NCBI RefSeq assembly: GCF_023541015.1
Contig: NZ_JALNPR010000003.1
Span: 248,001 to 312,000 of the forward strand
DNA from: Marivivens donghaensis
GTDB lineage: Bacteria > Pseudomonadota > Alphaproteobacteria > Rhodobacterales > Rhodobacteraceae
Reading direction: 5' to 3'
Length of the DNA stretch: 64,000 nt
A program made the translations under genes and the position numbers. Shown in pieces: positions 1 to 64,000 of the stretch (the first letter of the stretch is position 1; each line of letters starts with the position of its first letter). Below the pieces are notes generated by a model. The model ran no database searches. It worked only from the letters and a program-made list of their open reading frames with translations, and had not been told where the DNA came from.

Positions 1-1
1 G

Positions 2-1876
2 ATGAAATGGGACGAAGAGGTTTATGGCCGTGAATACGACCTCGACGTGTTCAACATCGTCGCCGTGGATGATTTCAACATGGGCGCGATGGAGAACAAA
101 GGGTTGAACATCTTCAACTCGTCCTGTGTCCTCGCCTCGCCCGAGACCTCAACCGACGCGAACTTTGAACGGATTGAGGCGATCATCGCCCACGAATATT
201 TCCACAACTGGACGGGCAACCGTATCACCTGCCGCGATTGGTTCCAGCTCTGCCTCAAGGAAGGACTGACCGTTTTCCGCGACCAGCAGTTCACGGGCGA
301 TATGCGGTCCCATGCAGTCAAACGGATCGACGATGTGATCACTCTGCGCGCCCGCCAGTTCCGCGAGGACGCAGGTCCCCTCGCCCATCCCGTCCGTCCA
401 GAGAGCTTTGTTGAGATCAACAACTTCTACACCGTCACCGTCTATGAAAAAGGCGCCGAGGTGATCGGGATGCTGAAACGGTTGGTCGGCGATGCGGCGT
501 ATAAATCCGCGCTCGACCTCTATTTTGATCGCCACGACGGTCAGGCCGCCACGATTGAGGACTGGATTAAAGTGTTCGAGGACACGACAGGACGCGACCT
601 GAGCCAGTTCAAACTGTGGTATTCGCAGGCAGGCACACCGCACGTCTATGTCAGCGATGATTTCACCGATGGCACCTATAGCCTTCGCCTTCGCCAAGAT
701 ATCGCCGCCACCCCAGGCCAGTCGGAAAAACAGCCGATGGTTCTGCCGATCGCTGTGGGTCTCCTGAGCCAAAACGGCGATGAAATCGTCCCGACGACCG
801 TTCTGGAAATGACCCAAAGCGAACAGGTGTTCACTTTTGAAGGGCTCGCCGCACGGCCTGTTCCGTCGATCCTGCGCGGATTCTCTGCGCCCGTTATTCT
901 GCATCACAATCAAAGTATTGAGGACCGTCAGTTTCTCCTCACCCACGACACGGACCCGTTCAACAAATGGGAAGCCGCGCGCAGCCTTGCACGGGACCTG
1001 TTGGTCCTGATGGTGATCGAGAATGCTGAGGTAGATGGCGCATTCCTGACCGCGCTGAACGCTGCGATCTCGGATGAGGCGCTGGACCCTGCGTTCCGCG
1101 CCCTCCTCCTCGCACTGCCGAGCGTGGATGACATCGCGCAGGCGCTCTCTGCGGGGGGCTACACGCCTGATCCGTGGGAGATTTACGCCGAACGCGAACG
1201 TTTGAAACGGGCGATTGCGGACCATGCGGGGCCGACCTTGGCGAACCTTTACCTGCTCCATCAGGTCACGGGCGATTTCAGCCCCAAAGCCGAGGATGCG
1301 GGCAAACGTGCGCTCACCAATGCGGCCTTGTCCTACATCACGCTGACAGACGCAGGCGCAACCGCCCAGCGCCAGTTCGCGGCGGCCAACAACATGACCC
1401 AAGAGCTCGCAGCACTTTCGGCACTCGTGTCTATTGGGGTGGGCGACGATGAACTGAACGACTTCCAGCGTCGCTGGCATGGGGATCGTCTGGTCATGGA
1501 CAAATGGTTCAGCCTGCAGGCTGGGCTTGCCGAACCAGAGGACGCCTCCGCGACCGCGAAACGACTGGCGGCACATGATGCGTTTGACTGGCGCAACCCG
1601 AACCGGTTCCGCGCTCTGTTCTCATCGCTCGCAGGGAACACGGCTGGGTTCCATAACCCAGACGGAAGCGCCTATCGTCTGCTCGCGGATTGGCTGATCA
1701 AACTGGACGCGGCGAACCCGCAAACGGCGGCGCGGGTCTCAACGGCGTTCGATACGTGGAAACGTTATGACGAGGACCGTCAGGCCTTGATCCGCGCGGA
1801 ACTAGAACGGATGCTCGCCACGGATGGACTGAGCCGCGATATGACGGAAATGGTCACGCGGATGTTGGGGGCTTAG
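2..1876 (+). CDS. pepN: Aminopeptidase N, C-terminal part (5' end outside window)
   Basis: M1-family zinc aminopeptidase that removes N-terminal residues from peptides in the cytoplasm. Numbering from the first visible Met, the GAMEN exopeptidase motif is at residues 28-32, the zinc motif HEYFH at 64-68 (the His pair and catalytic Glu65) and the third zinc ligand Glu87. The E. coli enzyme has about 870 residues with GAMEN near 260, so roughly 230 N-terminal residues lie upstream and the Met at base 2 is internal, not a start. The C-terminal helical domain is complete. The stop overlaps the convergent gene by 4 bp. Confidence 0.95.
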   Translation: MKWDEEVYGREYDLDVFNIVAVDDFNMGAMENKGLNIFNSSCVLASPETSTDANFERIEAIIAHEYFHNWTGNRITCRDWFQLCLKEGLTVFRDQQFTGDMRSHAVKRIDDVITLRARQFREDAGPLAHPVRPESFVEINNFYTVTVYEKGAEVIGMLKRLVGDAAYKSALDLYFDRHDGQAATIEDWIKVFEDTTGRDLSQFKLWYSQAGTPHVYVSDDFTDGTYSLRLRQDIAATPGQSEKQPMVLPIAVGLLSQNGDEIVPTTVLEMTQSEQVFTFEGLAARPVPSILRGFSAPVILHHNQSIEDRQFLLTHDTDPFNKWEAARSLARDLLVLMVIENAEVDGAFLTALNAAISDEALDPAFRALLLALPSVDDIAQALSAGGYTPDPWEIYAERERLKRAIADHAGPTLANLYLLHQVTGDFSPKAEDAGKRALTNAALSYITLTDAGATAQRQFAAANNMTQELAALSALVSIGVGDDELNDFQRRWHGDRLVMDKWFSLQAGLAEPEDASATAKRLAAHDAFDWRNPNRFRALFSSLAGNTAGFHNPDGSAYRLLADWLIKLDAANPQTAARVSTAFDTWKRYDEDRQALIRAELERMLATDGLSRDMTEMVTRMLGA

Positions 1877-2628
1877 CCCTCCATCATTGCGATCCGCGCC
1901 TCTAGGTCAGCGGGTCGCGCCACGGGTCGGTGAGAGCTAAGCGGGACGCAATAGCTCTGCCTGCGGGTCCAAGCCGACATTTCCGCGATTTTCACGGGGT
2001 CTGTCATCGGCCCCCAATCGGCAGCCACCCCGCGCCAGCGACCATCACGGATGGCAATCGCGTTATCGCGACGAACGGTCGTCGCCATGATCCGTGCAGC
2101 ACATCCCAGATTGGCAACGGGGTCTTTGAGCGCCTCACCATCTCGCGCAAGGCACCCGTAATGCCGCGCTGTAGGTGGCGAAATCTGCAGAAGGCCAAAC
2201 CACTGTCCGCCCCCGCCAACGGCTTCGGGGCGGTATGTGCTTTCGTGTTTGGCCAGCGCCGACATCATGCCGACCCAAAAGGCACGACGCAGGTGCGGCG
2301 GGTTTTCCGCATAGGCAGGACACCAATCGTCAATGTCACGCGGTGTCGTGTTGGCAAGCCCCGACGCCGACCCCGCAAGCGCCCCCATCAACGCCAAAGA
2401 CCATCGCTGCGTGCCTGCCCGATGATCCCACCGCGCCCGAGGGATATAGAATGACCGTCGGGTTGGTCGTGGGGCGTCGGTGATCGGGCCGCTGATGTAA
2501 ATCGGCGCGGGAGGTGGCACGTAGAGTGTCGCAGGCCGTACGACAGGCGGCGGCGCATCGGCGAGCGATTGCGCAGCAACGGGCAGTGCCCCAAGAAACG
2601 TCAGAACTATGGCAGCGGTTCGGATCAT
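1873..2628 (-). CDS. Secreted lytic-transglycosylase-like protein
   Basis: 251 residues with an N-terminal signal peptide (about residues 1-20), a Pro-rich linker to about residue 60, then an SLT/lysozyme-like fold. The core has a Lys-His-Glu-Ser-Thr motif with probable catalytic Glu129, followed by Gly-Leu-Leu-Gln-Ile at 145-149, the spacing expected of SLT-type murein transglycosylases. The pattern DID-x-WCP at about 98-104 and the Gly-rich run before the GLLQI block recur in the upstream neighbour, so the two are tandem paralogues. The start overlaps the neighbour's stop by 4 bp, suggesting translational coupling. Periplasmic murein cleavage is inferred from the motifs; the substrate is unknown. 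Confidence 0.7.
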   Translation of the reverse strand: MIRTAAIVLTFLGALPVAAQSLADAPPPVVRPATLYVPPPAPIYISGPITDAPRPTRRSFYIPRARWDHRAGTQRWSLALMGALAGSASGLANTTPRDIDDWCPAYAENPPHLRRAFWVGMMSALAKHESTYRPEAVGGGGQWFGLLQISPPTARHYGCLARDGEALKDPVANLGCAARIMATTVRRDNAIAIRDGRWRGVAADWGPMTDPVKIAEMSAWTRRQSYCVPLSSHRPVARPADLEARIAMMEG

Positions 2629-3215
2629 CCGGCGCAGTATGGCTGCGAACGGGTCCAGTTGACCATATCCGATCGCTTGCGTTCGCTATGGAACGGTCCC
2701 CAATCTGCCGCCAACCCTTCGGACCCTGTGCCGACATATCCATCGCGCGGAACCGTATGGGCTGCAATCCGAACGGCGCAAGACAGGTTCGCAGCACCGT
2801 CTTTCAACTCTTCAGCGGATTGCGCGTTGCATCCATAACCCTTGGCCGTGCGCGGATCGATCTGGACCAAACCGATCCAAGCCCCTCCTCCGCCAGCGGC
2901 ACGCGGGTTCCATGTGCTTTCATGTTTGGCGAGGACCGAAAACATGCCCGTCCAAAACGCGGCGCGATCTTCGGTATCGGCCTCAATGTAACCGGGGCAC
3001 CATTCGTCGATATCTTTAGGCACCAAAGACAACAAAACCTCGCCATGCGCGTTGATCGCTTCGAGCGTTGCTTCCGTCCACTCAGGGCCTTCGGGTTGGA
3101 TATCCCAGCCCATCAACGGCAAAGCCTGTGGTTCGGGCTCTGGCGTGGACGGGAGAAAAGGAACCTGCAAACAGCCCGACAGGGCAACGGCGGCAATCAT
3201 TAAAAAGGGACGCAT
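2625..3215 (-). CDS. Lytic-transglycosylase-like lipoprotein
   Basis: 196 residues. The N-terminus is a short hydrophobic segment ending in the lipobox Leu-Ser-Gly-Cys (Cys15), so it is probably a membrane-anchored lipoprotein. The SLT-like core repeats that of the downstream gene: DID-x-WCP near 68-74, Lys-His-Glu-Ser-Thr with probable catalytic Glu99, and Gly-Leu-Val-Gln-Ile at 115-119. The pair therefore consists of one lipid-anchored and one soluble copy of the same fold, from a tandem duplication. It is the first gene of a two-gene minus-strand operon, divergent from gatB. A role in murein turnover is inferred. Confidence 0.7.
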   Translation of the reverse strand: MRPFLMIAAVALSGCLQVPFLPSTPEPEPQALPLMGWDIQPEGPEWTEATLEAINAHGEVLLSLVPKDIDEWCPGYIEADTEDRAAFWTGMFSVLAKHESTWNPRAAGGGGAWIGLVQIDPRTAKGYGCNAQSAEELKDGAANLSCAVRIAAHTVPRDGYVGTGSEGLAADWGPFHSERKRSDMVNWTRSQPYCAG

Positions 3216-3384
3216 GTTCAGGCAGCAATTGTTTCAATCGCCGCATAGTTGCGCGATCAATCGCCCTTAGGTCGAGTCATTTTGTAAAATGGGGTGCTTT
3301 TTAGGCCGAAGTCCGCCGCCCCGCCCCTTGCCGCGCCCGCCCCAAAACCCTAAGAGAGAGCCGTTGCGGAAAAGGGACAAAACG

Positions 3385-4896
3385 ATGCTCGACCTCACTT
3401 ATGAAGCTCCGAAACCCAAAGTGATCGCAGGGGCGACCGGCGATTGGGAACTCGTGATCGGCCTTGAGGTGCACGCGCAGGTCGCGACCAAGGCAAAACT
3501 GTTCTCTGGGGCTTCGACGGAATTCGGCGCAGAGCCGAACTCTAACGTGGCATTCGTGGACGCTGGCATGCCCGGTATGCTGCCCGTCATCAACGAAGGT
3601 TGCGTGGCACAAGCCGTTCGCACTGGTCTGGGCCTGAAGGCAGAGATCAACCTTTGGTCCGCGTTTGACCGCAAAAACTATTTCTACCCTGACCTTCCGC
3701 AGGGCTACCAGATTTCCCAGCTTTACCATCCCATCGTGGGCGAAGGTGAAGTGTTGGTCGAAATGGGCAACGGCACCGCACGTAAGGTCCGCATCGAACG
3801 TATCCACCTCGAACAGGATGCGGGTAAATCGATCCACGACATGGACCCGAATATGTCCTTCGTCGACCTCAATCGCACAGGCGTTGCACTGATGGAAATC
3901 GTGTCCCGCCCTGACATTCGCGGCCCCGAAGAAGCTGCGGCCTATGTCGGCAAACTGCGTCAGATCATGCGCTACCTCGGCACATGTGACGGCAACATGC
4001 AGAACGGCAACCTGCGCGCTGACGTGAACGTTTCCGTCTGCCGTCCCGGTGCCTACGAGAAATTCATGGAAACGGGCGACTTCGGTCACCTCGGCACGCG
4101 CTGCGAATTGAAGAACATGAACTCCATGCGCTTCATCCAGATGGCAATCGACTTTGAGGCCCGCCGTCAAATCGCGATCCTCGAGGACGGAGGCGAAATC
4201 GTTCAGGAAACCCGTCTCTATGACGCGGACAAGAACGAAACTCGTTCGATGCGGTCCAAAGAAGAAGCGCACGATTACCGCTACTTCCCTGATCCCGACC
4301 TCCTCCCGCTGGAGATTGAACAGGCTTGGGTTGACGACATCGCAGCAACCCTGCCCGAACTTCCTGACGAAAAGAAAGCTCGTTTTATCAACGACTTTGG
4401 TCTGTCGGACTATGACGCCTCGGTGCTGACCGCCGAAGTGCCGAACGCGATCTATTTTGAAGAGGTTGCAGAAGGCCGCGACGGCAAACTCGCTGCGAAC
4501 TGGGTGATCAACGAACTCTTTGGTCGTCTAAAGAAAGACGAAAAAGACATCACCGAAAGTCCGATTTCGGCGGCGCGTCTGGGTCAGATCGTTGGCCTAA
4601 TCAAATCTGAAAAGATCAGCGGCAAGATCGCGAAAGACGTGTTCGAAATCGCCTATACCCAAGACCGCGATCCAGAAGAGATCGTTGCGACTGAAGGTAT
4701 GGAACAGGTAACCGACACCGGCGCTATTGAGGCTGCCGTTGACGAAATCATCGCAGCGAACCCCGCTCAGGTCGAAAAGGCGCAAGCCAACCCGAAACTG
4801 GCAGGCTGGTTCGTGGGCCAAGTCATGAAGGCGACAGGCGGCAAGGCAAACCCTGCTGCAGTGAACGCTTTGGTCATGAAAAAACTGGGTCTTTGA
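3385..4896 (+). CDS. gatB: Aspartyl/glutamyl-tRNA(Asn/Gln) amidotransferase subunit B
   Basis: 503 residues. GatB is the kinase/tRNA-binding subunit of GatCAB, which converts misacylated Glu-tRNA(Gln) and Asp-tRNA(Asn) to the correct amide forms. The N-terminal signature IGLEVHAQ is at residues 25-32, followed by the GatB kinase-like core, with a YqeY-like helical tail at the C-terminus (from about 350). A longer in-frame reading from 3289 adds a low-complexity Pro/Arg stretch. The ATG at 3385, preceded by a purine-rich AAAAGGGA about 7 bp upstream, gives the usual family length. gatA and gatC are not in the window, so the subunits are dispersed. Confidence 0.96.
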
Positions 4897-4915
4897 TCCA
4901 ACCCGATCTATGATG

Positions 4916-4943
4916 AACGGCGACCCCATGGGCCGCCGTTTTC
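4916..4943 (+). terminator. Probable terminator of gatB
   Basis: Inverted repeat AACGGC / GCCGTT (4916-4921 and 4935-4940) followed by four T residues, 20 bp after the gatB stop and just before the next start at 4957. Confidence 0.6.
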
Positions 4944-4956
4944 ATTTGGACGCCCC

Positions 4957-5376
4957 ATGCGCACGACAGCCGACCGTATCCGCCACGCCCTTAGTTTCGA
5001 AGTGATCGCGCTCTGTGTTGCGACACCTGTCGGCGCGTGGCTCTTTCATCAGCCGATGCACTGCATGGGCGTTGTGACCGTTGTCAGTGCCACAATCGCG
5101 ATGGTGTTCAACTACCTTTATAACTGGGGCTTTGACCACGCGATGCTGCGGTTTCGCGGAACGGTGCATAAGACAGTGGTGATCCGTATCCTTCACGCCA
5201 TCCTGCTCGAACTAGGTCTGCTCGCCCTGCTCACACCCTTTATCGCGGTCTATCTGGGTGTCAGCTTTTGGACCGCGCTGATGATGGATATCTCGCTCGG
5301 CCTGTTTTACCTTAGCTACGCGTTTGTCTTTAACTGGCTCTACGACACGATCTTTCCGATCCCAGAGAGCCAGTAA
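4957..5376 (+). CDS. PACE-family small multidrug efflux protein
   Basis: 139 residues made of two repeats of two membrane helices, as in proteobacterial antimicrobial compound efflux (PACE/AceI) transporters. The first-helix motif R-x-x-H-A-x-x-F-E ends in Glu15, the same position as the essential Glu15 of AceI. The second-helix motif with Asn-Tyr-x-x-Asn and Phe-Asp lies at about 52-60. The second repeat has a matching RILHA at about 77-81 and FNWLYD at about 125-130. Family members export biocides such as chlorhexidine or short diamines by proton exchange; the substrate here is unknown. The stop directly abuts the convergent idi stop. Confidence 0.85.
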   Translation: MRTTADRIRHALSFEVIALCVATPVGAWLFHQPMHCMGVVTVVSATIAMVFNYLYNWGFDHAMLRFRGTVHKTVVIRILHAILLELGLLALLTPFIAVYLGVSFWTALMMDISLGLFYLSYAFVFNWLYDTIFPIPESQ

Positions 5377-5886
5377 TCACCCAAATATCGCGTCACGGTG
5401 ATCGGCGAGGTAGATCCGCAACCACGGGGTAAAGGCCTCGGGCGTTGCGGCAAGGGCCGCGTCGAGCGCCTCGAGCGTCATCCATTTGGTTTCCCAGACC
5501 TCATCAGGGTTGATCGTCACCTCAGGGGTGCCGTGGCCGACGTAGACCTCAACCACCTCATGTTCGATCAAACCGTTGCCGACATCCGCGCGGTATTCCA
5601 CCTGCTCCCGCCACGTGAGATCGACACCCGTGATGCCGAGCTCCTCGTCGATGCGGCGGAGCGCACAATCGGCGGGGGCTTCGTTCCAGTGGGGGTGGGT
5701 GCAGCAGGTGTTCGCCCATAGACCCGGCGTATGATATTTCGCCGCCGCGCGACGTTGCAGCAGAATGCCCTCTGGCCCCGTGATAAAGACGCTGATCGCA
5801 GGATGACGCAGCCCGCGCTGATGCACCTCGAGTTTATCGAGGGGCTGCAATTCGCCATCAATCCAAGCTGCAATACGCGTGTCCAT
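5377..5886 (-). CDS. idi: Isopentenyl-diphosphate delta-isomerase (type I)
   Basis: 169 residues from the ATG at 5886. Nudix-fold enzyme that interconverts IPP and DMAPP in isoprenoid synthesis. Catalytic Cys62 lies in a CCTHPHW segment (E. coli Cys67 equivalent, with metal ligand His64). The metal-binding acidic pair is Glu108-His-Glu110 (E. coli Glu114/Glu116), and a Nudix-like REE/DEELGI helix is at about 78-85. The open frame extends to 6012, but the extra 42 residues do not resemble the family and run into the cytochrome leader. It stands alone, facing the PACE gene with no gap. Confidence 0.92.
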   Translation of the reverse strand: MDTRIAAWIDGELQPLDKLEVHQRGLRHPAISVFITGPEGILLQRRAAAKYHTPGLWANTCCTHPHWNEAPADCALRRIDEELGITGVDLTWREQVEYRADVGNGLIEHEVVEVYVGHGTPEVTINPDEVWETKWMTLEALDAALAATPEAFTPWLRIYLADHRDAIFG

Positions 5887-6053
5887 GACGCGCCATGTGC
5901 CAAAAACCTGCACAAAATGCCAGCCCTGTCTCTCCCACCAAAGTAGGCGCGACCGATTGGCGCAAGGGGCTTTGCCCCAGGTTGAAAAGAGACTAACTTC
6001 GCTCCAGATCAAAGAAGCACAATGTTTGCTTCGAAACCTATGGGAGTTACTCC

Positions 6054-6476
6054 ATGAAGACCCTTAAGCTCGCTACTGCCTTTGCTGTTCTCGCCGCTCC
6101 TGTTCTCGCCGAAGGCGACGCAGCCGCTGGTGAACAGGCTTTCAACCGTCAGTGCGTATCCTGCCACGTTGTTCAGAACGCAGCAGGCGAAGTTCTCGCT
6201 GGCCGCAATGCGAAAACTGGTCCGAACCTGTTCGGCGTGATCGGTCGCGCACCGGGTTCCGTAGACGGCTTTAGCTATGGTGACGATATCGTTGCTGCCC
6301 AAGAATTCGTGGCTGCTTGGGACGAAGAGCAGTTGGCTGCTTACATGCAGGACCCGACCGCTTGGCTGCGCAGCACCACCGGTTCGAACTCTGCTCGTTC
6401 GAAAATGTCCTTCAAAGTGCGCCAAGAGGCTGACGCTGAAAACATCGCGGCGTTCCTTGCGACCTTCGCTGAATAA
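6054..6476 (+). CDS. Periplasmic cytochrome c2-like protein
   Basis: 140 residues. Signal peptide of about 19 residues ending Val-Leu-Ala, then a class I cytochrome c domain with the haem motif CVSCH at 34-38 and a probable axial Met118 in a SKMSF segment. Size and layout fit the soluble cytochrome c2/c550 electron carrier between the bc1 complex and terminal oxidases (or a reaction centre, if the organism is phototrophic). A GGGAG ribosome site is about 7 bp before the ATG. Monocistronic, closed by a strong terminator. Confidence 0.92.
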   Translation: MKTLKLATAFAVLAAPVLAEGDAAAGEQAFNRQCVSCHVVQNAAGEVLAGRNAKTGPNLFGVIGRAPGSVDGFSYGDDIVAAQEFVAAWDEEQLAAYMQDPTAWLRSTTGSNSARSKMSFKVRQEADAENIAAFLATFAE

Positions 6477-6498
6477 TCTTTCCCATCTGGGACGGATC

Positions 6499-6526
6499 AA
6501 AGGGCGCCTTCGGGGCGCCCTTTTTT
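6499..6526 (+). terminator. Rho-independent terminator of the cytochrome c gene
   Basis: Nine-base arms AAGGGCGCC / GGCGCCCTT with a short TTCGG loop, followed by six T residues. 22 bp downstream of the stop. Confidence 0.9.
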
Positions 6527-6608
6527 GTGATGTGGACCCGTCTTTCCCGCCTTGGACCTGTTACGCAAAGCCGCTATAGTCCTGCGGTCGAATTAGGGGG
6601 CCTATGAA

Positions 6609-6950
6609 ATGATCTACGAATACAAGGTGGTGCCAGCACCCAAACGCGCCGAAAAGGTCAAAGGGCTAAAGACAACCGAAGACCGCTATGCCCACGCGCT
6701 CCAAGAGTTGATGAACCAACAGGGTCGTGACGGCTGGGAATACCAGCGCGCAGAAACGCTGCCCGTTGAGGAACGCAGCGGGTTTCGGTCCAAAGGCATG
6801 GTCGAACAACACATGCTGGTGTTTCGCCGCGAAAAGAAAGCGGTCGATGCGGCAGTGACGCCGAGCCAGACCGCCGTTCCAGCGCAACCCGTATTGACCA
6901 CCGCGCCAAAAACGCCTGCCCCGACCGAACCTACTGTCGCTGCGCAGTAA
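6609..6950 (+). CDS. DUF4177 domain protein
   Basis: 113 residues. The N-terminal 70 or so residues begin MIYEYKVV and contain the GWE(Y) and LVFRR elements of the small DUF4177 alpha/beta domain; function unknown. The tail (about 78-113) is Ala/Pro/Thr-rich and probably disordered. No signal peptide or membrane helix. The ATG at 6609 lies about 10 bp after a GGGGG tract; an ATG at 6604 is out of frame. Convergent with bolA, stop to stop with no gap. Confidence 0.8.
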   Translation: MIYEYKVVPAPKRAEKVKGLKTTEDRYAHALQELMNQQGRDGWEYQRAETLPVEERSGFRSKGMVEQHMLVFRREKKAVDAAVTPSQTAVPAQPVLTTAPKTPAPTEPTVAAQ

Positions 6951-7205
6951 TCAGTCGATCTCGAGGGCGAGCGCGTGAATACGACCCATAATATCGGCGC
7001 CAATGGCGTCATGGACCGCACGATGGCGGGCCAAACGAGTCATCGCGCCGAATGCGGGGGCTTTGATCCGCACGCGCCAGTGGCTTTCGCCGCCCTCTTG
7101 ATATCCGCTATGGCCACGGTGGCCTTCGCTTTCATCAATAACTTCAACCACTTCTGGGGAAAAAGCCGTTACCAGACGGGATTCGATCTCTTTTGCAAGG
7201 GACAT
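6951..7205 (-). CDS. bolA: BolA-family protein
   Basis: 84 residues, a complete BolA domain. The conserved block with H-x-G-H, the FxGxxRLxRHRAVHDAIG-like helix at about 52-70 and the closing IHALA-like strand are all visible. BolA proteins partner monothiol glutaredoxins in Fe-S/iron homeostasis, and some affect cell shape. Divergent from the J-domain gene with about 77 bp between starts. Confidence 0.93.
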   Translation of the reverse strand: MSLAKEIESRLVTAFSPEVVEVIDESEGHRGHSGYQEGGESHWRVRIKAPAFGAMTRLARHRAVHDAIGADIMGRIHALALEID

Positions 7206-7282
7206 ATTTTTCTCCTTCCCCCTTCAATCTCACGTCCTACGGCTTAAACTCACCCGTCCGAGTCGGAAAGATAAGGCTGCAC

Positions 7283-7915
7283 ATGTCCAAGACTGATCCG
7301 TTTGGGTTCGACATTTCGGTGTCTGCCTCCAAAAAGAAAAACCCCCGTGGCCGTCGTGGCATGTCGGGCGCGATCGAAACATCAACACGGGTCTGCGACC
7401 ACGAAGGTTGCGAAGAATCCGGCAAATACCGCGCGCCCAAATCGCCCGATATCCTCGATGAATTCCTGTGGTTCTGTAAGGATCACGTTCGGGAATATAA
7501 CCTGAAATGGAACTTCTTCGAGACGGCGACTGAGGCCGAACTGAACGCCCAGATGACCAAAGATAAGGTCTGGGAGCGCGAAACCAAGCCGTTCAAGAAA
7601 ACGGTGGAAGAACGCGCTTGGGCACGTCTCGGCATTGAAGACGCGCATCAGGTTCTGGGCGAAAACGCGACCCGCAATCCAGGTAAGACCAGCGGTGCGA
7701 CCCGTCGCCTACCGCCGACCGAACGCCGCGCGACCGAGATCCTCGATGTGAAGGACACCATGACCAAGGCGGAAATCCGCAAGGTCTATAAATCGCTGAT
7801 TAAGGTTCTTCACCCTGACATGAACGGCGGCGATCGTTCCCAAGAGGAGCAGCTGACCGAAGTCGTTTGGGCTTGGGATCAGATTAAAGCGAGCCGTAAC
7901 TTTAAAGACAAATAA
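7283..7915 (+). CDS. J-domain (DnaJ-like) protein
   Basis: 210 residues. The J domain is at the C-terminus (about 146-207) with the HPD motif at 177-179 that stimulates Hsp70 ATPase. The N-terminal part has Cys38, Cys43, Cys65 and His68, spaced so that a small metal site is possible; that is inference. The open frame reaches back to 7193, but the ATG at 7283 gives the natural N-terminus MSKTDPFGFD. The divergent bolA gene and the nearby cobS suggest a conserved neighbourhood. The client is unknown. Confidence 0.85.
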   Translation: MSKTDPFGFDISVSASKKKNPRGRRGMSGAIETSTRVCDHEGCEESGKYRAPKSPDILDEFLWFCKDHVREYNLKWNFFETATEAELNAQMTKDKVWERETKPFKKTVEERAWARLGIEDAHQVLGENATRNPGKTSGATRRLPPTERRATEILDVKDTMTKAEIRKVYKSLIKVLHPDMNGGDRSQEEQLTEVVWAWDQIKASRNFKDK

Positions 7916-8434
7916 TCACGCAAGGCGGGCGAACAGGCGATCCTGTTCCGTCCGCCAGTTGCGAATCAAGAGGTGGGAGGCCAGCAAATTGGCAAACCAC
8001 AGCAGCGCCAGCATCGGCGAACTCACCAACATAATTGCCAAAGTGAACGGCCCGAACATCGTGCCGTAAAACGGCAGCGCAAGCGTTCCCGCAATCACGG
8101 CGCCGACCACGCTGACCCAAATCACGCCGAGCATCCCACGGGCAAACCCGTTCGGCCCAGATTGCCCCATACGGTCCCCCGCGAGCCTCAGCGCAAGGCC
8201 ACAGCCCAACGCACCACAAAGCACGATCCAACGATGATAGAGCGTCAATCCGCCTTCTAGGATGGAGCCGTGGGACATATGCGTCACCGTCATCAGCCCC
8301 AAGCCCGCGCCAAAGGCACAGGTCATCACATAGGCCGTGACAAGCTGCTGCTCGCCTTCGGTCAATGACCAAAAGCCTCGCACAGTGTGCGGCAGGTCCT
8401 GCAGGTGGTGATAAACAGCGCGCATCATGCGCAT
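7916..8434 (-). CDS. Inner-membrane protein of unknown function
   Basis: About 172 residues from the chosen ATG at 8434, with alternatives at 8428, 8425 and 8509. Four hydrophobic segments are visible (roughly residues 36-57, 67-85, 102-125 and 129-152 of this form), ending with a basic cytoplasmic tail. No catalytic motif recognised. Its stop abuts the stop of the convergent J-domain gene. The start is uncertain because none of the candidates has a clear Shine-Dalgarno sequence. Confidence 0.7.
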   Translation of the reverse strand: MRMMRAVYHHLQDLPHTVRGFWSLTEGEQQLVTAYVMTCAFGAGLGLMTVTHMSHGSILEGGLTLYHRWIVLCGALGCGLALRLAGDRMGQSGPNGFARGMLGVIWVSVVGAVIAGTLALPFYGTMFGPFTLAIMLVSSPMLALLWFANLLASHLLIRNWRTEQDRLFARLA

Positions 8435-8600
8435 CTTATGGCAGAAAACGCCGATTGGGACGACTGTTATGGTCGAAACGGACTGTTTCGAAACGCGGCC
8501 CACCGGCACCTTCGGAGGAAATACGTCACGACCCCCTTTTCCTCGCCGTCTGGACGGTTATGTTGCGGTCGGTAAACGATAGACGCAAGGAAGGTTCGAC

Positions 8601-9572
8601 ATGCTCGACCAGAACGCAAAGCCCACCGAAGAAATCGACGTTCGCGAAGTTTTCGGTATCGACAGCAATATGAAGATCAAAGGCTTTGCCGAACGCACGT
8701 CTCGTGTGCCAGAGATCGACTCGACCTACAAATTCGACCCGGACACCACTTTGGCCGTTCTGGCAGGCTTTGGGTATAACCGCCGCGTGATGGTCCAAGG
8801 CTACCACGGCACGGGTAAATCGACCCACATCGAGCAAATCGCGGCCCGCCTGAACTGGCCGACCGTTCGTGTGAACCTCGACAGCCACATTTCCCGTATC
8901 GACCTGATCGGTAAAGACGCGATCAAACTGAAAGACGGCAAACAGGTCACTGAATTCCACGAAGGCATTCTGCCGTGGGCACTTCGCAACCCGACTGCGA
9001 TTGTATTCGACGAATACGATGCGGGCCGTGCGGACGTGATGTTCGTGATCCAGCGCGTTCTCGAACATGATGGTAAACTGACCCTCTTGGATCAGAACGA
9101 AATCATCACCCCGAACCCGTATTTCCGCCTCTTCGCAACTGCGAACACTGTGGGCCTTGGTGATACCACTGGCCTCTACCACGGCACCCAGCAGATCAAC
9201 CAAGCCCAGATGGACCGTTGGTCGCTCGTCGCGACGCTGAACTACCTCAGCCACGACGCCGAAGCGGCGATCATTCTGTCGAAGGCACCGCACTACAATA
9301 ACGAAAAGGGCCGCAAGATCATCAGCCAGATGGTGACCGTTGCTGACCTGACCCGCACTGCGTTCATGAACGGCGACCTGTCGACCGTTATGTCGCCGCG
9401 GACCGTGATTGCTTGGGCTGCGAATGCAGAGATCTTCCGTGATGTTGGTTATGCGTTCCGCCTGACCTTCCTCAACAAATGTGACGAGTTGGAACGCCAG
9501 ACCGTGGCAGAGTTCTATCAGCGCTGCTTTGACGAGGAACTGCCGGAATCGGCTGCGTCCATCGCACTCTGA
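8601..9572 (+). CDS. cobS: Cobaltochelatase subunit CobS
   Basis: 323 residues. AAA+ ATPase subunit of the aerobic cobaltochelatase CobNST, which inserts cobalt into hydrogenobyrinic acid a,c-diamide in cobalamin synthesis. Walker [10 protein letters not shown] is at 67-75, a Walker B-like IVFDEYD follows near 131-140, and the N-terminal segment matches the CobS lead-in. A good AAGGAAG ribosome site precedes the ATG. cobT is 600 bp downstream on the same strand. The large subunit cobN is not in the window. No cobalamin riboswitch was recognised upstream. Confidence 0.95.
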
Positions 9573-9599
9573 TCTATCTGAAAAGATTGAACAAATTGT

Positions 9600-9638
9600 C
9601 AGGGGCTTGCACGAAAGTGCGGGCCCCTGCGCCTTTTC
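9600..9638 (+). terminator. Possible terminator after cobS
   Basis: Two-part hairpin: CAGGGGC / GCCCCTG outer arms (9600-9606, 9623-9629) and an inner GCAC-GAAA-GTGC stem-loop, followed within a few bases by four T. Moderately convincing; it could also be partial attenuation before the next gene. Confidence 0.5.
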
Positions 9639-9712
9639 GCGCCCTAGGTGCATTGGGATAGTTTCCAAACTGCACAGTTGATTGACATAAATTTGTCATA
9701 AAAGATCAAATC

Positions 9713-10096
9713 ATGAGCGGTTTGAAAACTCTCCTTGCGGTGTTTTTCATGCTGGTCGGGGCCCTGCCCGCGCCAGCGCTCAACAATGCGGCCAACGAAG
9801 ACCTTCGGATTTTTGCGATCTGCGCTGGCCGTTTTTCAGCGCAAATGGAACATTCGTGGCTCTTTGGAAAAAACGATGCGGGCGACTTTGAACAGGACCG
9901 CGAAATGATGCTCATGCTCATTGATGCGATAATGCCTGACACGGATCGTATTCGCGTGATGGACTGGCGGATTAACGCGAAACAAGCCCATGCGATGCTT
10001 TTGACACGCGCCGCATATACCATCGACGGGGCCGACGCGGTCTGGGCTGAAACCCGCGCCGAGGCAGCCATCGCAGAATGCCGCGATTTGCTGTGA
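9713..10096 (+). CDS. Secreted protein of unknown function between cobS and cobT
   Basis: 127 residues. A hydrophobic N-terminus (about residues 4-23, ending Ala-Pro-Ala) looks like a Sec signal peptide. The mature part is mostly helical and carries two Cys residues (in ICAGRF and ECRDL) that could form one disulfide. No known domain recognised. It lies between two cobaltochelatase genes on the same strand, but export to the periplasm makes a direct chelatase role unlikely. Confidence 0.7.
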   Translation: MSGLKTLLAVFFMLVGALPAPALNNAANEDLRIFAICAGRFSAQMEHSWLFGKNDAGDFEQDREMMLMLIDAIMPDTDRIRVMDWRINAKQAHAMLLTRAAYTIDGADAVWAETRAEAAIAECRDLL

Positions 10097-10174
10097 TTCA
10101 ACTGATCCCGACCACTGGTCATTGCCCAATCGTCGGTCTAGGTTAGTCGCAACGATGACCCGAAGGCTGCCCGC

Positions 10175-12046
10175 ATGAAACCCTCCGATAACCCCGCCGA
10201 TCCATTCAAAAAGGCATTGGCCGAAGCGACCAAGGTTATGGCCGATGACGCCGATCTGTCGGTGACTTATTCGGTGGACCCTCCGGGTCTGACCAAGGAT
10301 TCTGTGCGCCTCCCTCAAGTCAGCCGTCGCATGACCCGCGACGAGGTTTTGCTCGCACGCGGAACGGCGGATGCGCTGGCGCTGCGTCACAAATTCCACG
10401 ACGCCGCCGTTGCAGCACGCTACGCCCCCCAAGGGCAGTTGGCGAAAGAGATTTACGACGCGATGGAGTCCGCTCGGGTCGAGGCCGTCGGTGCCCGCTA
10501 CATGCCCGGCACGGCGTCGAACATCGACGCAAAGATCGCGACCGAGGCCACCCGCAAGGGCTATGACCAGATCAGTTCCTCCACCTATGCGCCATTGTCC
10601 GTGGCCGCTGGCTACCTGATCCGCCACCTCGCCACGGGTCGTCCCCTGCCCAAGGGTGCGAACAACGTGATGGAACTGTGGCGTGGGTTCATCGAGGATC
10701 AGGCAGGTGGGACGCTTGAATCGCTAGAAGATACGCTCAGCGATCAACGCGCATTTGCAAAATTTGCACGTAAGATCATTGAGGATCTCGGCTACGGCGA
10801 TCAGCTCGGCGACGATCCCGATGTTGAGGACGATCAGAACGACGAAACCGCCGAACAGGAGGAGGTTGAGGACAACCCTGAATCCGATGGCCAAGACGAT
10901 GGTCAAGAGGACGAGGCCGAAGCCAGCCCTGAACAGTCCCAAGACCAGCAGCAGGACCAGCAACAGGCGCAAGTCAGCGCCGACGACATGGCTGATGCCG
11001 AATTCGACGAAGAGACCGAGATGCCAGAGGGCGAGGCCCCGCTCGATCCTCCGCCGCCCGCGCCGATCTCGGACGCTGATCCGAACTACACCGTCTACAA
11101 AACCGAATTCGACGAAGAAATCGGTGCTGAGGAATTGGCTGAACCCGCTGAGCTTGAACGCCTCCGCGCTTACCTCGACCAGCAGCTAGAGCCGCTCAAG
11201 GGCGCTGTGTCGCGCCTTGCGAACAAACTGCAACGTCGTCTTCAGGCGCAGCAGAACCGGTCATGGGAGTTCGACAAAGAGGAAGGCATCCTCGACGCAG
11301 GCCGCCTTGCCCGTGTGGTCGCAAACCCAACCACGCCTCTGTCGTTCAAATGGGAAAAAGACACCGATTTTCGCGATACCGTTGTGACGCTTTTGCTGGA
11401 TAACTCTGGCTCGATGCGCGGTCGCCCGATCTCTATCGCGGCGATCTGTGCGGACGTTCTGGCCCGTACGCTGGAACGCTGCGCGGTCAAGGTCGAGGTT
11501 CTGGGCTTTACCACCAAAGCGTGGAAAGGCGGGCAGAGCCGCGAAAAATGGCTGGCCGAGGGTCGCCCCTTGCAGCCGGGTCGCCTGAACGATCTGCGCC
11601 ACATCGTCTATAAATCCGCGGACGCCCCGATGCGTCGGACCCGTGCGAACCTTGGTCTGATGATGAAAGAGGGTCTATTGAAAGAGAACATCGACGGGGA
11701 GGCGCTGGAATGGGCGCACCGCCGTATGATGGCCCGTCGTGAGCAGCGCAAAATCCTCATGGTGATTTCCGATGGCGCGCCCGTTGATGACAGCACATTG
11801 TCGGTGAACCCTGCCAACTACCTCGAAAAACACCTGCGTGACGTGATCGCCATGATCGAAAAGCGCAAGGCGGTCGAACTGATGGCAATCGGGATCGGCC
11901 ACGATGTGACGCGGTATTACGACCGCGCTGTGACCATCACCGATGCGGATCAGTTGGCGGGTGCGATGACCGAACAATTGGCGAGCCTGTTTGACTCTGA
12001 CCCTCGGGCACGCGCACGGTTCGCAGGCATCCGCAAGGCGGGCTAA
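10175..12046 (+). CDS. cobT: Cobaltochelatase subunit CobT
   Basis: 623 residues. Partner of CobS in the ATP-dependent cobalt-chelating complex. Helical N-terminal region (1-200), then a very acidic Glu/Asp/Gln-rich linker (about 212-300), and a C-terminal von Willebrand A domain with the MIDAS motif DNSGS near residue 408, as in the family. The ATG is preceded only by a weak ribosome site. Its 3' neighbour pepP starts 30 bp later. Confidence 0.95.
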
Positions 12047-12076
12047 CCACCTGTATTAAAATGAAAAGGGGCGGCA

Positions 12077-13840
12077 ATGTTCCAGACCTTTGAGACTGCG
12101 TTTTCAGGGAAAGCGGGGCCCGAGAGGCTATCGAAACTGCGTGTCCAAATGGCGGCCGCAGGGGTGGACGGGTTCCTCGTCCCCCGCGCCGATGCGCATC
12201 AAGGCGAATACGTTGCAGCCTGTGACGAACGTCTAGCGTGGCTGACAGGCTTTACAGGATCGGCAGGGTTCTGCGCCGTGTTGGCGGATCAAGCCGGCCT
12301 CTTTGTCGATGGCCGTTACCGCCTGCAGGTGCGCGAACAGGCTGCGGATGTGTTCACGCCCGTTGATTGGCCCGAGGTTAGATTTGGTGACTGGCTGGAA
12401 GACCACGCAGAGGGTCGGACCATCGGCTTTGATCCGTGGTTACATACGATCAGCGAGATTAAAGGGCTGCGTGAACAGGCAAATATGGTCGCCTGCGCCA
12501 ATCTGGTCGATCAAATTTGGACCGACCGCCCTGCCCCGCCTGCAGCACCGTTCTTTGTACAGCCCGATTCCCTCGCAGGGGAAAGCCACGGCGACAAACG
12601 GGCCCGCCTTGCCAAAGGCCTTCGGGACAATGGACAAGCTACGGCAGTCCTGACCCTGCCCGACTCTATCGCGTGGCTTTTGAACATTCGTGGCGCCGAT
12701 ATCCCGCGCAATCCCGTGCCGCAGTGCTTTGCCATTCTCTATGCGGACGGTCGCGTGGACCTCTTTGCCCGCGATGGCAAAACTGATGCAATCATGGATC
12801 ACCTAGGGGCCGAGGTGACGGTTCACGGCGAAGAGGCCTTTGTCCCAGCCCTGCAGTCGCTCGACGGCGCGGTTCTGATTGATCCCAACACCTGCCCGCA
12901 GATCATCGGCGAAACCCTCGCCAACCCTGTTGAGGGGCGCGATCCCTGCGTTCTGCCCAAGGCCTGCAAAAACCCGACCGAGATCGCGGGGGCCCGAACA
13001 GCGCACCTGCGTGATGCGGTCGCTATGTGCCGCTTCCTGCATTGGCTGGAGGAGGCTGGGCATGTCACCGAAATCGATGTGGTCACTCAGCTGGAACAGT
13101 TCAGGGCAGAGACTGGCGCGCTGCGGGATATCTCTTTTGATACCATTGCGGGCAGCGGTCCGAACGGCGCCGTCATCCACTACCGCGTGACCCATGACAC
13201 CAACCGCCAGCTTCAGGACGGTGATCTGCTCGTGCTCGATTCGGGTGGGCAGTATCAGGACGGCACGACCGACATCACCCGCACCATCGCGATTGGAACT
13301 GTCGGCGCAGAGGAACGCGCCTGCTATACCCGCGTCCTCCAAGGCATGATCGCGATCAGCCGCGCGCGGTTCCCGAACGGTGTCACGGGTGCGCATCTCG
13401 ATTCCCTCGCGCGGTTCCCGCTGTGGACAGCGGGCTTAGATTTCGACCACGGCACGGGTCACGGCGTCGGATCATACCTCTGCGTTCACGAAGGGCCGCA
13501 ACGTCTTAGCCGTGTTTCGGACATTCCTTTGCGCCCCGGGATGGTATTGTCGAATGAACCCGGCTACTACCGTGCCAAGGCCTTTGGCATTCGGATTGAA
13601 AACCTGATCGTTGTTCAACCCGCACCGCCAATTGCCGGAGGAGACGCGCACCGCAATCATCTCTCGTTTGAGACGCTGACATGGGTGCCCCTTGATCGTC
13701 GGCTTATAGACCCCACCTTGCTGTCCCGCGACGAAGTGTCGTGGATCGACAGTTACCATGCGACCGTGCTGGACAAGGTGGGGGCAAATCTGGATGCTGC
13801 GGCCAAACACTGGCTCGAGCAGGCGTGTGCGCCGCTCTGA
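12077..13840 (+). CDS. Xaa-Pro aminopeptidase (M24B, XPNPEP1-like)
   Basis: 587 residues, long for bacterial PepP and matching the three-domain form: two creatinase-like N-terminal domains (about 1-300) and a C-terminal pita-bread catalytic domain. The dinuclear metal ligands are visible: an Asp in LVLDSGG, an Asp in TTDITR, a His in HGTGHGVG, a Glu in SNEPGYY and a Glu in GIRIENL. It releases N-terminal residues preceding proline and is cytoplasmic. A GGGGCGGC stretch precedes the ATG. Probably cotranscribed with cobT. Confidence 0.92.
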   Translation: MFQTFETAFSGKAGPERLSKLRVQMAAAGVDGFLVPRADAHQGEYVAACDERLAWLTGFTGSAGFCAVLADQAGLFVDGRYRLQVREQAADVFTPVDWPEVRFGDWLEDHAEGRTIGFDPWLHTISEIKGLREQANMVACANLVDQIWTDRPAPPAAPFFVQPDSLAGESHGDKRARLAKGLRDNGQATAVLTLPDSIAWLLNIRGADIPRNPVPQCFAILYADGRVDLFARDGKTDAIMDHLGAEVTVHGEEAFVPALQSLDGAVLIDPNTCPQIIGETLANPVEGRDPCVLPKACKNPTEIAGARTAHLRDAVAMCRFLHWLEEAGHVTEIDVVTQLEQFRAETGALRDISFDTIAGSGPNGAVIHYRVTHDTNRQLQDGDLLVLDSGGQYQDGTTDITRTIAIGTVGAEERACYTRVLQGMIAISRARFPNGVTGAHLDSLARFPLWTAGLDFDHGTGHGVGSYLCVHEGPQRLSRVSDIPLRPGMVLSNEPGYYRAKAFGIRIENLIVVQPAPPIAGGDAHRNHLSFETLTWVPLDRRLIDPTLLSRDEVSWIDSYHATVLDKVGANLDAAAKHWLEQACAPL

Positions 13841-13905
13841 CGCCAAATCGTAACATGCGGCCTGTATCAACAGGCAACTGAAAGACACACAAGGGAGGGG
13901 CCACA

Positions 13906-14247
13906 ATGGCCGACCACATCACTATTCGTCCCGCTGGAGGCACTTGGGTCGTTCGCGCTGGCGGTGCTGTTCTGGGCGAAAGCTCTGACGCGCTGGAGCT
14001 GATCGAAGGCGATATGGCGCCCGTGATCTATTTCCCGCGTTCGGACATCGCGATGGCGTTTTTGGATGAATCCGACACGACCTCGCATTGCCCACGCAAA
14101 GGCGACGCACGCTATTTCACCATCGTCGCCAAAAGCGGCCCAATCAAAGACGCAGTTTGGTCCTATGAAAACCCGTCCGACGCGGTGTCGCAGATCAAAG
14201 ATTACCTTGCCTTCTACACCAGCAAAGTCGCTGTTGAGCAGGTTTAA
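13906..14247 (+). CDS. DUF427 domain protein
   Basis: 113 residues forming a single DUF427 beta-rich domain: N-terminal strand with V-x-x-GG, the YFPRSD segment near residue 45, the conserved S-HCP-KG-A-Y motif near 62-74 and the WSYENP element near 88-93. Biochemical role unknown. An excellent GGGAGGGG ribosome site lies before the ATG. Convergent with the ClC gene, one base between stops. Confidence 0.88.
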   Translation: MADHITIRPAGGTWVVRAGGAVLGESSDALELIEGDMAPVIYFPRSDIAMAFLDESDTTSHCPRKGDARYFTIVAKSGPIKDAVWSYENPSDAVSQIKDYLAFYTSKVAVEQV

Positions 14248-14248
14248 C

Positions 14249-15994
14249 CTAGGCGTGCTCTTCGGCTGAGACAGCGGCAAGGGCACGGTTAAACGCACGC
14301 AAGGCATCGACATGGAACAAGGCGCCCCGCACCTCTGCTGGGGCGTCTTTCTTTTGTCGAACCACTGGAACAAAGGATTCCCCGCTGTTTTCAAACAGGG
14401 GCATCGCACGGTCGAGCGTGGCATCATGCGCCACATAGATCCCGCGTTGAATGAGCGCCTCGCAGTCCTCAAGCGACGCGCCGCGCGGGTGATCCATCGA
14501 CCGCATCACTGTCGCCACATCAAAGGTGGACAACAGATATGCCTGTGGGCCAGCTGCGATCCGCACGCCCCGACGCTCCAACTGGGTGAGAAAGAACGAC
14601 CCTGCGATAAACCGCGACGAAACGGCCGTCGACATAGACACAGCGACCATGACGGCCAGCCCCGTTTGCCAGTCGCCCGTTAGTTCAAACACGATCAACG
14701 TGGTTGAGATCGGCGCGCCCAAGACCGCCGCCGCAACAGCGCCCATCCCTGCAAGCGCATAAAGCGCCGCCGTTCCCGAATAGTCAGGCAAAAGCCCCGT
14801 TGCCACCATCCCAAATGCCAACCCTGCAAGCGATCCGACAACCAACGCGGGTGAAAAGACGCCGCCGCCCATTCGTCCGCCCATTGTAATGGCGACCGCA
14901 ATGACTTTGACCGCGGCAAAGACGACGGCTTGCCAAAACAGCAACCGCCCCGACAGCGCGTCTGACGTGATCCCGTAACCAACACCGATAATATGTGGGA
15001 ACCAAAGCGCAATGACCCCGAGCAGCCCACCCGCGATCGCAGGGCGAAGAGCACGTGGGATACGCAGCTTTGTTTGAACCGCTGTTCCGATGGTATCCGC
15101 CCAAAAGATCGACCGCATCAGAACAATGGCAAGAACGCCGCTGAGAAGGCCCAAGAGGATAAACGCGGGCAATTCTACGTAGAACCGAAGGGCCGTTGTG
15201 GTCGGCAGGAAATACTCCGTCACATCGCCGTGGATCATCCGACTAACCACCGTGCCCGCGACAGAAGCAATCACAATCGGCGCAAAAGCACGCATCGCGA
15301 AATGGCGTAGGACCACTTCGAGCGCAAAGAGCGCCCCCGCAATCGGCGCATTAAAGCTCGCAGAGACGCCCGCAGCCACGGCGCAGCCCAATAGGTCACG
15401 ACCTGTCACGCCGTCCGCCTTGATCAACCCGCTCACATATGTCGCCAAAACACCCACGAGGTGGACAACAGGCCCCTCACGCCCAGACGAACCACCCGTC
15501 GCCAAGGTCACAAAACTCGCCGCTGCAGAGGCCAGACCTTCGCGTTTTTCAACTCGTCCGTCCCGCAGTGCAGCCCCTTCGATCACGTCAGCCACAGCCC
15601 GCACGCGCCCATCGGGGGTAAACCGATCAAGGATCAGGCCAACAATCAGGCCACCACACACGGGGATCAAAACGATCCAATACCAGTCGAGCATTGCCGC
15701 AGACCGATGCAGTCGCGCCACCTGATTGGTTTGGTAAACAAAGGACTGAAGGCTCTCGATCCCCAGCCGGAACCCCATCGCAATAAGGCCACCGCCAATC
15801 CCGATCATCAAAGCGATGAACCAGAACTGAATCTCGCTCGGCCCTTTGGTGCGAATGGTGCGCAAGGTGTCGGCCAAGGCTTTGGCAACTGCGCCGCTGG
15901 CGGATTTCACGTGCTGAGTCGTCTTCGTCGACATCGCTAGCCCACTGGTTCGTTTGATTTCTGTGTAGGACAGTTCGTCAAATGGACCAAGCAT
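14249..15994 (-). CDS. ClC-family chloride channel/transporter
   Basis: 581 residues (an internal start at 15934 would remove 20). The ClC membrane core spans about residues 55-460, then a CBS-like C-terminal region to about 570. The gating motif GREGP is at 171-175 (external Glu173) and the GGxFxPxLxxG anion-site motif is in the second half. Two features differ from the E. coli Cl-/H+ exchanger. The internal proton Glu203 position is Val227 in the segment FALEVV, as in eukaryotic ClC channels. The central Tyr of SIYT-type sequences appears to be Phe. A channel-like mode is inferred, not shown. Confidence 0.9.
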   Translation of the reverse strand: MLGPFDELSYTEIKRTSGLAMSTKTTQHVKSASGAVAKALADTLRTIRTKGPSEIQFWFIALMIGIGGGLIAMGFRLGIESLQSFVYQTNQVARLHRSAAMLDWYWIVLIPVCGGLIVGLILDRFTPDGRVRAVADVIEGAALRDGRVEKREGLASAAASFVTLATGGSSGREGPVVHLVGVLATYVSGLIKADGVTGRDLLGCAVAAGVSASFNAPIAGALFALEVVLRHFAMRAFAPIVIASVAGTVVSRMIHGDVTEYFLPTTTALRFYVELPAFILLGLLSGVLAIVLMRSIFWADTIGTAVQTKLRIPRALRPAIAGGLLGVIALWFPHIIGVGYGITSDALSGRLLFWQAVVFAAVKVIAVAITMGGRMGGGVFSPALVVGSLAGLAFGMVATGLLPDYSGTAALYALAGMGAVAAAVLGAPISTTLIVFELTGDWQTGLAVMVAVSMSTAVSSRFIAGSFFLTQLERRGVRIAAGPQAYLLSTFDVATVMRSMDHPRGASLEDCEALIQRGIYVAHDATLDRAMPLFENSGESFVPVVRQKKDAPAEVRGALFHVDALRAFNRALAAVSAEEHA

Positions 15995-16082
15995 CGTCGC
16001 GTCATTTCAGGGATTTAGCCCCGTAATTCCCAAAGTTTCCGCTACGTCATCGTTAAATTAGCACGTTCGTTCCAGAAAGGGG

Positions 16083-16111
16083 TTAACAAAGCGTCACAAT
16101 TCAACTATACG
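16083..16111 (+). promoter_or_regulatory. Candidate sigma70-type promoter of an orphan RNA
   Basis: TTAACA at 16083-16088 (five of six to TTGACA), exactly 17 bp spacer, TATACG at 16106-16111 (four of six to TATAAT). No plus-strand gene follows before the terminator at 16209. Confidence 0.5.
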
Positions 16112-16117
16112 TTAGGC

Positions 16118-16237
16118 ATAGTTTTTATACCTAAGAATATGCCTTCGGGCGCTAAGTTTTTGAACCGGATGTCTGTGAGTGGCTGACGGGTTTTCTATAG
16201 AACGGTCGCGGGTCACCTTCGGGTGGCCCGTTTTTTT
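16118..16237 (+). ncRNA. Candidate small RNA between the ClC gene and recN
   Basis: Both flanking genes are on the minus strand, yet a promoter-like element (16083-16111) and a strong plus-strand Rho-independent terminator (16209-16237) bound about 120 bases. The predicted 5' part can fold as AGGCATA / TATGCCT (16114-16120, 16138-16144), with a competing stem using the neighbouring CCTAA. The only ATG frame inside encodes 15 residues. No known family recognised. The start position is estimated from the promoter, so the first stem lies at its edge. Confidence 0.5.
16209..16237 (+). terminator. Strong plus-strand terminator with no plus-strand gene upstream
   Basis: Nine-bp stem CGGGTCACC / GGTGGCCCG (one G-T pair), TTCG tetraloop, then seven T. 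It overlaps the last codon of minus-strand recN and is in the wrong orientation to terminate recN. Confidence 0.85.
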
Positions 16238-17885
16238 ACGCGGTGAGCAACGCGCGTGCCGCGGCGCGGGCTTCCTCGGTGATGCGGTCGCCAGAGATCA
16301 TCCGCGCGATTTCATCCACGCGTTCGTCTGCATCCAGCGGCACCACCGTCGACAGCGTCTGCGTCTCTGTTTGACGTTTCTCAACCCGCCAATGGTGCCC
16401 GCCCAGTGCTGCCACTTGCGGCGAATGGGTCACGACCAGCACCTGCCCCGCCGAGGCGAGCCCTGCCAATCGACGACCAACCGCATCGGCGGTCGCACCG
16501 CCAACACCACGGTCAATTTCGTCAAAGATCATCGTGATGCCCGTCGTCCCTGCCGACAAACAAACCTTCAGCGCCAACAGGAAGCGGCTCAATTCACCGC
16601 CCGACGCGATTTTGTTGAGCGGGCCAGAGGGCGCACCAGGGTTCGTCGCCACGGTAAAAGCCACGTCATCGCGCCCTTCGGGGCCTTCTTCGCCAGCCAC
16701 GACATCGGTTTTGAAAACCGCGCGTTCCATTTTCAACGGGGCGAGTTCCGCCGCCATCGCCGCGTCAAGGCGAGAAGCCGCCTCAACCCGCGCTGCGGTC
16801 AATGCGCTGGCTGCCGCATCATAGGTTTGCTCTGCCGCCTTCACTGCGACCTGCAGCGCCGCGAGGTCGCGTTCCCCACCGTCCAGCAAGTCCAGCTTTG
16901 CCCGCAGACCATCTGCGTGTGCAGACAGATCATCTGGCAGGACCGCATATTTCCGCGCCAAACCACGGATCGCGAACAAACGCTCTTCGGTCAGTTCAAG
17001 ATCGGCAGGGTTAAAGTCGAGCGAGTCGAGGCATTCTTCGATCCCGCGCTGCGCTTCACCCAATTCATCCATCGCCCGCGATAGGGCCGACAACGGGGCG
17101 TCCAGACGGCCCTCAGCCTTATCCGCCGCATCGCCAAGCCACCGTGCCGCGTTCGACATCAGCCCCTCAGCGCCTTCATAGGACAGCGCGTTAAAGGCCT
17201 GAGAAATATCGTTGCGGATCTTTTCTGCTGCCTGCATCAGACGGCGTTTGCCGTCCAAGGTCGCCTCTTCACCGGGTTGCGGGTCGAGTTTATCCAACTC
17301 CCCAACCGCATGGCGCAAAAACTCTTCTTCGGCGCGGGTCTCTGCGATCTTGGCCTCTGCCGCGACCAGCGCCTTGCGCGATTGCGCCAAACCACGCCAT
17401 GCCGCGCGGGTCGCGTCGATCAGATCGGATACCTGCGCAAAATCGTCCAAGAGCAACCGATGCCCACGCGGGTTCAACAATCCACGGTCATCGTGCTGGC
17501 CGTGCAATTCGATCAGCGTGTCGGAGAGTTGGCGCAGGACCTCGCCGCTCACCCGACGATCATTGACCCATGCGGTCTTGCGCCCGTCAGCGGTGTTGAT
17601 GCGACGCAGGATCAGTTCCCCATCCGCCTCGATCCCAGCTTCTTGCAGAACCGCCTCAGCCGCATGGCCCGACGGAACGTCGAACACCGCAACAACCTCG
17701 CCCTGCTCTGCCCCCTGACGCACGAGGTCGGCGCGGCCGCGCCAACCCAGCACAAAACCGAGGGAATCCAGTAGGATCGATTTACCCGCGCCTGTTTCAC
17801 CCGTGAGCACGTTAAGACCCGGTTGGAACTCTAGCTCCAACCGATCAATAATCAGCATATCTCGGATATCTAAACCGCGCAGCAT
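16236..17885 (-). CDS. recN: DNA repair ATPase RecN
   Basis: 549 residues. SMC-like protein acting in double-strand break repair. Walker A GETGAGKS is at 29-36, the long coiled-coil region is in the middle (about 150-380), and the C-terminal ABC half contains the Walker B-type IFDEIDRGVGG. The start ATG at 17885 matches the family N-terminus (MLRGLDIRDM). It follows bamD by 36 bp on the same strand, in the alphaproteobacterial order ftsZ-lpxC-bamD-recN. No SOS box was found in the short gap, so any SOS control would have to act elsewhere. Confidence 0.95.
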   Translation of the reverse strand: MLRGLDIRDMLIIDRLELEFQPGLNVLTGETGAGKSILLDSLGFVLGWRGRADLVRQGAEQGEVVAVFDVPSGHAAEAVLQEAGIEADGELILRRINTADGRKTAWVNDRRVSGEVLRQLSDTLIELHGQHDDRGLLNPRGHRLLLDDFAQVSDLIDATRAAWRGLAQSRKALVAAEAKIAETRAEEEFLRHAVGELDKLDPQPGEEATLDGKRRLMQAAEKIRNDISQAFNALSYEGAEGLMSNAARWLGDAADKAEGRLDAPLSALSRAMDELGEAQRGIEECLDSLDFNPADLELTEERLFAIRGLARKYAVLPDDLSAHADGLRAKLDLLDGGERDLAALQVAVKAAEQTYDAAASALTAARVEAASRLDAAMAAELAPLKMERAVFKTDVVAGEEGPEGRDDVAFTVATNPGAPSGPLNKIASGGELSRFLLALKVCLSAGTTGITMIFDEIDRGVGGATADAVGRRLAGLASAGQVLVVTHSPQVAALGGHHWRVEKRQTETQTLSTVVPLDADERVDEIARMISGDRITEEARAAARALLTA

Positions 17886-17921
17886 TGTGTCAGCGTCCAG
17901 CAGGGTTTCCCCCGCCTCCCC

Positions 17922-18776
17922 TTAGAGCCATTCGCCACGGATCATCTGGCTATAGACCGCCGCCAGCCAGCTATCCCCAATCAAGGACGGCTCAAGCCCG
18001 CCTTCGGTCAACAACTTGTAGCTATCCGCATACCATTCGGTCGATTGGAAATTATGACCAAGGATGGCCCCTGCGGTCTGCGCTTCTTCAACAAGGCCGA
18101 GCGACAGGTAACATTCCACCAAACGGTGCAGCGCTTCTGGTGTGTGGCTGGTGGTCTGGAACGACTCGACCACGACGCGGAAACGGTTCGCAGCGGCCTG
18201 ATAGTGGCCCCGCTTCAGATAGAAGCGCCCGATTTCCATTTCCTTGGCCGCGAGGTGATCAAAGGCCAAATCAAACTTCAAAATCGCCGACCGCGCATAT
18301 TCGCTGTCAGGATAGTTTTCGATCACCGCCCGAAGTGCTTGGAGCGCTTGGAACGTCAGGCCCTGATCGCGACCCACTTCGTCGATCTGATCGTAGTAGG
18401 ACAAGGCCAGCAGATACTGCGCATAGGCCGCGTCACCGTCCGCCGGGTAGAAGTTCAAGAACCGCTGTGCCGCAGCACGGCTGTTTTCGTAATCTTTGTC
18501 ACGATGATAGGCAAAGGCCTGCATGATCAGCGCACGTTTGGCCCATTCGGAATAGGGATAAAGGCGTTCGATCTCACCGAAATAGAACGCGGCATCAGAC
18601 TCGCGACCGCGTTCGAGTTCGTATTCACCGCGCTGATAAATTTCTTCGGCAGAAAATTGCTCAAGCGCCCCTTCGACTTTGGGGTCAAAGGAATTACAGG
18701 CCGTCAACGTGGCGACGGACAGGAACGCGACAGACAGGATGGTTCGTGCTTTTGTGGCCCGACTACGGCTTAACAT
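17922..18776 (-). CDS. bamD: Outer-membrane assembly lipoprotein BamD
   Basis: 284 residues from the ATG at 18776; an upstream TTG at 18788 is possible. The signal sequence ends in the lipobox Leu-Thr-Ala-Cys (Cys27). The rest is TPR-like helical repeats (about 40-250) with the family motif YxxGxxxLxxGxxxxAxxxFxxIxxxYP near residues 46-75. BamD is the essential lipoprotein of the BAM machine that inserts outer-membrane beta barrels, anchored to the inner face of the outer membrane. It lies between lpxC and recN. Confidence 0.93.
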   Translation of the reverse strand: MLSRSRATKARTILSVAFLSVATLTACNSFDPKVEGALEQFSAEEIYQRGEYELERGRESDAAFYFGEIERLYPYSEWAKRALIMQAFAYHRDKDYENSRAAAQRFLNFYPADGDAAYAQYLLALSYYDQIDEVGRDQGLTFQALQALRAVIENYPDSEYARSAILKFDLAFDHLAAKEMEIGRFYLKRGHYQAAANRFRVVVESFQTTSHTPEALHRLVECYLSLGLVEEAQTAGAILGHNFQSTEWYADSYKLLTEGGLEPSLIGDSWLAAVYSQMIRGEWL

Positions 18777-18807
18777 GAACGCCCCCAATTTTCATTGCTC
18801 GATCAGT

Positions 18808-18830
18808 CGATCGACGGGCTGCGTCGATCG
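18808..18830. repeat. Perfect inverted repeat between lpxC and bamD
   Basis: Nine-base arms CGATCGACG / CGTCGATCG with a five-base loop in the 122-bp gap between lpxC (stop 18899) and the bamD start. No T run on either strand, so it is more likely a processing/stability hairpin or protein site than a classical terminator. Confidence 0.45.
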
Positions 18831-18898
18831 TGTTTCGTCTTGGTCTAGCATAGAAAAATGCAGGGCAAAATGCCTTTTGCCACTTGTCGCAGTCTCAC

Positions 18899-19816
18899 TC
18901 AGGCGACCCGGCTCAGATCAGCGATATTTACACCCACACCTGGCAGACGAGCGGCGATAGAGGCATCGCAGGTGACCCAGCGCCAAGCATCGGGACGTTC
19001 AAACATTGCACGCAACAGTTTGTTGGTCAGGGCGTGGCCCGCACGGTGGCCCGAATACCGACCAAGGATCGGTGCACCTGCCGTATACAAATCACCCAAC
19101 GCATCCAGCATCTTGTGACGCACAGCTTCGTCTTTGTGACGCAGACCACCAGGGCTAAGGATATCGTTTCCTTCAACCACTACAGCGTTTTCCAGCGTGC
19201 CACCCAGCGCAAGACCTGCCGCGTGCATCGCATCGACGTCACGCATACGGCAGAAGGTGCGGCTGTCGCACAACTCACGCACAAAGGCACCATTGGCCAT
19301 GTTCAGCGTCTTTTGCTGTTGGCCAATTGCCGCATCGGGGAATTCAATTTCGAAATCCATCTGGAGCGATGTCGCAGGCGACAGACGCGCAATCGCGTCG
19401 CCGTTTTGCACTTCGATCATGTCCAGAACTTCAATAGCGCGGAGCGGAGCACCCAAACGGTGCAGGCCAGCCGTCACAATCGCACGCACAAACTGTGCCG
19501 CGCTCCCGTCGAGGATCGGAACCTCGGGACCGTCGATTTCACACAGAACGTTGTGAACGCCCGTGCCCGACAGGGCCGCCATAAGATGTTCGATGGTCGA
19601 AACGCTGGTGCCTGCGTCATTGGTCAGACGGGTGTTCAGCGGCTCTTGGATCACGTGATCCCAAAGGGCGGGCATGTCACGATCAGACGCGAGGTCCACA
19701 CGGCGAAACACGATACCATGGCCCGCAGGAGCAGGACGCAAGACAAGCCGTGCTGGTTTGCCCGAATGCAATCCAACGCCATCAAATGTCAGGTCAATGT
19801 TCAGTGTGGTCTGCAC
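18899..19816 (-). CDS. lpxC: UDP-3-O-acyl-N-acetylglucosamine deacetylase
   Basis: 305 residues from the GTG at 19816, the same length as E. coli LpxC; an upstream GTG at 19843 would add nine. Zinc deacetylase of the committed step of lipid A synthesis in the cytoplasm. Visible motifs are GVGLHSG near 13-19, the STIEHLMAAL zinc-His element near 68-78, and RHKMLDALGDL with His/Asp zinc ligands near 230-241. It lies downstream of ftsZ on the same strand, but a terminator separates the two and a probable CtrA site precedes it. Confidence 0.94.
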   Translation of the reverse strand: MQTTLNIDLTFDGVGLHSGKPARLVLRPAPAGHGIVFRRVDLASDRDMPALWDHVIQEPLNTRLTNDAGTSVSTIEHLMAALSGTGVHNVLCEIDGPEVPILDGSAAQFVRAIVTAGLHRLGAPLRAIEVLDMIEVQNGDAIARLSPATSLQMDFEIEFPDAAIGQQQKTLNMANGAFVRELCDSRTFCRMRDVDAMHAAGLALGGTLENAVVVEGNDILSPGGLRHKDEAVRHKMLDALGDLYTAGAPILGRYSGHRAGHALTNKLLRAMFERPDAWRWVTCDASIAARLPGVGVNIADLSRVA

Positions 19817-19914
19817 GTAAATGCGCCTTTTTGTTACTGACACTCATTTAAGACGGGTACCGAGAACCCTCAACTCACTCTTTGCAACGGACTGAAACAT
19901 ATGAAACAGTTTTG

Positions 19915-19929
19915 TTAAACCATTGTTAA
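19915..19929. promoter_or_regulatory. Candidate CtrA-binding site upstream of lpxC
   Basis: TTAA-N7-TTAA, exactly the full CtrA consensus of alphaproteobacteria (TTAA at 19915-19918 and 19926-19929). It is about 100 bp before the lpxC start and just downstream of the ftsZ terminator. Confidence 0.5.
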
Positions 19930-19935
19930 ACAAGC

Positions 19936-19963
19936 AAAAAGGCCGCCCAATCGACGGCCTTTT
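19936..19963 (-). terminator. ftsZ terminator
   Basis: Arms AAAAAGGCCG / CGGCCTTTT around a short loop, ending the ftsZ transcript 20 bp after its stop. The A/T flanks make it symmetrical, so it may act in both directions. Confidence 0.8.
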
Positions 19964-19983
19964 CACTGAATTATGTCAGTTTG

Positions 19984-21537
19984 TTAGTTCGCTTGACGGC
20001 GCAGGAACGCAGGAATCTCGATCCGTTCTTGCTCTGGATCGGCTGCTTTCGCCTCTTCGCGGACCGCGTGCACCTGCGGCTGAGCGCGGGACGGAGCGGG
20101 CTGTGCAGGCTCTGCGTCCGAGTGGCCGGTCATGCGGTTGATCAGGTTGTTGATCCCGAACCCACGACGCGGAGCCTCTGCTTCGGCAGCAGGTGCCGGA
20201 GCGGCAGGCGCTGCAGGGGCGGAAGGCTTACGAACGGCTGCTTCGAGACGTGCAAGTGCCTCTGGCGACGGTGTGCCCGGCGCAGGTGCGCGCGGCGCAA
20301 CGAATGCCTCAGCCGGAGCGAACTGGGTTTCCGGACGCGGCTGGTAAGCCGGCGGCGGAAGGTCGTCTTCGACTTGCGGTTCAAAACCGTCGAAACCGTC
20401 GTCTTGTGCGGTATCTGCTTCGAACGCATCGTCAAACAGAGTGCGGTCGTCAGCAGCGGTCTCTGCAACAGGTGCAGGAGCTGGTTCAGCCGCAGGCATT
20501 TCAGCCGATACGGTCTGGGTCAGCGGAGCCGACATGCTGCGGCGCGGAAGCGGTGCTTCAACTTGGCCGACCGATGCGTCGATGCCTGTCGCAACCACGG
20601 ACACGCGCATTGCGCCGTCCATGTTCGGGTCGAGGGTCGAACCGACGATGATGTTTGCGTCGGGATCGACTTTCTCGCGGATTTTGTTCGCAGCTTCGTC
20701 GAGTTCGAAGAGGGTCAGGTCGTAGCCACCAGTGATGTTGATCAGAACACCACGTGCGCCTTCGAGGCTGATTTCGTCGAGAAGCGGGTTCGCAATCGCC
20801 TGCTCTGCCGCATCGATGGCGCGGTTTTCGCCAGTTGCTTCACCAGTGCCCATCATCGCTTTGCCCATTTCGTCCATCACAGAACGAACGTCAGCAAAGT
20901 CGAGGTTGATCAGGCCCGGACGAACCATCAGGTCGGTCACGCCTTTAACGCCCTGATACAGCACGTCGTCAGCCATTGCGAAGGCTTCGGTAAAGGTGGT
21001 TTTTTCGGTCGCCAGACGGAACAGGTTCTGGTTCGGAATGATGATCAGCGTATCAACAACCTTCTGCAGAGCTTCGACGCCCGCTTCCGCTTGTTTCATG
21101 CGCTTGCCGCCTTCGAACTGGAACGGCTTGGTCACAACGCCAACGGTCAGAACGCCCAGCTCGCGAGCTGCCTGCGCGATGATCGGTGCCGCGCCCGTGC
21201 CCGTTCCACCGCCCATACCAGCGGTGATAAAGCACATGTGCGCGCCAGCCAGATGGTCAACGATCTGCTCGATGCTTTCTTCAGCCGCAGCAGAGCCAAC
21301 CGACGGACGAGCGCCAGCGCCCAGACCTTCGGTGACTTTCAGACCCATCTGGATCTTCGACGCCGATTTCGACTGTTGCAGAGCTTGCGCGTCGGTGTTC
21401 GCAACAACGAACTCCACACCCTCAAGTTCTTTTTCGATCATATTATTGACCGCATTGCCGCCTGCACCGCCAACGCCAAATACGGTAATCCGGGGCTTGA
21501 GCTCTTCTTGCCCGGGCATGGAAAGGTTCAATGCCAT
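19984..21537 (-). CDS. ftsZ: Cell division GTPase FtsZ
   Basis: 517 residues from the ATG at 21537, giving the N-terminus [13 protein letters not shown]; an ORF start at 21582 would add 15 non-family residues. Tubulin-like GTPase that forms the Z ring. Tubulin signature GGGTGTGAA at 109-117; GTPase core to about 320. A long, low-complexity Ala/Pro-rich linker (about 320-500) follows, then the conserved C-terminal peptide [11 protein letters not shown] that binds FtsA and other membrane tethers. The long linker is typical of alphaproteobacteria. A 179-bp gap with a hairpin separates it from ftsA. Confidence 0.97.
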
Positions 21538-21645
21538 ACTCTGTCCGCCTGTATGTTTTGGGGCCCGTCCCAAACCGGGCACTCTTCAACTGATTAATCC
21601 ACAGTCTAGCGTGTCAGAATCGCAACGTCACGGGAAAAACGCAGA

Positions 21646-21669
21646 AAACCCGCAAAATATTGCGGGTTT
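21646..21669. repeat. Hairpin in the ftsA-ftsZ gap
   Basis: Ten-base perfect arms AAACCCGCAA / TTGCGGGTTT with a four-base loop. Read in the gene direction it ends in TTTT then C, so it could be a weak terminator/attenuator or an mRNA processing site separating ftsZ from the upstream dcw transcript. Confidence 0.5.
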
Positions 21670-21716
21670 AGTGGGCAAAATCGCTTGATTTGGATGAATC
21701 GGCGAAATCTTGCGTA

Positions 21717-23051
21717 TTACCAGTTGTCCTTGAACCATTTCACCGCGCGTTTGAGCGAACGAGACGGGTAGCTCTCGGTCGGAACCTCGAAATCCCACCA
21801 TTCATCTTGCGGGTGAGCCGCGAACAACGTCAGGCCAACTGCCGCCGCAAATGCTGGGCCTGTTGCGGCCTGCGGAAGCCCCTGAACACGGAGCGGACGA
21901 CCAAGGCGCACTTGTTGACCGAGGATACGGCTGGCCAGCCCGTCCAGACCTGGAATTTGGCTCGCGCCACCTGTCAGGACGATCTGCTGGCTCGGCAGAT
22001 ATTCGAACCCAGCCGCATCAAGGCGCGCACGGGCTTCTTCGAGGATTTCCTCAACACGCGGGCGCATGATGCCGATCAACTCAGCGCGGCTAACGGTGCG
22101 ACGATCACGCTCCCAATCGCCAGTATCGCCACCGATTTCGATCTGCTCGCGGTCGTCCATGCCTGTGGCCACAACGCCGCCATAGAACGTCTTAATCCGT
22201 TCAGCGATCGCGTGAGGAACCTGCAGGCCCATAGAGATATCTTGGGTCACGTGATCCCCGCCCATGCGGACGCTGTCAGCATAGATCATGTGTTTCTTCA
22301 TAAAGATCGACACGCCCGTCGATCCGCCGCCCATATCAATACAGGCGGCACCGAGTTCTTGTTCGTCCTCAACCAGCGACGAAATCCCCGACACATAGGC
22401 CGACGACGCAATACCAGCGAGTTCGAGGTCACAGCGGCGGATGCACTGGAACAGGTTCTGCATCGCTGCGGCATCGACCGACAGCAGGTGCATATCGGTG
22501 GACAGCACGTTACCCGCATGACCACGCGGATCGGACATGCCAGTGCGGTGATCGAGGTTAAAGTTGATCGGCTGCGCGTGAAGCACCTCGCGCCCTTCGC
22601 CCAGATCAGGCATATCGCAGGCCGCCAGGACGCGACCGATATCTTCGCCCGAAACGACCTCGCCGTTCACATTCACGTCGCCCGCAAGGCCATAGGACCG
22701 TGGACGCGCACCCGACAGACAAGCGATCACGTGGTCCACACGGACGCCAGCCATCTTTTGCGCGGCCTGAACAGCCGTGCGAATGGCGCGTTCGGTTTCC
22801 TGCATCGCGTCCACTTCACCAAAGCGAACGCCGCGCGAACGGGTGGTCGCGGCGCCGATCACTCGGAACGACGACTGACCAGCGAGAGAACCCACACCGT
22901 CTTCACCACGGCTACGTTCTGGACCATCGAACCGCAGAACGAGACACGCCACCTTGGAGGTGCCGACGTCAAGAATAGCGATCAATCCCCGTTGGAGAGC
23001 GGCCTTACGCATGTTGCGCATTGCACGTTGGGTTTCATAAAGCTGCTTCAT
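21717..23051 (-). CDS. ftsA: Cell division protein FtsA
   Basis: 444 residues. Actin-fold ATPase that ties FtsZ filaments to the inner membrane and recruits later division proteins. The N-terminal phosphate loop AILDVGTSKVACLV is near 25-38, the DMGGGSTGVSIF phosphate-2 element near 215-226, and LTGGASQIPGL near 360-370. The C-terminal end is rich in Arg/Lys and Trp (KRAVKWFKDNW), consistent with the membrane-targeting amphipathic helix. The start shares one base with the ftsQ stop (TAATG), indicating translational coupling. Confidence 0.96.
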   Translation of the reverse strand: MKQLYETQRAMRNMRKAALQRGLIAILDVGTSKVACLVLRFDGPERSRGEDGVGSLAGQSSFRVIGAATTRSRGVRFGEVDAMQETERAIRTAVQAAQKMAGVRVDHVIACLSGARPRSYGLAGDVNVNGEVVSGEDIGRVLAACDMPDLGEGREVLHAQPINFNLDHRTGMSDPRGHAGNVLSTDMHLLSVDAAAMQNLFQCIRRCDLELAGIASSAYVSGISSLVEDEQELGAACIDMGGGSTGVSIFMKKHMIYADSVRMGGDHVTQDISMGLQVPHAIAERIKTFYGGVVATGMDDREQIEIGGDTGDWERDRRTVSRAELIGIMRPRVEEILEEARARLDAAGFEYLPSQQIVLTGGASQIPGLDGLASRILGQQVRLGRPLRVQGLPQAATGPAFAAAVGLTLFAAHPQDEWWDFEVPTESYPSRSLKRAVKWFKDNW

Positions 23052-23944
23052 TAGTTACCGGCCCCTGATACGTCTGCATTTATTCGGCGCATTTCAGCAG
23101 CGCCGCTTTCTCCCAACCGCAAGGTCGGTCGGTCTTTGTTCCGCATGTCGACAACAGCGACATCGCGTTCGAGTAGATCTTGGGTTTGGCTCATCACAAC
23201 GACCCGCTCAAAGGATGTCACGGCATCAGTTTCGGGCAGCAAAATGCGCTGATCCCGATCCAAAACCACATCCCAGCGGCGTTCGCCCATCCGCACCAAA
23301 CCACGCACCCGCGGGGCCACAGGGCCAGCGGCTGCAAATATCGACATCGCCTCGGTCAGGGCATCTTTTGCCCCATCGCCAGCGATCAACGGCAACTCAG
23401 CGCGATCCCCACGCGATTGCACATCAGCAATCACGCGCCCGCTCGCGTCCACGAGGTGCAGCGCCTCACCCTGACGCCAAATGGCTACAGGCACACGCGG
23501 CGTGACGAGCACTTGAAGAATTCCGCCTGGTTTGATCCGCAGGGTCGCGCGTTCTACTACAGCGACCTCTTCAACGCGACGACGCCCCTCTTCGAGGTCG
23601 AGGTCAAACGAGGACACAGGGAAATTGTAGTTCAGCACGCTGCGGATCGCAGTCGCAGTCTCGGTGTCCACGCCATCAACCGCCATGGCCGAGAGCATGA
23701 ACTCGGGCCGCTGCTGAAAACTGCGCACCATGTCGTTGTAACCGTCCGAGATCGCCTGACGACGATCCCCGTCCATCACGTAAATCCCGACCAGAGCTGA
23801 AACCATCAGCACAGGCAGGCCCGTGCGGATCAGACGCCGATAGATCGGCGTCAGCATCCAACGTTCATAGCGATACTGCCACTTGGACGGTGACGGATCG
23901 TGGCGCATGCCGTGGGGTTCGCGTTGGCCGATTAGCGGTCGCAT
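23051..23944 (-). CDS. ftsQ: Cell division protein FtsQ
   Basis: 297 residues from the ATG at 23944, which has a GGAGG site 8 bp upstream; an ATG at 23965 is in frame but lacks one. Bitopic division protein of the FtsQLB complex. Cytoplasmic basic N-terminus, one membrane helix (about residues 40-58), then a POTRA domain and beta domain in the periplasm. It overlaps the 3' end of ddl by 13 bp and ftsA by 1 bp. Confidence 0.93.
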
Positions 23945-24846
23945 GTTGCGTCCTCCACCAGCCATTTGCAGAGCGACGGGAAATCAACGCCAGCATGCGC
24001 AGCCTGTTCAGGCGCAAGCGACGTAGGCGTCATCCCCGGTTGGGTATTCGTCTCAAGAAGGATCAGACCGTCCAGACCACGTGCCTCATCCCAACGGAAA
24101 TCCGTGCGCGACAACCCACGACAGCCAAGCGCCTGATGCGCCCGAACAGCGTAATCGAGGCAGGCCTCGTAAATCTCTGCAGGGATATCGGCGGGGATCA
24201 CATGGCGCGATCCGCCCGTCGTATATTTCGCGGTGTAATCATACCAGCCGTCAGTAATAATGTCGGTCACGCCGAGCGCCCGATCCCCCATCACTGCCGT
24301 TGTCAATTCACGACCGGGAACAAAGGCTTCGACCATCAGAACGTCAGGCATATCGTCGGACAGGTCAGGCGGCGTGTTCGCACCCTCTTGGACGATATAA
24401 ACCCCGACAGAGGAGCCTTCGTTATAGGGTTTCACGACATAAGGCGCAGGCATCACATGGCGCGACGCCACCTCAGCCTTGGTCGCGAGGATACTTTCCA
24501 CAACAGGCAAACCAGCCGCACGATAAGCCGCCTTGGTCTTCTCTTTGTCCATCGCGAGGGCCGACGCCAACACGCCAGAATGGGTGTAAGGGATACGCAG
24601 CCATTCGAGCAGACCTTGGACGCAACCGTCCTCGCCCCAACGGCCATGCAGAGCATTGAACACAACATCAGGACGTTCCGCATCAAGGCGTGCCGCCAAA
24701 TCGGCGCCCGCATCAATCGCGATTGTCTGGAACCCAGCAGCCTGTAGCGCGGCGACACACTCCTTGCCGGACGAGAGGGACACCTCACGTTCCGCCGACG
24801 GTCCACCCATCAACACAGCCACTTTTGGGTTTGTCCTGCCCGACAT
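23932..24846 (-). CDS. ddl: D-alanine--D-alanine ligase
   Basis: 304 residues from the ATG at 24846 ([15 protein letters not shown]); the open frame extends to 24891. ATP-grasp enzyme that makes D-Ala-D-Ala for the peptidoglycan stem peptide. The Ser/Glu N-terminal substrate motif [11 protein letters not shown] is near 13-23 and [19 protein letters not shown] near 64-82. The C-terminal metal/phosphate block has [19 protein letters not shown] lies about 11 bp before the start. It is separated from murB by about 85 bp, one of the larger gaps in the cluster. Confidence 0.95.
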
Positions 24847-24930
24847 TCCCTCTGCCTCACCTGCGTGTCTTTGCGACACGTCTGTTTTCAAAATGTCCGC
24901 CCCGTTTTCGGGTGTCGAACTGCCTGTAAT

Positions 24931-25875
24931 TTAGTCTTGGAAATCAGAGGCCGGCTCTCCGACCCTCATGATTTCCCATTCTAGCGTTATTCCACTGGAA
25001 TCGTAAACCTTTTTCCGCACGTCCTCGCCCAATCCTTCGAGATCGGCAGCCGTCGCCCCGCCCGCGTTGGTCAAGAAATTGGAATGTTTGACGTTCATGA
25101 TCGCGCCACCACGGGTCGCACCACGCATTCCCGCGTCGTCAATCACCTTCCACGCCTTCAGATCGTGGCTGTCATCCGCCTGCCCTGTTGAAGAATAACC
25201 GACAGGATTTCGAAAGGTCGACCCAGCGGTTCTGTCCTTTGTGGGTTGGGTTTCGTCGCGTTTTTGCAGCTGCGCGTCCATCTTTGCGGCCAGCGCATCT
25301 GGATCACCCGCAACGCCGTCAAACACCGCACCAACGATCACCGCACCCTCGGCCAGATCGGACTGACGGTAGCGCAGGTTCAGCGCCTCAGCAGGGAGCG
25401 TTTCGCGACGACCGTTCCGATGGATCACGTCCACGCTGCGCAAATAATCGCTCACGTACTCGCCGTAACAGCCCGCATTCATCCGAACAGCGCCACCGAT
25501 GGACCCCGGAATGGTGCGCAAGAAGGTCAGGTTAACCCCGTTTTCCGCCGCCCGACGCGCCACATGCGCATCAAGAGCCGCGGCACCCGCGCGGACCTCT
25601 GTCCCGTCAACCTCAATCCCGTTGAATCCACGACCCAAACGGATCACAACGCCCCGAATACCGCCGTCGCGCACGATCAGGTTCGATCCGACACCCATCG
25701 CAAAGACAGGCACCACTGGGTCAAGAGCCGCTAAAAACTCGGCCAGATCATCAGCATCGGCAGGCTGGAACAACACATCCGCGGGACCGCCCACGCGCAT
25801 CCACGTCAGCTCTGCCAACGAACGGTTTTCGGTCAATGTGCCGCGCACAGGGGGGAGATCAAAATCAAGCGTCAT
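24931..25875 (-). CDS. murB: UDP-N-acetylenolpyruvoylglucosamine reductase
   Basis: 314 residues. FAD enzyme reducing UDP-GlcNAc-enolpyruvate to UDP-MurNAc with NADPH. FAD-binding motifs are [12 protein letters not shown] near 24-35, [12 protein letters not shown] near 62-73 and the [17 protein letters not shown] stretch near 121-137. The catalytic Ser is in the AGSTFRNP segment near 225. The C-terminal conserved Glu lies in the final LEWEIMRVG. It is the type II-like short form common in alphaproteobacteria. It is separated from the DUF2484 gene by about 9 bp. Confidence 0.95.
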
Positions 25876-25884
25876 ACGCGCGGT

Positions 25885-26151
25885 TTACCTATTCAACACA
25901 CGACTGCCAAGCCGCAGGACCCAGCGCCAAGCATAATACAATGGCCAACGCAGCACCGATCCAGAGGCCGCCAGCGCGACCAAACCAATCAGCACCCCGT
26001 TTTCGAAAAAGACCCAAACCAAAATGGGGGCACCAGTCGCGATCAGGAAATAGGCCCGCGACCAGTGGTTATCTTTGCTCGGCAAAAGCGCCGCGAGATT
26101 GGCCGCAAATAGCCAAACGCAAATCGCTATGACCGACGCGCTGAGCGTCAC
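25885..26151 (-). CDS. DUF2484 small membrane protein
   Basis: 88 residues with three hydrophobic segments (about 4-22, 33-50 and 52-66) and a basic C-terminus. DUF2484 proteins are short membrane proteins of Rhodobacterales of unknown function. It begins with GTG, overlapping the murC stop by 4 bp (GTGA), and murB follows 9 bp later. It is therefore cotranslated within the murein cluster; a link to envelope synthesis is inferred from position only. Confidence 0.8.
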
Positions 26152-27548
26152 GCCTTCATCCGCTCGGGCAGGTTATTCGCCCAAGTGCTGATCGTCCCTG
26201 CCCCGAGGCAGACAACCATATCACCGGGACGCGCCTGTTCGCGAACCAGACGCTCCAGATCTTCTTCAGAGATCAGGGCGCGCGCGTGACGGTGACCGTG
26301 GCGGATCAAACCAGCGACGAGGTCATCACGACTCGCGCCTTCAATCGGTTGCTCGCCCGCCGCATAAACCTCAGCGATGGCGACGACATCGGCCTCGTTA
26401 AAGCAGGAACAGAAATCTTCGAACAGCGAGGACAAGCGGCTGTAACGGTGTGGCTGGTGCACGGCAATCACGCGGCCATCACAAGCCTGACGCGCGGCCT
26501 TGAGCACGGCGGCGATTTCGACGGGGTGGTGACCGTAGTCGTCAATGATGGTCACGCCACCGAGGACTTCACCCACCTTGGTAAAGCGACGATTTACGCC
26601 GCCAAACTTGGCCAGTGCCTCGCGGATTTCGTCCTTTTTCATGCCGAGGTGACGTGCAACCGCGACCGCAGACAGCGCGTTCGATACGTTGTGATCCCCC
26701 GGCATCGGCAAGGTGCAACCTTCGATGACGTCGTCCTCGACCTGAAGCGCCACGTCAAAATGCGCGACACCCGCTTTGTAATGCAGGTTGATCGCACGGA
26801 CATCGGCCTGCGTGTTGAACCCATAGGTGATCACGCGGCGGTCAGTGATTTTACCGACGAGCGACTGAACCTCGGGGTGATCGGTGCAGCACACAGCCAC
26901 GCCATAAAACGGGATGTTCGAGACGAAATCGTAAAACCCTTTGCGCAGGTTTTCGATGCTACCCCAGTGCTCCATATGCTCTGGGTCGATGTTGGTCACA
27001 ATCGCGATGGTCGCAGGCAGGCGGTTAAAGGTGCCGTCAGATTCATCCGCCTCGACCACCATCCATTCGCCTTCGCCCACACGAGCGTTCGACCCGTATG
27101 CGTGAATGATCCCGCCATTCACGACAGTCGGGTCAAAGTTACCGTGATCCAACAGCGCAGACACCATCGTGGTGGTCGTCGTTTTTCCGTGCGTACCCGC
27201 AACAGCGACGTTCGATTTCAGACGCATCAACTCTGCCAGCATCTCCGCGCGGCGCACAATCGGCAGGCCACGACGGCGGGCTTCGTCCAATTCAGGGTTA
27301 CCCGGTTTGATCGCCGAGGAGATCACAACGACCTGCGCGTCTTTGAGGTTTTCGGCGGCCTGACCTTCGAAAATGGTCGCGCCCATGCCTGCCAAACGAT
27401 CTGTGATCTTTGACGTTTTTGCGTCCGACCCCTGCACCGTGTAGCCAAAGTTCACCAAAACTTCGGCGATGCCAGACATACCGATGCCGCCAATCCCGAC
27501 AAAATGGATGGCACCGACATCAATGGGCAGTTTGGTTGCAGAGTTCAT
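26148..27548 (-). CDS. murC: UDP-N-acetylmuramate--L-alanine ligase
   Basis: 466 residues. Adds L-Ala to UDP-MurNAc. N-terminal Rossmann-type [14 protein letters not shown] near 16-29, ATP P-loop GTHGKTT at 118-124, central EADESDGTF near 174-182 and the C-terminal YGHHPVEI near 347-354, all typical of MurC. It is followed by DUF2484 (4-bp overlap), and murG lies 17 bp upstream. Confidence 0.97.
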
Positions 27549-27565
27549 ATCGTTCGTCTTTCTTA

Positions 27566-28654
27566 TTATTTAACCGCCAGTTCTTCGACCAGCGTCACCA
27601 AGCGCTCTGTCGCATCCGGCAAGCCGCATGACAAGGCCGCCGCCGCCATTTGCGCGGCACCTTGCGCATTCGACAGAATGAGTTCGATCTGAGCCGAGAG
27701 GCTCTCTTCCGAGACCTGAGATTCAGGCATCAGGATCGCCGCACCAGCATCAGACAGACCCCGTGCGTTTGCTGTCTGGTGATCCGCTGTCGCCGCCGCA
27801 AAGGGGATCAGGATCGCAGGGCGTCCGATGACGGAAATATCCGCGACAGAGGACGCACCAGAACGGCTGATAACCAGCTGCGCTTCGGCCATCCGTTCGG
27901 GAATATCGGTAAAGAATGGCTGCACGTCGGCCTTGATCCCAGATTGGGCATAGGCTGACTGAACGCGCTCCATATCTTCGGGACGGGCCTGATGGGACAC
28001 ACGTACGAAACGGCGGATGGCATCGGGGAGCGCTGCAATCGCTGCAGGCACCGCATCAGACAGAATGCGAGCGCCCTGACTGCCACCGATCACAAGAATG
28101 GACATCGGGTAATCGCCTGGCGCGATGTATCCCGCCCCTGCCCGCGCAAGGACCGCACCGCGCACGGGGTTCCCCGTGTGTTCTCCATCCACCCCTTCGG
28201 GCAAAGTGGTCGGCCATGTGCCACACGCGATCTTAGTCACACGTTTTGCAAAGACTGTGTTCACACGCCCCAACACACCGTTTTGTTCGTGGATCATCCG
28301 AGGACGGCGCAAGATCATCGCAGCCGCCATCGCAGGGATCGACGGATAGCCGCCAAAGCCAACAACCATCGCAGGTCTATCCCGCAACATACGCAACAGA
28401 GCCGACAGAACACCGCCCGCGATTTTGAACGGCACCAGCGCCTTAGCCGCAGCACCGCCACGCGCGAAGGTCGCACTGCCCAGTTCGATCACCTCGACCG
28501 CATCAGGGAAACCGCCAGCATAACGCGCACCACGCGCATCGGTCGTCAGTTGAACACGCCAGCCTTTGGCCAGCATCGCTTCGGCGAGGGCTTGGGCTGG
28601 GAACATATGCCCCCCAGTCCCCCCCGCAGCGATTACGAGTAAAGGTTTAGCCAT
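27566..28654 (-). CDS. murG: UDP-GlcNAc:lipid I N-acetylglucosaminyltransferase
   Basis: 362 residues. GT28 enzyme that makes lipid II on the cytoplasmic face of the inner membrane. N-terminal G-loop [10 protein letters not shown] at 11-20, GGYPS near 99-103, the second G-loop GGSQGAR near 190-196, and a C-terminal sugar-nucleotide pocket with [10 protein letters not shown] and [10 protein letters not shown]. The start shares one base with the ftsW stop (TAATG). Confidence 0.96.
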
Positions 28655-29820
28655 TATCGCCCCCGACGGCTAAAGATATCACCAATTTGGCCCTGCGGTC
28701 GCGACCGCGTGAAGGCCAAAAGCATCCCCATCACAATGCCCGATGCAATCACCGACGACCCGCCATAGGACACGAACGGAAGCGTCATCCCCTTGGCTGG
28801 GAGCAGACGCACCGCAACACCCATGTTGATCATCGCCTGAACCGAGAACATGCAGGCAAGGCCCGTGCCCGCCAAACGAATGAACGGATCACGTTCTTTG
28901 GACAGACGGTGCAGCGAACGGATCACCACAGCCGCGTAAAGTGCTACCACCAGCAGAACCAGCACAAGACCGTATTCTTCGGCGGCAACCGCGATGATAA
29001 AATCGGTATGCGCGTCAGGCAGGCTCATCTTGACCTGACCTTCGCCGACACCGACGCCGAACAGGCCGCCTTCACGGATCGCGTTGGTCGCGTAACCCAG
29101 CTGCGTTCGCGGATCGACCTCGGGGTTCAGGAACCCGTCGATACGACGCGCAAAGTGTTCAGAATTCATATAGGCAAAGGACCCCGCAAGGGTCGTCATC
29201 CCAGCCACGCCCACCAGCAACAGCATCGGCGCACCAGCCACGAAATAGATCACGCACCAGCCAAAGAGCACCAACGACGCCTGACCAAAGTCAGGCTGCA
29301 GCGCGAGGATCAAAACGATCGCTGCGGTGAGAATAAAGGAATAGAGTTTACCCGGAGGGCCACCGATATCTTGGCTCGCAGACATCAGCCAAGCCGCAAC
29401 CACAATAAACCCAGGCTTGAGGAACTCGGACGGCTGCACCGACAGGCCACCCAGCGACAACCAGCGTACAGCGCCCTTGCCAAAATCGGTCCCGATAAAC
29501 GGCAGCGCCAGCACAGCAACGAACGCCGCGATAAAGCCCAAAGTCGCCAGACGGCGCACCACTTTCGGCGTCATCATCGAGGTAACGAACATCACGATCA
29601 TCGCAAGGCCGCCGAATTGGGCCTGCTTGATCACGTAATAGAACGGCTCTTTATCGTTGCGTTCAGCAAGCGGAGGAGAGGCCGCAAGCCCTAGCAACAG
29701 CCCAATGGCAAACAAGGCCAGAACGCAGGACAGCGTCCATTTATCAATCGCACGCCACCACCGTGGGAGGATGGGATCGCCGGTTTGCACCGGAATCGAT
29801 CCATAGACCATCTCTGTCAT
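28654..29820 (-). CDS. ftsW: Lipid II polymerase FtsW
   Basis: 388 residues. SEDS-family septal glycosyltransferase paired with FtsI. About ten membrane helices; the family motif near residues 176-183 ([12 protein letters not shown]-like) and the conserved loop with a functional Glu/Asp ([16 protein letters not shown]) are visible. It is the first gene of the downstream half of the dcw cluster. Its start faces the divergent flavoprotein gene across 155 bp, so a promoter for ftsW-murG-murC probably lies there. Confidence 0.95.
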
Positions 29821-29975
29821 GGAACTCTTACCGCTATCTGCCTCTACATCGTCCGTTTGCCGGATCTGACGTTGATACTAATCAGAGCCCTCTAAAAAGG
29901 CCAGCAAAATAAGCTGAATCGGCGGATTCCTTCTGACCACTTGCACGATCAGTCAAAAGCCGTCAGGGAAGGCAC

Positions 29976-31157
29976 ATGAAGGTTCGTACACTCATCCTTG
30001 GCGCCGGTGCTGCCGGCCTGTTCTGCGCTGCCCATGCGGGTCGTGATGTATTGGTTGTCGACCACGCGAAACGTGCGGGCGAAAAGATCCGCATTTCTGG
30101 CGGTGGACGCTGCAATTTCACGAATATGGAGGTGTCGGCTAAGAACTTCCTCAGCCAGAACCCCCACTTCAGCAAATCCGCCCTCGCCCGTTACACGCCT
30201 TGGGACTTCATCGGGTTGGTCAGCGCCTATGGCATCGGCTGGCATGAAAAGACGCTCGGCCAATTGTTCTGCGATAATTCCGCCAAGGACATCGTGAATA
30301 TGCTGGTCACTGAGGCAGAAAAGGCGGGCGCGAAACTTTGGCTTGAAACCGAAATCGTCGAGGTGCGCCGCACCGACCGCTTTATCGTATCGCTGCGTCG
30401 CCATGGCAAAGACATCACGGTAGAGGCCGACCATCTCGTTGTAGCTACGGGCGGTAAATCGATCCCCAAAATGGGCGCGACGGGCCTCGCTTATCAAATT
30501 GCAGAGCAGTTTGGCCTCGCGGTCACAGACACACGCGCTGGCCTCGTGCCCTTTACCTTTTCCGACAGCCGCTTTGCCGAGGTGTCAGGCATCGCCCTCC
30601 CCGTTCTGGCCCGCGCCGCCACTGGCCCCGCCTTTGCCGAAGCACTCCTATGCACGCACCGTGGCCTCTCTGGGCCTGCCATGTTGCAAGTCTCAAGCTA
30701 CTGGACCAGCGGTGAAGCGGTCGACATCGATCTGATCCCCGCGACTGACCTCACCGAAACACTCCGCAAGGCGCGCAGCACCGATCCCCGCAAATCGGTG
30801 ACAACCATCCTCGCCCGCGTTCTTCCCTCGCGCCTTGTCGATCACCTGACCGCTGAATTCGACCTCTCGGGCAATTGCGCGGAATGGTCGGACGGACGGA
30901 TTGAAAACCTGCGTCTCGCTCTATCCCATTGGCAAGTCAAACCCACAGGGACCGAAGGCTACCGCACCGCCGAAGTCACCCTTGGCGGCGTCGATACGGA
31001 CGGCCTATCCTCCACAACGATGGAAGCAAAAACCGTCGACGGCCTCTACTTCATCGGGGAATCTGTGGATGTCACAGGCTGGCTCGGCGGATATAACTTC
31101 CAATGGGCGTGGGCCTCCGCCCATGCCGCAGGCACGGCCATCGCAAACCGCGCCTGA
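29976..31157 (+). CDS. HI0933/BaiN-family FAD flavoprotein
   Basis: 393 residues. N-terminal FAD dinucleotide motif LGAGAAGLFCA near 7-17, then the family signature RISGGGRCNFTN near 39-50 and the C-terminal GGYNFQWAWASAHAAG near 371-386. Members are annotated as NAD(P)/FAD-dependent oxidoreductases or aminoacetone-oxidase-like; the true substrate is unknown. It is on the plus strand, opposite to all dcw genes, splitting ftsW from murD. No sign of mobile elements beside it. The ATG has an AAGGCAC-like ribosome site. Confidence 0.9.
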   Translation: MKVRTLILGAGAAGLFCAAHAGRDVLVVDHAKRAGEKIRISGGGRCNFTNMEVSAKNFLSQNPHFSKSALARYTPWDFIGLVSAYGIGWHEKTLGQLFCDNSAKDIVNMLVTEAEKAGAKLWLETEIVEVRRTDRFIVSLRRHGKDITVEADHLVVATGGKSIPKMGATGLAYQIAEQFGLAVTDTRAGLVPFTFSDSRFAEVSGIALPVLARAATGPAFAEALLCTHRGLSGPAMLQVSSYWTSGEAVDIDLIPATDLTETLRKARSTDPRKSVTTILARVLPSRLVDHLTAEFDLSGNCAEWSDGRIENLRLALSHWQVKPTGTEGYRTAEVTLGGVDTDGLSSTTMEAKTVDGLYFIGESVDVTGWLGGYNFQWAWASAHAAGTAIANRA

Positions 31158-31190
31158 ACTGCCTTTGTGCCCGAAATATCCCGGGGTGAA

Positions 31191-31223
31191 TTGGCCGTCA
31201 GGCCAAGAGGGGCAGCGCCCCTC
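31191..31223. repeat. Two adjacent hairpins between convergent genes
   Basis: TTGGCC-GTCA-GGCCAA (31191-31206) directly followed by GAGGGGC / GCCCCTC (31207-31223). It lies between the flavoprotein and murD stops; it may end both transcripts, but lacks T runs. Confidence 0.4.
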
Positions 31224-31226
31224 CCC

Positions 31227-32627
31227 TTACCCGATGATCGCCCGCACTTGCGCCGCGAAATCACCGCCGCGCTTTTCGAAGTTGTCATATTGATCGAAAC
31301 TCGCACAGGCAGGCGCTAGCAGGACCGTATCGCCCGCCTCTGCCTCGGCACTTGCACGAGCAACCGCCACTTCCATCGTGGTGCAGACCTCAGCCTCAAT
31401 CCCACCGAGCTGCATCGCGAATTGCGCCGCTTCACGGCCAATCACATAGGCCTTCACCACGGCACCTAGATGCGGCAACAAACCGTCCAAGCCGCCTTCC
31501 TTCTGCAGACCGCCACAAATCCAGCGAATACGCGGAAACGCCTGCAGCGCCTTCGCCGCGCTATCGACGTTCGTGGCCTTGCTGTCATTCACATAGCGCA
31601 CGCCGTCTTTTTCGCCGATCAACTGGCTGCGGTGCGGCAGACCGGGGTAGGTCTTCATCGCTTCTTCGATCGTTTTCGGGCCGATCCCCAAGGTTCGACA
31701 GGCCGCATAGGCGGCACAAGCGTTCTGGTGGTTATGCGCCCCCGGAAGGCCAAGGATACCGCGCATATCAATCGACGCCACCTGACGCCCCTTACGCCAT
31801 TCGGCGAGGAACCCTTTGCGCGCAAAAACGGTCCAGCCTTCGCCGTCCAATTTCCGAGCCGAGGAAATACGGATCACACGATCATCTGCCTGCCCTTCGG
31901 ACAGTTGGTTGGCGAGGTAACGCCCCTCAACCTCGTCCACGCCAATTACACAGCGATCAGGACCACCTTCGGCGAACAGGCGGCGCTTGGCCGCGAAATA
32001 GCCGCCCAGTCCCGCATGCCGATCTAAATGATCGGGCGACAGGTTGGTGAACACACCCACATCGGGCGTCATCGCACGGGCAAGATCGGTTTGGTAGGAT
32101 GACAGTTCCAGCACCACGACCTCACCATCGCGGGCAGGATCAATGTCCAAAACGCCACGACCGATGTTACCCGCCAATTGGGTCGGGCGGCCTGCCTCTT
32201 TCAGGATGTGGTGGATCAAGGCAGAGGTCGTCGATTTCCCGTTGGACCCAGTGACCGCGATCACCTTGGGCTGTTGGTCGAAGTCGTCCCATGCGTAGGT
32301 CGCAAAGGATCGGAAAAAGAGGCCGATGTCATTATCGACTGCTACGCCCGCATCCCAAGCCGCTGCGATCACAGGGTTCGGCGCAGGATAGAGATGCGGA
32401 ATACCGGGCGACACGACCAGACAAGACACTCCATCAAAGGCCCCCTGCCGCGTCATGTCGCGCAATTCGATCCCTTCGGTTTCTGCCGCATCACGGGCCG
32501 CAGGGTTATCATCCCATGCCACCGCACGTGCCCCGCCCGCATTGAGCGCAGCCGCCGTTGCCCGCCCCGACCGACCAAGGCCAAGGACAGCAACGGTCTG
32601 ATCTTCGAAACCGAGAACAGGGATCAT
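31227..32627 (-). CDS. murD: UDP-N-acetylmuramoyl-L-alanine--D-glutamate ligase
   Basis: 466 residues. Adds D-Glu to UDP-MurNAc-L-Ala. N-terminal uracil-binding [12 protein letters not shown] near 14-25, P-loop GSNGKST at 127-133, central LSSYQ near 173-177 and C-terminal NDSKATN near 343-349. It lies 24 bp downstream of mraY and its stop faces the plus-strand flavoprotein gene, so this half of the dcw operon ends here. Confidence 0.96.
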
Positions 32628-32651
32628 GAGAACCTCAGTATGATATAGGAA

Positions 32652-33734
32652 TTAGCGGACCTTGAGCGTCGCCAGACCGATCATCGCAAGGATGAGCGAG
32701 ATAATCCAGAAGCGGATCACGATCTGCGGCTCTGACCAGCCCTTCTTTTCGTAGTGGTGGTGGATCGGCGCCATCAGGAACACACGTTTGCCCGTGCGCT
32801 TGAAGTACGCGACCTGAATGATGACCGACAGGGTCTCCATCACAAAGAGGCCGCCGACGATCGACAAAACGATCTCGTGCTTTGTCGCAACTGCAATCGC
32901 CCCCAAGGCACCACCCAGCGCGAGCGAACCCGTGTCGCCCATAAACACAGCGGCGGGCGGTGCGTTATACCACAGGAACCCAAGACCGCCGCCGATGAGG
33001 GCCGCACAGAAAATGGTGATCTCACCTGCTTCGGGGACGTAATGCACCTCAAGGTATTCGGTAAAGTCGACGCGACCGACCGCATAAGCGATGATCCCAA
33101 AGGTCGCCGCCGCAATCATCACGGGCATCACAGCCAGACCGTCCAAGCCATCGGTAAAGTTCACAGCGTTCGCAGCACCCACGATGACGAGCATCGCAAA
33201 GGGCACAAAGAGGAAGCCCAAATCGACCAGTAGGTTTTTGAAGATCGGGAAGGCCAGTTCGTTGGACAACGCCTCGGGGTGGAAATAGGACGCCCAGAAC
33301 CCAGCCAGTGCCGCGACGACGAACCCAAGGACAAGACGAACCTTACCCGACACGCCATCGGTGCTTTGCTTGCTGACCTTTGCGTAGTCGTCCGCAAAAC
33401 CGATCATCGCGTAGGACAGAGTGACAAACAGCACCATCAGCACAAACGGGTTGTCCATCCGCGCCCAGAGGATTGTCGAAAACGCCAAGGCCCCAACGAT
33501 CAACAGACCGCCCATCGTCGGCGTACCTGCTTTGACAAAGTGGCCCTCAGGTCCGTCAGAACGAATTGGCTGCCCCTTACCTTGCTTGCGACGCAGAACG
33601 TTGATCAGCGGTTTCCCGAACATGAAACCAAAGATCAGCGCCGTGAGGAATGCCCCACCCGCGCGGAAAGAGATGTAGCGGAAAAGGTTAAAGAAATCGC
33701 CGCCATCAGACAGGTTTGTTAACAAATACAGCAT
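32652..33734 (-). CDS. mraY: Phospho-N-acetylmuramoyl-pentapeptide transferase
   Basis: 360 residues with about ten membrane helices. Transfers phospho-MurNAc-pentapeptide to undecaprenyl phosphate, making lipid I. Conserved motifs: FxKxGTPTMGG near 67-77, the aspartate pair in [11 protein letters not shown] near 112-122, [10 protein letters not shown] near 191-200 and the cytoplasmic [11 protein letters not shown] near 320-330. It is placed between murF and murD with short gaps of 5 and 24 bp. Confidence 0.97.
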
Positions 33735-33739
33735 AAAAA

Positions 33740-35188
33740 TCAGGCCTCTTGTTCGGACTTGGCTCTGCGTTGCCCCAATTTACGGAGCGCGTCAACGACT
33801 AGGCTGACTTTGCTGCCTTTGGACCCTTTAACCAAAACAACGTCACCGCTGTCTACTAAACGGTTAATATCAGGGATGAGATCTTGGGCGGTTTCTTCCC
33901 AGTGGCCGCGTTTCCCTTCGGGGAGCGCTTCCCACATGTGGCGCATACGATTGCCAACGCAGTGGACCACCTGAATGTCAGCAATCGACCGATCATTCAC
34001 CATGCCAGCGTGCAACGCGATCTCATCGGGACCCAGCTCAAGCATATCGCCAAGGATCGCAACACGGCGACCTTTGGCATAGCGGCCAAAGCCATTGCGG
34101 GGCTTACGTGCAGCCAGAACTTCGAGGCTCGCAGAGAGCGATGTGGGGTTCGCGTTGAACGCATCGTCGATCAGATCAAAGTAGTGACCATCGCGGGCGG
34201 GATCGGTGACGATCTGTTCTGAGAGGCCGCGCCCAGCAGGCGGCGACCATTGCCCGAGGTCGAGCATCGCCTTTGTCCGATCTGCGCCGAGCGCCTGCAC
34301 CACAGCCACCACACCCAAGGCGTTCATGGCAAAGTGACGGCCTTCGGTCGCGACCTTGAGCAAGACAGGCGTGCGCCATGCACGGGCCTGCGCCACCGTT
34401 GCACCTTCGCAAATCCGAAGGTCGAGCATCCGGTGGTGACATCCTTTGGACTGACCAAAGGTGATGACCTTCGCGCCTTTGGCATGGGCGGCATCGATTA
34501 GGATTTGCGAATTCGACAGATCGCCGTTCAGAACAGCGATGCCTTTGGGCTCTAGCCCCTCGCAAATCGCGGCCTTCTCGCGGGCGATCCCGTCGATATT
34601 CTCAAACGCCTCAAGGTGCGCTGCTGCCACGGTTGTGATCATGACCACATGTGGACGCGCCATTTTGGCGAGCGGCGCGATTTCACCTGGGTGGTTCATC
34701 CCGATTTCGATTACCGCGTATTTCGTGTCCGCAGGCATCCGTGCCAAAGTCAGCGGAACGCCCCAATGGTTGTTGTAAGACGCCTCAGCCGCGTGAGTTT
34801 TCCCTTGGGTGCCCAAGACATCGCGCAGCATTTCCTTGGTCGATGTTTTGCCGACCGACCCCGTCACAGCAACAACGCGGGCCTTTGTCCGTGCCCGTGC
34901 GGCGCGGCCCAAATCCTCTAACGCGGTCAGAACATCATCGACGATCAGCAGCGGCGCATCTTCTGCGACACCTTCGGGACAGTGCGTGACGAGTGCCGCC
35001 CCTGCCCCAGACGCCAGCGCCTGAGCGACAAAATCGTGCCCATCCCGTGCGGCTTTGAGCGCGACAAAGAGGTCGCCCTCTTGCAGGGTTCGGGTATCAA
35101 TCGACACGCCAGTGACCGACCAGTCACAAGTCGCCGTGCCGCCCGTTGCGGCCACAGCATCACGCGAAGTCCAAAGCGGCGTTGTCAT
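33740..35188 (-). CDS. murF: UDP-MurNAc-tripeptide--D-Ala-D-Ala ligase
   Basis: 482 residues. Adds the D-Ala-D-Ala dipeptide. N-terminal domain with [16 protein letters not shown] near 29-44, P-loop [12 protein letters not shown] near 109-120, [10 protein letters not shown] near 162-171 and the DAFNANP motif near 340-346. The start overlaps the murE stop by one base (TGATG). Confidence 0.96.
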
Positions 35189-36693
35189 CAGATTTTCCCA
35201 TCAAGCGCGAGGACCGCTTGGGACGCGACCTCTACATCATCGAAATGCAGCACGTCGGTGCCAACAATTTGGCCCGTCTCATGCCCCTTACCCGCGACAA
35301 GCAGAGCATCGCCTGGCTGCAGCATGTCAGCAGCGCGTAAGATCGCTTCGGCACGATCACCGACCTCGTAAACATCTTTGGTCCGAACGCGGTGCGCACC
35401 TTCAATCACGGCAGCGCGGATCAAAGCGGGATCCTCGGACCGCGGGTTATCGTCGGTCACAATCACCACATCCGCATTCTCAGCAGCCGCAGCGCCCATC
35501 AACGGGCGTTTTGTGGTGTCACGGTCGCCACCTGCCCCAACAATCGCAATAATGCGCCCCATCACATGCGGGCGGATGGCTTGCAGCGCGGTTTCGATAG
35601 CATCAGGCGTGTGCGCATAATCCACATAGACCGCCGCGCCGTTGTCGCGTGTGGCGGCCAATTGCATGCGACCCCGCACCGTCGTCAGTTGCGGCAGCGT
35701 GTCAAAGACGTCTTGCGGGTCGGCGCCCGCGCCAATCACCAGCCCAGCCGCAAGGAGCACGTTTTCTGCCTGAAATCCGCCGATGAGGTTCAGACGGGTC
35801 AGGTGAATTTCACCCTGCCAGTCAAACCGCAAATCCTGCCCCGTCGCATCAAACCGCTGTGACAAGAGCCGCAAACGTGCGAGATCAGAGCGCCCAACGC
35901 CAAGCACTTCATGGCCACGTTGTTCGGCAATGCGTAGAACGTCGATCCCTTTGGGATCATCGAGGTTGATCACCGCCGTGCCTTCGGGTGGCAACACACG
36001 GTCAAAGAGGCCCATCTTTGCGTCGAAATAAGCCTCAAACGTCTTATGATAGTCGAGGTGATCTTGGGTAAAATTCGTAAACCCAGCCGCCGCCAACATC
36101 ACGCCATCCAAACGCCGCTGATCGAGCCCGTGCGAAGACGCCTCCATCGCGACATGGGTCACGCCTTCGGTCGCGGCCGAGGCCAAAACCCGCTGCAATG
36201 TGATCGGATCGGGTGTCGTGTGGCGAAGAGGATAGGTCCACGCCCCTTCAACACCCGTGGTGCCGAGGTTTACTGCCTCGAAGCCAAGTTCCGTCCAGAT
36301 CTGACGGCAGAAGGTCGAGACAGAGGTTTTCCCATTGGTCCCCGTCACCGCAACGGCGACCTCTGGCTGCGCACCAAAGTACAGCGCCGCTGTTTGCGCC
36401 AAGGTCTGACGTGGGTCTTCGGAAATAATCAAACAGGCGCTGCTATCGGCCAAAACGTCAGCGGCCATTTCAGCCCCTGCACGGTCCGTCAAAATCGCAA
36501 CCGCACCGTTTTCAAGCGCTGTGCCGATATAGGCCGCGCCATGGACGTTGCTGCCGGGCATTGCACCAAAAAGGGCACCTGGCATGACTTCGCGACTGTC
36601 GATGGTGATCGCGTTGACCCGCGCATCGCAGGCCCCCTGTGCCGTCAGTCCTAGGTCTGACAATGTGACCGTCTTTTGCGCAGCGCCTGCCAT
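35188..36693 (-). CDS. murE: UDP-MurNAc-L-Ala-D-Glu--meso-DAP ligase
   Basis: 501 residues. Adds the third stem residue. P-loop TGTNGKTS at 117-124, TTGVEG near 145-150 and the C-terminal DDNPRSEDP motif near residue 414. The DNPR form is diagnostic for meso-diaminopimelate rather than lysine, so the organism's peptidoglycan should be DAP type. Fourteen bases separate it from ftsI. Confidence 0.96.
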   Translation of the reverse strand: MAGAAQKTVTLSDLGLTAQGACDARVNAITIDSREVMPGALFGAMPGSNVHGAAYIGTALENGAVAILTDRAGAEMAADVLADSSACLIISEDPRQTLAQTAALYFGAQPEVAVAVTGTNGKTSVSTFCRQIWTELGFEAVNLGTTGVEGAWTYPLRHTTPDPITLQRVLASAATEGVTHVAMEASSHGLDQRRLDGVMLAAAGFTNFTQDHLDYHKTFEAYFDAKMGLFDRVLPPEGTAVINLDDPKGIDVLRIAEQRGHEVLGVGRSDLARLRLLSQRFDATGQDLRFDWQGEIHLTRLNLIGGFQAENVLLAAGLVIGAGADPQDVFDTLPQLTTVRGRMQLAATRDNGAAVYVDYAHTPDAIETALQAIRPHVMGRIIAIVGAGGDRDTTKRPLMGAAAAENADVVIVTDDNPRSEDPALIRAAVIEGAHRVRTKDVYEVGDRAEAILRAADMLQPGDALLVAGKGHETGQIVGTDVLHFDDVEVASQAVLALDGKI

Positions 36694-36707
36694 ATGAAAT
36701 GCCCCTC

Positions 36708-38489
36708 TTATTCTGAAGCGAGCGATACACCCGTCATGAGGGGAGTTTCAATATTCGGTCGCAACCCAAGCAAGGGTGCAACGCGGCGGATCATCTCTGC
36801 CGCGACAGGCACGGCAGTCCAACCCGCTGTGCGGCGCGGCTCTGATCCTGTGGTGTCATTCGGTTCATCCAAAGTCACAACGAGGACGTATTTCGGGTCC
36901 GATGCAGGAAAGACCGACGCGAAGGTCGCGATGACTTTATCGTCGTAGTAGCCGCCCGTCGGGCGCACCTTGTCGGCGGTACCTGTTTTACCAGCAACCT
37001 CATAGCCTGCGACTTCACCAAAGGACGCGGTGCCGCGGGTCACTACCTGACGCAACATGTCTACCGACTGACGTGCAGTTGTTTCGCTGATCACCCGTTC
37101 GCCCACCGTGTTAGAGGCATCATGGATCAACGTTGGCGTCACTAAACGGCCACCATTCGCAAGCGTAGCGTAGGCCGATGCGAGGTGGAGCGGCGATGCC
37201 GCCACGCCGTGACCGTAGGAAATGGTCATCGTGTTAATCGGCGTCCAATCGCGGGGATATTGCGGACGGCCTGCGCGGGCCTCGCTCAATTCAACGGGAG
37301 ATACGTCGAGGATGCCCAAAGACCGCAGGAATTCCTGCTGGCGTTCGCCGCCGATCATTTCCGCGATATGCGCGGTGCCAATGTTCGACGATTTCGCAAT
37401 CACGTCCGTGACGCTGTTTTCGCGGCCATAGCTGTGGAAGTCGTTGATCGCAAAGCCGCCGATGCGGATCGCAGGTTGGGTTTGGATCATGGTGTCAGGG
37501 TTGACCAAGCCAAGCTCTAGCGCCTGTGCAACGGCCAAAATCTTGAACGTAGAGCCCAATTCGTAAACGCCCTGCACCGCGCGGTTAAACAGCGGGCTAT
37601 CGGACTGGTCGCCTTGGGTCAGAACGGTGGGACGATTGTTCGGGTCAAAGTCAGGCAGCGACGCCATCGAGATAATCTCGCCCGTGTGCACGTCCATCAA
37701 AACAGCGGCAGCGCCTTTGGCGTTCATCAGCATCATACCGCCCGCAAGAACGCGTTCGGTCGCGGCCTGAATGGTCAGGTCAATCGACAGCTGGAGCGGA
37801 GCACCGCCATTCGCAGGATCACGCAGGTAGTCGTCGAATTGGCGCTCAACCCCTGCAATACCCACGATTTCAGCAGAATCAACACTTTCGCGGCCAAAGT
37901 TCGATCCACCAAGGATATGGCTTGCAACTGGACCGTTAGGATAAAGGCGCATTTCGCGCGGCCCGAACAGCAATCCCGGTTCACCGATGTCAAAGACTTC
38001 TTGCATCTGTTCAGGGCTGATCTGACGGCGGATCCAGACAAAACTACGGTTGCCTGTGAAATCCTTGAGCAGGCGCTCCTCGTCCAATTCTGGGAAAATC
38101 CGCGCCAGTTCAGAGGCAGCCACCTCTGGATCGATCATGTCGCGCGGGTGCGCGTATACTGCGTAAGTGTCAAAGTTGGTCGCCAGAACGCGACCCTCGC
38201 GGTCGACGATATCGGACCGCATCGACAGGATCGGATCACCGCTCCGCGATACTTGAGGTTCTTCGGGTAAGGTCGTTGCAATCACACCCATTTTCAGGAT
38301 GATCGCTGTGAACGCGAAAAAGAAACAACCGCCCAAAATATACAGGCGGCTTTCGGCACGCACACGGTCCGTGTCGCGCATCGCTTCATGACGAATGCGC
38401 TTATTCTCGGCCTCAATCGCGTCAGGGTTTTCCCCTGCTTGACGGGCGTTCAGGATACGGGCCAGTGGACGAAGCGGGGTGCGGATCAT
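36708..38489 (-). CDS. ftsI: Septal transpeptidase FtsI (PBP3)
   Basis: 593 residues. Class B penicillin-binding protein that crosslinks septal peptidoglycan with FtsW. One membrane helix at about 49-70; PBP dimerisation domain about 80-240. The transpeptidase motifs are S313-T-F-K316 (SxxK), S367-S-N369 (SxN) and a KTGT motif near residue 497. Extensive cytoplasmic N-terminus (48 residues). It overlaps the ftsL stop by 4 bp (ATGA). Confidence 0.96.
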   Translation of the reverse strand: MIRTPLRPLARILNARQAGENPDAIEAENKRIRHEAMRDTDRVRAESRLYILGGCFFFAFTAIILKMGVIATTLPEEPQVSRSGDPILSMRSDIVDREGRVLATNFDTYAVYAHPRDMIDPEVAASELARIFPELDEERLLKDFTGNRSFVWIRRQISPEQMQEVFDIGEPGLLFGPREMRLYPNGPVASHILGGSNFGRESVDSAEIVGIAGVERQFDDYLRDPANGGAPLQLSIDLTIQAATERVLAGGMMLMNAKGAAAVLMDVHTGEIISMASLPDFDPNNRPTVLTQGDQSDSPLFNRAVQGVYELGSTFKILAVAQALELGLVNPDTMIQTQPAIRIGGFAINDFHSYGRENSVTDVIAKSSNIGTAHIAEMIGGERQQEFLRSLGILDVSPVELSEARAGRPQYPRDWTPINTMTISYGHGVAASPLHLASAYATLANGGRLVTPTLIHDASNTVGERVISETTARQSVDMLRQVVTRGTASFGEVAGYEVAGKTGTADKVRPTGGYYDDKVIATFASVFPASDPKYVLVVTLDEPNDTTGSEPRRTAGWTAVPVAAEMIRRVAPLLGLRPNIETPLMTGVSLASE

Positions 38490-38842
38490 AGAGTGCCCTC
38501 CGCATCACCATCGCTCGACACTTCTACGATCCGGCCCGACACGGGCAACAAAGGCAGCGAGGGATAGATCACCTGATCCACACGACCAAAGCCATCGGGC
38601 ATCAGCGGCAACAGCCCCAGACGGTCAAAATTCAGATCAACGAGGTCGCGCAGACGGTCAGGACGGTTCAGATAGGCCCACTCTGCCCGCAGCATCCGCA
38701 GGCTAGAGTTTGCCGCTGCAATTTCGCGGCTTAACTGACGGACATGTTTGATGGAATCTTGAGTGCGGTAGTTTTCCTGATAGGCCCAAAACGCCAATGC
38801 AATGACCCCAAGCGCGGACAAAACATACAACAGGCTACGCAT
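38486..38842 (-). CDS. ftsL: Cell division protein FtsL
   Basis: 118 residues: a very short cytoplasmic N-terminus, one membrane helix (about residues 3-20), then a periplasmic coiled coil (about 25-70) with RAEWAYLNRPDRL, the characteristic FtsL element following the coil. Acts with FtsB and FtsQ to activate FtsWI. Position between rsmH and ftsI, with 1-bp and 4-bp overlaps, supports the call despite low sequence conservation. Confidence 0.88.
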   Translation of the reverse strand: MRSLLYVLSALGVIALAFWAYQENYRTQDSIKHVRQLSREIAAANSSLRMLRAEWAYLNRPDRLRDLVDLNFDRLGLLPLMPDGFGRVDQVIYPSLPLLPVSGRIVEVSSDGDAEGTL

Positions 38843-39810
38843 TACCGCTCCCCTTTGCGCATAGGCATACCAAGCGCCTTGCGATCCATGTCTCCCGATG
38901 GCGCATCAGTGCGGCGCGCAACACGAAGCTTTGCCGACCGTGACCTCGGGTTTTCCGTCAATTCTTGCTGATCCGGTCCGATGGCCTTTTTCTCGACCAT
39001 TTCGAACGCGGGCTTATCTTGCGCCAGTTCAGGCGCGTAACGGTTCGCGTTTGCGGTCCTGCCCGACCGCGATTGGAAGAACCGTTTTGTCATCCGATCT
39101 TCGACCGAATGGAACGTCACAACAGCCAAGAGACCACCCGGTTTCAATGCCCGTTCGGCAGCCATGAGGCCCTCAGCCAACTGGCCGTATTCATCATTCA
39201 CCGCAATGCGCAGTGCTTGGAACGTGCGGGTCGCGGGATGGCTCTGCCCCGGTTTGGGTCGCGGCAGGCAGCTTTCCACGATTTTCGCAAGCTGCAGCGT
39301 GGTCGTCAGAGGACGCGCCTTAACGATGGCCTTTGCGATGCGACGGCTCGCGCGTTCTTCACCGTAAAGGTAGATGATATCGGCGAGCTCTTCTTCGTCC
39401 AGCTCATTGCAAAGGTCCGCTGCAGAGGTGCCCGACTGGCTCATCCGCATGTCGAGTGGGCCTTCTTTCATGAAAGAAAAGCCGCGCTCCGCAAGATCCA
39501 ACTGCATCGACGACACGCCAAGATCGAGAACAACCCCATCAAGGTTCTGCGCATACTGATCCATATCCGAGAAGGTGCCTTGCACGAATTCAATCCGGTC
39601 GCCGAAGTCCCCGATCCATGGCTCTGCCATCTCAAACGCCAGCGGATCCCTGTCCACTCCGATAACCTTATCAGCACCCGCTTCTAGCAGTGCACGGGTA
39701 TAGCCACCCGCGCCAAAGGTCCCATCAAGCCAGACACCTGAAACAGGCGAGACCGCCCGAATGAGCGGCCTGATGAGAACGGGAATATGCGGGTCGGTCG
39801 GAGAGGACAT
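38842..39810 (-). CDS. rsmH: 16S rRNA (cytosine1402-N4)-methyltransferase
   Basis: 322 residues. SAM-dependent RsmH/MraW. N-terminal [10 protein letters not shown] near 8-17, SAM loop [14 protein letters not shown] near 29-42, [12 protein letters not shown] near 94-105 and the C-terminal [13 protein letters not shown] near 239-251. The last 40 residues are basic. The start shares one base with the mraZ stop. Confidence 0.96.
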
Positions 39811-40310
39811 CAGCTGCCCCCCAACAATGACAACGGATCAAAGTCATCGTCCATGCCTTCCAGCCAGTCATCAATGTCTGCATTGACTGTGGACTGGAAG
39901 ATATCGTTGCTCCACATCTCGAACGTGCCAACGAGACCGCGGAAATAAACGTCCCCCTCTTCGATCGACAGTTTATCGCGGATCGACTTTGGCAGGATCA
40001 CGCGACCATCTTTATCGACATCGAGCGTGATCGACTGCGTCACATAGAGGTGCGCCAGACGTTTTTGATCAGCAGAGCGTTCGCGCGGCATCGCATAGAT
40101 ATCATCAATGACGCGCTGATATTCATTGATCGTATAGGCTTGCACGCAATTCTTCAGGTGCTGACCGTAGACGATTTTCAAACGGGGGTTACCGCGGGCT
40201 TCGGCTTCGGGATCACCAGAGAGCAGGACACGACGAAAATCGGCGGGGATCGACATGCGTCCCTTTTTATCCACCCGCTGGGTGTATTCGCCTTCAAACG
40301 CCTGAACCAC
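39810..40310 (-). CDS. mraZ: Transcriptional regulator MraZ
   Basis: 166 residues starting with GTG. Two SpoVT-AbrB-type DNA-binding repeats: the first contains [16 protein letters not shown] near 13-28 and the second [16 protein letters not shown] near 97-112. MraZ forms ring oligomers, binds tandem TGGG-type boxes and autoregulates the dcw operon. It is the first gene of the cluster. An AGAGGGA ribosome site lies about 9 bp upstream. Candidate target boxes are found at 40615-40649, 40749-40793 and 40904-40929. Confidence 0.95.
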
Positions 40311-40339
40311 TTGTGCGGTCCCTCTTACCTGCCCCCGAT

Positions 40340-40571
40340 TTCACCAACCCCGAAAAGGGAACGGCGGATCGAACTGCTGCCACTGTTCGATCCGCCGCCA
40401 CCGTCCCTTTCGGGAAGTCCAGCAACGCGCGCCACCTGGGGGGATGTCTGCTCGCTCGCGCGCCGGATCTATTATTCGGAAGAAGCGTGTGCCTGTATGA
40501 AACCTGCTATTTTCGCCTCTGGGCTCTTTTTAAGTTCGGCCCTTGGTATTTGTTATCACTCTGCTTCCGAT
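40340..40571 (-). ncRNA. Structured mraZ leader, possible UpsM-like sRNA
   Basis: A promoter-like element at 40578-40606 would start transcription near 40571, leaving about 260 untranslated bases before the mraZ GTG. Near its 3' end is the large hairpin 40349-40414. In Rhodobacter sphaeroides the abundant sRNA UpsM is made from the mraZ 5' leader by premature 3'-end formation; position, orientation and length agree, but no sequence comparison was possible. 3' end not determined. Confidence 0.5.
40349..40414 (-). repeat. Long imperfect hairpin in the mraZ leader
   Basis: Outer arms CCCGAAAAGGGA / TCCCTTTCGGG and inner arms CGGATCGAAC / GTTCGATCCG enclose a 10-base loop, with an asymmetric GC-rich bulge between. 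It ends 39 bp before the mraZ start. There is no T run on the minus strand, so any termination would need Rho or RNA processing. Confidence 0.75.
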
Positions 40572-40577
40572 GAGTTG

Positions 40578-40606
40578 AATATGCCGATTGGGACGGAGTC
40601 TGGCAA
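40578..40606 (-). promoter_or_regulatory. Candidate promoter of mraZ and the dcw operon
   Basis: On the minus strand TTGCCA (40606-40601, five of six to TTGACA), exactly 17 bp, then CATATT (40583-40578, four of six to TATAAT). The nearest TGG-box array ends 9 bp upstream of the -35. Confidence 0.6.
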
Positions 40607-40614
40607 CAACTTTC

Positions 40615-40649
40615 TGGAACCTCATGGAACTTAATGGGGATAGCTGGGC
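40615..40649 (+). promoter_or_regulatory. Candidate MraZ operator array 1
   Basis: Four boxes TGGAA, TGGAA, TGGGG and TGGGC with T at 40615, 40625, 40635 and 40645, an exact period of 10. E. coli MraZ recognises TGGGN repeats separated by 5 bp, the same geometry. It adjoins the predicted mraZ promoter. Confidence 0.6.
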
Positions 40650-40748
40650 AATACCAATGATAACCAAGGGGTCACGTGAGCGTGAGGTGACGCAGGTTAT
40701 GCCACGATCCGCAAGAAATGACACAACATATAGATTTCATAAACCATG

Positions 40749-40793
40749 ACCCACAAGTTCCATGGGATTCACAAAAAATTCCATCCACTCCCA
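40749..40793 (-). promoter_or_regulatory. Candidate MraZ operator array 2
   Basis: On the minus strand five boxes TGGGA, TGGAA, TGTGA, TGGAA and TGGGT with first bases at 40793, 40783, 40773, 40762 and 40753 (steps 10, 10, 11, 9). Orientation is opposite to array 1. Confidence 0.5.
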
Positions 40794-40903
40794 GTCGGGG
40801 TTATCTGGTGTGAAAATGTTCCGCATACGTTCCTAAAATTCACTCAAAATCACGCCGCAGTGATTCGGATTGAGTGCAACCGCAAGCCAGATTCAAATTG
40901 AGA

Positions 40904-40929
40904 ACCCAGATCAGTTCCATAGGATTCCA
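40904..40929 (-). promoter_or_regulatory. Candidate MraZ operator array 3
   Basis: Minus-strand boxes TGGAA, TGGAA and TGGGT with first bases at 40929, 40919 and 40908 (steps 10 and 11). It lies between array 2 and the apbC terminator, and is the weakest of the three. Confidence 0.4.
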
Positions 40930-40941
40930 TATCTGCAACAC

Positions 40942-40974
40942 AAAGGGCCGTCCGGTGAACAACCGAACGGCCTT
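40942..40974 (-). terminator. Probable terminator of apbC
   Basis: Long stem AAGGCCGTTCGGT / ACCGGACGGCCCTT with one bulge, followed on the minus strand by TTTG. The T run is weak. It separates apbC from the mraZ control region. Confidence 0.5.
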
Positions 40975-41001
40975 GAGAACCAAAAGGTTCGAAAAGTATA
41001 A

Positions 41002-42075
41002 TTAGACCAGTCCGCCCTCGATCAACTTCGAGGCGAGACTTGCATAGGCATCGGCCATCGCACCCCCACCAGCGGCCACAGGTGTCCCGGCGTCGCCAGC
41101 CAGTCGGGTATCAAGGTCAATCGGAAGCGACCCTAAGAACGGAACCGACAGCTCTTGGGACGCAGCAGCCACCCCACCATGACCAAAGATATGCGCCTCA
41201 TGACCGCAATTCGGGCAATGGAAGGTCGACATGTTTTCTATCAGACCCAAGATCGGCGTCTTGAGCGTGTTGAACATGTCAATCGCCTTACGCGCATCGA
41301 TCAGCGCCACGTCCTGCGGAGTCGATACGACTATAGCTCCCGTCATGTGGGTCTTTTGGCAGAGCGACAGTTGAATATCACCTGTCCCCGGTGGCAGGTC
41401 GATCAGCAGCACGTCCAGCTCGCCCCAGTTCACCTGACCGAGCATCTGTTGCAACGCACCCATCAGCATCGGCCCCCGCCAGATCACCGCTTTATCAGGA
41501 TCAACGAGGAGACCAATAGACATGACCGTGACGCCATGCGCGTGGAGCGGCTCTATATGTTCACCATCAGGCGACGATGGTCGCCCCGTGATACCCATCA
41601 TCCGTGGCTGACTGGGACCATATATATCGGCATCTAATAGACCGACCTTTTTACCTGCCTTCGCCAAAGCTACGGCGAGGTTGCTCGACACGGTGGATTT
41701 CCCAACGCCGCCCTTCCCCGAACCGATGGCGATGATCCGCTTGACGCCAGGCACACCCTGCGGACCAGCTTGGGGCGTCGGGTGACGACCAACCTTGAGG
41801 CTCGGCGCGGGCTGTGCGGGCTTCGACGGTCCGTGCGCCGTAATCACCGCTTGCACGTCCGTGACACCTTCAACTGCGCGCAAGGCCTCGACCGCCGCTA
41901 GACGGACAGGTTCCAGCGCGCGTGCTTCATCAGGTGTGGGCGCCTCAAGCACAAAGCGAATCTGCCCGCCATCAACCGTCAAGGCCCGAACAAGATCTTT
42001 GGACACAAGTGTCCCACCTGCGGGCAGCGCAATGCCGTTCAATATCTCAAGAACCGTATCTTTCCCTAAGGTCAC
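41002..42075 (-). CDS. apbC: Mrp/ApbC-family Fe-S cluster carrier ATPase
   Basis: 357 residues from the GTG at 42075. That start has a perfect AGGAGG at 42081-42086, five bases upstream; the longer ATG reading from 42114 has none in the right place. N-terminal MIP18/DUF59 domain (about 4-80), a Pro-rich linker (85-110), then a P-loop ATPase with the deviant Walker [12 protein letters not shown] at 118-128. A CPNC motif near residue 283 bridges a cluster at the dimer interface in this family. Cytoplasmic, carries Fe-S clusters to target enzymes. Confidence 0.92.
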
Positions 42076-42353
42076 CAGACCCTCCTGTTCAAACTCTGCC
42101 CAATTCAGCGGCAAAACATGTCACGGAATGGGCAAATCACAAGCCAAATCCCCTGCAATGTAACGCCTATGTGAAATAGGTCAGCACTTCGTATGCATTT
42201 GCTGCATGGCGGCATTGACGAAAGTCCCAATTGTGCATCCGCAGCATTAGCGCCAAGTTAGGTCCAACGGCAGCAAGATGCCACGGCGAACTACCATACG
42301 CCGAAAGATGAAACAGACCCGCCCGATGCGGGACACGATGAAAAGAGAATGAC

Positions 42354-42560
42354 ATGGCTTACGCAAACGACGTCCGCACTGGTTACACCCCCGCTTTCGG
42401 CGGCTTCTTCGCAAACCTCGCTGATCGCTTCGCCAAGTACAAAGTATACCGCGCGACAATCAACGAATTGTCGCAGCTCTCTGGCCGCGAACTTGCTGAT
42501 CTGGGCATCTCCCGCTCGATGATCAAAAGCATCGCAATCGAAGCGGCCTACGGCGCCTAA
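42354..42560 (+). CDS. DUF1127 small protein (CcaF1-like)
   Basis: 68 residues, a DUF1127 domain: Tyr/Phe-rich N-terminus, an arginine-containing central helix (YRATINELSQLSGRELADLGI) and a short C-terminal helix. The same arrangement, a DUF1127 gene followed by CCUCCUCCC hairpin RNAs, is known from Rhodobacter sphaeroides (RSP_6037, RNA-binding CcaF1). There the gene and RNAs are cotranscribed and stress-induced. The ATG follows AAGAGA. No clear RpoH-type promoter could be assigned in the 278 bp upstream. Confidence 0.88.
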   Translation: MAYANDVRTGYTPAFGGFFANLADRFAKYKVYRATINELSQLSGRELADLGISRSMIKSIAIEAAYGA

Positions 42561-42575
42561 GACATAGAATACGAC

Positions 42576-42600
42576 GGTCCCTCTCCTCCTCCCTGGGACC
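42576..42600 (+). ncRNA. CcsR-like hairpin 1
   Basis: Stem GGTCCC / GGGACC (42576-42581, 42595-42600), six bp; anti-SD loop at 42585-42593. Confidence 0.75.
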
Positions 42601-42607
42601 TTCGACA

Positions 42608-42642
42608 ACGATCTGCTCTCTCCTCCTCCCTGAGCGGATCGT
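42608..42642 (+). ncRNA. CcsR-like hairpin 2
   Basis: Ten-bp stem ACGATCTGCT / AGCGGATCGT with one T-G pair; anti-SD loop at 42622-42630. Confidence 0.85.
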
Positions 42643-42649
42643 GACTAAA

Positions 42650-42688
42650 GCGGCGGCCCCCTTCTCCTCCTCCCTAGGGGGCTGCCGC
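42650..42688 (+). ncRNA. CcsR-like hairpin 3
   Basis: Thirteen-bp stem GCGGCGGCCCCCT / AGGGGGCTGCCGC (one G-T pair), the longest of the set; anti-SD motif at 42666-42674. Confidence 0.85.
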
Positions 42689-42700
42689 AAAAGAATAGAG

Positions 42701-42739
42701 TTTACGGACCCTCCTCCTCCTCCCTGAAGGTCCGTGAAA
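42701..42739 (+). ncRNA. CcsR-like hairpin 4
   Basis: Stem ACGGACC / GGTCCGT extended by TTT / AAA across a one-base bulge. The loop has an extra CCT triplet; core motif 42716-42724. Confidence 0.85.
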
Positions 42740-42741
42740 TA

Positions 42742-42776
42742 GCGGCGGGATCTCTCCTCCTCCCTGATCCCGCCGC
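42742..42776 (+). ncRNA. CcsR-like hairpin 5
   Basis: Ten-bp perfect stem GCGGCGGGAT / ATCCCGCCGC; anti-SD motif 42756-42764. Confidence 0.85.
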
Positions 42777-42790
42777 ACCAAATTCAGATA

Positions 42791-42823
42791 CGGGACCTTC
42801 TCTCCTCCTCCCTGAAGGTTCCG
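42791..42823 (+). ncRNA. CcsR-like hairpin 6
   Basis: Nine-bp stem CGGGACCTT / AAGGTTCCG with one wobble pair; anti-SD motif 42804-42812. Confidence 0.85.
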
Positions 42824-42835
42824 CATAGAAGCAGA

Positions 42836-42858
42836 TGGTCTCTCCTCCTCCCTGACCG
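42836..42858 (+). ncRNA. CcsR-like hairpin 7 (weak stem)
   Basis: Only TGGTC / GACCG (five bp with one wobble) pairs cleanly. Outer AGC / GCT could add three pairs across an internal loop. Motif 42844-42852 is intact, so the loop is kept while the stem is degraded. Confidence 0.6.
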
Positions 42859-42871
42859 GACGCTTCGCCAA

Positions 42872-42904
42872 GCGAATGCTCTCTCCTCCTCCCTGAGCGT
42901 TCGC
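42872..42904 (+). ncRNA. CcsR-like hairpin 8
   Basis: Nine-bp stem GCGAATGCT / AGCGTTCGC with one T-G pair; anti-SD motif 42885-42893. Confidence 0.85.
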
Positions 42905-42913
42905 CGAATAGCA

Positions 42914-42956
42914 CGGCGGCACCCCTCCTCCTCCCGGGTGCCGCCGTTTGCTTTTT
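42914..42956 (+). ncRNA. CcsR-like hairpin 9, also the array terminator
   Basis: Eleven-bp stem CGGCGGCACCC / GGGTGCCGCCG followed by TTTGCTTTTT. The loop is shorter than the others but has the motif at 42927-42935. It serves as terminator and probably contributes a ninth anti-SD RNA. Confidence 0.8.
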
Positions 42957-43010
42957 CATCCCTCACGATTTCGATTGCAGCGACCTGAGACATTTGTCAC
43001 AGCACGAGGC

Positions 43011-43613
43011 ATGACCTACGAATTGATCGTCGCCCTTATCGGCTTTGCCTTTGTCAGTTCCATCACTCCGGGGCCGAACAACATGATGTTGATGGCCTCA
43101 GGAGCCAACTTTGGCATTCGACGCTCGATCCCACATATTCTGGGCGTTGGGCTCGGCCATTCGTTCATGATCGTTGTTCTGGGCGCAGGTCTGGTGCAGG
43201 TGTTCGACACCTTCCCGATCATGCTGGTCGTGATGAAATGGGGCTCAGTCGCCTATCTGCTGTATCTGTCGTGGAAGATCGCGAATGCCGCACCCAAATC
43301 GCCAGACGCACCAGAGGCCGAAGGCAAGCCACTGACATTCCTTCAGGCCGCAGCGTTTCAATGGGTCAATCCCAAGGGCTGGTTCATGGCGCTGACCGCG
43401 ATCAGCGCTTACACGGCGGACCATTCCTTTGCGCAGGTTCTGCTGGTGGCGCTGACGTTCATGTGTACCAACCTTCCGTCGATCTTTTTCTGGAACGCAT
43501 TGGGCCAACAGGCACGCCGTTTCCTGAACAATCATGGCCGACTTCGGGCGTTTAACATCACCATGGCTGTGTTGTTGGTGCTAACCCTGATCCCGATTAT
43601 CCGCGGTCACTAA
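43011..43613 (+). CDS. LysE/RhtB-family amino-acid exporter
   Basis: 200 residues from the ATG at 43011; the frame is open back to 42948 through the last array hairpin, which is not coding. Six membrane helices. The family signature with TPGPNN is at about residues 18-23, and the WVNPKGW motif near 114-120 is typical of RhtB-like exporters. Substrate unknown (amino acids or homoserine-lactone-like compounds in relatives). The stop overlaps the convergent TetR gene by 4 bp. Confidence 0.9.
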   Translation: MTYELIVALIGFAFVSSITPGPNNMMLMASGANFGIRRSIPHILGVGLGHSFMIVVLGAGLVQVFDTFPIMLVVMKWGSVAYLLYLSWKIANAAPKSPDAPEAEGKPLTFLQAAAFQWVNPKGWFMALTAISAYTADHSFAQVLLVALTFMCTNLPSIFFWNALGQQARRFLNNHGRLRAFNITMAVLLVLTLIPIIRGH

Positions 43614-44155
43614 AACGCCGTTGCCGCACGACCAGCCGCAAAAACGGGCTTTAGCATGGCCAAGGGCATTCCCTGTCCTGCCAGTGCCGTAACCAAGGTC
43701 ATCACCCCAACTGCCTGCCAAGCCGCACCCGCTGGGTCCTTATGGTGCCCCTTTAGCGACATCATGATCCCGCGCTGAATGGTGGATAGGTGTTCCGTAT
43801 ACATTTGCCGCGCCTTTTCATCGTGGCGCAGCTCACCCGCCGCGGACCGCAAGAGAAAACACCCTTGCCAGTCGGGGACAACCGCAGCCTCTAGCGCATC
43901 CCAAAACCGTGTCACTGCCGCAGGACCAGGCGTTTTGAAAATCTCGCATTGATCAATGAGCACGGATTTGCGGTAGCGATCCAAGGCGTCATGCACCAAC
44001 CGCGTTTTGTCAGGCCACTGCTGATAGAGCGCCTTACGGCTCAGCCCTGTGACCTTAACCAACTCTGGATAAGGGGTCGCCTCAATACCGACGGCCCAAA
44101 ACTGTTCCATCGCCTTTTGTAATGCGTAATCTGCCCGTTCGGCTGCCAAAGCCAT
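43610..44155 (-). CDS. TetR-family transcriptional regulator
   Basis: 181 residues from the ATG at 44155; a longer start at 44191 is possible. N-terminal helix-turn-helix with the recognition part VTGLSRKALYQQWPDKTRLV near 35-54. The C-terminal helical ligand domain is of TetR_C type and has a Cys in GCFLLRSAAGE. Not obviously linked to the convergent exporter, though regulators of such pairs often are; the target is unknown. Confidence 0.87.
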   Translation of the reverse strand: MALAAERADYALQKAMEQFWAVGIEATPYPELVKVTGLSRKALYQQWPDKTRLVHDALDRYRKSVLIDQCEIFKTPGPAAVTRFWDALEAAVVPDWQGCFLLRSAAGELRHDEKARQMYTEHLSTIQRGIMMSLKGHHKDPAGAAWQAVGVMTLVTALAGQGMPLAMLKPVFAAGRAATAF

Positions 44156-44220
44156 ACTCGTACCCCATAATTCACTCGGGTTTCCGAGCAAGCTACGCGA
44201 TGCACGTTAAAGGCGAAACC

Positions 44221-46662
44221 CTAAAATGGAACGTCGTTTGCCTGCGCCGCAGAGACGATGAACTTTGCCACGACCTTCTTTGAACCCGCCTTATCGAATT
44301 CGATATCGAGCTTATCGCCTTCAATCTCCATCACTTCGCCATAGCCGAATTTCTGGTGGAAGACGCGGTCGCCGATGGTGAAAGACGACACAGCGGTCGC
44401 ATCGATGGTCAAACCACGCACCTCTGACGGCTGAGCCATGCCACGGCTCTGGCTCCGTGCTTGCATCCGTTTCCAACCGGGGGAGTTGTAAACATCGGCC
44501 TTGCCAACGCGCTCTTCGATGGTGGATGCGGACTTCATCGCATAGGCAGGCGACGCGCTCGACGACATGCCAGCGGCGCCATAGCCCCCACCATATAGCC
44601 CCGGAGGTGTCAGAATCTCTACGTGATCGACAGGCAATTCGTCGATGAAACGGCTGGGAAGCTGGCTCTGCCACTGGCCATAGACCCGACGGTTCGCGGC
44701 AAAGGAGATCGTGCAGACCTCTTCGGCGCGAGTGATACCGACATAAGCAAGGCGGCGTTCCTCTTCCAACCCCTTCAGCCCGCTTTCATCCATGCTGCGT
44801 TGGGACGGGAACAAACCGTCCTCCCACCCTGGTAGGAACACGGCTGGGAATTCCAAACCCTTTGCCGCGTGCAGGGTCATGATGCTGACCTTTTCCTCAG
44901 CATCCTCGGAATCATTATCCATAATCAGCGCAATATGTTCGAGGAACCCTTGCAGATTATCGAAATTCTCGAGCGCTTTGACCAATTCCTTAAGGTTCTC
45001 TAGCCGCCCCGGAGCCTCGGGCGTTTTGTCGTTCATCCACATCGTGGTGTAGCCAGATTCATCGAGGATCATTTCGGCCACTTCAATATGCGTGTCCGCC
45101 TCATCCCGCAGCTGCTGATACCAACGGTCGAGCCCCTGAACCAATTCGCCCAGCGCCGCGCCACCTTTGCCTTTGATCGCGCCGGTGTCGACACAAAGCC
45201 GCGCCCCTTCGACGAGGTTGACGCCATTATCGCGCGCCATGCGCTGAATCGTCTGGATCGCCTTATCACCCAGCCCCCGTTTCGGCGTGTTCACAATCCG
45301 CTCGAACGCGAGGTCGTCGTCTTGTGAAACAGCGAGACGGAAATAGGCCATCGCATCGCGGATTTCCAAACGTTCGTAGAAACGCGGGCCGCCGATGACG
45401 CGATATGGCAGGCCGATGGTCAGGAAACGATCCTCAAACGCGCGCATCTGATGCGACGCCCGCACAAGTATCGCCATATCGTCAAGCGACCGAGGGTCCA
45501 TTCCACGGGTGCCGCGCTGCATCGCCTCGATCTCTTCACCGATCCAGCGGGCTTCTTCTTCGCCGTCCCAATGACCGATCAGGCGAACGCGTTCACCTTC
45601 TTCGCGGTCCGTCCAGAGCGTTTTACCCAAACGCCCCTTATTCCCCGCAATCACCCCCGAAGCAGCGGCAAGGATATGCGGGGTGGAGCGGTAGTTTTGT
45701 TCGAGCCGAACGACCTTGGCCCCGGGGAAATCCTTTTCGAACTTGAGGATGTTGCCGACCTCAGCCCCGCGCCAGCCATAGATCGACTGGTCATCGTCGC
45801 CTACGCAGCAGATGTTTTTGTGACCGCCCGCAAGGAGGCGCAGCCAGAGATACTGCGCGACGTTCGTATCCTGATATTCGTCCACCATCACATAGCGGAA
45901 CCAGCGCTGGTATTGATCCAGCACGTCCTGATGGGTCTGGAATATCGTGACCATGTGCAGCAAGAGGTCGCCAAAATCGACTGCATTCAGTTCCAACAAT
46001 CGCCGCTGATACTGGTCGTAGAGGTCAATCGCTTTGCCATCAAAGGCAGCGGCCTCGCGGGTCGGAACCTTATCAGGCGTCCAAGCGCGGTTTTTCCAGC
46101 TATCAATGATCCCCGCCAGCATCCGTGGCGGCCAGCGTTTGGCATCGATGTTATTCGCCTCGATCAACTGCTTGAGCAGGCGGATCTGATCATCGGTATC
46201 GAGGATCGTGAAATTCGATTTCAGGTGCAGCGACGGGCGCCCTTCGATCAGGGCATTCCGGTCATCCATCCCGATCAGTTCGGCGTGACGGCGCAAGAGT
46301 TTCACACAGACAGAGTGGAAGGTGCCCATCCACGGCATGCCCTCAACCGCCTCGCCCAGCAAACGACCAACACGCTCTTTCATCTCGCGGGCGGCTTTGT
46401 TGGTGAACGTCACAGAAAGGATTTCATTCGGACGCGCCTTACCCGTGGCAAGCAGGTGAACGATCCGCGTGGTCAGCGCCTTTGTCTTGCCCGTTCCTGC
46501 GCCCGCTAGCATCAAAACCGGACCGCCTAATGCCTCAACCGCCTCTCTCTGTGCTGGATTGAGGTCATCCAGATAGGGCGTGGGCCGCGACGCCATCATA
46601 GCGCGCTGGGACAAGGACATTTCGGCCGCCTCAAAGGCGTCATCATCGGAATAGCTGCTCAT
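44221..46662 (-). CDS. uvrD: UvrD/PcrA-type 3'-5' DNA helicase
   Basis: 813 residues. SF1A helicase of nucleotide-excision and mismatch repair. Motif I AGAGTGKT is at 53-60, motif II DEYQDTN near 255-261, motif III GDDDQSIYGWRGA near 282-294, motif V LTLHAAKGLEFP-like near 600-610 and motif VI VGITRAEE near 645-652. The C-terminal tail ends in a UvrD/PcrA-type beta-strand domain (DRVFHQKFGYGEV). A consensus alphaproteobacterial SOS box lies 43 bp upstream of the start. Confidence 0.95.
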   Translation of the reverse strand: MSSYSDDDAFEAAEMSLSQRAMMASRPTPYLDDLNPAQREAVEALGGPVLMLAGAGTGKTKALTTRIVHLLATGKARPNEILSVTFTNKAAREMKERVGRLLGEAVEGMPWMGTFHSVCVKLLRRHAELIGMDDRNALIEGRPSLHLKSNFTILDTDDQIRLLKQLIEANNIDAKRWPPRMLAGIIDSWKNRAWTPDKVPTREAAAFDGKAIDLYDQYQRRLLELNAVDFGDLLLHMVTIFQTHQDVLDQYQRWFRYVMVDEYQDTNVAQYLWLRLLAGGHKNICCVGDDDQSIYGWRGAEVGNILKFEKDFPGAKVVRLEQNYRSTPHILAAASGVIAGNKGRLGKTLWTDREEGERVRLIGHWDGEEEARWIGEEIEAMQRGTRGMDPRSLDDMAILVRASHQMRAFEDRFLTIGLPYRVIGGPRFYERLEIRDAMAYFRLAVSQDDDLAFERIVNTPKRGLGDKAIQTIQRMARDNGVNLVEGARLCVDTGAIKGKGGAALGELVQGLDRWYQQLRDEADTHIEVAEMILDESGYTTMWMNDKTPEAPGRLENLKELVKALENFDNLQGFLEHIALIMDNDSEDAEEKVSIMTLHAAKGLEFPAVFLPGWEDGLFPSQRSMDESGLKGLEEERRLAYVGITRAEEVCTISFAANRRVYGQWQSQLPSRFIDELPVDHVEILTPPGLYGGGYGAAGMSSSASPAYAMKSASTIEERVGKADVYNSPGWKRMQARSQSRGMAQPSEVRGLTIDATAVSSFTIGDRVFHQKFGYGEVMEIEGDKLDIEFDKAGSKKVVAKFIVSAAQANDVPF

Positions 46663-46704
46663 GGCAGAATAAATAGCGCAACTCTGGACGCGAGGAAAGC
46701 GCCT

Positions 46705-46719
46705 GTTCGCATTATGTTC
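46705..46719. promoter_or_regulatory. LexA (SOS) box upstream of uvrD
   Basis: GTTC-N7-GTTC (46705-46708 and 46716-46719), exactly the alphaproteobacterial LexA consensus, in the 60-bp gap before uvrD. Confidence 0.65.
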
Positions 46720-46722
46720 TAG

Positions 46723-47277
46723 TTAGTCTTGCCCATGCAAAACGCGGCGCATATCGCCGACATATCGCCCAAGGAGGCGGGAAAAGGCCGCGATATCATC
46801 GGCGTTCCAATCCCGATAAACCTCGATCACCTTGGCCCATTTCAGTTCTTTATAGGCCCGAAACAGCGCGATGGCCGCATCCGTCAGGACCAAGATCGAC
46901 TTTCGCCCGTCGTCTTGGGCCGCTTCACGACGCACCAGACCTTTGGCGATCAGGTCACTGGCCACGCGGCTCGCACGCGAGGGATCGATATTCATTTCCT
47001 CAGCGAGGAGACCAATCGTTGCAGGCTCTGCAATGTCGCGCCCTACCCCTTCTTGGATACGGAAAATCGCGGTCATGGCGTAGAACTGACCGACTTCGAC
47101 GCTAGAGCCCAACTCCGCCAGAATTTTCGCGGGCACTTCGCCTTTGGACGACGCCCGATGCCAAAGGAACATCGTCCCATCGAGATCCAGCAAGGCATCA
47201 ATCATGTCAGGCCCGAAACCAGCGCCAGCCAGCAGTTCGGGCACATTGTCGTGAAATTTCTTTGGCATCTTCGTCAT
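46723..47277 (-). CDS. MarR-family transcriptional regulator
   Basis: 184 residues with a winged helix-turn-helix (about 85-140) whose recognition region includes ATIGLLAEEMNIDPSRASRVASDLIAKGLV, and an AAQDDGRKSILVLTD wing near 122-136. Dimer helices flank it. Divergent from an MFS efflux gene with a palindrome in between, so it most likely represses that pump and itself. The inducing ligand is unknown. Confidence 0.9.
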   Translation of the reverse strand: MTKMPKKFHDNVPELLAGAGFGPDMIDALLDLDGTMFLWHRASSKGEVPAKILAELGSSVEVGQFYAMTAIFRIQEGVGRDIAEPATIGLLAEEMNIDPSRASRVASDLIAKGLVRREAAQDDGRKSILVLTDAAIALFRAYKELKWAKVIEVYRDWNADDIAAFSRLLGRYVGDMRRVLHGQD

Positions 47278-47330
47278 GGCATTCGTGTCTACTCACATAT
47301 TCGCACAAGTCAATTACCTGCCAATGACAA

Positions 47331-47351
47331 TTATGTGCTATTGACACATAA
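47331..47351. promoter_or_regulatory. Candidate MarR operator
   Basis: Perfect 7+7 palindrome TTATGTG-N7-CACATAA in the MarR/MFS intergenic region, overlapping the TTGACA -35 at 47341. Confidence 0.65.
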
Positions 47352-47370
47352 ATTTCATTCCCGATAGATA
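47341..47370 (+). promoter_or_regulatory. Promoter of the MFS efflux gene
   Basis: Perfect TTGACA at 47341-47346. A weak -10 (GATAGATA) lies 16-18 bp downstream at 47363-47370. The operator covers the -35. Confidence 0.55.
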
Positions 47371-47415
47371 AAGAGGAAATCGCGGGCAACGCACCCGTAG
47401 AAAACTGGAGCTCCA

Positions 47416-48909
47416 ATGACCGCTGCACCTACTCCGACCCATACGGGGTCGACACGACTTATTATTGCATCCATCGGGGTGCTTTTGCTGCTTGCCGCAC
47501 TTGACCAAACTATCGTTTCCACCGCCCTGCCGACCATCGTTGCCGACCTTGGCGGGCTAGAGCACCTCAGCTGGGTCGTAACGGCCTATATGCTGGCCTC
47601 GACCGTTGTTGCGCCGCTCTATGGCAAAATTGGTGACCTTTATGGACGCCGAAATACGGTGTTCGTCTCGGTTGGTCTGTTCCTCTTCGGCTCCGCGCTC
47701 TGCGGACTTGCCAATTCGATGACCTTCCTGATCCTCGCCCGTGCGCTTCAGGGCCTTGGCGGTGGCGGCCTTTTTGTCCTAGCCCTCTCTGTCATCGGCG
47801 ATGTGATCCCGCCCCGCGACCGCGCAAAGGTGCAGGGCATCTTTGCCGCCGTGTTCTCTATGTCCTCTGTGATCGGGCCACTGATTGGTGGCTGGTTCGT
47901 CGAAGCCTTCACCTGGCACTGGATTTTCTACATCAACATCCCGTTCGGCGCTGCTGCGGTCGCTGGCTTTGCGATGGCGTTCAAACCGACCGGACGTCGG
48001 GTCAAGCACTCTATCGACTGGTGGGGGGCTGCAACCCTCTCGGTCGCGCTGGCATCGCTGACGCTGGCAACATCGCTGGGTGGCAACACAATCGCATGGA
48101 ACAGCCCGACCTTTATCGGACTCATTGCCCTCTCGCTCATCAGCACCATCGCGTTTGTCTACATTGAATCCCGCGCAGCAGAGCCGATCCTGCCGTTGAA
48201 ACTGTTCAAGCTGAACGTGTTTTCGACGACCTCTGCGATCAGCTTTATCATCGGCGCGGCGATGTTCGGCTCTGTCACCTTCCTGCCGATCTACCTGCAA
48301 ATCGCAAAAGGCGTCTCCCCGACCGTATCGGGCCTTATGCTGATCCCAATGACCTTTGGCATCCTGCTCGGCTCGACCACCTCGGGCCGCTGGATGGGCA
48401 AAACAGGGAAATACCGCATCCTGCCGATCATTGGCGCGGTCTTTATCGTGCTCGGAATGATCGCCCTGTCGACCATCGACCAATACACCTCGACGCTTCG
48501 GTTCAGCCTGTCGCTCGCCACGTTTGGCCTCGGCATGGGGACAACATTCCCTGTTCTGACCACCGCCGTGCAAAACGCTGTGCCGCGTGAAACCTTGGGC
48601 ACCGCAACGGCGGCAGGCCTGATGTTCCGTCAGGTCGGTGGGTCGCTCGCGGTCGCTGCATTCGGCGCCCTCTTTGCGGCACGTATGGCGGCAGGCCTCG
48701 GCACGACAGTCGAATTCAACGGTGAGATCGGCCCGCAAATGTTGCACGGGCTGCCCGAGGAAGCACGCGGTTTGGTCGCGGATAGCGTTGTGAACGCGAT
48801 CCACCCGATCTTTTGGATTGCGGCCTCATTGGGTGTGATTGCCTTCGCGCTCTCCCTGCTGATGAAGGAAATCCCCCTCCACAACCGTCAGGCCCCAGTG
48901 TCAGAATAA
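47416..48909 (+). CDS. DHA2-family (14-helix) multidrug MFS exporter
   Basis: 497 residues. About 14 membrane helices as in EmrB/QacA/LfrA-type drug:proton antiporters. DHA2 motif ALDQTIVSTALPTI near 30-43, motif A GKIGDLYGRR near 74-83 and motif C-like GGGLFVLALSVIGDVIPPRDR near 117-137. No EmrA-type periplasmic partner is adjacent, so it probably acts alone in the inner membrane. Likely repressed by the divergent MarR protein. Start at the ATG 47416 after GGAGCTCC. Confidence 0.92.
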   Translation: MTAAPTPTHTGSTRLIIASIGVLLLLAALDQTIVSTALPTIVADLGGLEHLSWVVTAYMLASTVVAPLYGKIGDLYGRRNTVFVSVGLFLFGSALCGLANSMTFLILARALQGLGGGGLFVLALSVIGDVIPPRDRAKVQGIFAAVFSMSSVIGPLIGGWFVEAFTWHWIFYINIPFGAAAVAGFAMAFKPTGRRVKHSIDWWGAATLSVALASLTLATSLGGNTIAWNSPTFIGLIALSLISTIAFVYIESRAAEPILPLKLFKLNVFSTTSAISFIIGAAMFGSVTFLPIYLQIAKGVSPTVSGLMLIPMTFGILLGSTTSGRWMGKTGKYRILPIIGAVFIVLGMIALSTIDQYTSTLRFSLSLATFGLGMGTTFPVLTTAVQNAVPRETLGTATAAGLMFRQVGGSLAVAAFGALFAARMAAGLGTTVEFNGEIGPQMLHGLPEEARGLVADSVVNAIHPIFWIAASLGVIAFALSLLMKEIPLHNRQAPVSE

Positions 48910-48928
48910 TCGATTATTTTACGCAAAA

Positions 48929-48950
48929 GATATGTTATCGCTAACATATC
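48929..48950. promoter_or_regulatory. LacI-type operator upstream of pyc
   Basis: GATATGTTA-TCGC-TAACATATC, a 22-bp near-perfect palindrome with the TGTTA-x-CG-x-TAACA core of LacI-family operators, 73 bp before the pyruvate carboxylase start. Confidence 0.55.
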
Positions 48951-49022
48951 GTCAAAAAAGCTGTTTACGCAGCCGCAGAATCTTTCTACACCTTTGCTGC
49001 ATCTGCAAAGGAGTGCCCGACT

Positions 49023-52000
49023 ATGGCCGAGTTCAAAAAGATTCTGATCGCCAACCGTGGTGAAATCGCGATCCGCATTATGCGGGCCGCGAACGAGATG
49101 GGGAAAAAGACCGTTGCGGTCTACGCCGAAGAAGACAAACTCGGCCTTCACCGTTTTAAGGCTGACGAAGCCTACCGCATTGGCGAGGGACTGGGCCCAG
49201 TTGCCGCCTACCTCTCTATTGATGAGATGATCCGCGTCGCCAAAATGTCCGGCGCGGACGCCATCCACCCCGGCTACGGCCTTCTGTCGGAAAACCCCGA
49301 TTTCGTTGATGCATGTGATCGCAACGGCATCACCTTTATTGGCCCCAAAGCGAAAACCATGCGCGAGTTGGGCGATAAGGCCAGCGCACGCAAGGTCGCG
49401 ATGGAGGCAGGCGTTCCCGTCATTCCAGCGACCGAAGTTCTGGGCGAAAACATGGATATCATCCGTGTTCAGGCCGCCGAAGTTGGCTACCCGTTGATGC
49501 TCAAGGCATCGTGGGGTGGCGGCGGTCGCGGCATGCGCCCGATCATGAACGAAGCAGAGCTCGAGGAAAAAGTCCGCGAAGGTCGCCGCGAAGCCGAGGC
49601 CGCCTTTGGCAATGGCGAAGGCTATCTGGAAAAGATGATTCTGCGTGCCCGCCACGTCGAGGTGCAGATCCTCGGCGATAAAAAGGGCAACATTTATCAC
49701 CTCTGGGAACGCGACTGTTCGGTTCAGCGCCGCAACCAAAAGGTCGTCGAACGCGCCCCTGCCCCGTATCTGTCGGCCACGCAGCGTGAACGCCTGTGTA
49801 ACTTGGGCAAGAAAATCTGCGAACACGTGAACTACGAATGCGCAGGCACCGTCGAATTCCTGATGGATATGGATTCGGGCGAATTCTACTTCATCGAGGT
49901 GAACCCCCGCGTTCAGGTGGAACACACCGTCACCGAAGAAGTCACAGGTATCGACATCGTTCGTGCGCAAATCCTGATCGCCGAAGGGAAATCCATCGTC
50001 GACGCAACGGGCTGTGCTTCGCAATATGACGTGCAACTCGACGGCCACGCGCTCCAGTGCCGCGTCACGACCGAAGACCCGTCGAACAACTTTATCCCTG
50101 ACTACGGTCGCATCCAGACCTACCGTTCGGCAACAGGTCCGGGCATCCGGCTGGACGGCGGCACCGCCTATTCGGGCGCGGTAATCACCCGATACTACGA
50201 CTCGCTTCTGACGAAAATCACCGCACGCGCACCAACCCCCGAAATGGCGATTGCGCGGATGGACCGTGCCCTCCGCGAATTCCGTATCCGCGGCGTATCC
50301 ACGAACATCGAGTTTGTGATCAACCTGCTAAAGCACCCGACGTTCCTGAACTACGAATACACGACAAAGTTCATCGACACGACGCCAGAGCTGTTCCAGT
50401 TCAACAAACGCCGCGACCGTGCGACCAAAATCCTGACCTATATCGCGGACATCACCGTGAACGGTCACCCTGAAACCGCTGGTCGCGCGAAACCACATGC
50501 AGAACTGAAAGCACCAAAGCCCCCTGTCCTGCCCGGCAAAGGTGAAGTTCAGAGCGGCACGCGCCAAATCCTCGACCAATTCGGTCCAGAGGCGATTGCC
50601 GACTGGATGCACCAGCAAAAGCAACTTCTGATCACCGACACGACCATGCGTGACGGCCACCAGTCCTTGCTGGCGACCCGTATGCGGTCGATCGACATGA
50701 TCAAGGCAGCACCTGCCTATGCGCAAAACATGTCTGGCCTCTTCTCGGTCGAATGTTGGGGTGGTGCGACGTTCGACGTGGCCTACCGCTTCTTGCAGGA
50801 ATGCCCATGGCAGCGTCTGCGCGATATCCGCGCTGCGATGCCGAACATCATGACCCAGATGCTGCTCCGTGCGTCAAACGGCGTTGGCTACACGAATTAC
50901 CCTGACAACGTTGTGCAGGAATTCGTGCGTCAGGCTGCCATCTCTGGCGTCGATGTGTTCCGCGTGTTCGACAGCCTTAATTGGGTTGAAAACATGCGCG
51001 TTGCGATGGACGCGGTTATTGATGCTAAAAAGGTCTGCGAAGGCACGATTTGCTACACAGGTGACCTGCTCGATCCGAACCGTTCGAAGTATGACCTGAA
51101 ATACTACGTCGGTATGGCCAAAGAGCTCGAAGCCGCTGGCGCGCATGTTCTTGGCCTCAAGGACATGGCGGGCTTGCTGAAACCATCCGCTGCAACCGCT
51201 CTGGTCACTGCACTGAAACAAGAGGTCGGTCTGCCGATCCACTTCCACACCCACGACACCTCGGGCGCATCGATCGCGACCGTTCTAGCGGCGTCGGCAG
51301 CGGGTGTCGACGTTGTGGACGCGGCAATGGACGCCTTCTCTGGCGGCACATCGCAGCCGACCTTGGGCTCTATCGTTGAGGCACTCAAAGGCTCTGACCG
51401 CGATACAGGCCTCGACATCGCGTCGATCCGTGAGTTGTCGAACTATTGGGAACAGGTGCGCGCGCAATACACCGCCTTCGAATCTGGCCTCCAATCGCCA
51501 GCCTCCGAAGTCTACCTGCACGAAATGCCGGGCGGTCAGTTCACCAACCTCAAGGCACAGGCACGCAGCCTCGGCCTAGAGGACCGTTGGCACGAGGTCG
51601 CGCAGGCCTATGCCGACGTGAACATGATGTTCGGCGACATCGTCAAAGTGACCCCATCCTCCAAAGTTGTCGGCGACATGGCCCTCATGATGGTGTCCCA
51701 AGGTCTGACCAAAGATCAGGTTCAGGACCCGACCACCGACGTGGTCTTCCCCGACTCGGTCGTCGACATGATGAAAGGCAGCCTCGGCCAACCTCCGGGT
51801 GGCTGGCCTGCCGCGATCCAGACCAAAGTGCTCAAGGGCGACACGCCGATCACCGACCGTCCGGGTAAACACCTTGCTCCGATTGACCTCGATGAAAAGC
51901 GGGCAGAGCTGACCGCTCTCTTGGATGGTAAAAAGATCGATGATGAGGATCTCAACGGCTACCTGATGTATCCCAAGGTCTTCCTTGATTACATGGGTCG

Positions 52001-52469
52001 CCACCGCACCTACGGCCCTGTTCGCACGCTGCCGACACGCACGTTCTTCTACGGTATGGACGCAGGCGAAGAGATCAGCGCAGAGATCGATCCGGGCAAA
52101 ACGCTGGAAATCCGCCTGCAAGCCGTAGGCGACATGGATGAGAACGCCGAAGTGAAGGTGTTCTTTGAAATCAACGGCCAGCCGCGCACCATCCGCGTTC
52201 CAAACCGTGCTGTCACCGCGACGAAAGCAAGCCGCCCGAAAGCCGAGGCAGGCAACCCGAACCACATCGGCGCACCGATGCCGGGTGTGGTCGCGACTAT
52301 CGCGGCCCAAGCTGGCAAAGAGGTCAAAGCGGGCGACCTCCTGCTCACCATCGAAGCGATGAAGATGGAGACAGGGATTCACGCCGACCGCGATGCCGTG
52401 GTCAAAGCGGTTCACGTCACGGCGGGCGGACAGATCGACGCCAAGGATCTGTTGATCGAGTTCGAATAA
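49023..52469 (+). CDS. pyc: Pyruvate carboxylase
   Basis: 1148 residues, a single-chain enzyme converting pyruvate, bicarbonate and ATP to oxaloacetate (anaplerosis/gluconeogenesis). Domains in order: biotin carboxylase (1-450) with an ATP-grasp and the GGGGRGM loop near 162-168; carboxyltransferase (about 530-800) starting at TTMRDGHQS near 540; allosteric/tetramerisation region; and a biotinyl domain with biotinylated Lys1114 in EAMKMET. An AAAGGAG ribosome site precedes the ATG. A LacI-type palindrome in the promoter suggests carbon-source control. A terminator follows. Confidence 0.97.
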   Translation: MAEFKKILIANRGEIAIRIMRAANEMGKKTVAVYAEEDKLGLHRFKADEAYRIGEGLGPVAAYLSIDEMIRVAKMSGADAIHPGYGLLSENPDFVDACDRNGITFIGPKAKTMRELGDKASARKVAMEAGVPVIPATEVLGENMDIIRVQAAEVGYPLMLKASWGGGGRGMRPIMNEAELEEKVREGRREAEAAFGNGEGYLEKMILRARHVEVQILGDKKGNIYHLWERDCSVQRRNQKVVERAPAPYLSATQRERLCNLGKKICEHVNYECAGTVEFLMDMDSGEFYFIEVNPRVQVEHTVTEEVTGIDIVRAQILIAEGKSIVDATGCASQYDVQLDGHALQCRVTTEDPSNNFIPDYGRIQTYRSATGPGIRLDGGTAYSGAVITRYYDSLLTKITARAPTPEMAIARMDRALREFRIRGVSTNIEFVINLLKHPTFLNYEYTTKFIDTTPELFQFNKRRDRATKILTYIADITVNGHPETAGRAKPHAELKAPKPPVLPGKGEVQSGTRQILDQFGPEAIADWMHQQKQLLITDTTMRDGHQSLLATRMRSIDMIKAAPAYAQNMSGLFSVECWGGATFDVAYRFLQECPWQRLRDIRAAMPNIMTQMLLRASNGVGYTNYPDNVVQEFVRQAAISGVDVFRVFDSLNWVENMRVAMDAVIDAKKVCEGTICYTGDLLDPNRSKYDLKYYVGMAKELEAAGAHVLGLKDMAGLLKPSAATALVTALKQEVGLPIHFHTHDTSGASIATVLAASAAGVDVVDAAMDAFSGGTSQPTLGSIVEALKGSDRDTGLDIASIRELSNYWEQVRAQYTAFESGLQSPASEVYLHEMPGGQFTNLKAQARSLGLEDRWHEVAQAYADVNMMFGDIVKVTPSSKVVGDMALMMVSQGLTKDQVQDPTTDVVFPDSVVDMMKGSLGQPPGGWPAAIQTKVLKGDTPITDRPGKHLAPIDLDEKRAELTALLDGKKIDDEDLNGYLMYPKVFLDYMGRHRTYGPVRTLPTRTFFYGMDAGEEISAEIDPGKTLEIRLQAVGDMDENAEVKVFFEINGQPRTIRVPNRAVTATKASRPKAEAGNPNHIGAPMPGVVATIAAQAGKEVKAGDLLLTIEAMKMETGIHADRDAVVKAVHVTAGGQIDAKDLLIEFE

Positions 52470-52476
52470 GAAAACG

Positions 52477-52506
52477 ACGGGCGCCTTCGGGCGCCCGTTC
52501 TGTTTT
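52477..52506 (+). terminator. pyc terminator
   Basis: Stem ACGGGCGC / GCGCCCGT with a CTTCGG loop, then TTCTGTTTT. Confidence 0.8.
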
Positions 52507-52596
52507 CGGAAAAAGTTGGAAAAATTTCGTGGTGACCTTCATTTTCCTCTTGCAGCCCCCCGCGCCTTTTCATATCTCACGCCCACTGACACGGAA

Positions 52597-52671
52597 GCGG
52601 GCGTAGCTCAGGGGTAGAGCATAACCTTGCCAAGGTTAGGGTCGGGCGTTCGAATCGCCTCGCCCGCTCCA
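52597..52671 (+). tRNA. tRNA-Gly(GCC), copy 1
   Basis: Acceptor GCGGGCG / CGCCCGC, D-arm with AGCTCA and GGTAGAGC, anticodon loop TTGCCAA (GCC), T-arm GTTCGAATC, discriminator T and encoded CCA. Identical to the second copy. Confidence 0.95.
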
Positions 52672-52689
52672 AGTCGGTCCATAACGGAA

Positions 52690-52764
52690 GCGGGCGTAGC
52701 TCAGGGGTAGAGCATAACCTTGCCAAGGTTAGGGTCGGGCGTTCGAATCGCCTCGCCCGCTCCA
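52690..52764 (+). tRNA. tRNA-Gly(GCC), copy 2
   Basis: Same 75-base sequence as the first copy, 18 bp after its end. The flanking ACGGAA is also repeated, giving a 93-bp tandem unit. Confidence 0.95.
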
Positions 52765-52780
52765 AAATGGACCACCAAAC

Positions 52781-52809
52781 AGGACGCCCTCGGGCGTCCT
52801 TTTGTTTTT
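52781..52809 (+). terminator. Terminator after the tRNA-Gly pair
   Basis: Eight-bp stem AGGACGCC / GGCGTCCT followed by TTTTGTTTTT. Confidence 0.85.
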
Positions 52810-52869
52810 CAGTGCTTGGCCTACCCCCTGCCCCGCCGTATAAGGCCCTCGTAAGCGAACGGAGGCCCC

Positions 52870-53457
52870 ATGCGCACCGCAAAGATCTCGAGAAAAACTG
52901 CCGAAACGTCGATTGAAGTCGAACTGAACCTCGACGGCAAAGGCACCTATGACAACCAAACTGGCGTTGGGTTCTTTGACCACATGCTCGACCAGTTGTC
53001 GCGTCACTCGCTGATCGACATGACCATCCGCGCCAAAGGCGACTACCACATCGACGATCACCACACCGTCGAGGACACAGGCATCGCTATCGGTCAGGCA
53101 CTGGTTCAGGCACTGGGCGACAAAAAAGGCATCAACCGTTACGGCCACTTTGCGCTGGCGATGGATGACACGCAGGTGCGTGCCGCTCTCGATCTGTCGG
53201 GTCGGTCGTTCCTTGTCTGGAACTGCGATTTCCCGTCCCAGAAAATCGGCACCTTTGACACCGAACTCGTTCGCGAATTCTTTCAGGCGCTTGCGCTGCA
53301 CGGTGGCATCACTCTGCACATTGACCTTGTGCACGGCGTGAACAGCCACCACATCGCAGAGTCTGCGTTCAAAGCGGTCGCAAAATCACTGCGCATGGCT
53401 GTAGAGACCGATCCGCGCATGGCAGGTAGCCTTCCGTCGACCAAAGGCGCCCTATGA
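52870..53457 (+). CDS. hisB: Imidazoleglycerol-phosphate dehydratase
   Basis: 195 residues, the monofunctional dehydratase of histidine synthesis. The manganese-binding motifs are [12 protein letters not shown] near 36-47 and [11 protein letters not shown] near 62-72, with the second repeat [10 protein letters not shown] near 160-169. The ATG at 52870 follows GGAGGCCCC. Its last bases overlap hisH by 4 bp, so the two are coupled. Confidence 0.96.
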
Positions 53458-54095
53458 GCCTGATCGCGCTTGTAGATTACGACAGCGGCAACCTTCACTC
53501 GGCTCACAAGGCCTTTGAACGGATGGCGCATGAAGCGGGGCGTGGCACGGTCGTTGTCACCTCCGAACCCGATGTTGTGGCCAAAGCGGATCGCATTGTC
53601 CTTCCGGGTGATGGTGCGTTCCCCGCTTGCCGCAAGGCGCTCAGCGATATGGGCGGTCTGGCCGAAGCGATTGTCGAAGCGGTGGAAAAGGACGGCAAAC
53701 CCTTCCTTGGCATCTGCGTCGGCATGCAGATGCTCGCCACGATTGGTCACGAATACGAAGAAACCGCAGGGTTCGATTGGATCAGCGGCGAGATCGTTAA
53801 GATCACCCCAGCGGACGCCACGCTCAAGGTACCGCATATGGGATGGAATGATCTGGTGATCGACACCCCCCACCCCGTGCTCGACGGCATAAAAACGGGC
53901 GACCACGCTTATTTCGTGCACTCCTACCACATGAAAGTCAGCGACCCCGCCCAGCGGATCGCCCATGTGGATTACGCAGGCGACATCACCGCGATTGTGG
54001 GCCGCGACAACGTGGTCGGAACCCAGTTCCACCCAGAAAAGTCCCAAGCGACAGGGCTACGGCTCATCGCGAACTTCCTGAACTGGAAGCCATGA
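53454..54095 (+). CDS. hisH: Imidazole glycerol phosphate synthase, glutaminase subunit
   Basis: 213 residues. Class I glutamine amidotransferase that feeds ammonia to HisF. Catalytic triad: Cys88 in GICVGMQ, and His193 and Glu195 in QFHPEKS. The ATG overlaps the hisB stop. A terminator follows at once. The cyclase partner hisF is not found in the window, and hisA lies 550 bp further on beyond a convergent gene. Confidence 0.96.
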
Positions 54096-54096
54096 A

Positions 54097-54127
54097 AAAG
54101 GGCGCCTTGCGGCGCCCTTTCGTTTTT
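54097..54127. terminator. Bidirectional terminator between hisH and DUF2147
   Basis: Ten-bp stem AAAGGGCGCC / GGCGCCCTTT with a TTGC loop. A T run follows on the plus strand, and the reverse complement also ends in T residues, so it serves both convergent genes. Confidence 0.85.
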
Positions 54128-54512
54128 ACTGACGCATCCACGTGCCGCCATTGCGGCAGATCATGAGAACGCATCCATTCACCTCAAGCGTATCTCCGCT
54201 CAGCACGAGTTTGGAGTTGTAGACCTTATCGCGGTCTGGGGACCAAACCTTACCAGAATAGGTGCCGTCACCGTTCGCAACGGTTTCATAGATGATCTGA
54301 CGGCCGATGTTCTCGGATGCCATTTCAGCGCCCGCGCTATCAAACGACTTGATCAGGGTTCCGCAGAGTTGCTCACCGCAAGGTGCAACCGAAATCAGGC
54401 CAGAGTTGCCGTTATCATCCGCAACCGTGCGCCACGTTCCCTCGAGCGGATCGGCCAGAGCCGCGCCCGTAAATCCCAGTACAGCGATCGCCGCCAGTGC
54501 TAGTGTCTTCAT
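54126..54512 (-). CDS. Secreted DUF2147 protein
   Basis: 128 residues from the ATG at 54512, with GGAGG 7 bp upstream. Signal peptide of about 20 residues ending Ala-Ala-Leu-Ala, then a lipocalin-like DUF2147 domain starting DPLEGTW and containing CGEQLCGTL and a closing GGTW. Two Cys pairs (CGEQLC and GCVLMIC) may form disulfides. Periplasmic; function unknown. Confidence 0.85.
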   Translation of the reverse strand: MKTLALAAIAVLGFTGAALADPLEGTWRTVADDNGNSGLISVAPCGEQLCGTLIKSFDSAGAEMASENIGRQIIYETVANGDGTYSGKVWSPDRDKVYNSKLVLSGDTLEVNGCVLMICRNGGTWMRQ

Positions 54513-54645
54513 GTCTTCCTCCCATGTTCTCGTTGCGATTAGCCTGCTCATCATGACCGATTCCAATCAAGTCTGACGTTGGGTTCGTTGCAATTCTGGC
54601 CTCTCCGTGGTTAAGGACAGGCAAACAGACAAACGGGTGCCCGCT

Positions 54646-55368
54646 ATGATCCTCTATCCTGCTATCGACCTCAAAGACGGCAATGCCGTGCGCCTCTACA
54701 AAGGTGAAATGGATCAAGCCACGGTATTCAACGAAAACCCCGCTGCACAAGCGCTGGAGTTCGTGAACGCTGGCTGCGAATGGCTGCACCTCGTGGACCT
54801 GAACGGCGCCTTCGCGGGCGAACCCGTGAACGCGGCCCCCGTCGAAGAAATCCTCAAACAGTGCAAGGTCCCTGCCCAGCTCGGTGGTGGTATCCGCGAT
54901 ATGGCAACGATCGAACGCTGGTTGGACAAGGGCCTGACCCGAGTGATCCTCGGCACCGTTGCCGTCGAAAACCCTGATTTGGTGCGCGAAGCCTGCAAGG
55001 CCTTCCCCGGTCACGTGGCCGTCGGCATCGACGCCCGCAACGGCAAGGTCGCGACCAAAGGCTGGGCCGAAGAAACCAACGTCAATGTCATCGACCTCGC
55101 CCGTTCGTTCGAGGACGCAGGCGTGTCGGCTATCATCTACACCGACATCAACCGCGACGGCGCGATGCAAGGCCCGAACGTCGAAGCCACAGCCGAGCTT
55201 GCTAACGCTATGTCAATCCCAGTGATCGCCTCTGGCGGCGTGTCCTCGCTCGACGATTTGCGGAACCTAAAAAACTGCGGCGCAGCACTAAACGGCGCAA
55301 TCTCTGGCCGCGCGCTCTATGACGGCGCGATTGATCTGGGCGAAGCGCTGAAGGTTCTTAAGGGGTGA
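54646..55368 (+). CDS. hisA: Phosphoribosylformimino-5-aminoimidazole carboxamide ribotide isomerase
   Basis: 240 residues. Amadori rearrangement of ProFAR in histidine synthesis; beta/alpha barrel. N-terminal catalytic Asp in YPAIDLKDG (residues 4-12), QLGGGIRD near 78-85 and the C-terminal YTDINRDGA near 164-172 with the second catalytic Asp, then ASGGVSS near 193-199. The open frame runs back to 54607, but the ATG at 54646 begins the barrel as in the family. Confidence 0.95.
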
Positions 55369-55397
55369 TTGGCACAGCCAACAAAGGCCGCGTCTAA

Positions 55398-55691
55398 ATG
55401 CGGTGGCTCTACGGCATATGGATCGCTTTGATCGCCCTGTGCCTGAGCCCTATCGCCGTGCTGACTTGGGTTGGCTGGTTCGCTGACAAACACGGCTGCA
55501 CCGTCACTGAAAACGCGACATTCCCGTGTATCGTGGACGGTTACGATTGGGGACCGACACTGGCGGGGTGGAGCCTGTCGGGCTGGATGCTGATCGTAAC
55601 ATTGCCGCTGGCCGCCCTACTCACCGCAGGCTTGGTCCTGACAGCGATCATCCACTTTATCCTGCGTAGACGGCGCGACGCAAAGCGCTGA
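55398..55691 (+). CDS. Small membrane protein of unknown function
   Basis: 97 residues: membrane helix 1 (about 5-27), a loop of about 25 residues with two Cys (GCTVTENATFPC), membrane helix 2 (about 62-88) and an Arg/Lys-rich tail, placing the tail in the cytoplasm. The two Cys could form a disulfide in the periplasmic loop. It follows hisA by 29 bp and could be cotranscribed; no family recognised. Confidence 0.6.
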   Translation: MRWLYGIWIALIALCLSPIAVLTWVGWFADKHGCTVTENATFPCIVDGYDWGPTLAGWSLSGWMLIVTLPLAALLTAGLVLTAIIHFILRRRRDAKR

Positions 55692-55743
55692 GCGAGCCCA
55701 CTACCCAAAGGTTGGATATGGGGGGCATTGCCCCCACGATCCC

Positions 55744-56253
55744 TTACTTCTTTTTGACGAATTGGGTCAGGATCACGATCCGCTGACCTTCAACGCGGCC
55801 TTCGATATGGCCTGCGTTATCAGGCACCAGCGAAATGTTCCGCACAGCCGTGCCACGTTTCGCGGTAAAGCCCGCACCTTTCACAGGAAGGTCCTTGATC
55901 AAGGTCACCGTGTCGCCGTTCGCCAGAACAGTGCCGTTGCTGTCTTTGTGCACAACGTCGCTGGCCTCAGCAATGCCAGCCTCGGCCCATGCTTGAACCT
56001 CAGGATCGAGGTAAACACCGTCGAGCACGTCATTCGCCCATGCCGCATCCAGTGCCTTGAGCACGCGGAAAGCCGCAACCTGCACCGCTGGGGTTTCAGA
56101 CCAGATCGCGCCGTTCAGGCACTGCCAATGCGGGGCATCGGTCGGGGTGCCAGACAGACCTTCAGCGCAGGTCGCACAGAGCGCAATGGTGTCCTCACGC
56201 GGAGAAATTGTGATTTCGGTGGTGTCAGCGGCACCGCAAAACTCGCAAGTCAT
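55744..56253 (-). CDS. PhnA-domain protein
   Basis: 169 residues. N-terminal zinc ribbon with Cys3, Cys6, Cys26 and Cys29; C-terminal PhnA/YjdM-type beta barrel with DSNGTVLANGDTVTLIKDLPVKG near 104-126. Despite the name the family is not shown to degrade phosphonates; the function is unknown. No phn genes nearby. Stand-alone, followed on the opposite side by a terminator of the acyl-CoA synthetase gene. Confidence 0.85.
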   Translation of the reverse strand: MTCEFCGAADTTEITISPREDTIALCATCAEGLSGTPTDAPHWQCLNGAIWSETPAVQVAAFRVLKALDAAWANDVLDGVYLDPEVQAWAEAGIAEASDVVHKDSNGTVLANGDTVTLIKDLPVKGAGFTAKRGTAVRNISLVPDNAGHIEGRVEGQRIVILTQFVKKK

Positions 56254-56327
56254 AATGACATCCTTTTTCTAAAACTTGCGCCGCTTATCTGCCCCTTGTC
56301 TGGTCAAGTCTACTATCTAGAACCCGC

Positions 56328-56368
56328 AAAAACGAAAATGGCAGCGCCGAAGGTTCGACACTGCCATT
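56328..56368 (-). terminator. Terminator of the acyl-CoA synthetase gene
   Basis: Stem AATGGCAG / CTGCCATT continued inward by wobble-containing TGTCG / CGGCG, then TTCGTTTTT on the minus strand. Confidence 0.75.
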
Positions 56369-56393
56369 CTGTTCAATCAACACGTGTCGATCT

Positions 56394-58286
56394 TTACGCG
56401 GCCCACGCCCACGGACGGGTATGAGCACCAAGGCAGGTCGCGACCGCCTCGTCATCAACCTCGCCCGTTCGGGCCAGTTTAGCGACCAAGCCCAGCTTTT
56501 TATCCTCGACCACTTCGACCACTTCCGCGGCAAGACCCGCAGCCGCCAAAGCTTCGTTATAGACGCGGGTGATCGCACGTTTCCGCAGATCGGGTTTAAA
56601 GATCTTACCAACAGCCGTTTTCGGCAGTTCATCCAATATCTCGAGGTGTTTTGGATGCGCTGCACGTTCGTGGATTTTCTCTTTGGCAAAGGCCATGAGT
56701 TCCTCGACCGTCGCCTCTGCGCCGTCGATCAGTTCGACATAGGCGCAAGGCAGTTCGCCCGCGTAGCTGTCAGGCTGACCAATCGCGCCCGCAAAGGCGA
56801 TTTTCGGGTGACCAGCCAGCGCCTCTTCGATCTCGGCGGGGTCGATGTTGTGACCCGAACGGATGATAAGGTCCTTGGCGCGGCCCGTGATCCACAGATA
56901 ACCGTCCGCATCAATCCGACCCAAATCGCCCGTCCGCAGGTATTGGGTCGGCCCCAGATCACCTGGATAATAGAGGTCAGCGTTCTTTGCGGCCTCAGTA
57001 TAGGTCGCACCCATGTTCACACCGGGGCTCGAGAGGCAAATCTCGCCAATCTGATCGGTACCGCACTCCTCATGCGTGACGTGGTCGAAAATCTTCACGT
57101 CCGTGTAGGGGAACGGGAAGCCGATAGACCCGATCTTCTTTTCGCCATCGGGCGGGTTGATCGACACGAGGCAGGTCGCCTCGGTCAGACCGTAACCTTC
57201 GCAGATGGTGACCTTGGCCGATTGTTCGAACCGTTTATACAGCTCCACTGGCAACGGCGCAGAGCCACAGAAGGCGAGCTGTAGCGACGAGATGTCTGCG
57301 TTCACAGGACGCTGCATAAGAGCCGCAATCGCCGTAGGCACGGTGATCATAAACGTGACCTTGTGGCGTTCGATCAGCTTCCAGAAGTTATCGAACACAC
57401 CGTCGCCACGATAGCCAGCAGGGGTCGGCAGCACATAGTGCGCACCAGAGCCGAGCGACGCACCAAGCGACACAATCGTCGCGAACACGTGGAACAGTGG
57501 CAGCGGGCAGATCTGCACGTCTTCGGGTTTGAAGAGCAGTCGATCACCCAGCCACGCGTTGTAGATGATGCCCGAGTATTTGTGCTGCACGATCTTTGGC
57601 AGACCCGTCGTACCACCCGTATGGAAATAGGCCGCGACACGGTCACCTGTGCTGTCGGCAAAGGTCAGTTTGTCAGGCTGCTTGGCAACCGACTTGTTGA
57701 AATCGATGACTTTCGCGCTGTGCGACACGGGCACCTTCGGGCGGATCAGCGGGATGATCAGCTTTTTCAAGCCGGTCATATAGCGCAGCAAATCCACTTC
57801 AACGACGGTCTGCACGTTCGGCGCAAGCTTGACCGCTTCAGCCGCCTTTTGCGCGATGTCGGTCTTTGGGAAGGCCTTCAGCGTCACGAGAACCTTCGCC
57901 CCCGTTTCGCGCAGGATACCCCCGATATGTTCGGGATCGAGAAGCGGGTTGATCGGGTTCACGATGCCCGCAATCTGACCGCCCAAATAGGTCAGCACGG
58001 TTTCGGTGCTGTTGGGCATCAGATAGGCCACAACATCATTTTCACCGACGCCAAGGCTACGGAACAGGTTCGCCGTGCGGCAGGTTTGGTCATGCAATTC
58101 CGACCACGACAGCGTTTCCGCTGGCGCATCAGGATCAGAGAACATTTGGAACGTCACAGCAGGACGGCCACCATGTGCTGTGGTGGTCCGGTGCAACAAT
58201 TCATACATTGTCTTTGGCTGATTGCGATCTTCCCACGGCTTTTCAGCCATGATCGCGGCACGGTCCGCTAGTGTGGCATAAGTCAT
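56394..58286 (-). CDS. AMP-dependent acyl-CoA synthetase
   Basis: 630 residues from the ATG at 58286, which has GGAGGAG 5 bp upstream. ANL-superfamily adenylating enzyme. P-loop-like HTGGTTGLPKIV near 223-234, GYGLTEAT near 370-377 (A5), TGDLGRIDADGYLWITGR near 450-467 and the catalytic Lys in KTAVGKIFK near 578-586. Resembles medium/long-chain acyl-CoA ligases; substrate not decidable. It is followed by a terminator, with about 70 bp to the ABC gene on the other side. Confidence 0.9.
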   Translation of the reverse strand: MTYATLADRAAIMAEKPWEDRNQPKTMYELLHRTTTAHGGRPAVTFQMFSDPDAPAETLSWSELHDQTCRTANLFRSLGVGENDVVAYLMPNSTETVLTYLGGQIAGIVNPINPLLDPEHIGGILRETGAKVLVTLKAFPKTDIAQKAAEAVKLAPNVQTVVEVDLLRYMTGLKKLIIPLIRPKVPVSHSAKVIDFNKSVAKQPDKLTFADSTGDRVAAYFHTGGTTGLPKIVQHKYSGIIYNAWLGDRLLFKPEDVQICPLPLFHVFATIVSLGASLGSGAHYVLPTPAGYRGDGVFDNFWKLIERHKVTFMITVPTAIAALMQRPVNADISSLQLAFCGSAPLPVELYKRFEQSAKVTICEGYGLTEATCLVSINPPDGEKKIGSIGFPFPYTDVKIFDHVTHEECGTDQIGEICLSSPGVNMGATYTEAAKNADLYYPGDLGPTQYLRTGDLGRIDADGYLWITGRAKDLIIRSGHNIDPAEIEEALAGHPKIAFAGAIGQPDSYAGELPCAYVELIDGAEATVEELMAFAKEKIHERAAHPKHLEILDELPKTAVGKIFKPDLRKRAITRVYNEALAAAGLAAEVVEVVEDKKLGLVAKLARTGEVDDEAVATCLGAHTRPWAWAA

Positions 58287-58381
58287 GCCGTCTCCTCCCC
58301 TTGTGCGCATTGACGCGCGATTAACAGGAAAGATGGGGTATGCCCCCCCATGAACGCAAGTATGACGCTGCGAAAATGCGA

Positions 58382-60178
58382 TTATTCCGCAGCGATACCG
58401 TCGGTAAACTGAAGTCGTGCAAGACGCGCGTAGAGCCCACCTTCGGCGACCAATGCGTCATGCGTGCCCACGGCGACGATCTGACCGTCCTCGAACACCA
58501 CAATGCGGTCGGCCTTTTTCACAGTCGCCAAACGGTGCGCGATAATCAGCGTGGTGCGGGTGCTGGCCAGTTCATCGACCGCAGCCTGAACCAGACGTTC
58601 GCTTTCGGCATCTAGCGCCGATGTCGCCTCATCCAACAGAAGGATCGGCGCGTCACGCAGGATCGCGCGTGCAATCGCGATGCGCTGCTTTTGACCGCCA
58701 GACAGCATCACACCGCGTTCACCGACATAGGTGTCGTAGCCTTCAGGCAATGCAGTCAGGAAATCATGCGCAGCGGCAGCTTTGGCAGCGGCCTCAACTT
58801 CGGCATCTGTTGCCGACGGACGACCAAAGCGGATATTTTCGCGGGCTGTATCGGCAAAGATTACCGCGTCTTGCGGAACCAGAGCGATTTGCTGACGGAA
58901 GTCAGCACGGGTCATGTTCCGCAGGTCAACGCCATCCAATTTAATCGCGCCACTGTTCGGGTCATAGAACCGCAAGAGCAGTTGAATAATCGTCGACTTA
59001 CCCGCCCCAGACGGACCAACCAATGCCACGGTTTCACCCGGCGCCACATCAAGGCTGATGGCATTAAGCGCAGGCGCATTTGGGCGGGACGGATAGAAGA
59101 ACGTCACATCCTCGAACGAGATCTGGCCCTTCTCCATCTTCGGCGTGGCCACAGCCTGCGCTGGATCGGTCACGCTATCGTTCGCATTCAGAAGTTCGAT
59201 CAAACGTTCGGTCGCACCGGCGGCACGCTGCAGTTCGCCCCAAATCTCGGTCAAGGCACCAACGGCACCTGCGACCATAACGGCGTAGATCACGAACTGA
59301 ACCAGTTCGCCGACCGACATCTGGTCTGCACCAACGTCACGGGCCCCGATCCACAAGACGCCAACAACGCCCGAAAAGATCAGGAAAATAACGATCATCG
59401 TCATCATCGCACGGGTCAGAATACGGCGCTTTGCACTGGCAAAGCTCTGCTCTGTCACCTTGCGGAATTTCTCGCGGGTACGGTCCTCTTGGGTGAAGGC
59501 CTGAACGGTCTGCACCGACAACAGCGCCTCGGATGCGGAACCAGACGAATTGGCGATCCAGTCTTGGTTTTCACGACCCAACTGGCGCAACCGGCGGCCC
59601 AGAACAACGATCGGCACGATGACGGCGGGTACGATCAGCAACACCAAACCTGTAAGTTTTGCCGATGTCATCATCAACAAAACCATGCCACCAACGAATA
59701 CAAACACGTTGCGCAGCGCGACAGATACCGACGACCCAATGACAGACAGGATCAAGGTGGTGTCCGTCGTGATGCGGCTCAGCACCTCACCCGTCATGAT
59801 GTTTTCGTAGAACGACGGGCTCATGCCGACCATGCGGTCGAACACGGCTTCGCGGATGTCAGCCACCACACGTTCGCCCAAACGGGTCACGAGGTAATAG
59901 CGCACGGCGGTGCCCATCGCCAAAAGCGCAACGATGATTAGGGCCGCGCCGAAATATTGGTTCAACAGGGGCGATGTGCCCCCTTCAAAGTTGTCGACCA
60001 CACGGCGCACAGCCAAAGGCAGGATCAGCGAAATCATCGCCGTGACCGACAGCGCCACAAAGGCCGCAAGGACCATCAGACGGTATGGCCGAATAAAAGG
60101 CCACAGCCCACCAAGAGCCGAAACACGTTTGGATCGGGCGCGGTCTTGTCCCGCGACGTCAATTGGTGCCTTTGCCAT
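58382..60178 (-). CDS. MsbA-like ABC exporter (fused membrane and ATPase domains)
   Basis: 598 residues. N-terminal half has six membrane helices (about 30-330), C-terminal ABC ATPase. Walker A GPSGAGKST near 385-395, signature LSGGQKQR near 495, Walker B ILLLDEATSALD near 515-526 and the H-loop in IIAHRLATV. Half-transporter that must dimerise; likely exports lipids or drugs. N-terminal 25 residues are basic and unlike the core. GAGG site upstream of the ATG. Confidence 0.93.
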   Translation of the reverse strand: MAKAPIDVAGQDRARSKRVSALGGLWPFIRPYRLMVLAAFVALSVTAMISLILPLAVRRVVDNFEGGTSPLLNQYFGAALIIVALLAMGTAVRYYLVTRLGERVVADIREAVFDRMVGMSPSFYENIMTGEVLSRITTDTTLILSVIGSSVSVALRNVFVFVGGMVLLMMTSAKLTGLVLLIVPAVIVPIVVLGRRLRQLGRENQDWIANSSGSASEALLSVQTVQAFTQEDRTREKFRKVTEQSFASAKRRILTRAMMTMIVIFLIFSGVVGVLWIGARDVGADQMSVGELVQFVIYAVMVAGAVGALTEIWGELQRAAGATERLIELLNANDSVTDPAQAVATPKMEKGQISFEDVTFFYPSRPNAPALNAISLDVAPGETVALVGPSGAGKSTIIQLLLRFYDPNSGAIKLDGVDLRNMTRADFRQQIALVPQDAVIFADTARENIRFGRPSATDAEVEAAAKAAAAHDFLTALPEGYDTYVGERGVMLSGGQKQRIAIARAILRDAPILLLDEATSALDAESERLVQAAVDELASTRTTLIIAHRLATVKKADRIVVFEDGQIVAVGTHDALVAEGGLYARLARLQFTDGIAAE

Positions 60179-60284
60179 GAATCCTCGCCTTCAAAGTCGT
60201 TGTCGGGTTGATACTGACCACGACGCGCAATCACAAGCACAGGGTTGCCGCATACGACGATAAGGACCGAAACTGAGGGGATTT

Positions 60285-60358
60285 TGGAGCGGGTGACGGG
60301 AATCGAACCCGTGTCATCAGCTTGGAAGGCTGAGGTCTTACCATTACACAACACCCGC
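60285..60358 (-). tRNA. tRNA-Gly(TCC)
   Basis: Minus strand: acceptor GCGGGTG / CACCCGC, anticodon loop CTTCCAA (TCC), T-arm GGTTCGATTCC, discriminator T and encoded CCA. It complements the GCC isoacceptor pair 8 kb away. Confidence 0.95.
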
Positions 60359-60501
60359 GTTCAGAACCATATAGTCCAGCCTTTAGGGGAAGTTCAAGAC
60401 GCAGTTTTCAGCCTTTTTCGCGCCTTATTTCTGCCGAATTACCTACCTAATCGTATATGCGATGCTCCGAATGGGAGCGTATTTCATTTATGGAGGCGAT
60501 G

Positions 60502-60897
60502 ATGCTTCGCATTGCTATGCTCGCGTCTGTGGCGGTTCTCTCGACGGCTACGATGCTCAATGCCGATAGTGAACAAACCTATCAAACCGTGGTGATCACC
60601 GATTTCGGGTTCTTCCCGCTCACCACTTACGTTGATCCAGGCGAGATTGTTCAATTCAATAACCAAGCCGACAACGCCCGCGTGATCAGCGCGATCCCGT
60701 TTGAGGACAGCCAAATCGTTCAATGGACCAGCCCTTCGCTGGAAAAAGGTGAAACCTTCCTCATTCAAGTGAACGCAGACACCGTGCTCGAATTCACGTC
60801 GTCGCTTGCCGAAGAAGAACAGCACGGCGCGTTCAGCTTTGATGAACCCCCGATCGAAGAAGCACCGGACACCACCACGTCCAGCGGCAACAACTGA
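60502..60897 (+). CDS. Secreted cupredoxin-like protein lacking copper ligands
   Basis: 131 residues from the ATG at 60502, which has GGAGG 5 bp upstream. Signal peptide of about 22 residues. The mature part has the Greek-key pattern of plastocyanin-like domains (VVITDFGFFPLTTYVDPGEIVQF). The usual His-Thr copper site is Arg-Val here, and no Cys is present in the mature part, so a mononuclear copper site cannot form. Acidic/Thr-rich tail. Function unknown; the fold is inferred from pattern, not a search. Confidence 0.55.
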   Translation: MLRIAMLASVAVLSTATMLNADSEQTYQTVVITDFGFFPLTTYVDPGEIVQFNNQADNARVISAIPFEDSQIVQWTSPSLEKGETFLIQVNADTVLEFTSSLAEEEQHGAFSFDEPPIEEAPDTTTSSGNN

Positions 60898-61557
60898 TCA
60901 TTCGTCCTCGATCAGTGGCTCGATCAGGTCTGGTCCTGTCGCACGATTCGAATTGACGGCTTTGGACACCCGCCGAAGGGAGAGGACCCCTTCTTTGGCG
61001 GGTGTCATCAATTTTGCGGCCCCATGTCCCGCTTCACCCAACCACAGCGCCCAGTCATCAGGCGGCAGGATCAATGGCAATCGGTGATGGATCGGCGCCA
61101 TATCCGCATTGGCGTCGGTGGTGACAATCGCGCAGGTCGCCTGATCGCCCCACGTTTGCCAAATCCCCCCAAACACCATCGGCGCGCCATCAGTACGCGT
61201 CACCCAGTAAGGCAACGGCGTGTCACCATCGCGGTGCCATTCGTAAAACCCATCCGCCGCAATCAGGCAGCGCCTTTGACGGCAAGCTTCGCGAAACGCA
61301 GGCTTTTCCGCGATGGTTTCGGCACGGGCATTTATCAACAGCGGGCCGCCGTTCGGTTTGTCATACCACGACGGAATGAACCCCCAGCGCATTGGCCGCA
61401 AATGCCGAACGTTATCGTGGCTGGTCACAGCCGCGATGGTGGTTGTCGGACAAACGTTCCAGTTCGGTTCATCCGCTGGCAAAGTGTTGGACTTTGCCGC
61501 AGAGAACATCTGCGCCATCGCATCATGAGGCAGCGTGATCGCCATGCGCCCACACAT
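60898..61557 (-). CDS. SOS-associated protease/DNA-crosslinker YedK (HMCES family)
   Basis: 219 residues. Starts Met-Cys-Gly-Arg; Cys2 becomes the N-terminal catalytic residue that traps abasic sites. Other SRAP motifs: NARAET near 79-84, CLIAADGFYEWHR near 98-110 and HHRLPLIL near 164-171 (conserved His/Arg). The start overlaps the DUF1992 stop by one base (TGATG), so the two are coupled. No LexA box was recognised nearby. Confidence 0.92.
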   Translation of the reverse strand: MCGRMAITLPHDAMAQMFSAAKSNTLPADEPNWNVCPTTTIAAVTSHDNVRHLRPMRWGFIPSWYDKPNGGPLLINARAETIAEKPAFREACRQRRCLIAADGFYEWHRDGDTPLPYWVTRTDGAPMVFGGIWQTWGDQATCAIVTTDANADMAPIHHRLPLILPPDDWALWLGEAGHGAAKLMTPAKEGVLSLRRVSKAVNSNRATGPDLIEPLIEDE

Positions 61558-61865
61558 CAGCGGGCAAAGGCCTTGCGCGACAGATCAATCCGCGCTTCTA
61601 GCATCGACATATCTTTGAGCAGTTGATGCCGCCGCGTGCGGTCCGACTCTTCAGCCAACTCTTCGCGAAGTTTTCGCAGCTCGCGGCCCAAGGTGACGAA
61701 CTCTGGCACAGCGCCGTTTTCGCGGATCACCCGATTGATCAGCGCGTTTTCAGGATCATCACAGGGCGGCAACGGCTTTCCCGCGCCTTCGAGGTTATCA
61801 AAGGCACCGTCTTTTTCCGCTTCGGCAATGCGGGCGTTGATCAGGTCGAGCAAGGGATGATCCAT
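61557..61865 (-). CDS. DUF1992 (DnaJC28-like) protein
   Basis: 102 residues from the ATG at 61865; the frame extends to 61913. Matches the DUF1992 domain found at the end of DnaJC28 proteins: HPLLDLINARIAEAEKDGAFDNLEGAGKPL-type start, then helices with VPEFVTLGREL. No J domain is present. Role unknown. Short operon with the YedK gene, 1-bp overlap. Confidence 0.82.
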   Translation of the reverse strand: MDHPLLDLINARIAEAEKDGAFDNLEGAGKPLPPCDDPENALINRVIRENGAVPEFVTLGRELRKLREELAEESDRTRRHQLLKDMSMLEARIDLSRKAFAR

Positions 61866-61896
61866 ACCAGCAGTGTGCCACCCTCCCCCGCAAACG

Positions 61897-61924
61897 AAAA
61901 GCCCCCACCGCATCCGGCAGGGGC
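61897..61924 (-). terminator. Terminator of the 5'-nucleotidase gene
   Basis: Nine-bp GC stem (61901-61909, 61916-61924, two wobbles) followed on the minus strand by TTTTCG. It lies between the nucleotidase stop (61951) and the DUF1992 start. Confidence 0.65.
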
Positions 61925-61950
61925 CAAGTGTTTAGACAGTGGGGCCAGGA

Positions 61951-63513
61951 TTATTCGCCAACAACTGTGATACGACCGTCAGTGTATGGGGTGAACGGCG
62001 ATTGCGCGGCCAAGTATTCCGCCAGAACATCCGCAAGGTCAGGGCCAAAGTCATAGACGTTTGCCGCATTGACAAACATGCCATAGCCGTCGCCACCGTT
62101 GCGCACGTAGTTGTTCGACACAACGCCATAGGTCGCCGACACGTCAATCGGTGCGCCGCCAACCATGACGTCCGACACACGGTCGCCCGCCGGTTTCGAC
62201 GGATCAACGGTAAAGCTCATGCCTGCAACCTGAGGGAAACGACCAGCACCTTCTTCCCACTGGCTCACCCCATTTTCCAACGCTGCAATCACAAAGTCGC
62301 CTGTGACTTGGAATGTCGAAAGCGTGTTCTGGAACGGCAGGACGGTCAGCACTTCGCCCATGGTGACAGGACCAGCATCGATCGAGGCACGAATACCGCC
62401 GCCGTTCTGGATCGCGATCTGAATGCCCTGATCCGCAACACGTGACAGCATCGCGTCCGCGATCAACGACCCCATCGCACATTCGCGGGCGCGGCAATCT
62501 TCACGCACGCCAACGATTTCCTCTGCAGTCTCGGCGACGACACGGTTGCGCACTTCTTCGAGCGGAGCCGCCAGTTCGCCGATACGCGCAACGACCGCTG
62601 CATCTTCTGCAACTTCGCCATTGATCAAGATCGGCTGACCCGAAGCCTCGGTCAGGTTGCCGTCGTCGTCAAAGGTGACGTTCAGCTCGCCAAGGAACTT
62701 GCCGTAAGCATAGGCCGACACAATCGCGGTGTTGTTCACCATGGTCGGATATGGACCTTCGGCTTTGTCCATGTCACCCAAAAGGGTGTTCGAGTGACCA
62801 CCAACGATCACATCAACGCCTGTAGTTTCAGCCGCAACCCGTTGGTCCACCGAATAGCCAGAGTGGGACAGAACGATGATCTTGTTCACGCCCTCAGCGG
62901 TCAGTTTATCAACCTCGCCCTGAACCGCATCCACGGGATCGGTAAAGATCACGTTCGGACCGGGGCTTGCGAGTTCGTCCGTGTCATGCGGTGTCAAACC
63001 GATCAGGCCGATCTTTTCGCCACCACGTTCGATCACGGTCGACTTCAGCAGTTTGTCCGACAGCAGCGCCTCGCCCGAGAAATCGGCGTTCGACATCAGC
63101 ACGGGGAATTCAACGCTATCCATAAATCCGCGCAGAACTTCGGGGCCGTCGTCGAATTCGTGGTTACCAACGGTCATACCGTCGTAGCCCAAGAGGTTCA
63201 TGAACTCCGCCGCCATCGCACCCTTATAGAAGGTGTAGAACAGCGTGCCTTGGAACTGGTCGCCGCCATCAACAAGGATCGAGTTGTTCGACCGTGCGCG
63301 AGCCTCTGCCACCGCTGTGACTAGACGCGCGGTGCCGCCGAAACAATCACCCGCGGTGTTGTCCTCTGCAGAGCAGGTCGAATCGTATTTGCTGATCGGT
63401 TCAAAGCGAGCGTGGAAATCGTTCGTGTGCAAAATGGTCAGCGAATAATCCGCCATTGCTGCGCCGGCAGACAGCGCAAGAGCACAAGACGATGCTAGAA
63501 TACGTGTAATCAT
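61951..63513 (-). CDS. Periplasmic 5'-nucleotidase/metallophosphatase (UshA family)
   Basis: 520 residues from the ATG at 63513; a frame to 63582 adds non-signal residues. Signal peptide of about 22 residues (ends Gly-Ala-Ala-Met-Ala). Metallophosphatase domain with metal motifs HTNDFH, DGGDQF, GNHEFDDG, LSHSGY and GGHSN (about 28-260). C-terminal nucleotide-binding domain with NGGGIRASI and the GGDGYGMF substrate motif. Hydrolyses nucleotides or UDP-sugars in the periplasm. Isolated gene, divergent from DUF952. Confidence 0.93.
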   Translation of the reverse strand: MITRILASSCALALSAGAAMADYSLTILHTNDFHARFEPISKYDSTCSAEDNTAGDCFGGTARLVTAVAEARARSNNSILVDGGDQFQGTLFYTFYKGAMAAEFMNLLGYDGMTVGNHEFDDGPEVLRGFMDSVEFPVLMSNADFSGEALLSDKLLKSTVIERGGEKIGLIGLTPHDTDELASPGPNVIFTDPVDAVQGEVDKLTAEGVNKIIVLSHSGYSVDQRVAAETTGVDVIVGGHSNTLLGDMDKAEGPYPTMVNNTAIVSAYAYGKFLGELNVTFDDDGNLTEASGQPILINGEVAEDAAVVARIGELAAPLEEVRNRVVAETAEEIVGVREDCRARECAMGSLIADAMLSRVADQGIQIAIQNGGGIRASIDAGPVTMGEVLTVLPFQNTLSTFQVTGDFVIAALENGVSQWEEGAGRFPQVAGMSFTVDPSKPAGDRVSDVMVGGAPIDVSATYGVVSNNYVRNGGDGYGMFVNAANVYDFGPDLADVLAEYLAAQSPFTPYTDGRITVVGE

Positions 63514-63682
63514 TGGGATCCCCCTGGTTGATATTCGATCAGCTTGGGCAGAACTGACTATTGAGTCAAATATTGCCTGCATCCTTTCGACCTATTCCCG
63601 CCACGTAACAGGCTGGTGTCAGAGGCCTGCCCGAAATTGATGCACTCTTGACCAAATCGAGGGACAAAGGCATCACCGCGCC

Positions 63683-64000
63683 ATGCTGATCTACAAAATC
63701 TTCCGCGCCCCAGAGTGGGCAGAGCTGCAGGCCAAGGGTGAAACCCTCGGTGCGCCGATCGACGTGATCGACGGCTATGTGCATTTTTCCACCGCTGAAC
63801 AGGCCCAAGAAACCGCCGCGAAACACTTCGCTGGTGAGGATGGTCTGGTCCTCCTCGCGCTTGAGGCTGACAGCCTCGATCCGCTGGTCTGGGAACCCTC
63901 GCGCGGTGGTCAGTTGTTCCCGCATCTCTACCGCCCTCTGCGGATGACCGATATTTTGTGGGACAAGCCTTTGCCGATTGTTGACGGCGCACATCAGTTT
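63683..64000 (+). CDS. DUF952 protein, 3' end outside window
   Basis: 106 codons are readable from the ATG at 63683 with no stop before the window end. Resembles DUF952: opening MLIYKIFRAPEW, GYVHFSTAEQAQETAAKHF near 31-49 and the VWEPSRGGQLFPHLYRPL element near 69-86. Function unknown; the fold may be ADP-ribosyltransferase-like, which is conjecture. Two open frames on the opposite strand here are shadows. It faces the nucleotidase gene across a 169-bp divergent gap. Confidence 0.85.
   Translation, partial: MLIYKIFRAPEWAELQAKGETLGAPIDVIDGYVHFSTAEQAQETAAKHFAGEDGLVLLALEADSLDPLVWEPSRGGQLFPHLYRPLRMTDILWDKPLPIVDGAHQF

Follow-up and report, generated by a model that had tools for sequence, protein, structure and literature searches.

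The locus described here occupies a small part of the window, by which we mean the whole stretch of 64,000 nucleotides of Marivivens DNA that was analysed. It begins with a short gene (42354..42560, forward strand) for a DUF1127 protein of 68 amino acids, of the CcaF1 type (Pfam PF06568, 49.4 bits). This protein is 97% identical to its counterpart in Paradonghicola geojensis (NCBI: Marivivens geojensis, Rhodobacterales), the closest named relative among the matches listed. A divergent Mrp/ApbC-like gene, the matches of which fall below curated cut-offs, lies upstream, and a gene for a LysE-type transporter lies downstream, beyond the array that is our main subject. The array follows the DUF1127 gene on the forward strand, the stem of its first hairpin starting 12 nt 3' of the stop codon. 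It contains nine exact copies of CCTCCTCCC, each within a hairpin loop of 11–13 nt and each borne on a different stem (9/9). These are hairpins 1 (42572..42604, loop motif 42585–42593), 2 (42608..42642, 42622–42630), 3, with a strong GC stem (42650..42688, 42666–42674), 4 (42701..42738, 42716–42724), 5 (42742..42776, 42756–42764), 6 (42791..42823, 42804–42812), 7 (42828..42866, 42844–42852), 8 (42872..42904, 42885–42893) and 9 (42913..42957, 42927–42935). Loop-to-loop spacings are 37, 44, 50, 40, 48, 40, 41 and 42 nt. The motif occurs 10 times in the window, where 0.41 occurrences are expected and at most three were seen in 100 dinucleotide shuffles, and the array folds with an energy of −176.5 kcal/mol (shuffles, −115.7 ± 5.1; n = 100; z = −11.9). 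Motif count, folding and Pfam thus confirm what a sequence-only reading of this DNA had proposed, namely nine hairpins with the same loop on unrelated, complementary stems after a DUF1127 gene. That reading also took one unit, at 42836–42858, to have a weakened stem and to be perhaps decaying. This did not hold: hairpin 7 consists of two 5-bp helices around a 3 × 3 internal loop, it is paired in relatives too, and a similar unit with other letters occurs in one congener (G005). Two further copies of the motif were considered and rejected. At 4299, where the tenth in the window lies, fold prediction places part of the motif itself in base pairs, and an isolated copy elsewhere in the genome (C5:345065, reverse strand) is a GGGAGGAGG start site read on the opposite strand.

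The hairpins are separated by linkers, two of which are long and unpaired. One is A-rich (42689..42700) and follows hairpin 3; the other is A/T-rich (42777..42790) and follows hairpin 5. By analogy with the processing of the CcsR RNAs of Rhodobacter sphaeroides, both are putative sites of cleavage by RNase E. Among the five genus genomes that have nine exact loops, four have their two longest unpaired linkers at these places, after hairpins 3 and 5; in the fifth (G006), only the second of the two is long. This arrangement suggests mature RNAs of 3 + 2 + 4 hairpins. Hairpin 9 is followed by a T-run, and the last unit of the array therefore doubles as a terminator hairpin, combining an anti-Shine–Dalgarno (anti-SD) loop and a terminator in one structure. 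A remnant of a two-unit duplication (42684..42855; 88-bp period, 77% matches) is the only one the array retains, and so the array looks old and diverged.

Two stretches of the array match the Rfam model ar14 (RF02344; threshold 58.8 bits): 42566..42690, spanning hairpins 1–3 (72.5 bits), and 42824–42952, spanning hairpins 7–9 (67 bits), both on the forward strand. The Rfam model for CcsR1 (RF02791) does not reach its threshold at the array (best 53.2 versus 65.3 bits). All nine loops contain CCUCCUCCC (9/9), and the stems vary yet remain paired, as is typical of the ar14, or ‘cuckoo’, RNAs. A short DUF1127 gene lies directly upstream on the same strand, as it does in the CIN1 arrangement (PMC10253847). 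The proposed homology to the DUF1127/CcsR locus of R. sphaeroides is thereby borne out, and we class the locus as a CIN1-type (CcaF1/CcsR, cuckoo RNA) operon, though not as CcsR1 itself. In R. sphaeroides, CcsR1–4 are reported to be co-transcribed with ccaF1 from an RpoHI/HII promoter, and CcaF1 to bind RNA and contribute to the maturation of the CcsRs (PMC10253847); processing is attributed to RNase E, followed by PNPase. A target reported for the CcsRs is flhR, and effects on glutathione and on pyruvate dehydrogenase are described as well (PMC8307010). In both loci, hairpins that display CCUCCUCCC in their loops come after a small DUF1127 gene. The loci differ in that the R. sphaeroides RNAs are described as two-hairpin molecules, whereas here nine diverged hairpins stand 37–50 nt apart. 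In CcsR1-like arrays of related genomes, unlike this one, spacing alternates between short and long, and some include near-identical tandem copies. The ar14/cuckoo RNAs, among them NfeR1 of Sinorhizobium meliloti, also have an identical loop and free stems. Cuckoo RNAs are described with two to four hairpins each (PMC4504443), however, and NfeR1 as a trans-acting sRNA, whereas the nine hairpins of Marivivens lie in a DUF1127 3' UTR. The anti-SD loops of NfeR1 are reported to silence ntrB, its three loops acting redundantly (PMC10746234).

The loops are constant and the stems are not, from which the sequence-only reading concluded that structure is under selection. Comparison among congeners bears this out. 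Four of the seven genus genomes were used, leaving out G003 and G001, which are near-duplicates, and G005, which has seven units; the comparison covered pairs one to six of every stem (n = 324). Pairs were unchanged in 175 comparisons, changed on both sides with pairing kept in 102, changed on one side in 20, and unpaired in 27, the last by a simple register in which some are bulges. Exchange of stem arms agrees. In the six genomes with nine hairpins, the mean energy is −18.5 kcal/mol for native stems (54 units), −12.1 when the two arms come from different species (n = 234), and −6.7 when they come from different units of the array (n = 432). Hairpin 8 was nearly unaltered by the cross-species exchange and hairpin 9 changed little, because both are conserved. 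More widely, all 493 units tested in 80 DUF1127 loci form at least eight pairs, compared with 63% of 487 swapped units. Only one loop among 61 units in the genus is altered; this is the third unit of G001 (locus L009), where a single letter has changed and the stem is still paired. We propose that the stems need only pair, and that the hairpins are interchangeable doses of one seed.

How many doses a genome carries varies widely. The array is present in all seven genus genomes searched, with nine exact loops in five, eight plus the altered one in G001, and seven in G005, so that six of the seven have nine hairpins. Of 248 genomes in the family, 179 contain one or more pairs of exact loops spaced 20–50 nt apart. 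Among the best 80 of 524 DUF1127 matches, the number of exact loops downstream is zero in 7 loci, 1–4 in 21, 5–8 in 29 and 9–14 in 23, and the first loop lies within 200 nt of the DUF1127 stop codon in 73. These counts, and the fact that nine is usual in the genus, go against the earlier suggestion that the array is an expanded version of a four-unit R. sphaeroides locus. Nor is the premise supported: RS0680a (CcsR1) alone is reported to have two stem loops (PMC3927594), and four such RNAs would therefore correspond to about eight hairpins. In the five genomes of that genus with the best Rfam CcsR1 match, the locus that was read holds 8, 8, 8, 10 and 14 exact loops. An array of nine units is of ordinary size. 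Dense arrays may be confined to Rhodobacteraceae: a three-loop pattern found one positive among 385 genomes of the class, the Marivivens genome itself, with a pattern so strict that four other family members in the sample scored negative and rhizobial ar14 was not picked up either.

Upstream of the DUF1127 gene are three elements on the forward strand. The first is a palindrome, TGCTGCATGGCGGCA (42200..42214), which departs at a single position from the PhaR sequence in the literature, CTGCNNNGCAG; its core, CTGCATGGCGG at 42202, differs by that one change from the CTGCNNNGCAG-type palindrome. The second, CAATTGTGCATCCGCAGCATTA (42228..42249), is operator-like, overlaps a −35-like TTG, and has the sequence of the PhaR site at S. 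meliloti mmgR, lengthened by one spacer base. The third is a candidate −10 element, GCCAAGTT (42252..42259), for which the family consensus is CCATNTT. By the sigma-32 consensus, this CCATNTT-like site may be a −10 of the RpoH type, albeit a weak one in the window, where it agrees with CCCATNTT at six of eight positions. CCCATNTT-like 8-mers (at least 6/8) lie about where they would be expected in 55 of 74 loci, compared with 9 of 74 shuffled ones. Such an element agrees with the report that ccaF1–CcsR has an RpoHI/HII promoter (PMC10253847).

These elements form a recurrent block, TGCTGCATRGCAGCATTG, about 13 nt, ATTGTGCANNYGCAGCAT, and then the CCATNTT-like site. Among the best 80 of 524 loci, ATTGTGCA is found upstream of the DUF1127 gene in 53 and GCAGCATT in 54. 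In 64 of these 80, the 450 nt upstream contain CTGCN3GCRG (control stretches from the same loci, 4/80), and in 55 they contain the strict form, CTGCN3GCAG (control, 2/80). The palindrome lies 20–40 bp before the TTGTGC element in 64 loci, and precisely 28–29 bp before it in 55, compared with none of the 80 controls. In the Marivivens genome the full composite block occurs once, at the array. A TTGTGC..GCAGC element also lies upstream in six loci with CcsR1-like arrays, a further likeness to the CIN1 locus of R. sphaeroides. Of the seven loci that have no exact loop, three carry both promoter elements, and the other four show neither the palindrome pairing nor the second element; at L123 and L133, the DUF1127 gene has no exact loop behind it and neither pattern before it. 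Ten loop-bearing loci are without the strict second element, and several of these show a variant of it.

The PhaR protein of R. sphaeroides is reported to bind CTGCNNNGCAG, and that of S. meliloti to bind the mmgR promoter at CAATTGTGCACCGCAGCATTA, with gel-shift binding described as ‘efficient’ (PMC12542648). The mmgR gene is reported to be negatively controlled by PhaR (also termed AniA), and its dyad to sit between −35 and −10 (PMC8401924), as does the second element in Marivivens. MmgR (alpha-r8) thus resembles the array in having a promoter with a TTGTGC..GCAGCA element. It differs in being a single 77-nt sRNA, and in its spacer, which is three nucleotides in the mmgR and R. sphaeroides PhaR sites but four at the Marivivens array and, indeed, in 67 of 67 sites of the second operator. 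This spacer is the main doubt concerning PhaR. Among the literature matches listed, none connects PhaR with the ccaF1–CcsR promoter, with DUF1127 or with anti-SD RNAs; one, on a Rhodovulum genome (PMC9230146), mentions DUF1127 and PhaR in passages unrelated to each other. Judged by its letters, the promoter looks wired to PhaR, the repressor that senses PHB, and such wiring would be new.

A hairpin with the same loop also occurs beside the genes for PHB granules. At C3:464185 (locus L001, motif from 1502), a CCTCCTCCC hairpin lies between phaP and phaR, 19 nt after the stop codon of the phasin gene. The order is two CTGCN3GCAG palindromes, the phasin gene (PF09361, 30.1 bits), the hairpin, and phaR (PF07879). 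An Rfam scan of this phasin 3' UTR returned nothing above threshold. PhaR is present in 88 of 90 family genomes, that of Marivivens included. From the 88 phaR loci, 86 were parsed and 64 phasin 3' UTRs were delimited by a rule of thumb. The exact loop occurs in 12 of these, the loop with at most one mismatch in 32, and the core TCCTCCC in 40, where mononucleotide shuffles predict 0.07, 2.0 and 1.0, respectively; the reverse strand of the same 64 contains no exact or one-mismatch loop. One phasin 3' UTR (L242) has two consecutive exact-loop hairpins before phaR. The palindromes recur as well: TGC..GCA half-sites lie upstream of both phaP and phaR in Marivivens, and YTGCN3GCR precedes 41 of 86 phaR genes, compared with 7 of 86 stretches inside phaR. 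The 60 nt that precede the conserved PhaR motif include at least six letters complementary to the loop in 55 of 86 loci (shuffled, 11/86); none of 80 DUF1127 upstream regions does. This complementarity may be only a sign that phaR has a strong SD sequence. Another place with two palindromes, C3:193614, was considered as a phasin promoter and dismissed, none of the seven ORFs of at least 100 amino acids listed there being phasin-like by eye.

The loop is complementary to an extended SD sequence, GGGAGGAG. In the Marivivens genome, GGGAGGAG followed by ATG at 3–10 nt occurs at 11 places, compared with three for a reversed-pattern control. Ten of the 11 are starts of genes recognisable by Pfam; the other (L314) was set aside for want of a placeable gene start. 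Five of the ten genes are for uptake components (an ABC permease, an ABC solute-binding protein, a branched-chain ABC ATPase, an NMT1-like binding protein and a TRAP DctM permease). The other five specify an acyl-CoA dehydrogenase, an AMP-binding enzyme, a zinc-type dehydrogenase, a 2Fe–2S protein and a metallo-beta-lactamase-fold protein. The AMP-binding enzyme is a predicted target inside the window, its GGGAGGAG SD and start lying at 58284–58299 on the reverse strand. A comparison SD, AAAGGAGA, occurs at 17 places, from which 15 proteins were scanned, two very short frames being left out. These include an ABC-2 type permease, three ribosomal proteins and one protein without a Pfam match, but no recognised uptake component. 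The difference, 5/10 versus 0/15, is significant (Fisher p = 0.005), for a small set defined by one strict pattern and sorted by hand from Pfam names. A strong SD may by itself mark uptake genes, and in one Rhodovulum genome ~16% of genes are reported to be for transport (PMC9230146). The targets reported for the R. sphaeroides CcsRs, unlike the predicted set, are not mainly transporters.

The account that we consider probable is that the locus is a CIN1 operon, the 3' UTR of which is processed to anti-SD sRNAs that silence mainly uptake and catabolic mRNAs, under an RpoH-like promoter with PhaR-type operators. We infer a single transcript, the DUF1127 mRNA, whose 3' UTR holds the nine hairpins and ends in a terminator. 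It would probably start at the RpoH-like promoter, where one PhaR-type operator lies upstream of the −35 and the other between −35 and −10. RNase E probably cuts the A/U-rich linkers, releasing sRNAs of two to four hairpins, perhaps 1–3, 4–5 and 6–9. Their CCUCCUCCC loops would pair with extended SD sites (GGGAGGAG) and block translation, mostly of mRNAs for solute uptake and catabolism.

Three alternatives concern what the hairpins do. That the array is a protein-coding repeat on either strand can scarcely be credited: one congener does have reverse-strand stretches that run for up to 126 codons without a stop, but open frames are not alike between congeners, for which reason reverse-strand coding was rejected, and in addition the loop spacings break the reading frame and the stems co-vary. 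The hairpins might, instead, mainly stabilise or terminate the DUF1127 mRNA, with the loop incidental. The strength of the stems and the terminator-like form of unit 9 fit this, yet the loop keeps its letters as the stems diverge (in the genus, one loop of 61 is altered), and its core is found again behind the phasin gene, which is unrelated; protection alone is very unlikely. Rather less improbable, but still unlikely, is that the loops are a sponge, titrating either SD-like sequence in bulk mRNA leaders or the DUF1127 protein, and silence no chosen mRNAs. The dose suits a sponge (nine copies here, 26 in one relative), as does the reported RNA binding of CcaF1 and its role in CcsR maturation (PMC10253847). 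Its relatives argue otherwise, since the three loops of NfeR1 are reported to silence named mRNAs, redundantly (PMC10746234), and the R. sphaeroides CcsRs to have a named target in flhR (PMC8307010).

What is known of such operons, then, is the CIN1/CcaF1–CcsR arrangement with ar14-type hairpins; the proposed connection to PHB is the new part. With an RpoH-like promoter and PhaR-type operators, both stress and the relief of PhaR by PHB granules would raise output from the operon. Taken together, the promoter palindromes, the loop in phasin 3' UTRs and the SDs of the uptake genes suggest a possible PHB-gated RNA brake on carbon uptake. In its general form, which we put forward tentatively and hold to be well short of probable, PhaR would control dispersed anti-SD hairpins in Rhodobacteraceae, in the DUF1127 array and the phasin 3' UTR alike, and so brake uptake and catabolism by array dose. 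When carbon is stored as PHB, PhaR would leave the DNA and the hairpins would shut off translation of uptake and catabolic mRNAs, perhaps also that of phaR, the SD of which is complementary to the loop. The number of copies in the array would set the strength of the brake. It is about as credible that the operon responds to stress alone, the TGC..GCA palindromes serving another regulator and PHB playing no part. The reported dependence of the ccaF1–CcsR promoter on RpoHI/HII (PMC10253847) and the invariant four-nucleotide spacer of the second element favour stress alone. Set against these are the strictness of the first palindrome (CTGCN3GCAG in 55 of 80 loci), the resemblance of the second element to the PhaR-bound mmgR site (PMC12542648), and the half-sites before phaP and phaR described above.

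If the connection to PHB is true, a puzzling group of stress sRNAs with identical seeds gains an input from metabolism and probable targets, both of which could be tested in the laboratory model R. sphaeroides, and many genera would have, in the hairpin of the phasin 3' UTR, an sRNA coupled to PHB. With loops that stay fixed, stems that vary freely and 0–26 copies, the arrays also provide a natural series for study of the tuning of sRNA seed dosage. The largest (L046, G170:C1) has 26 loops and is built on a 140-bp block of three hairpins repeated 6.5 times at 97%; another array in the family has 14 loops with a 114-bp block.
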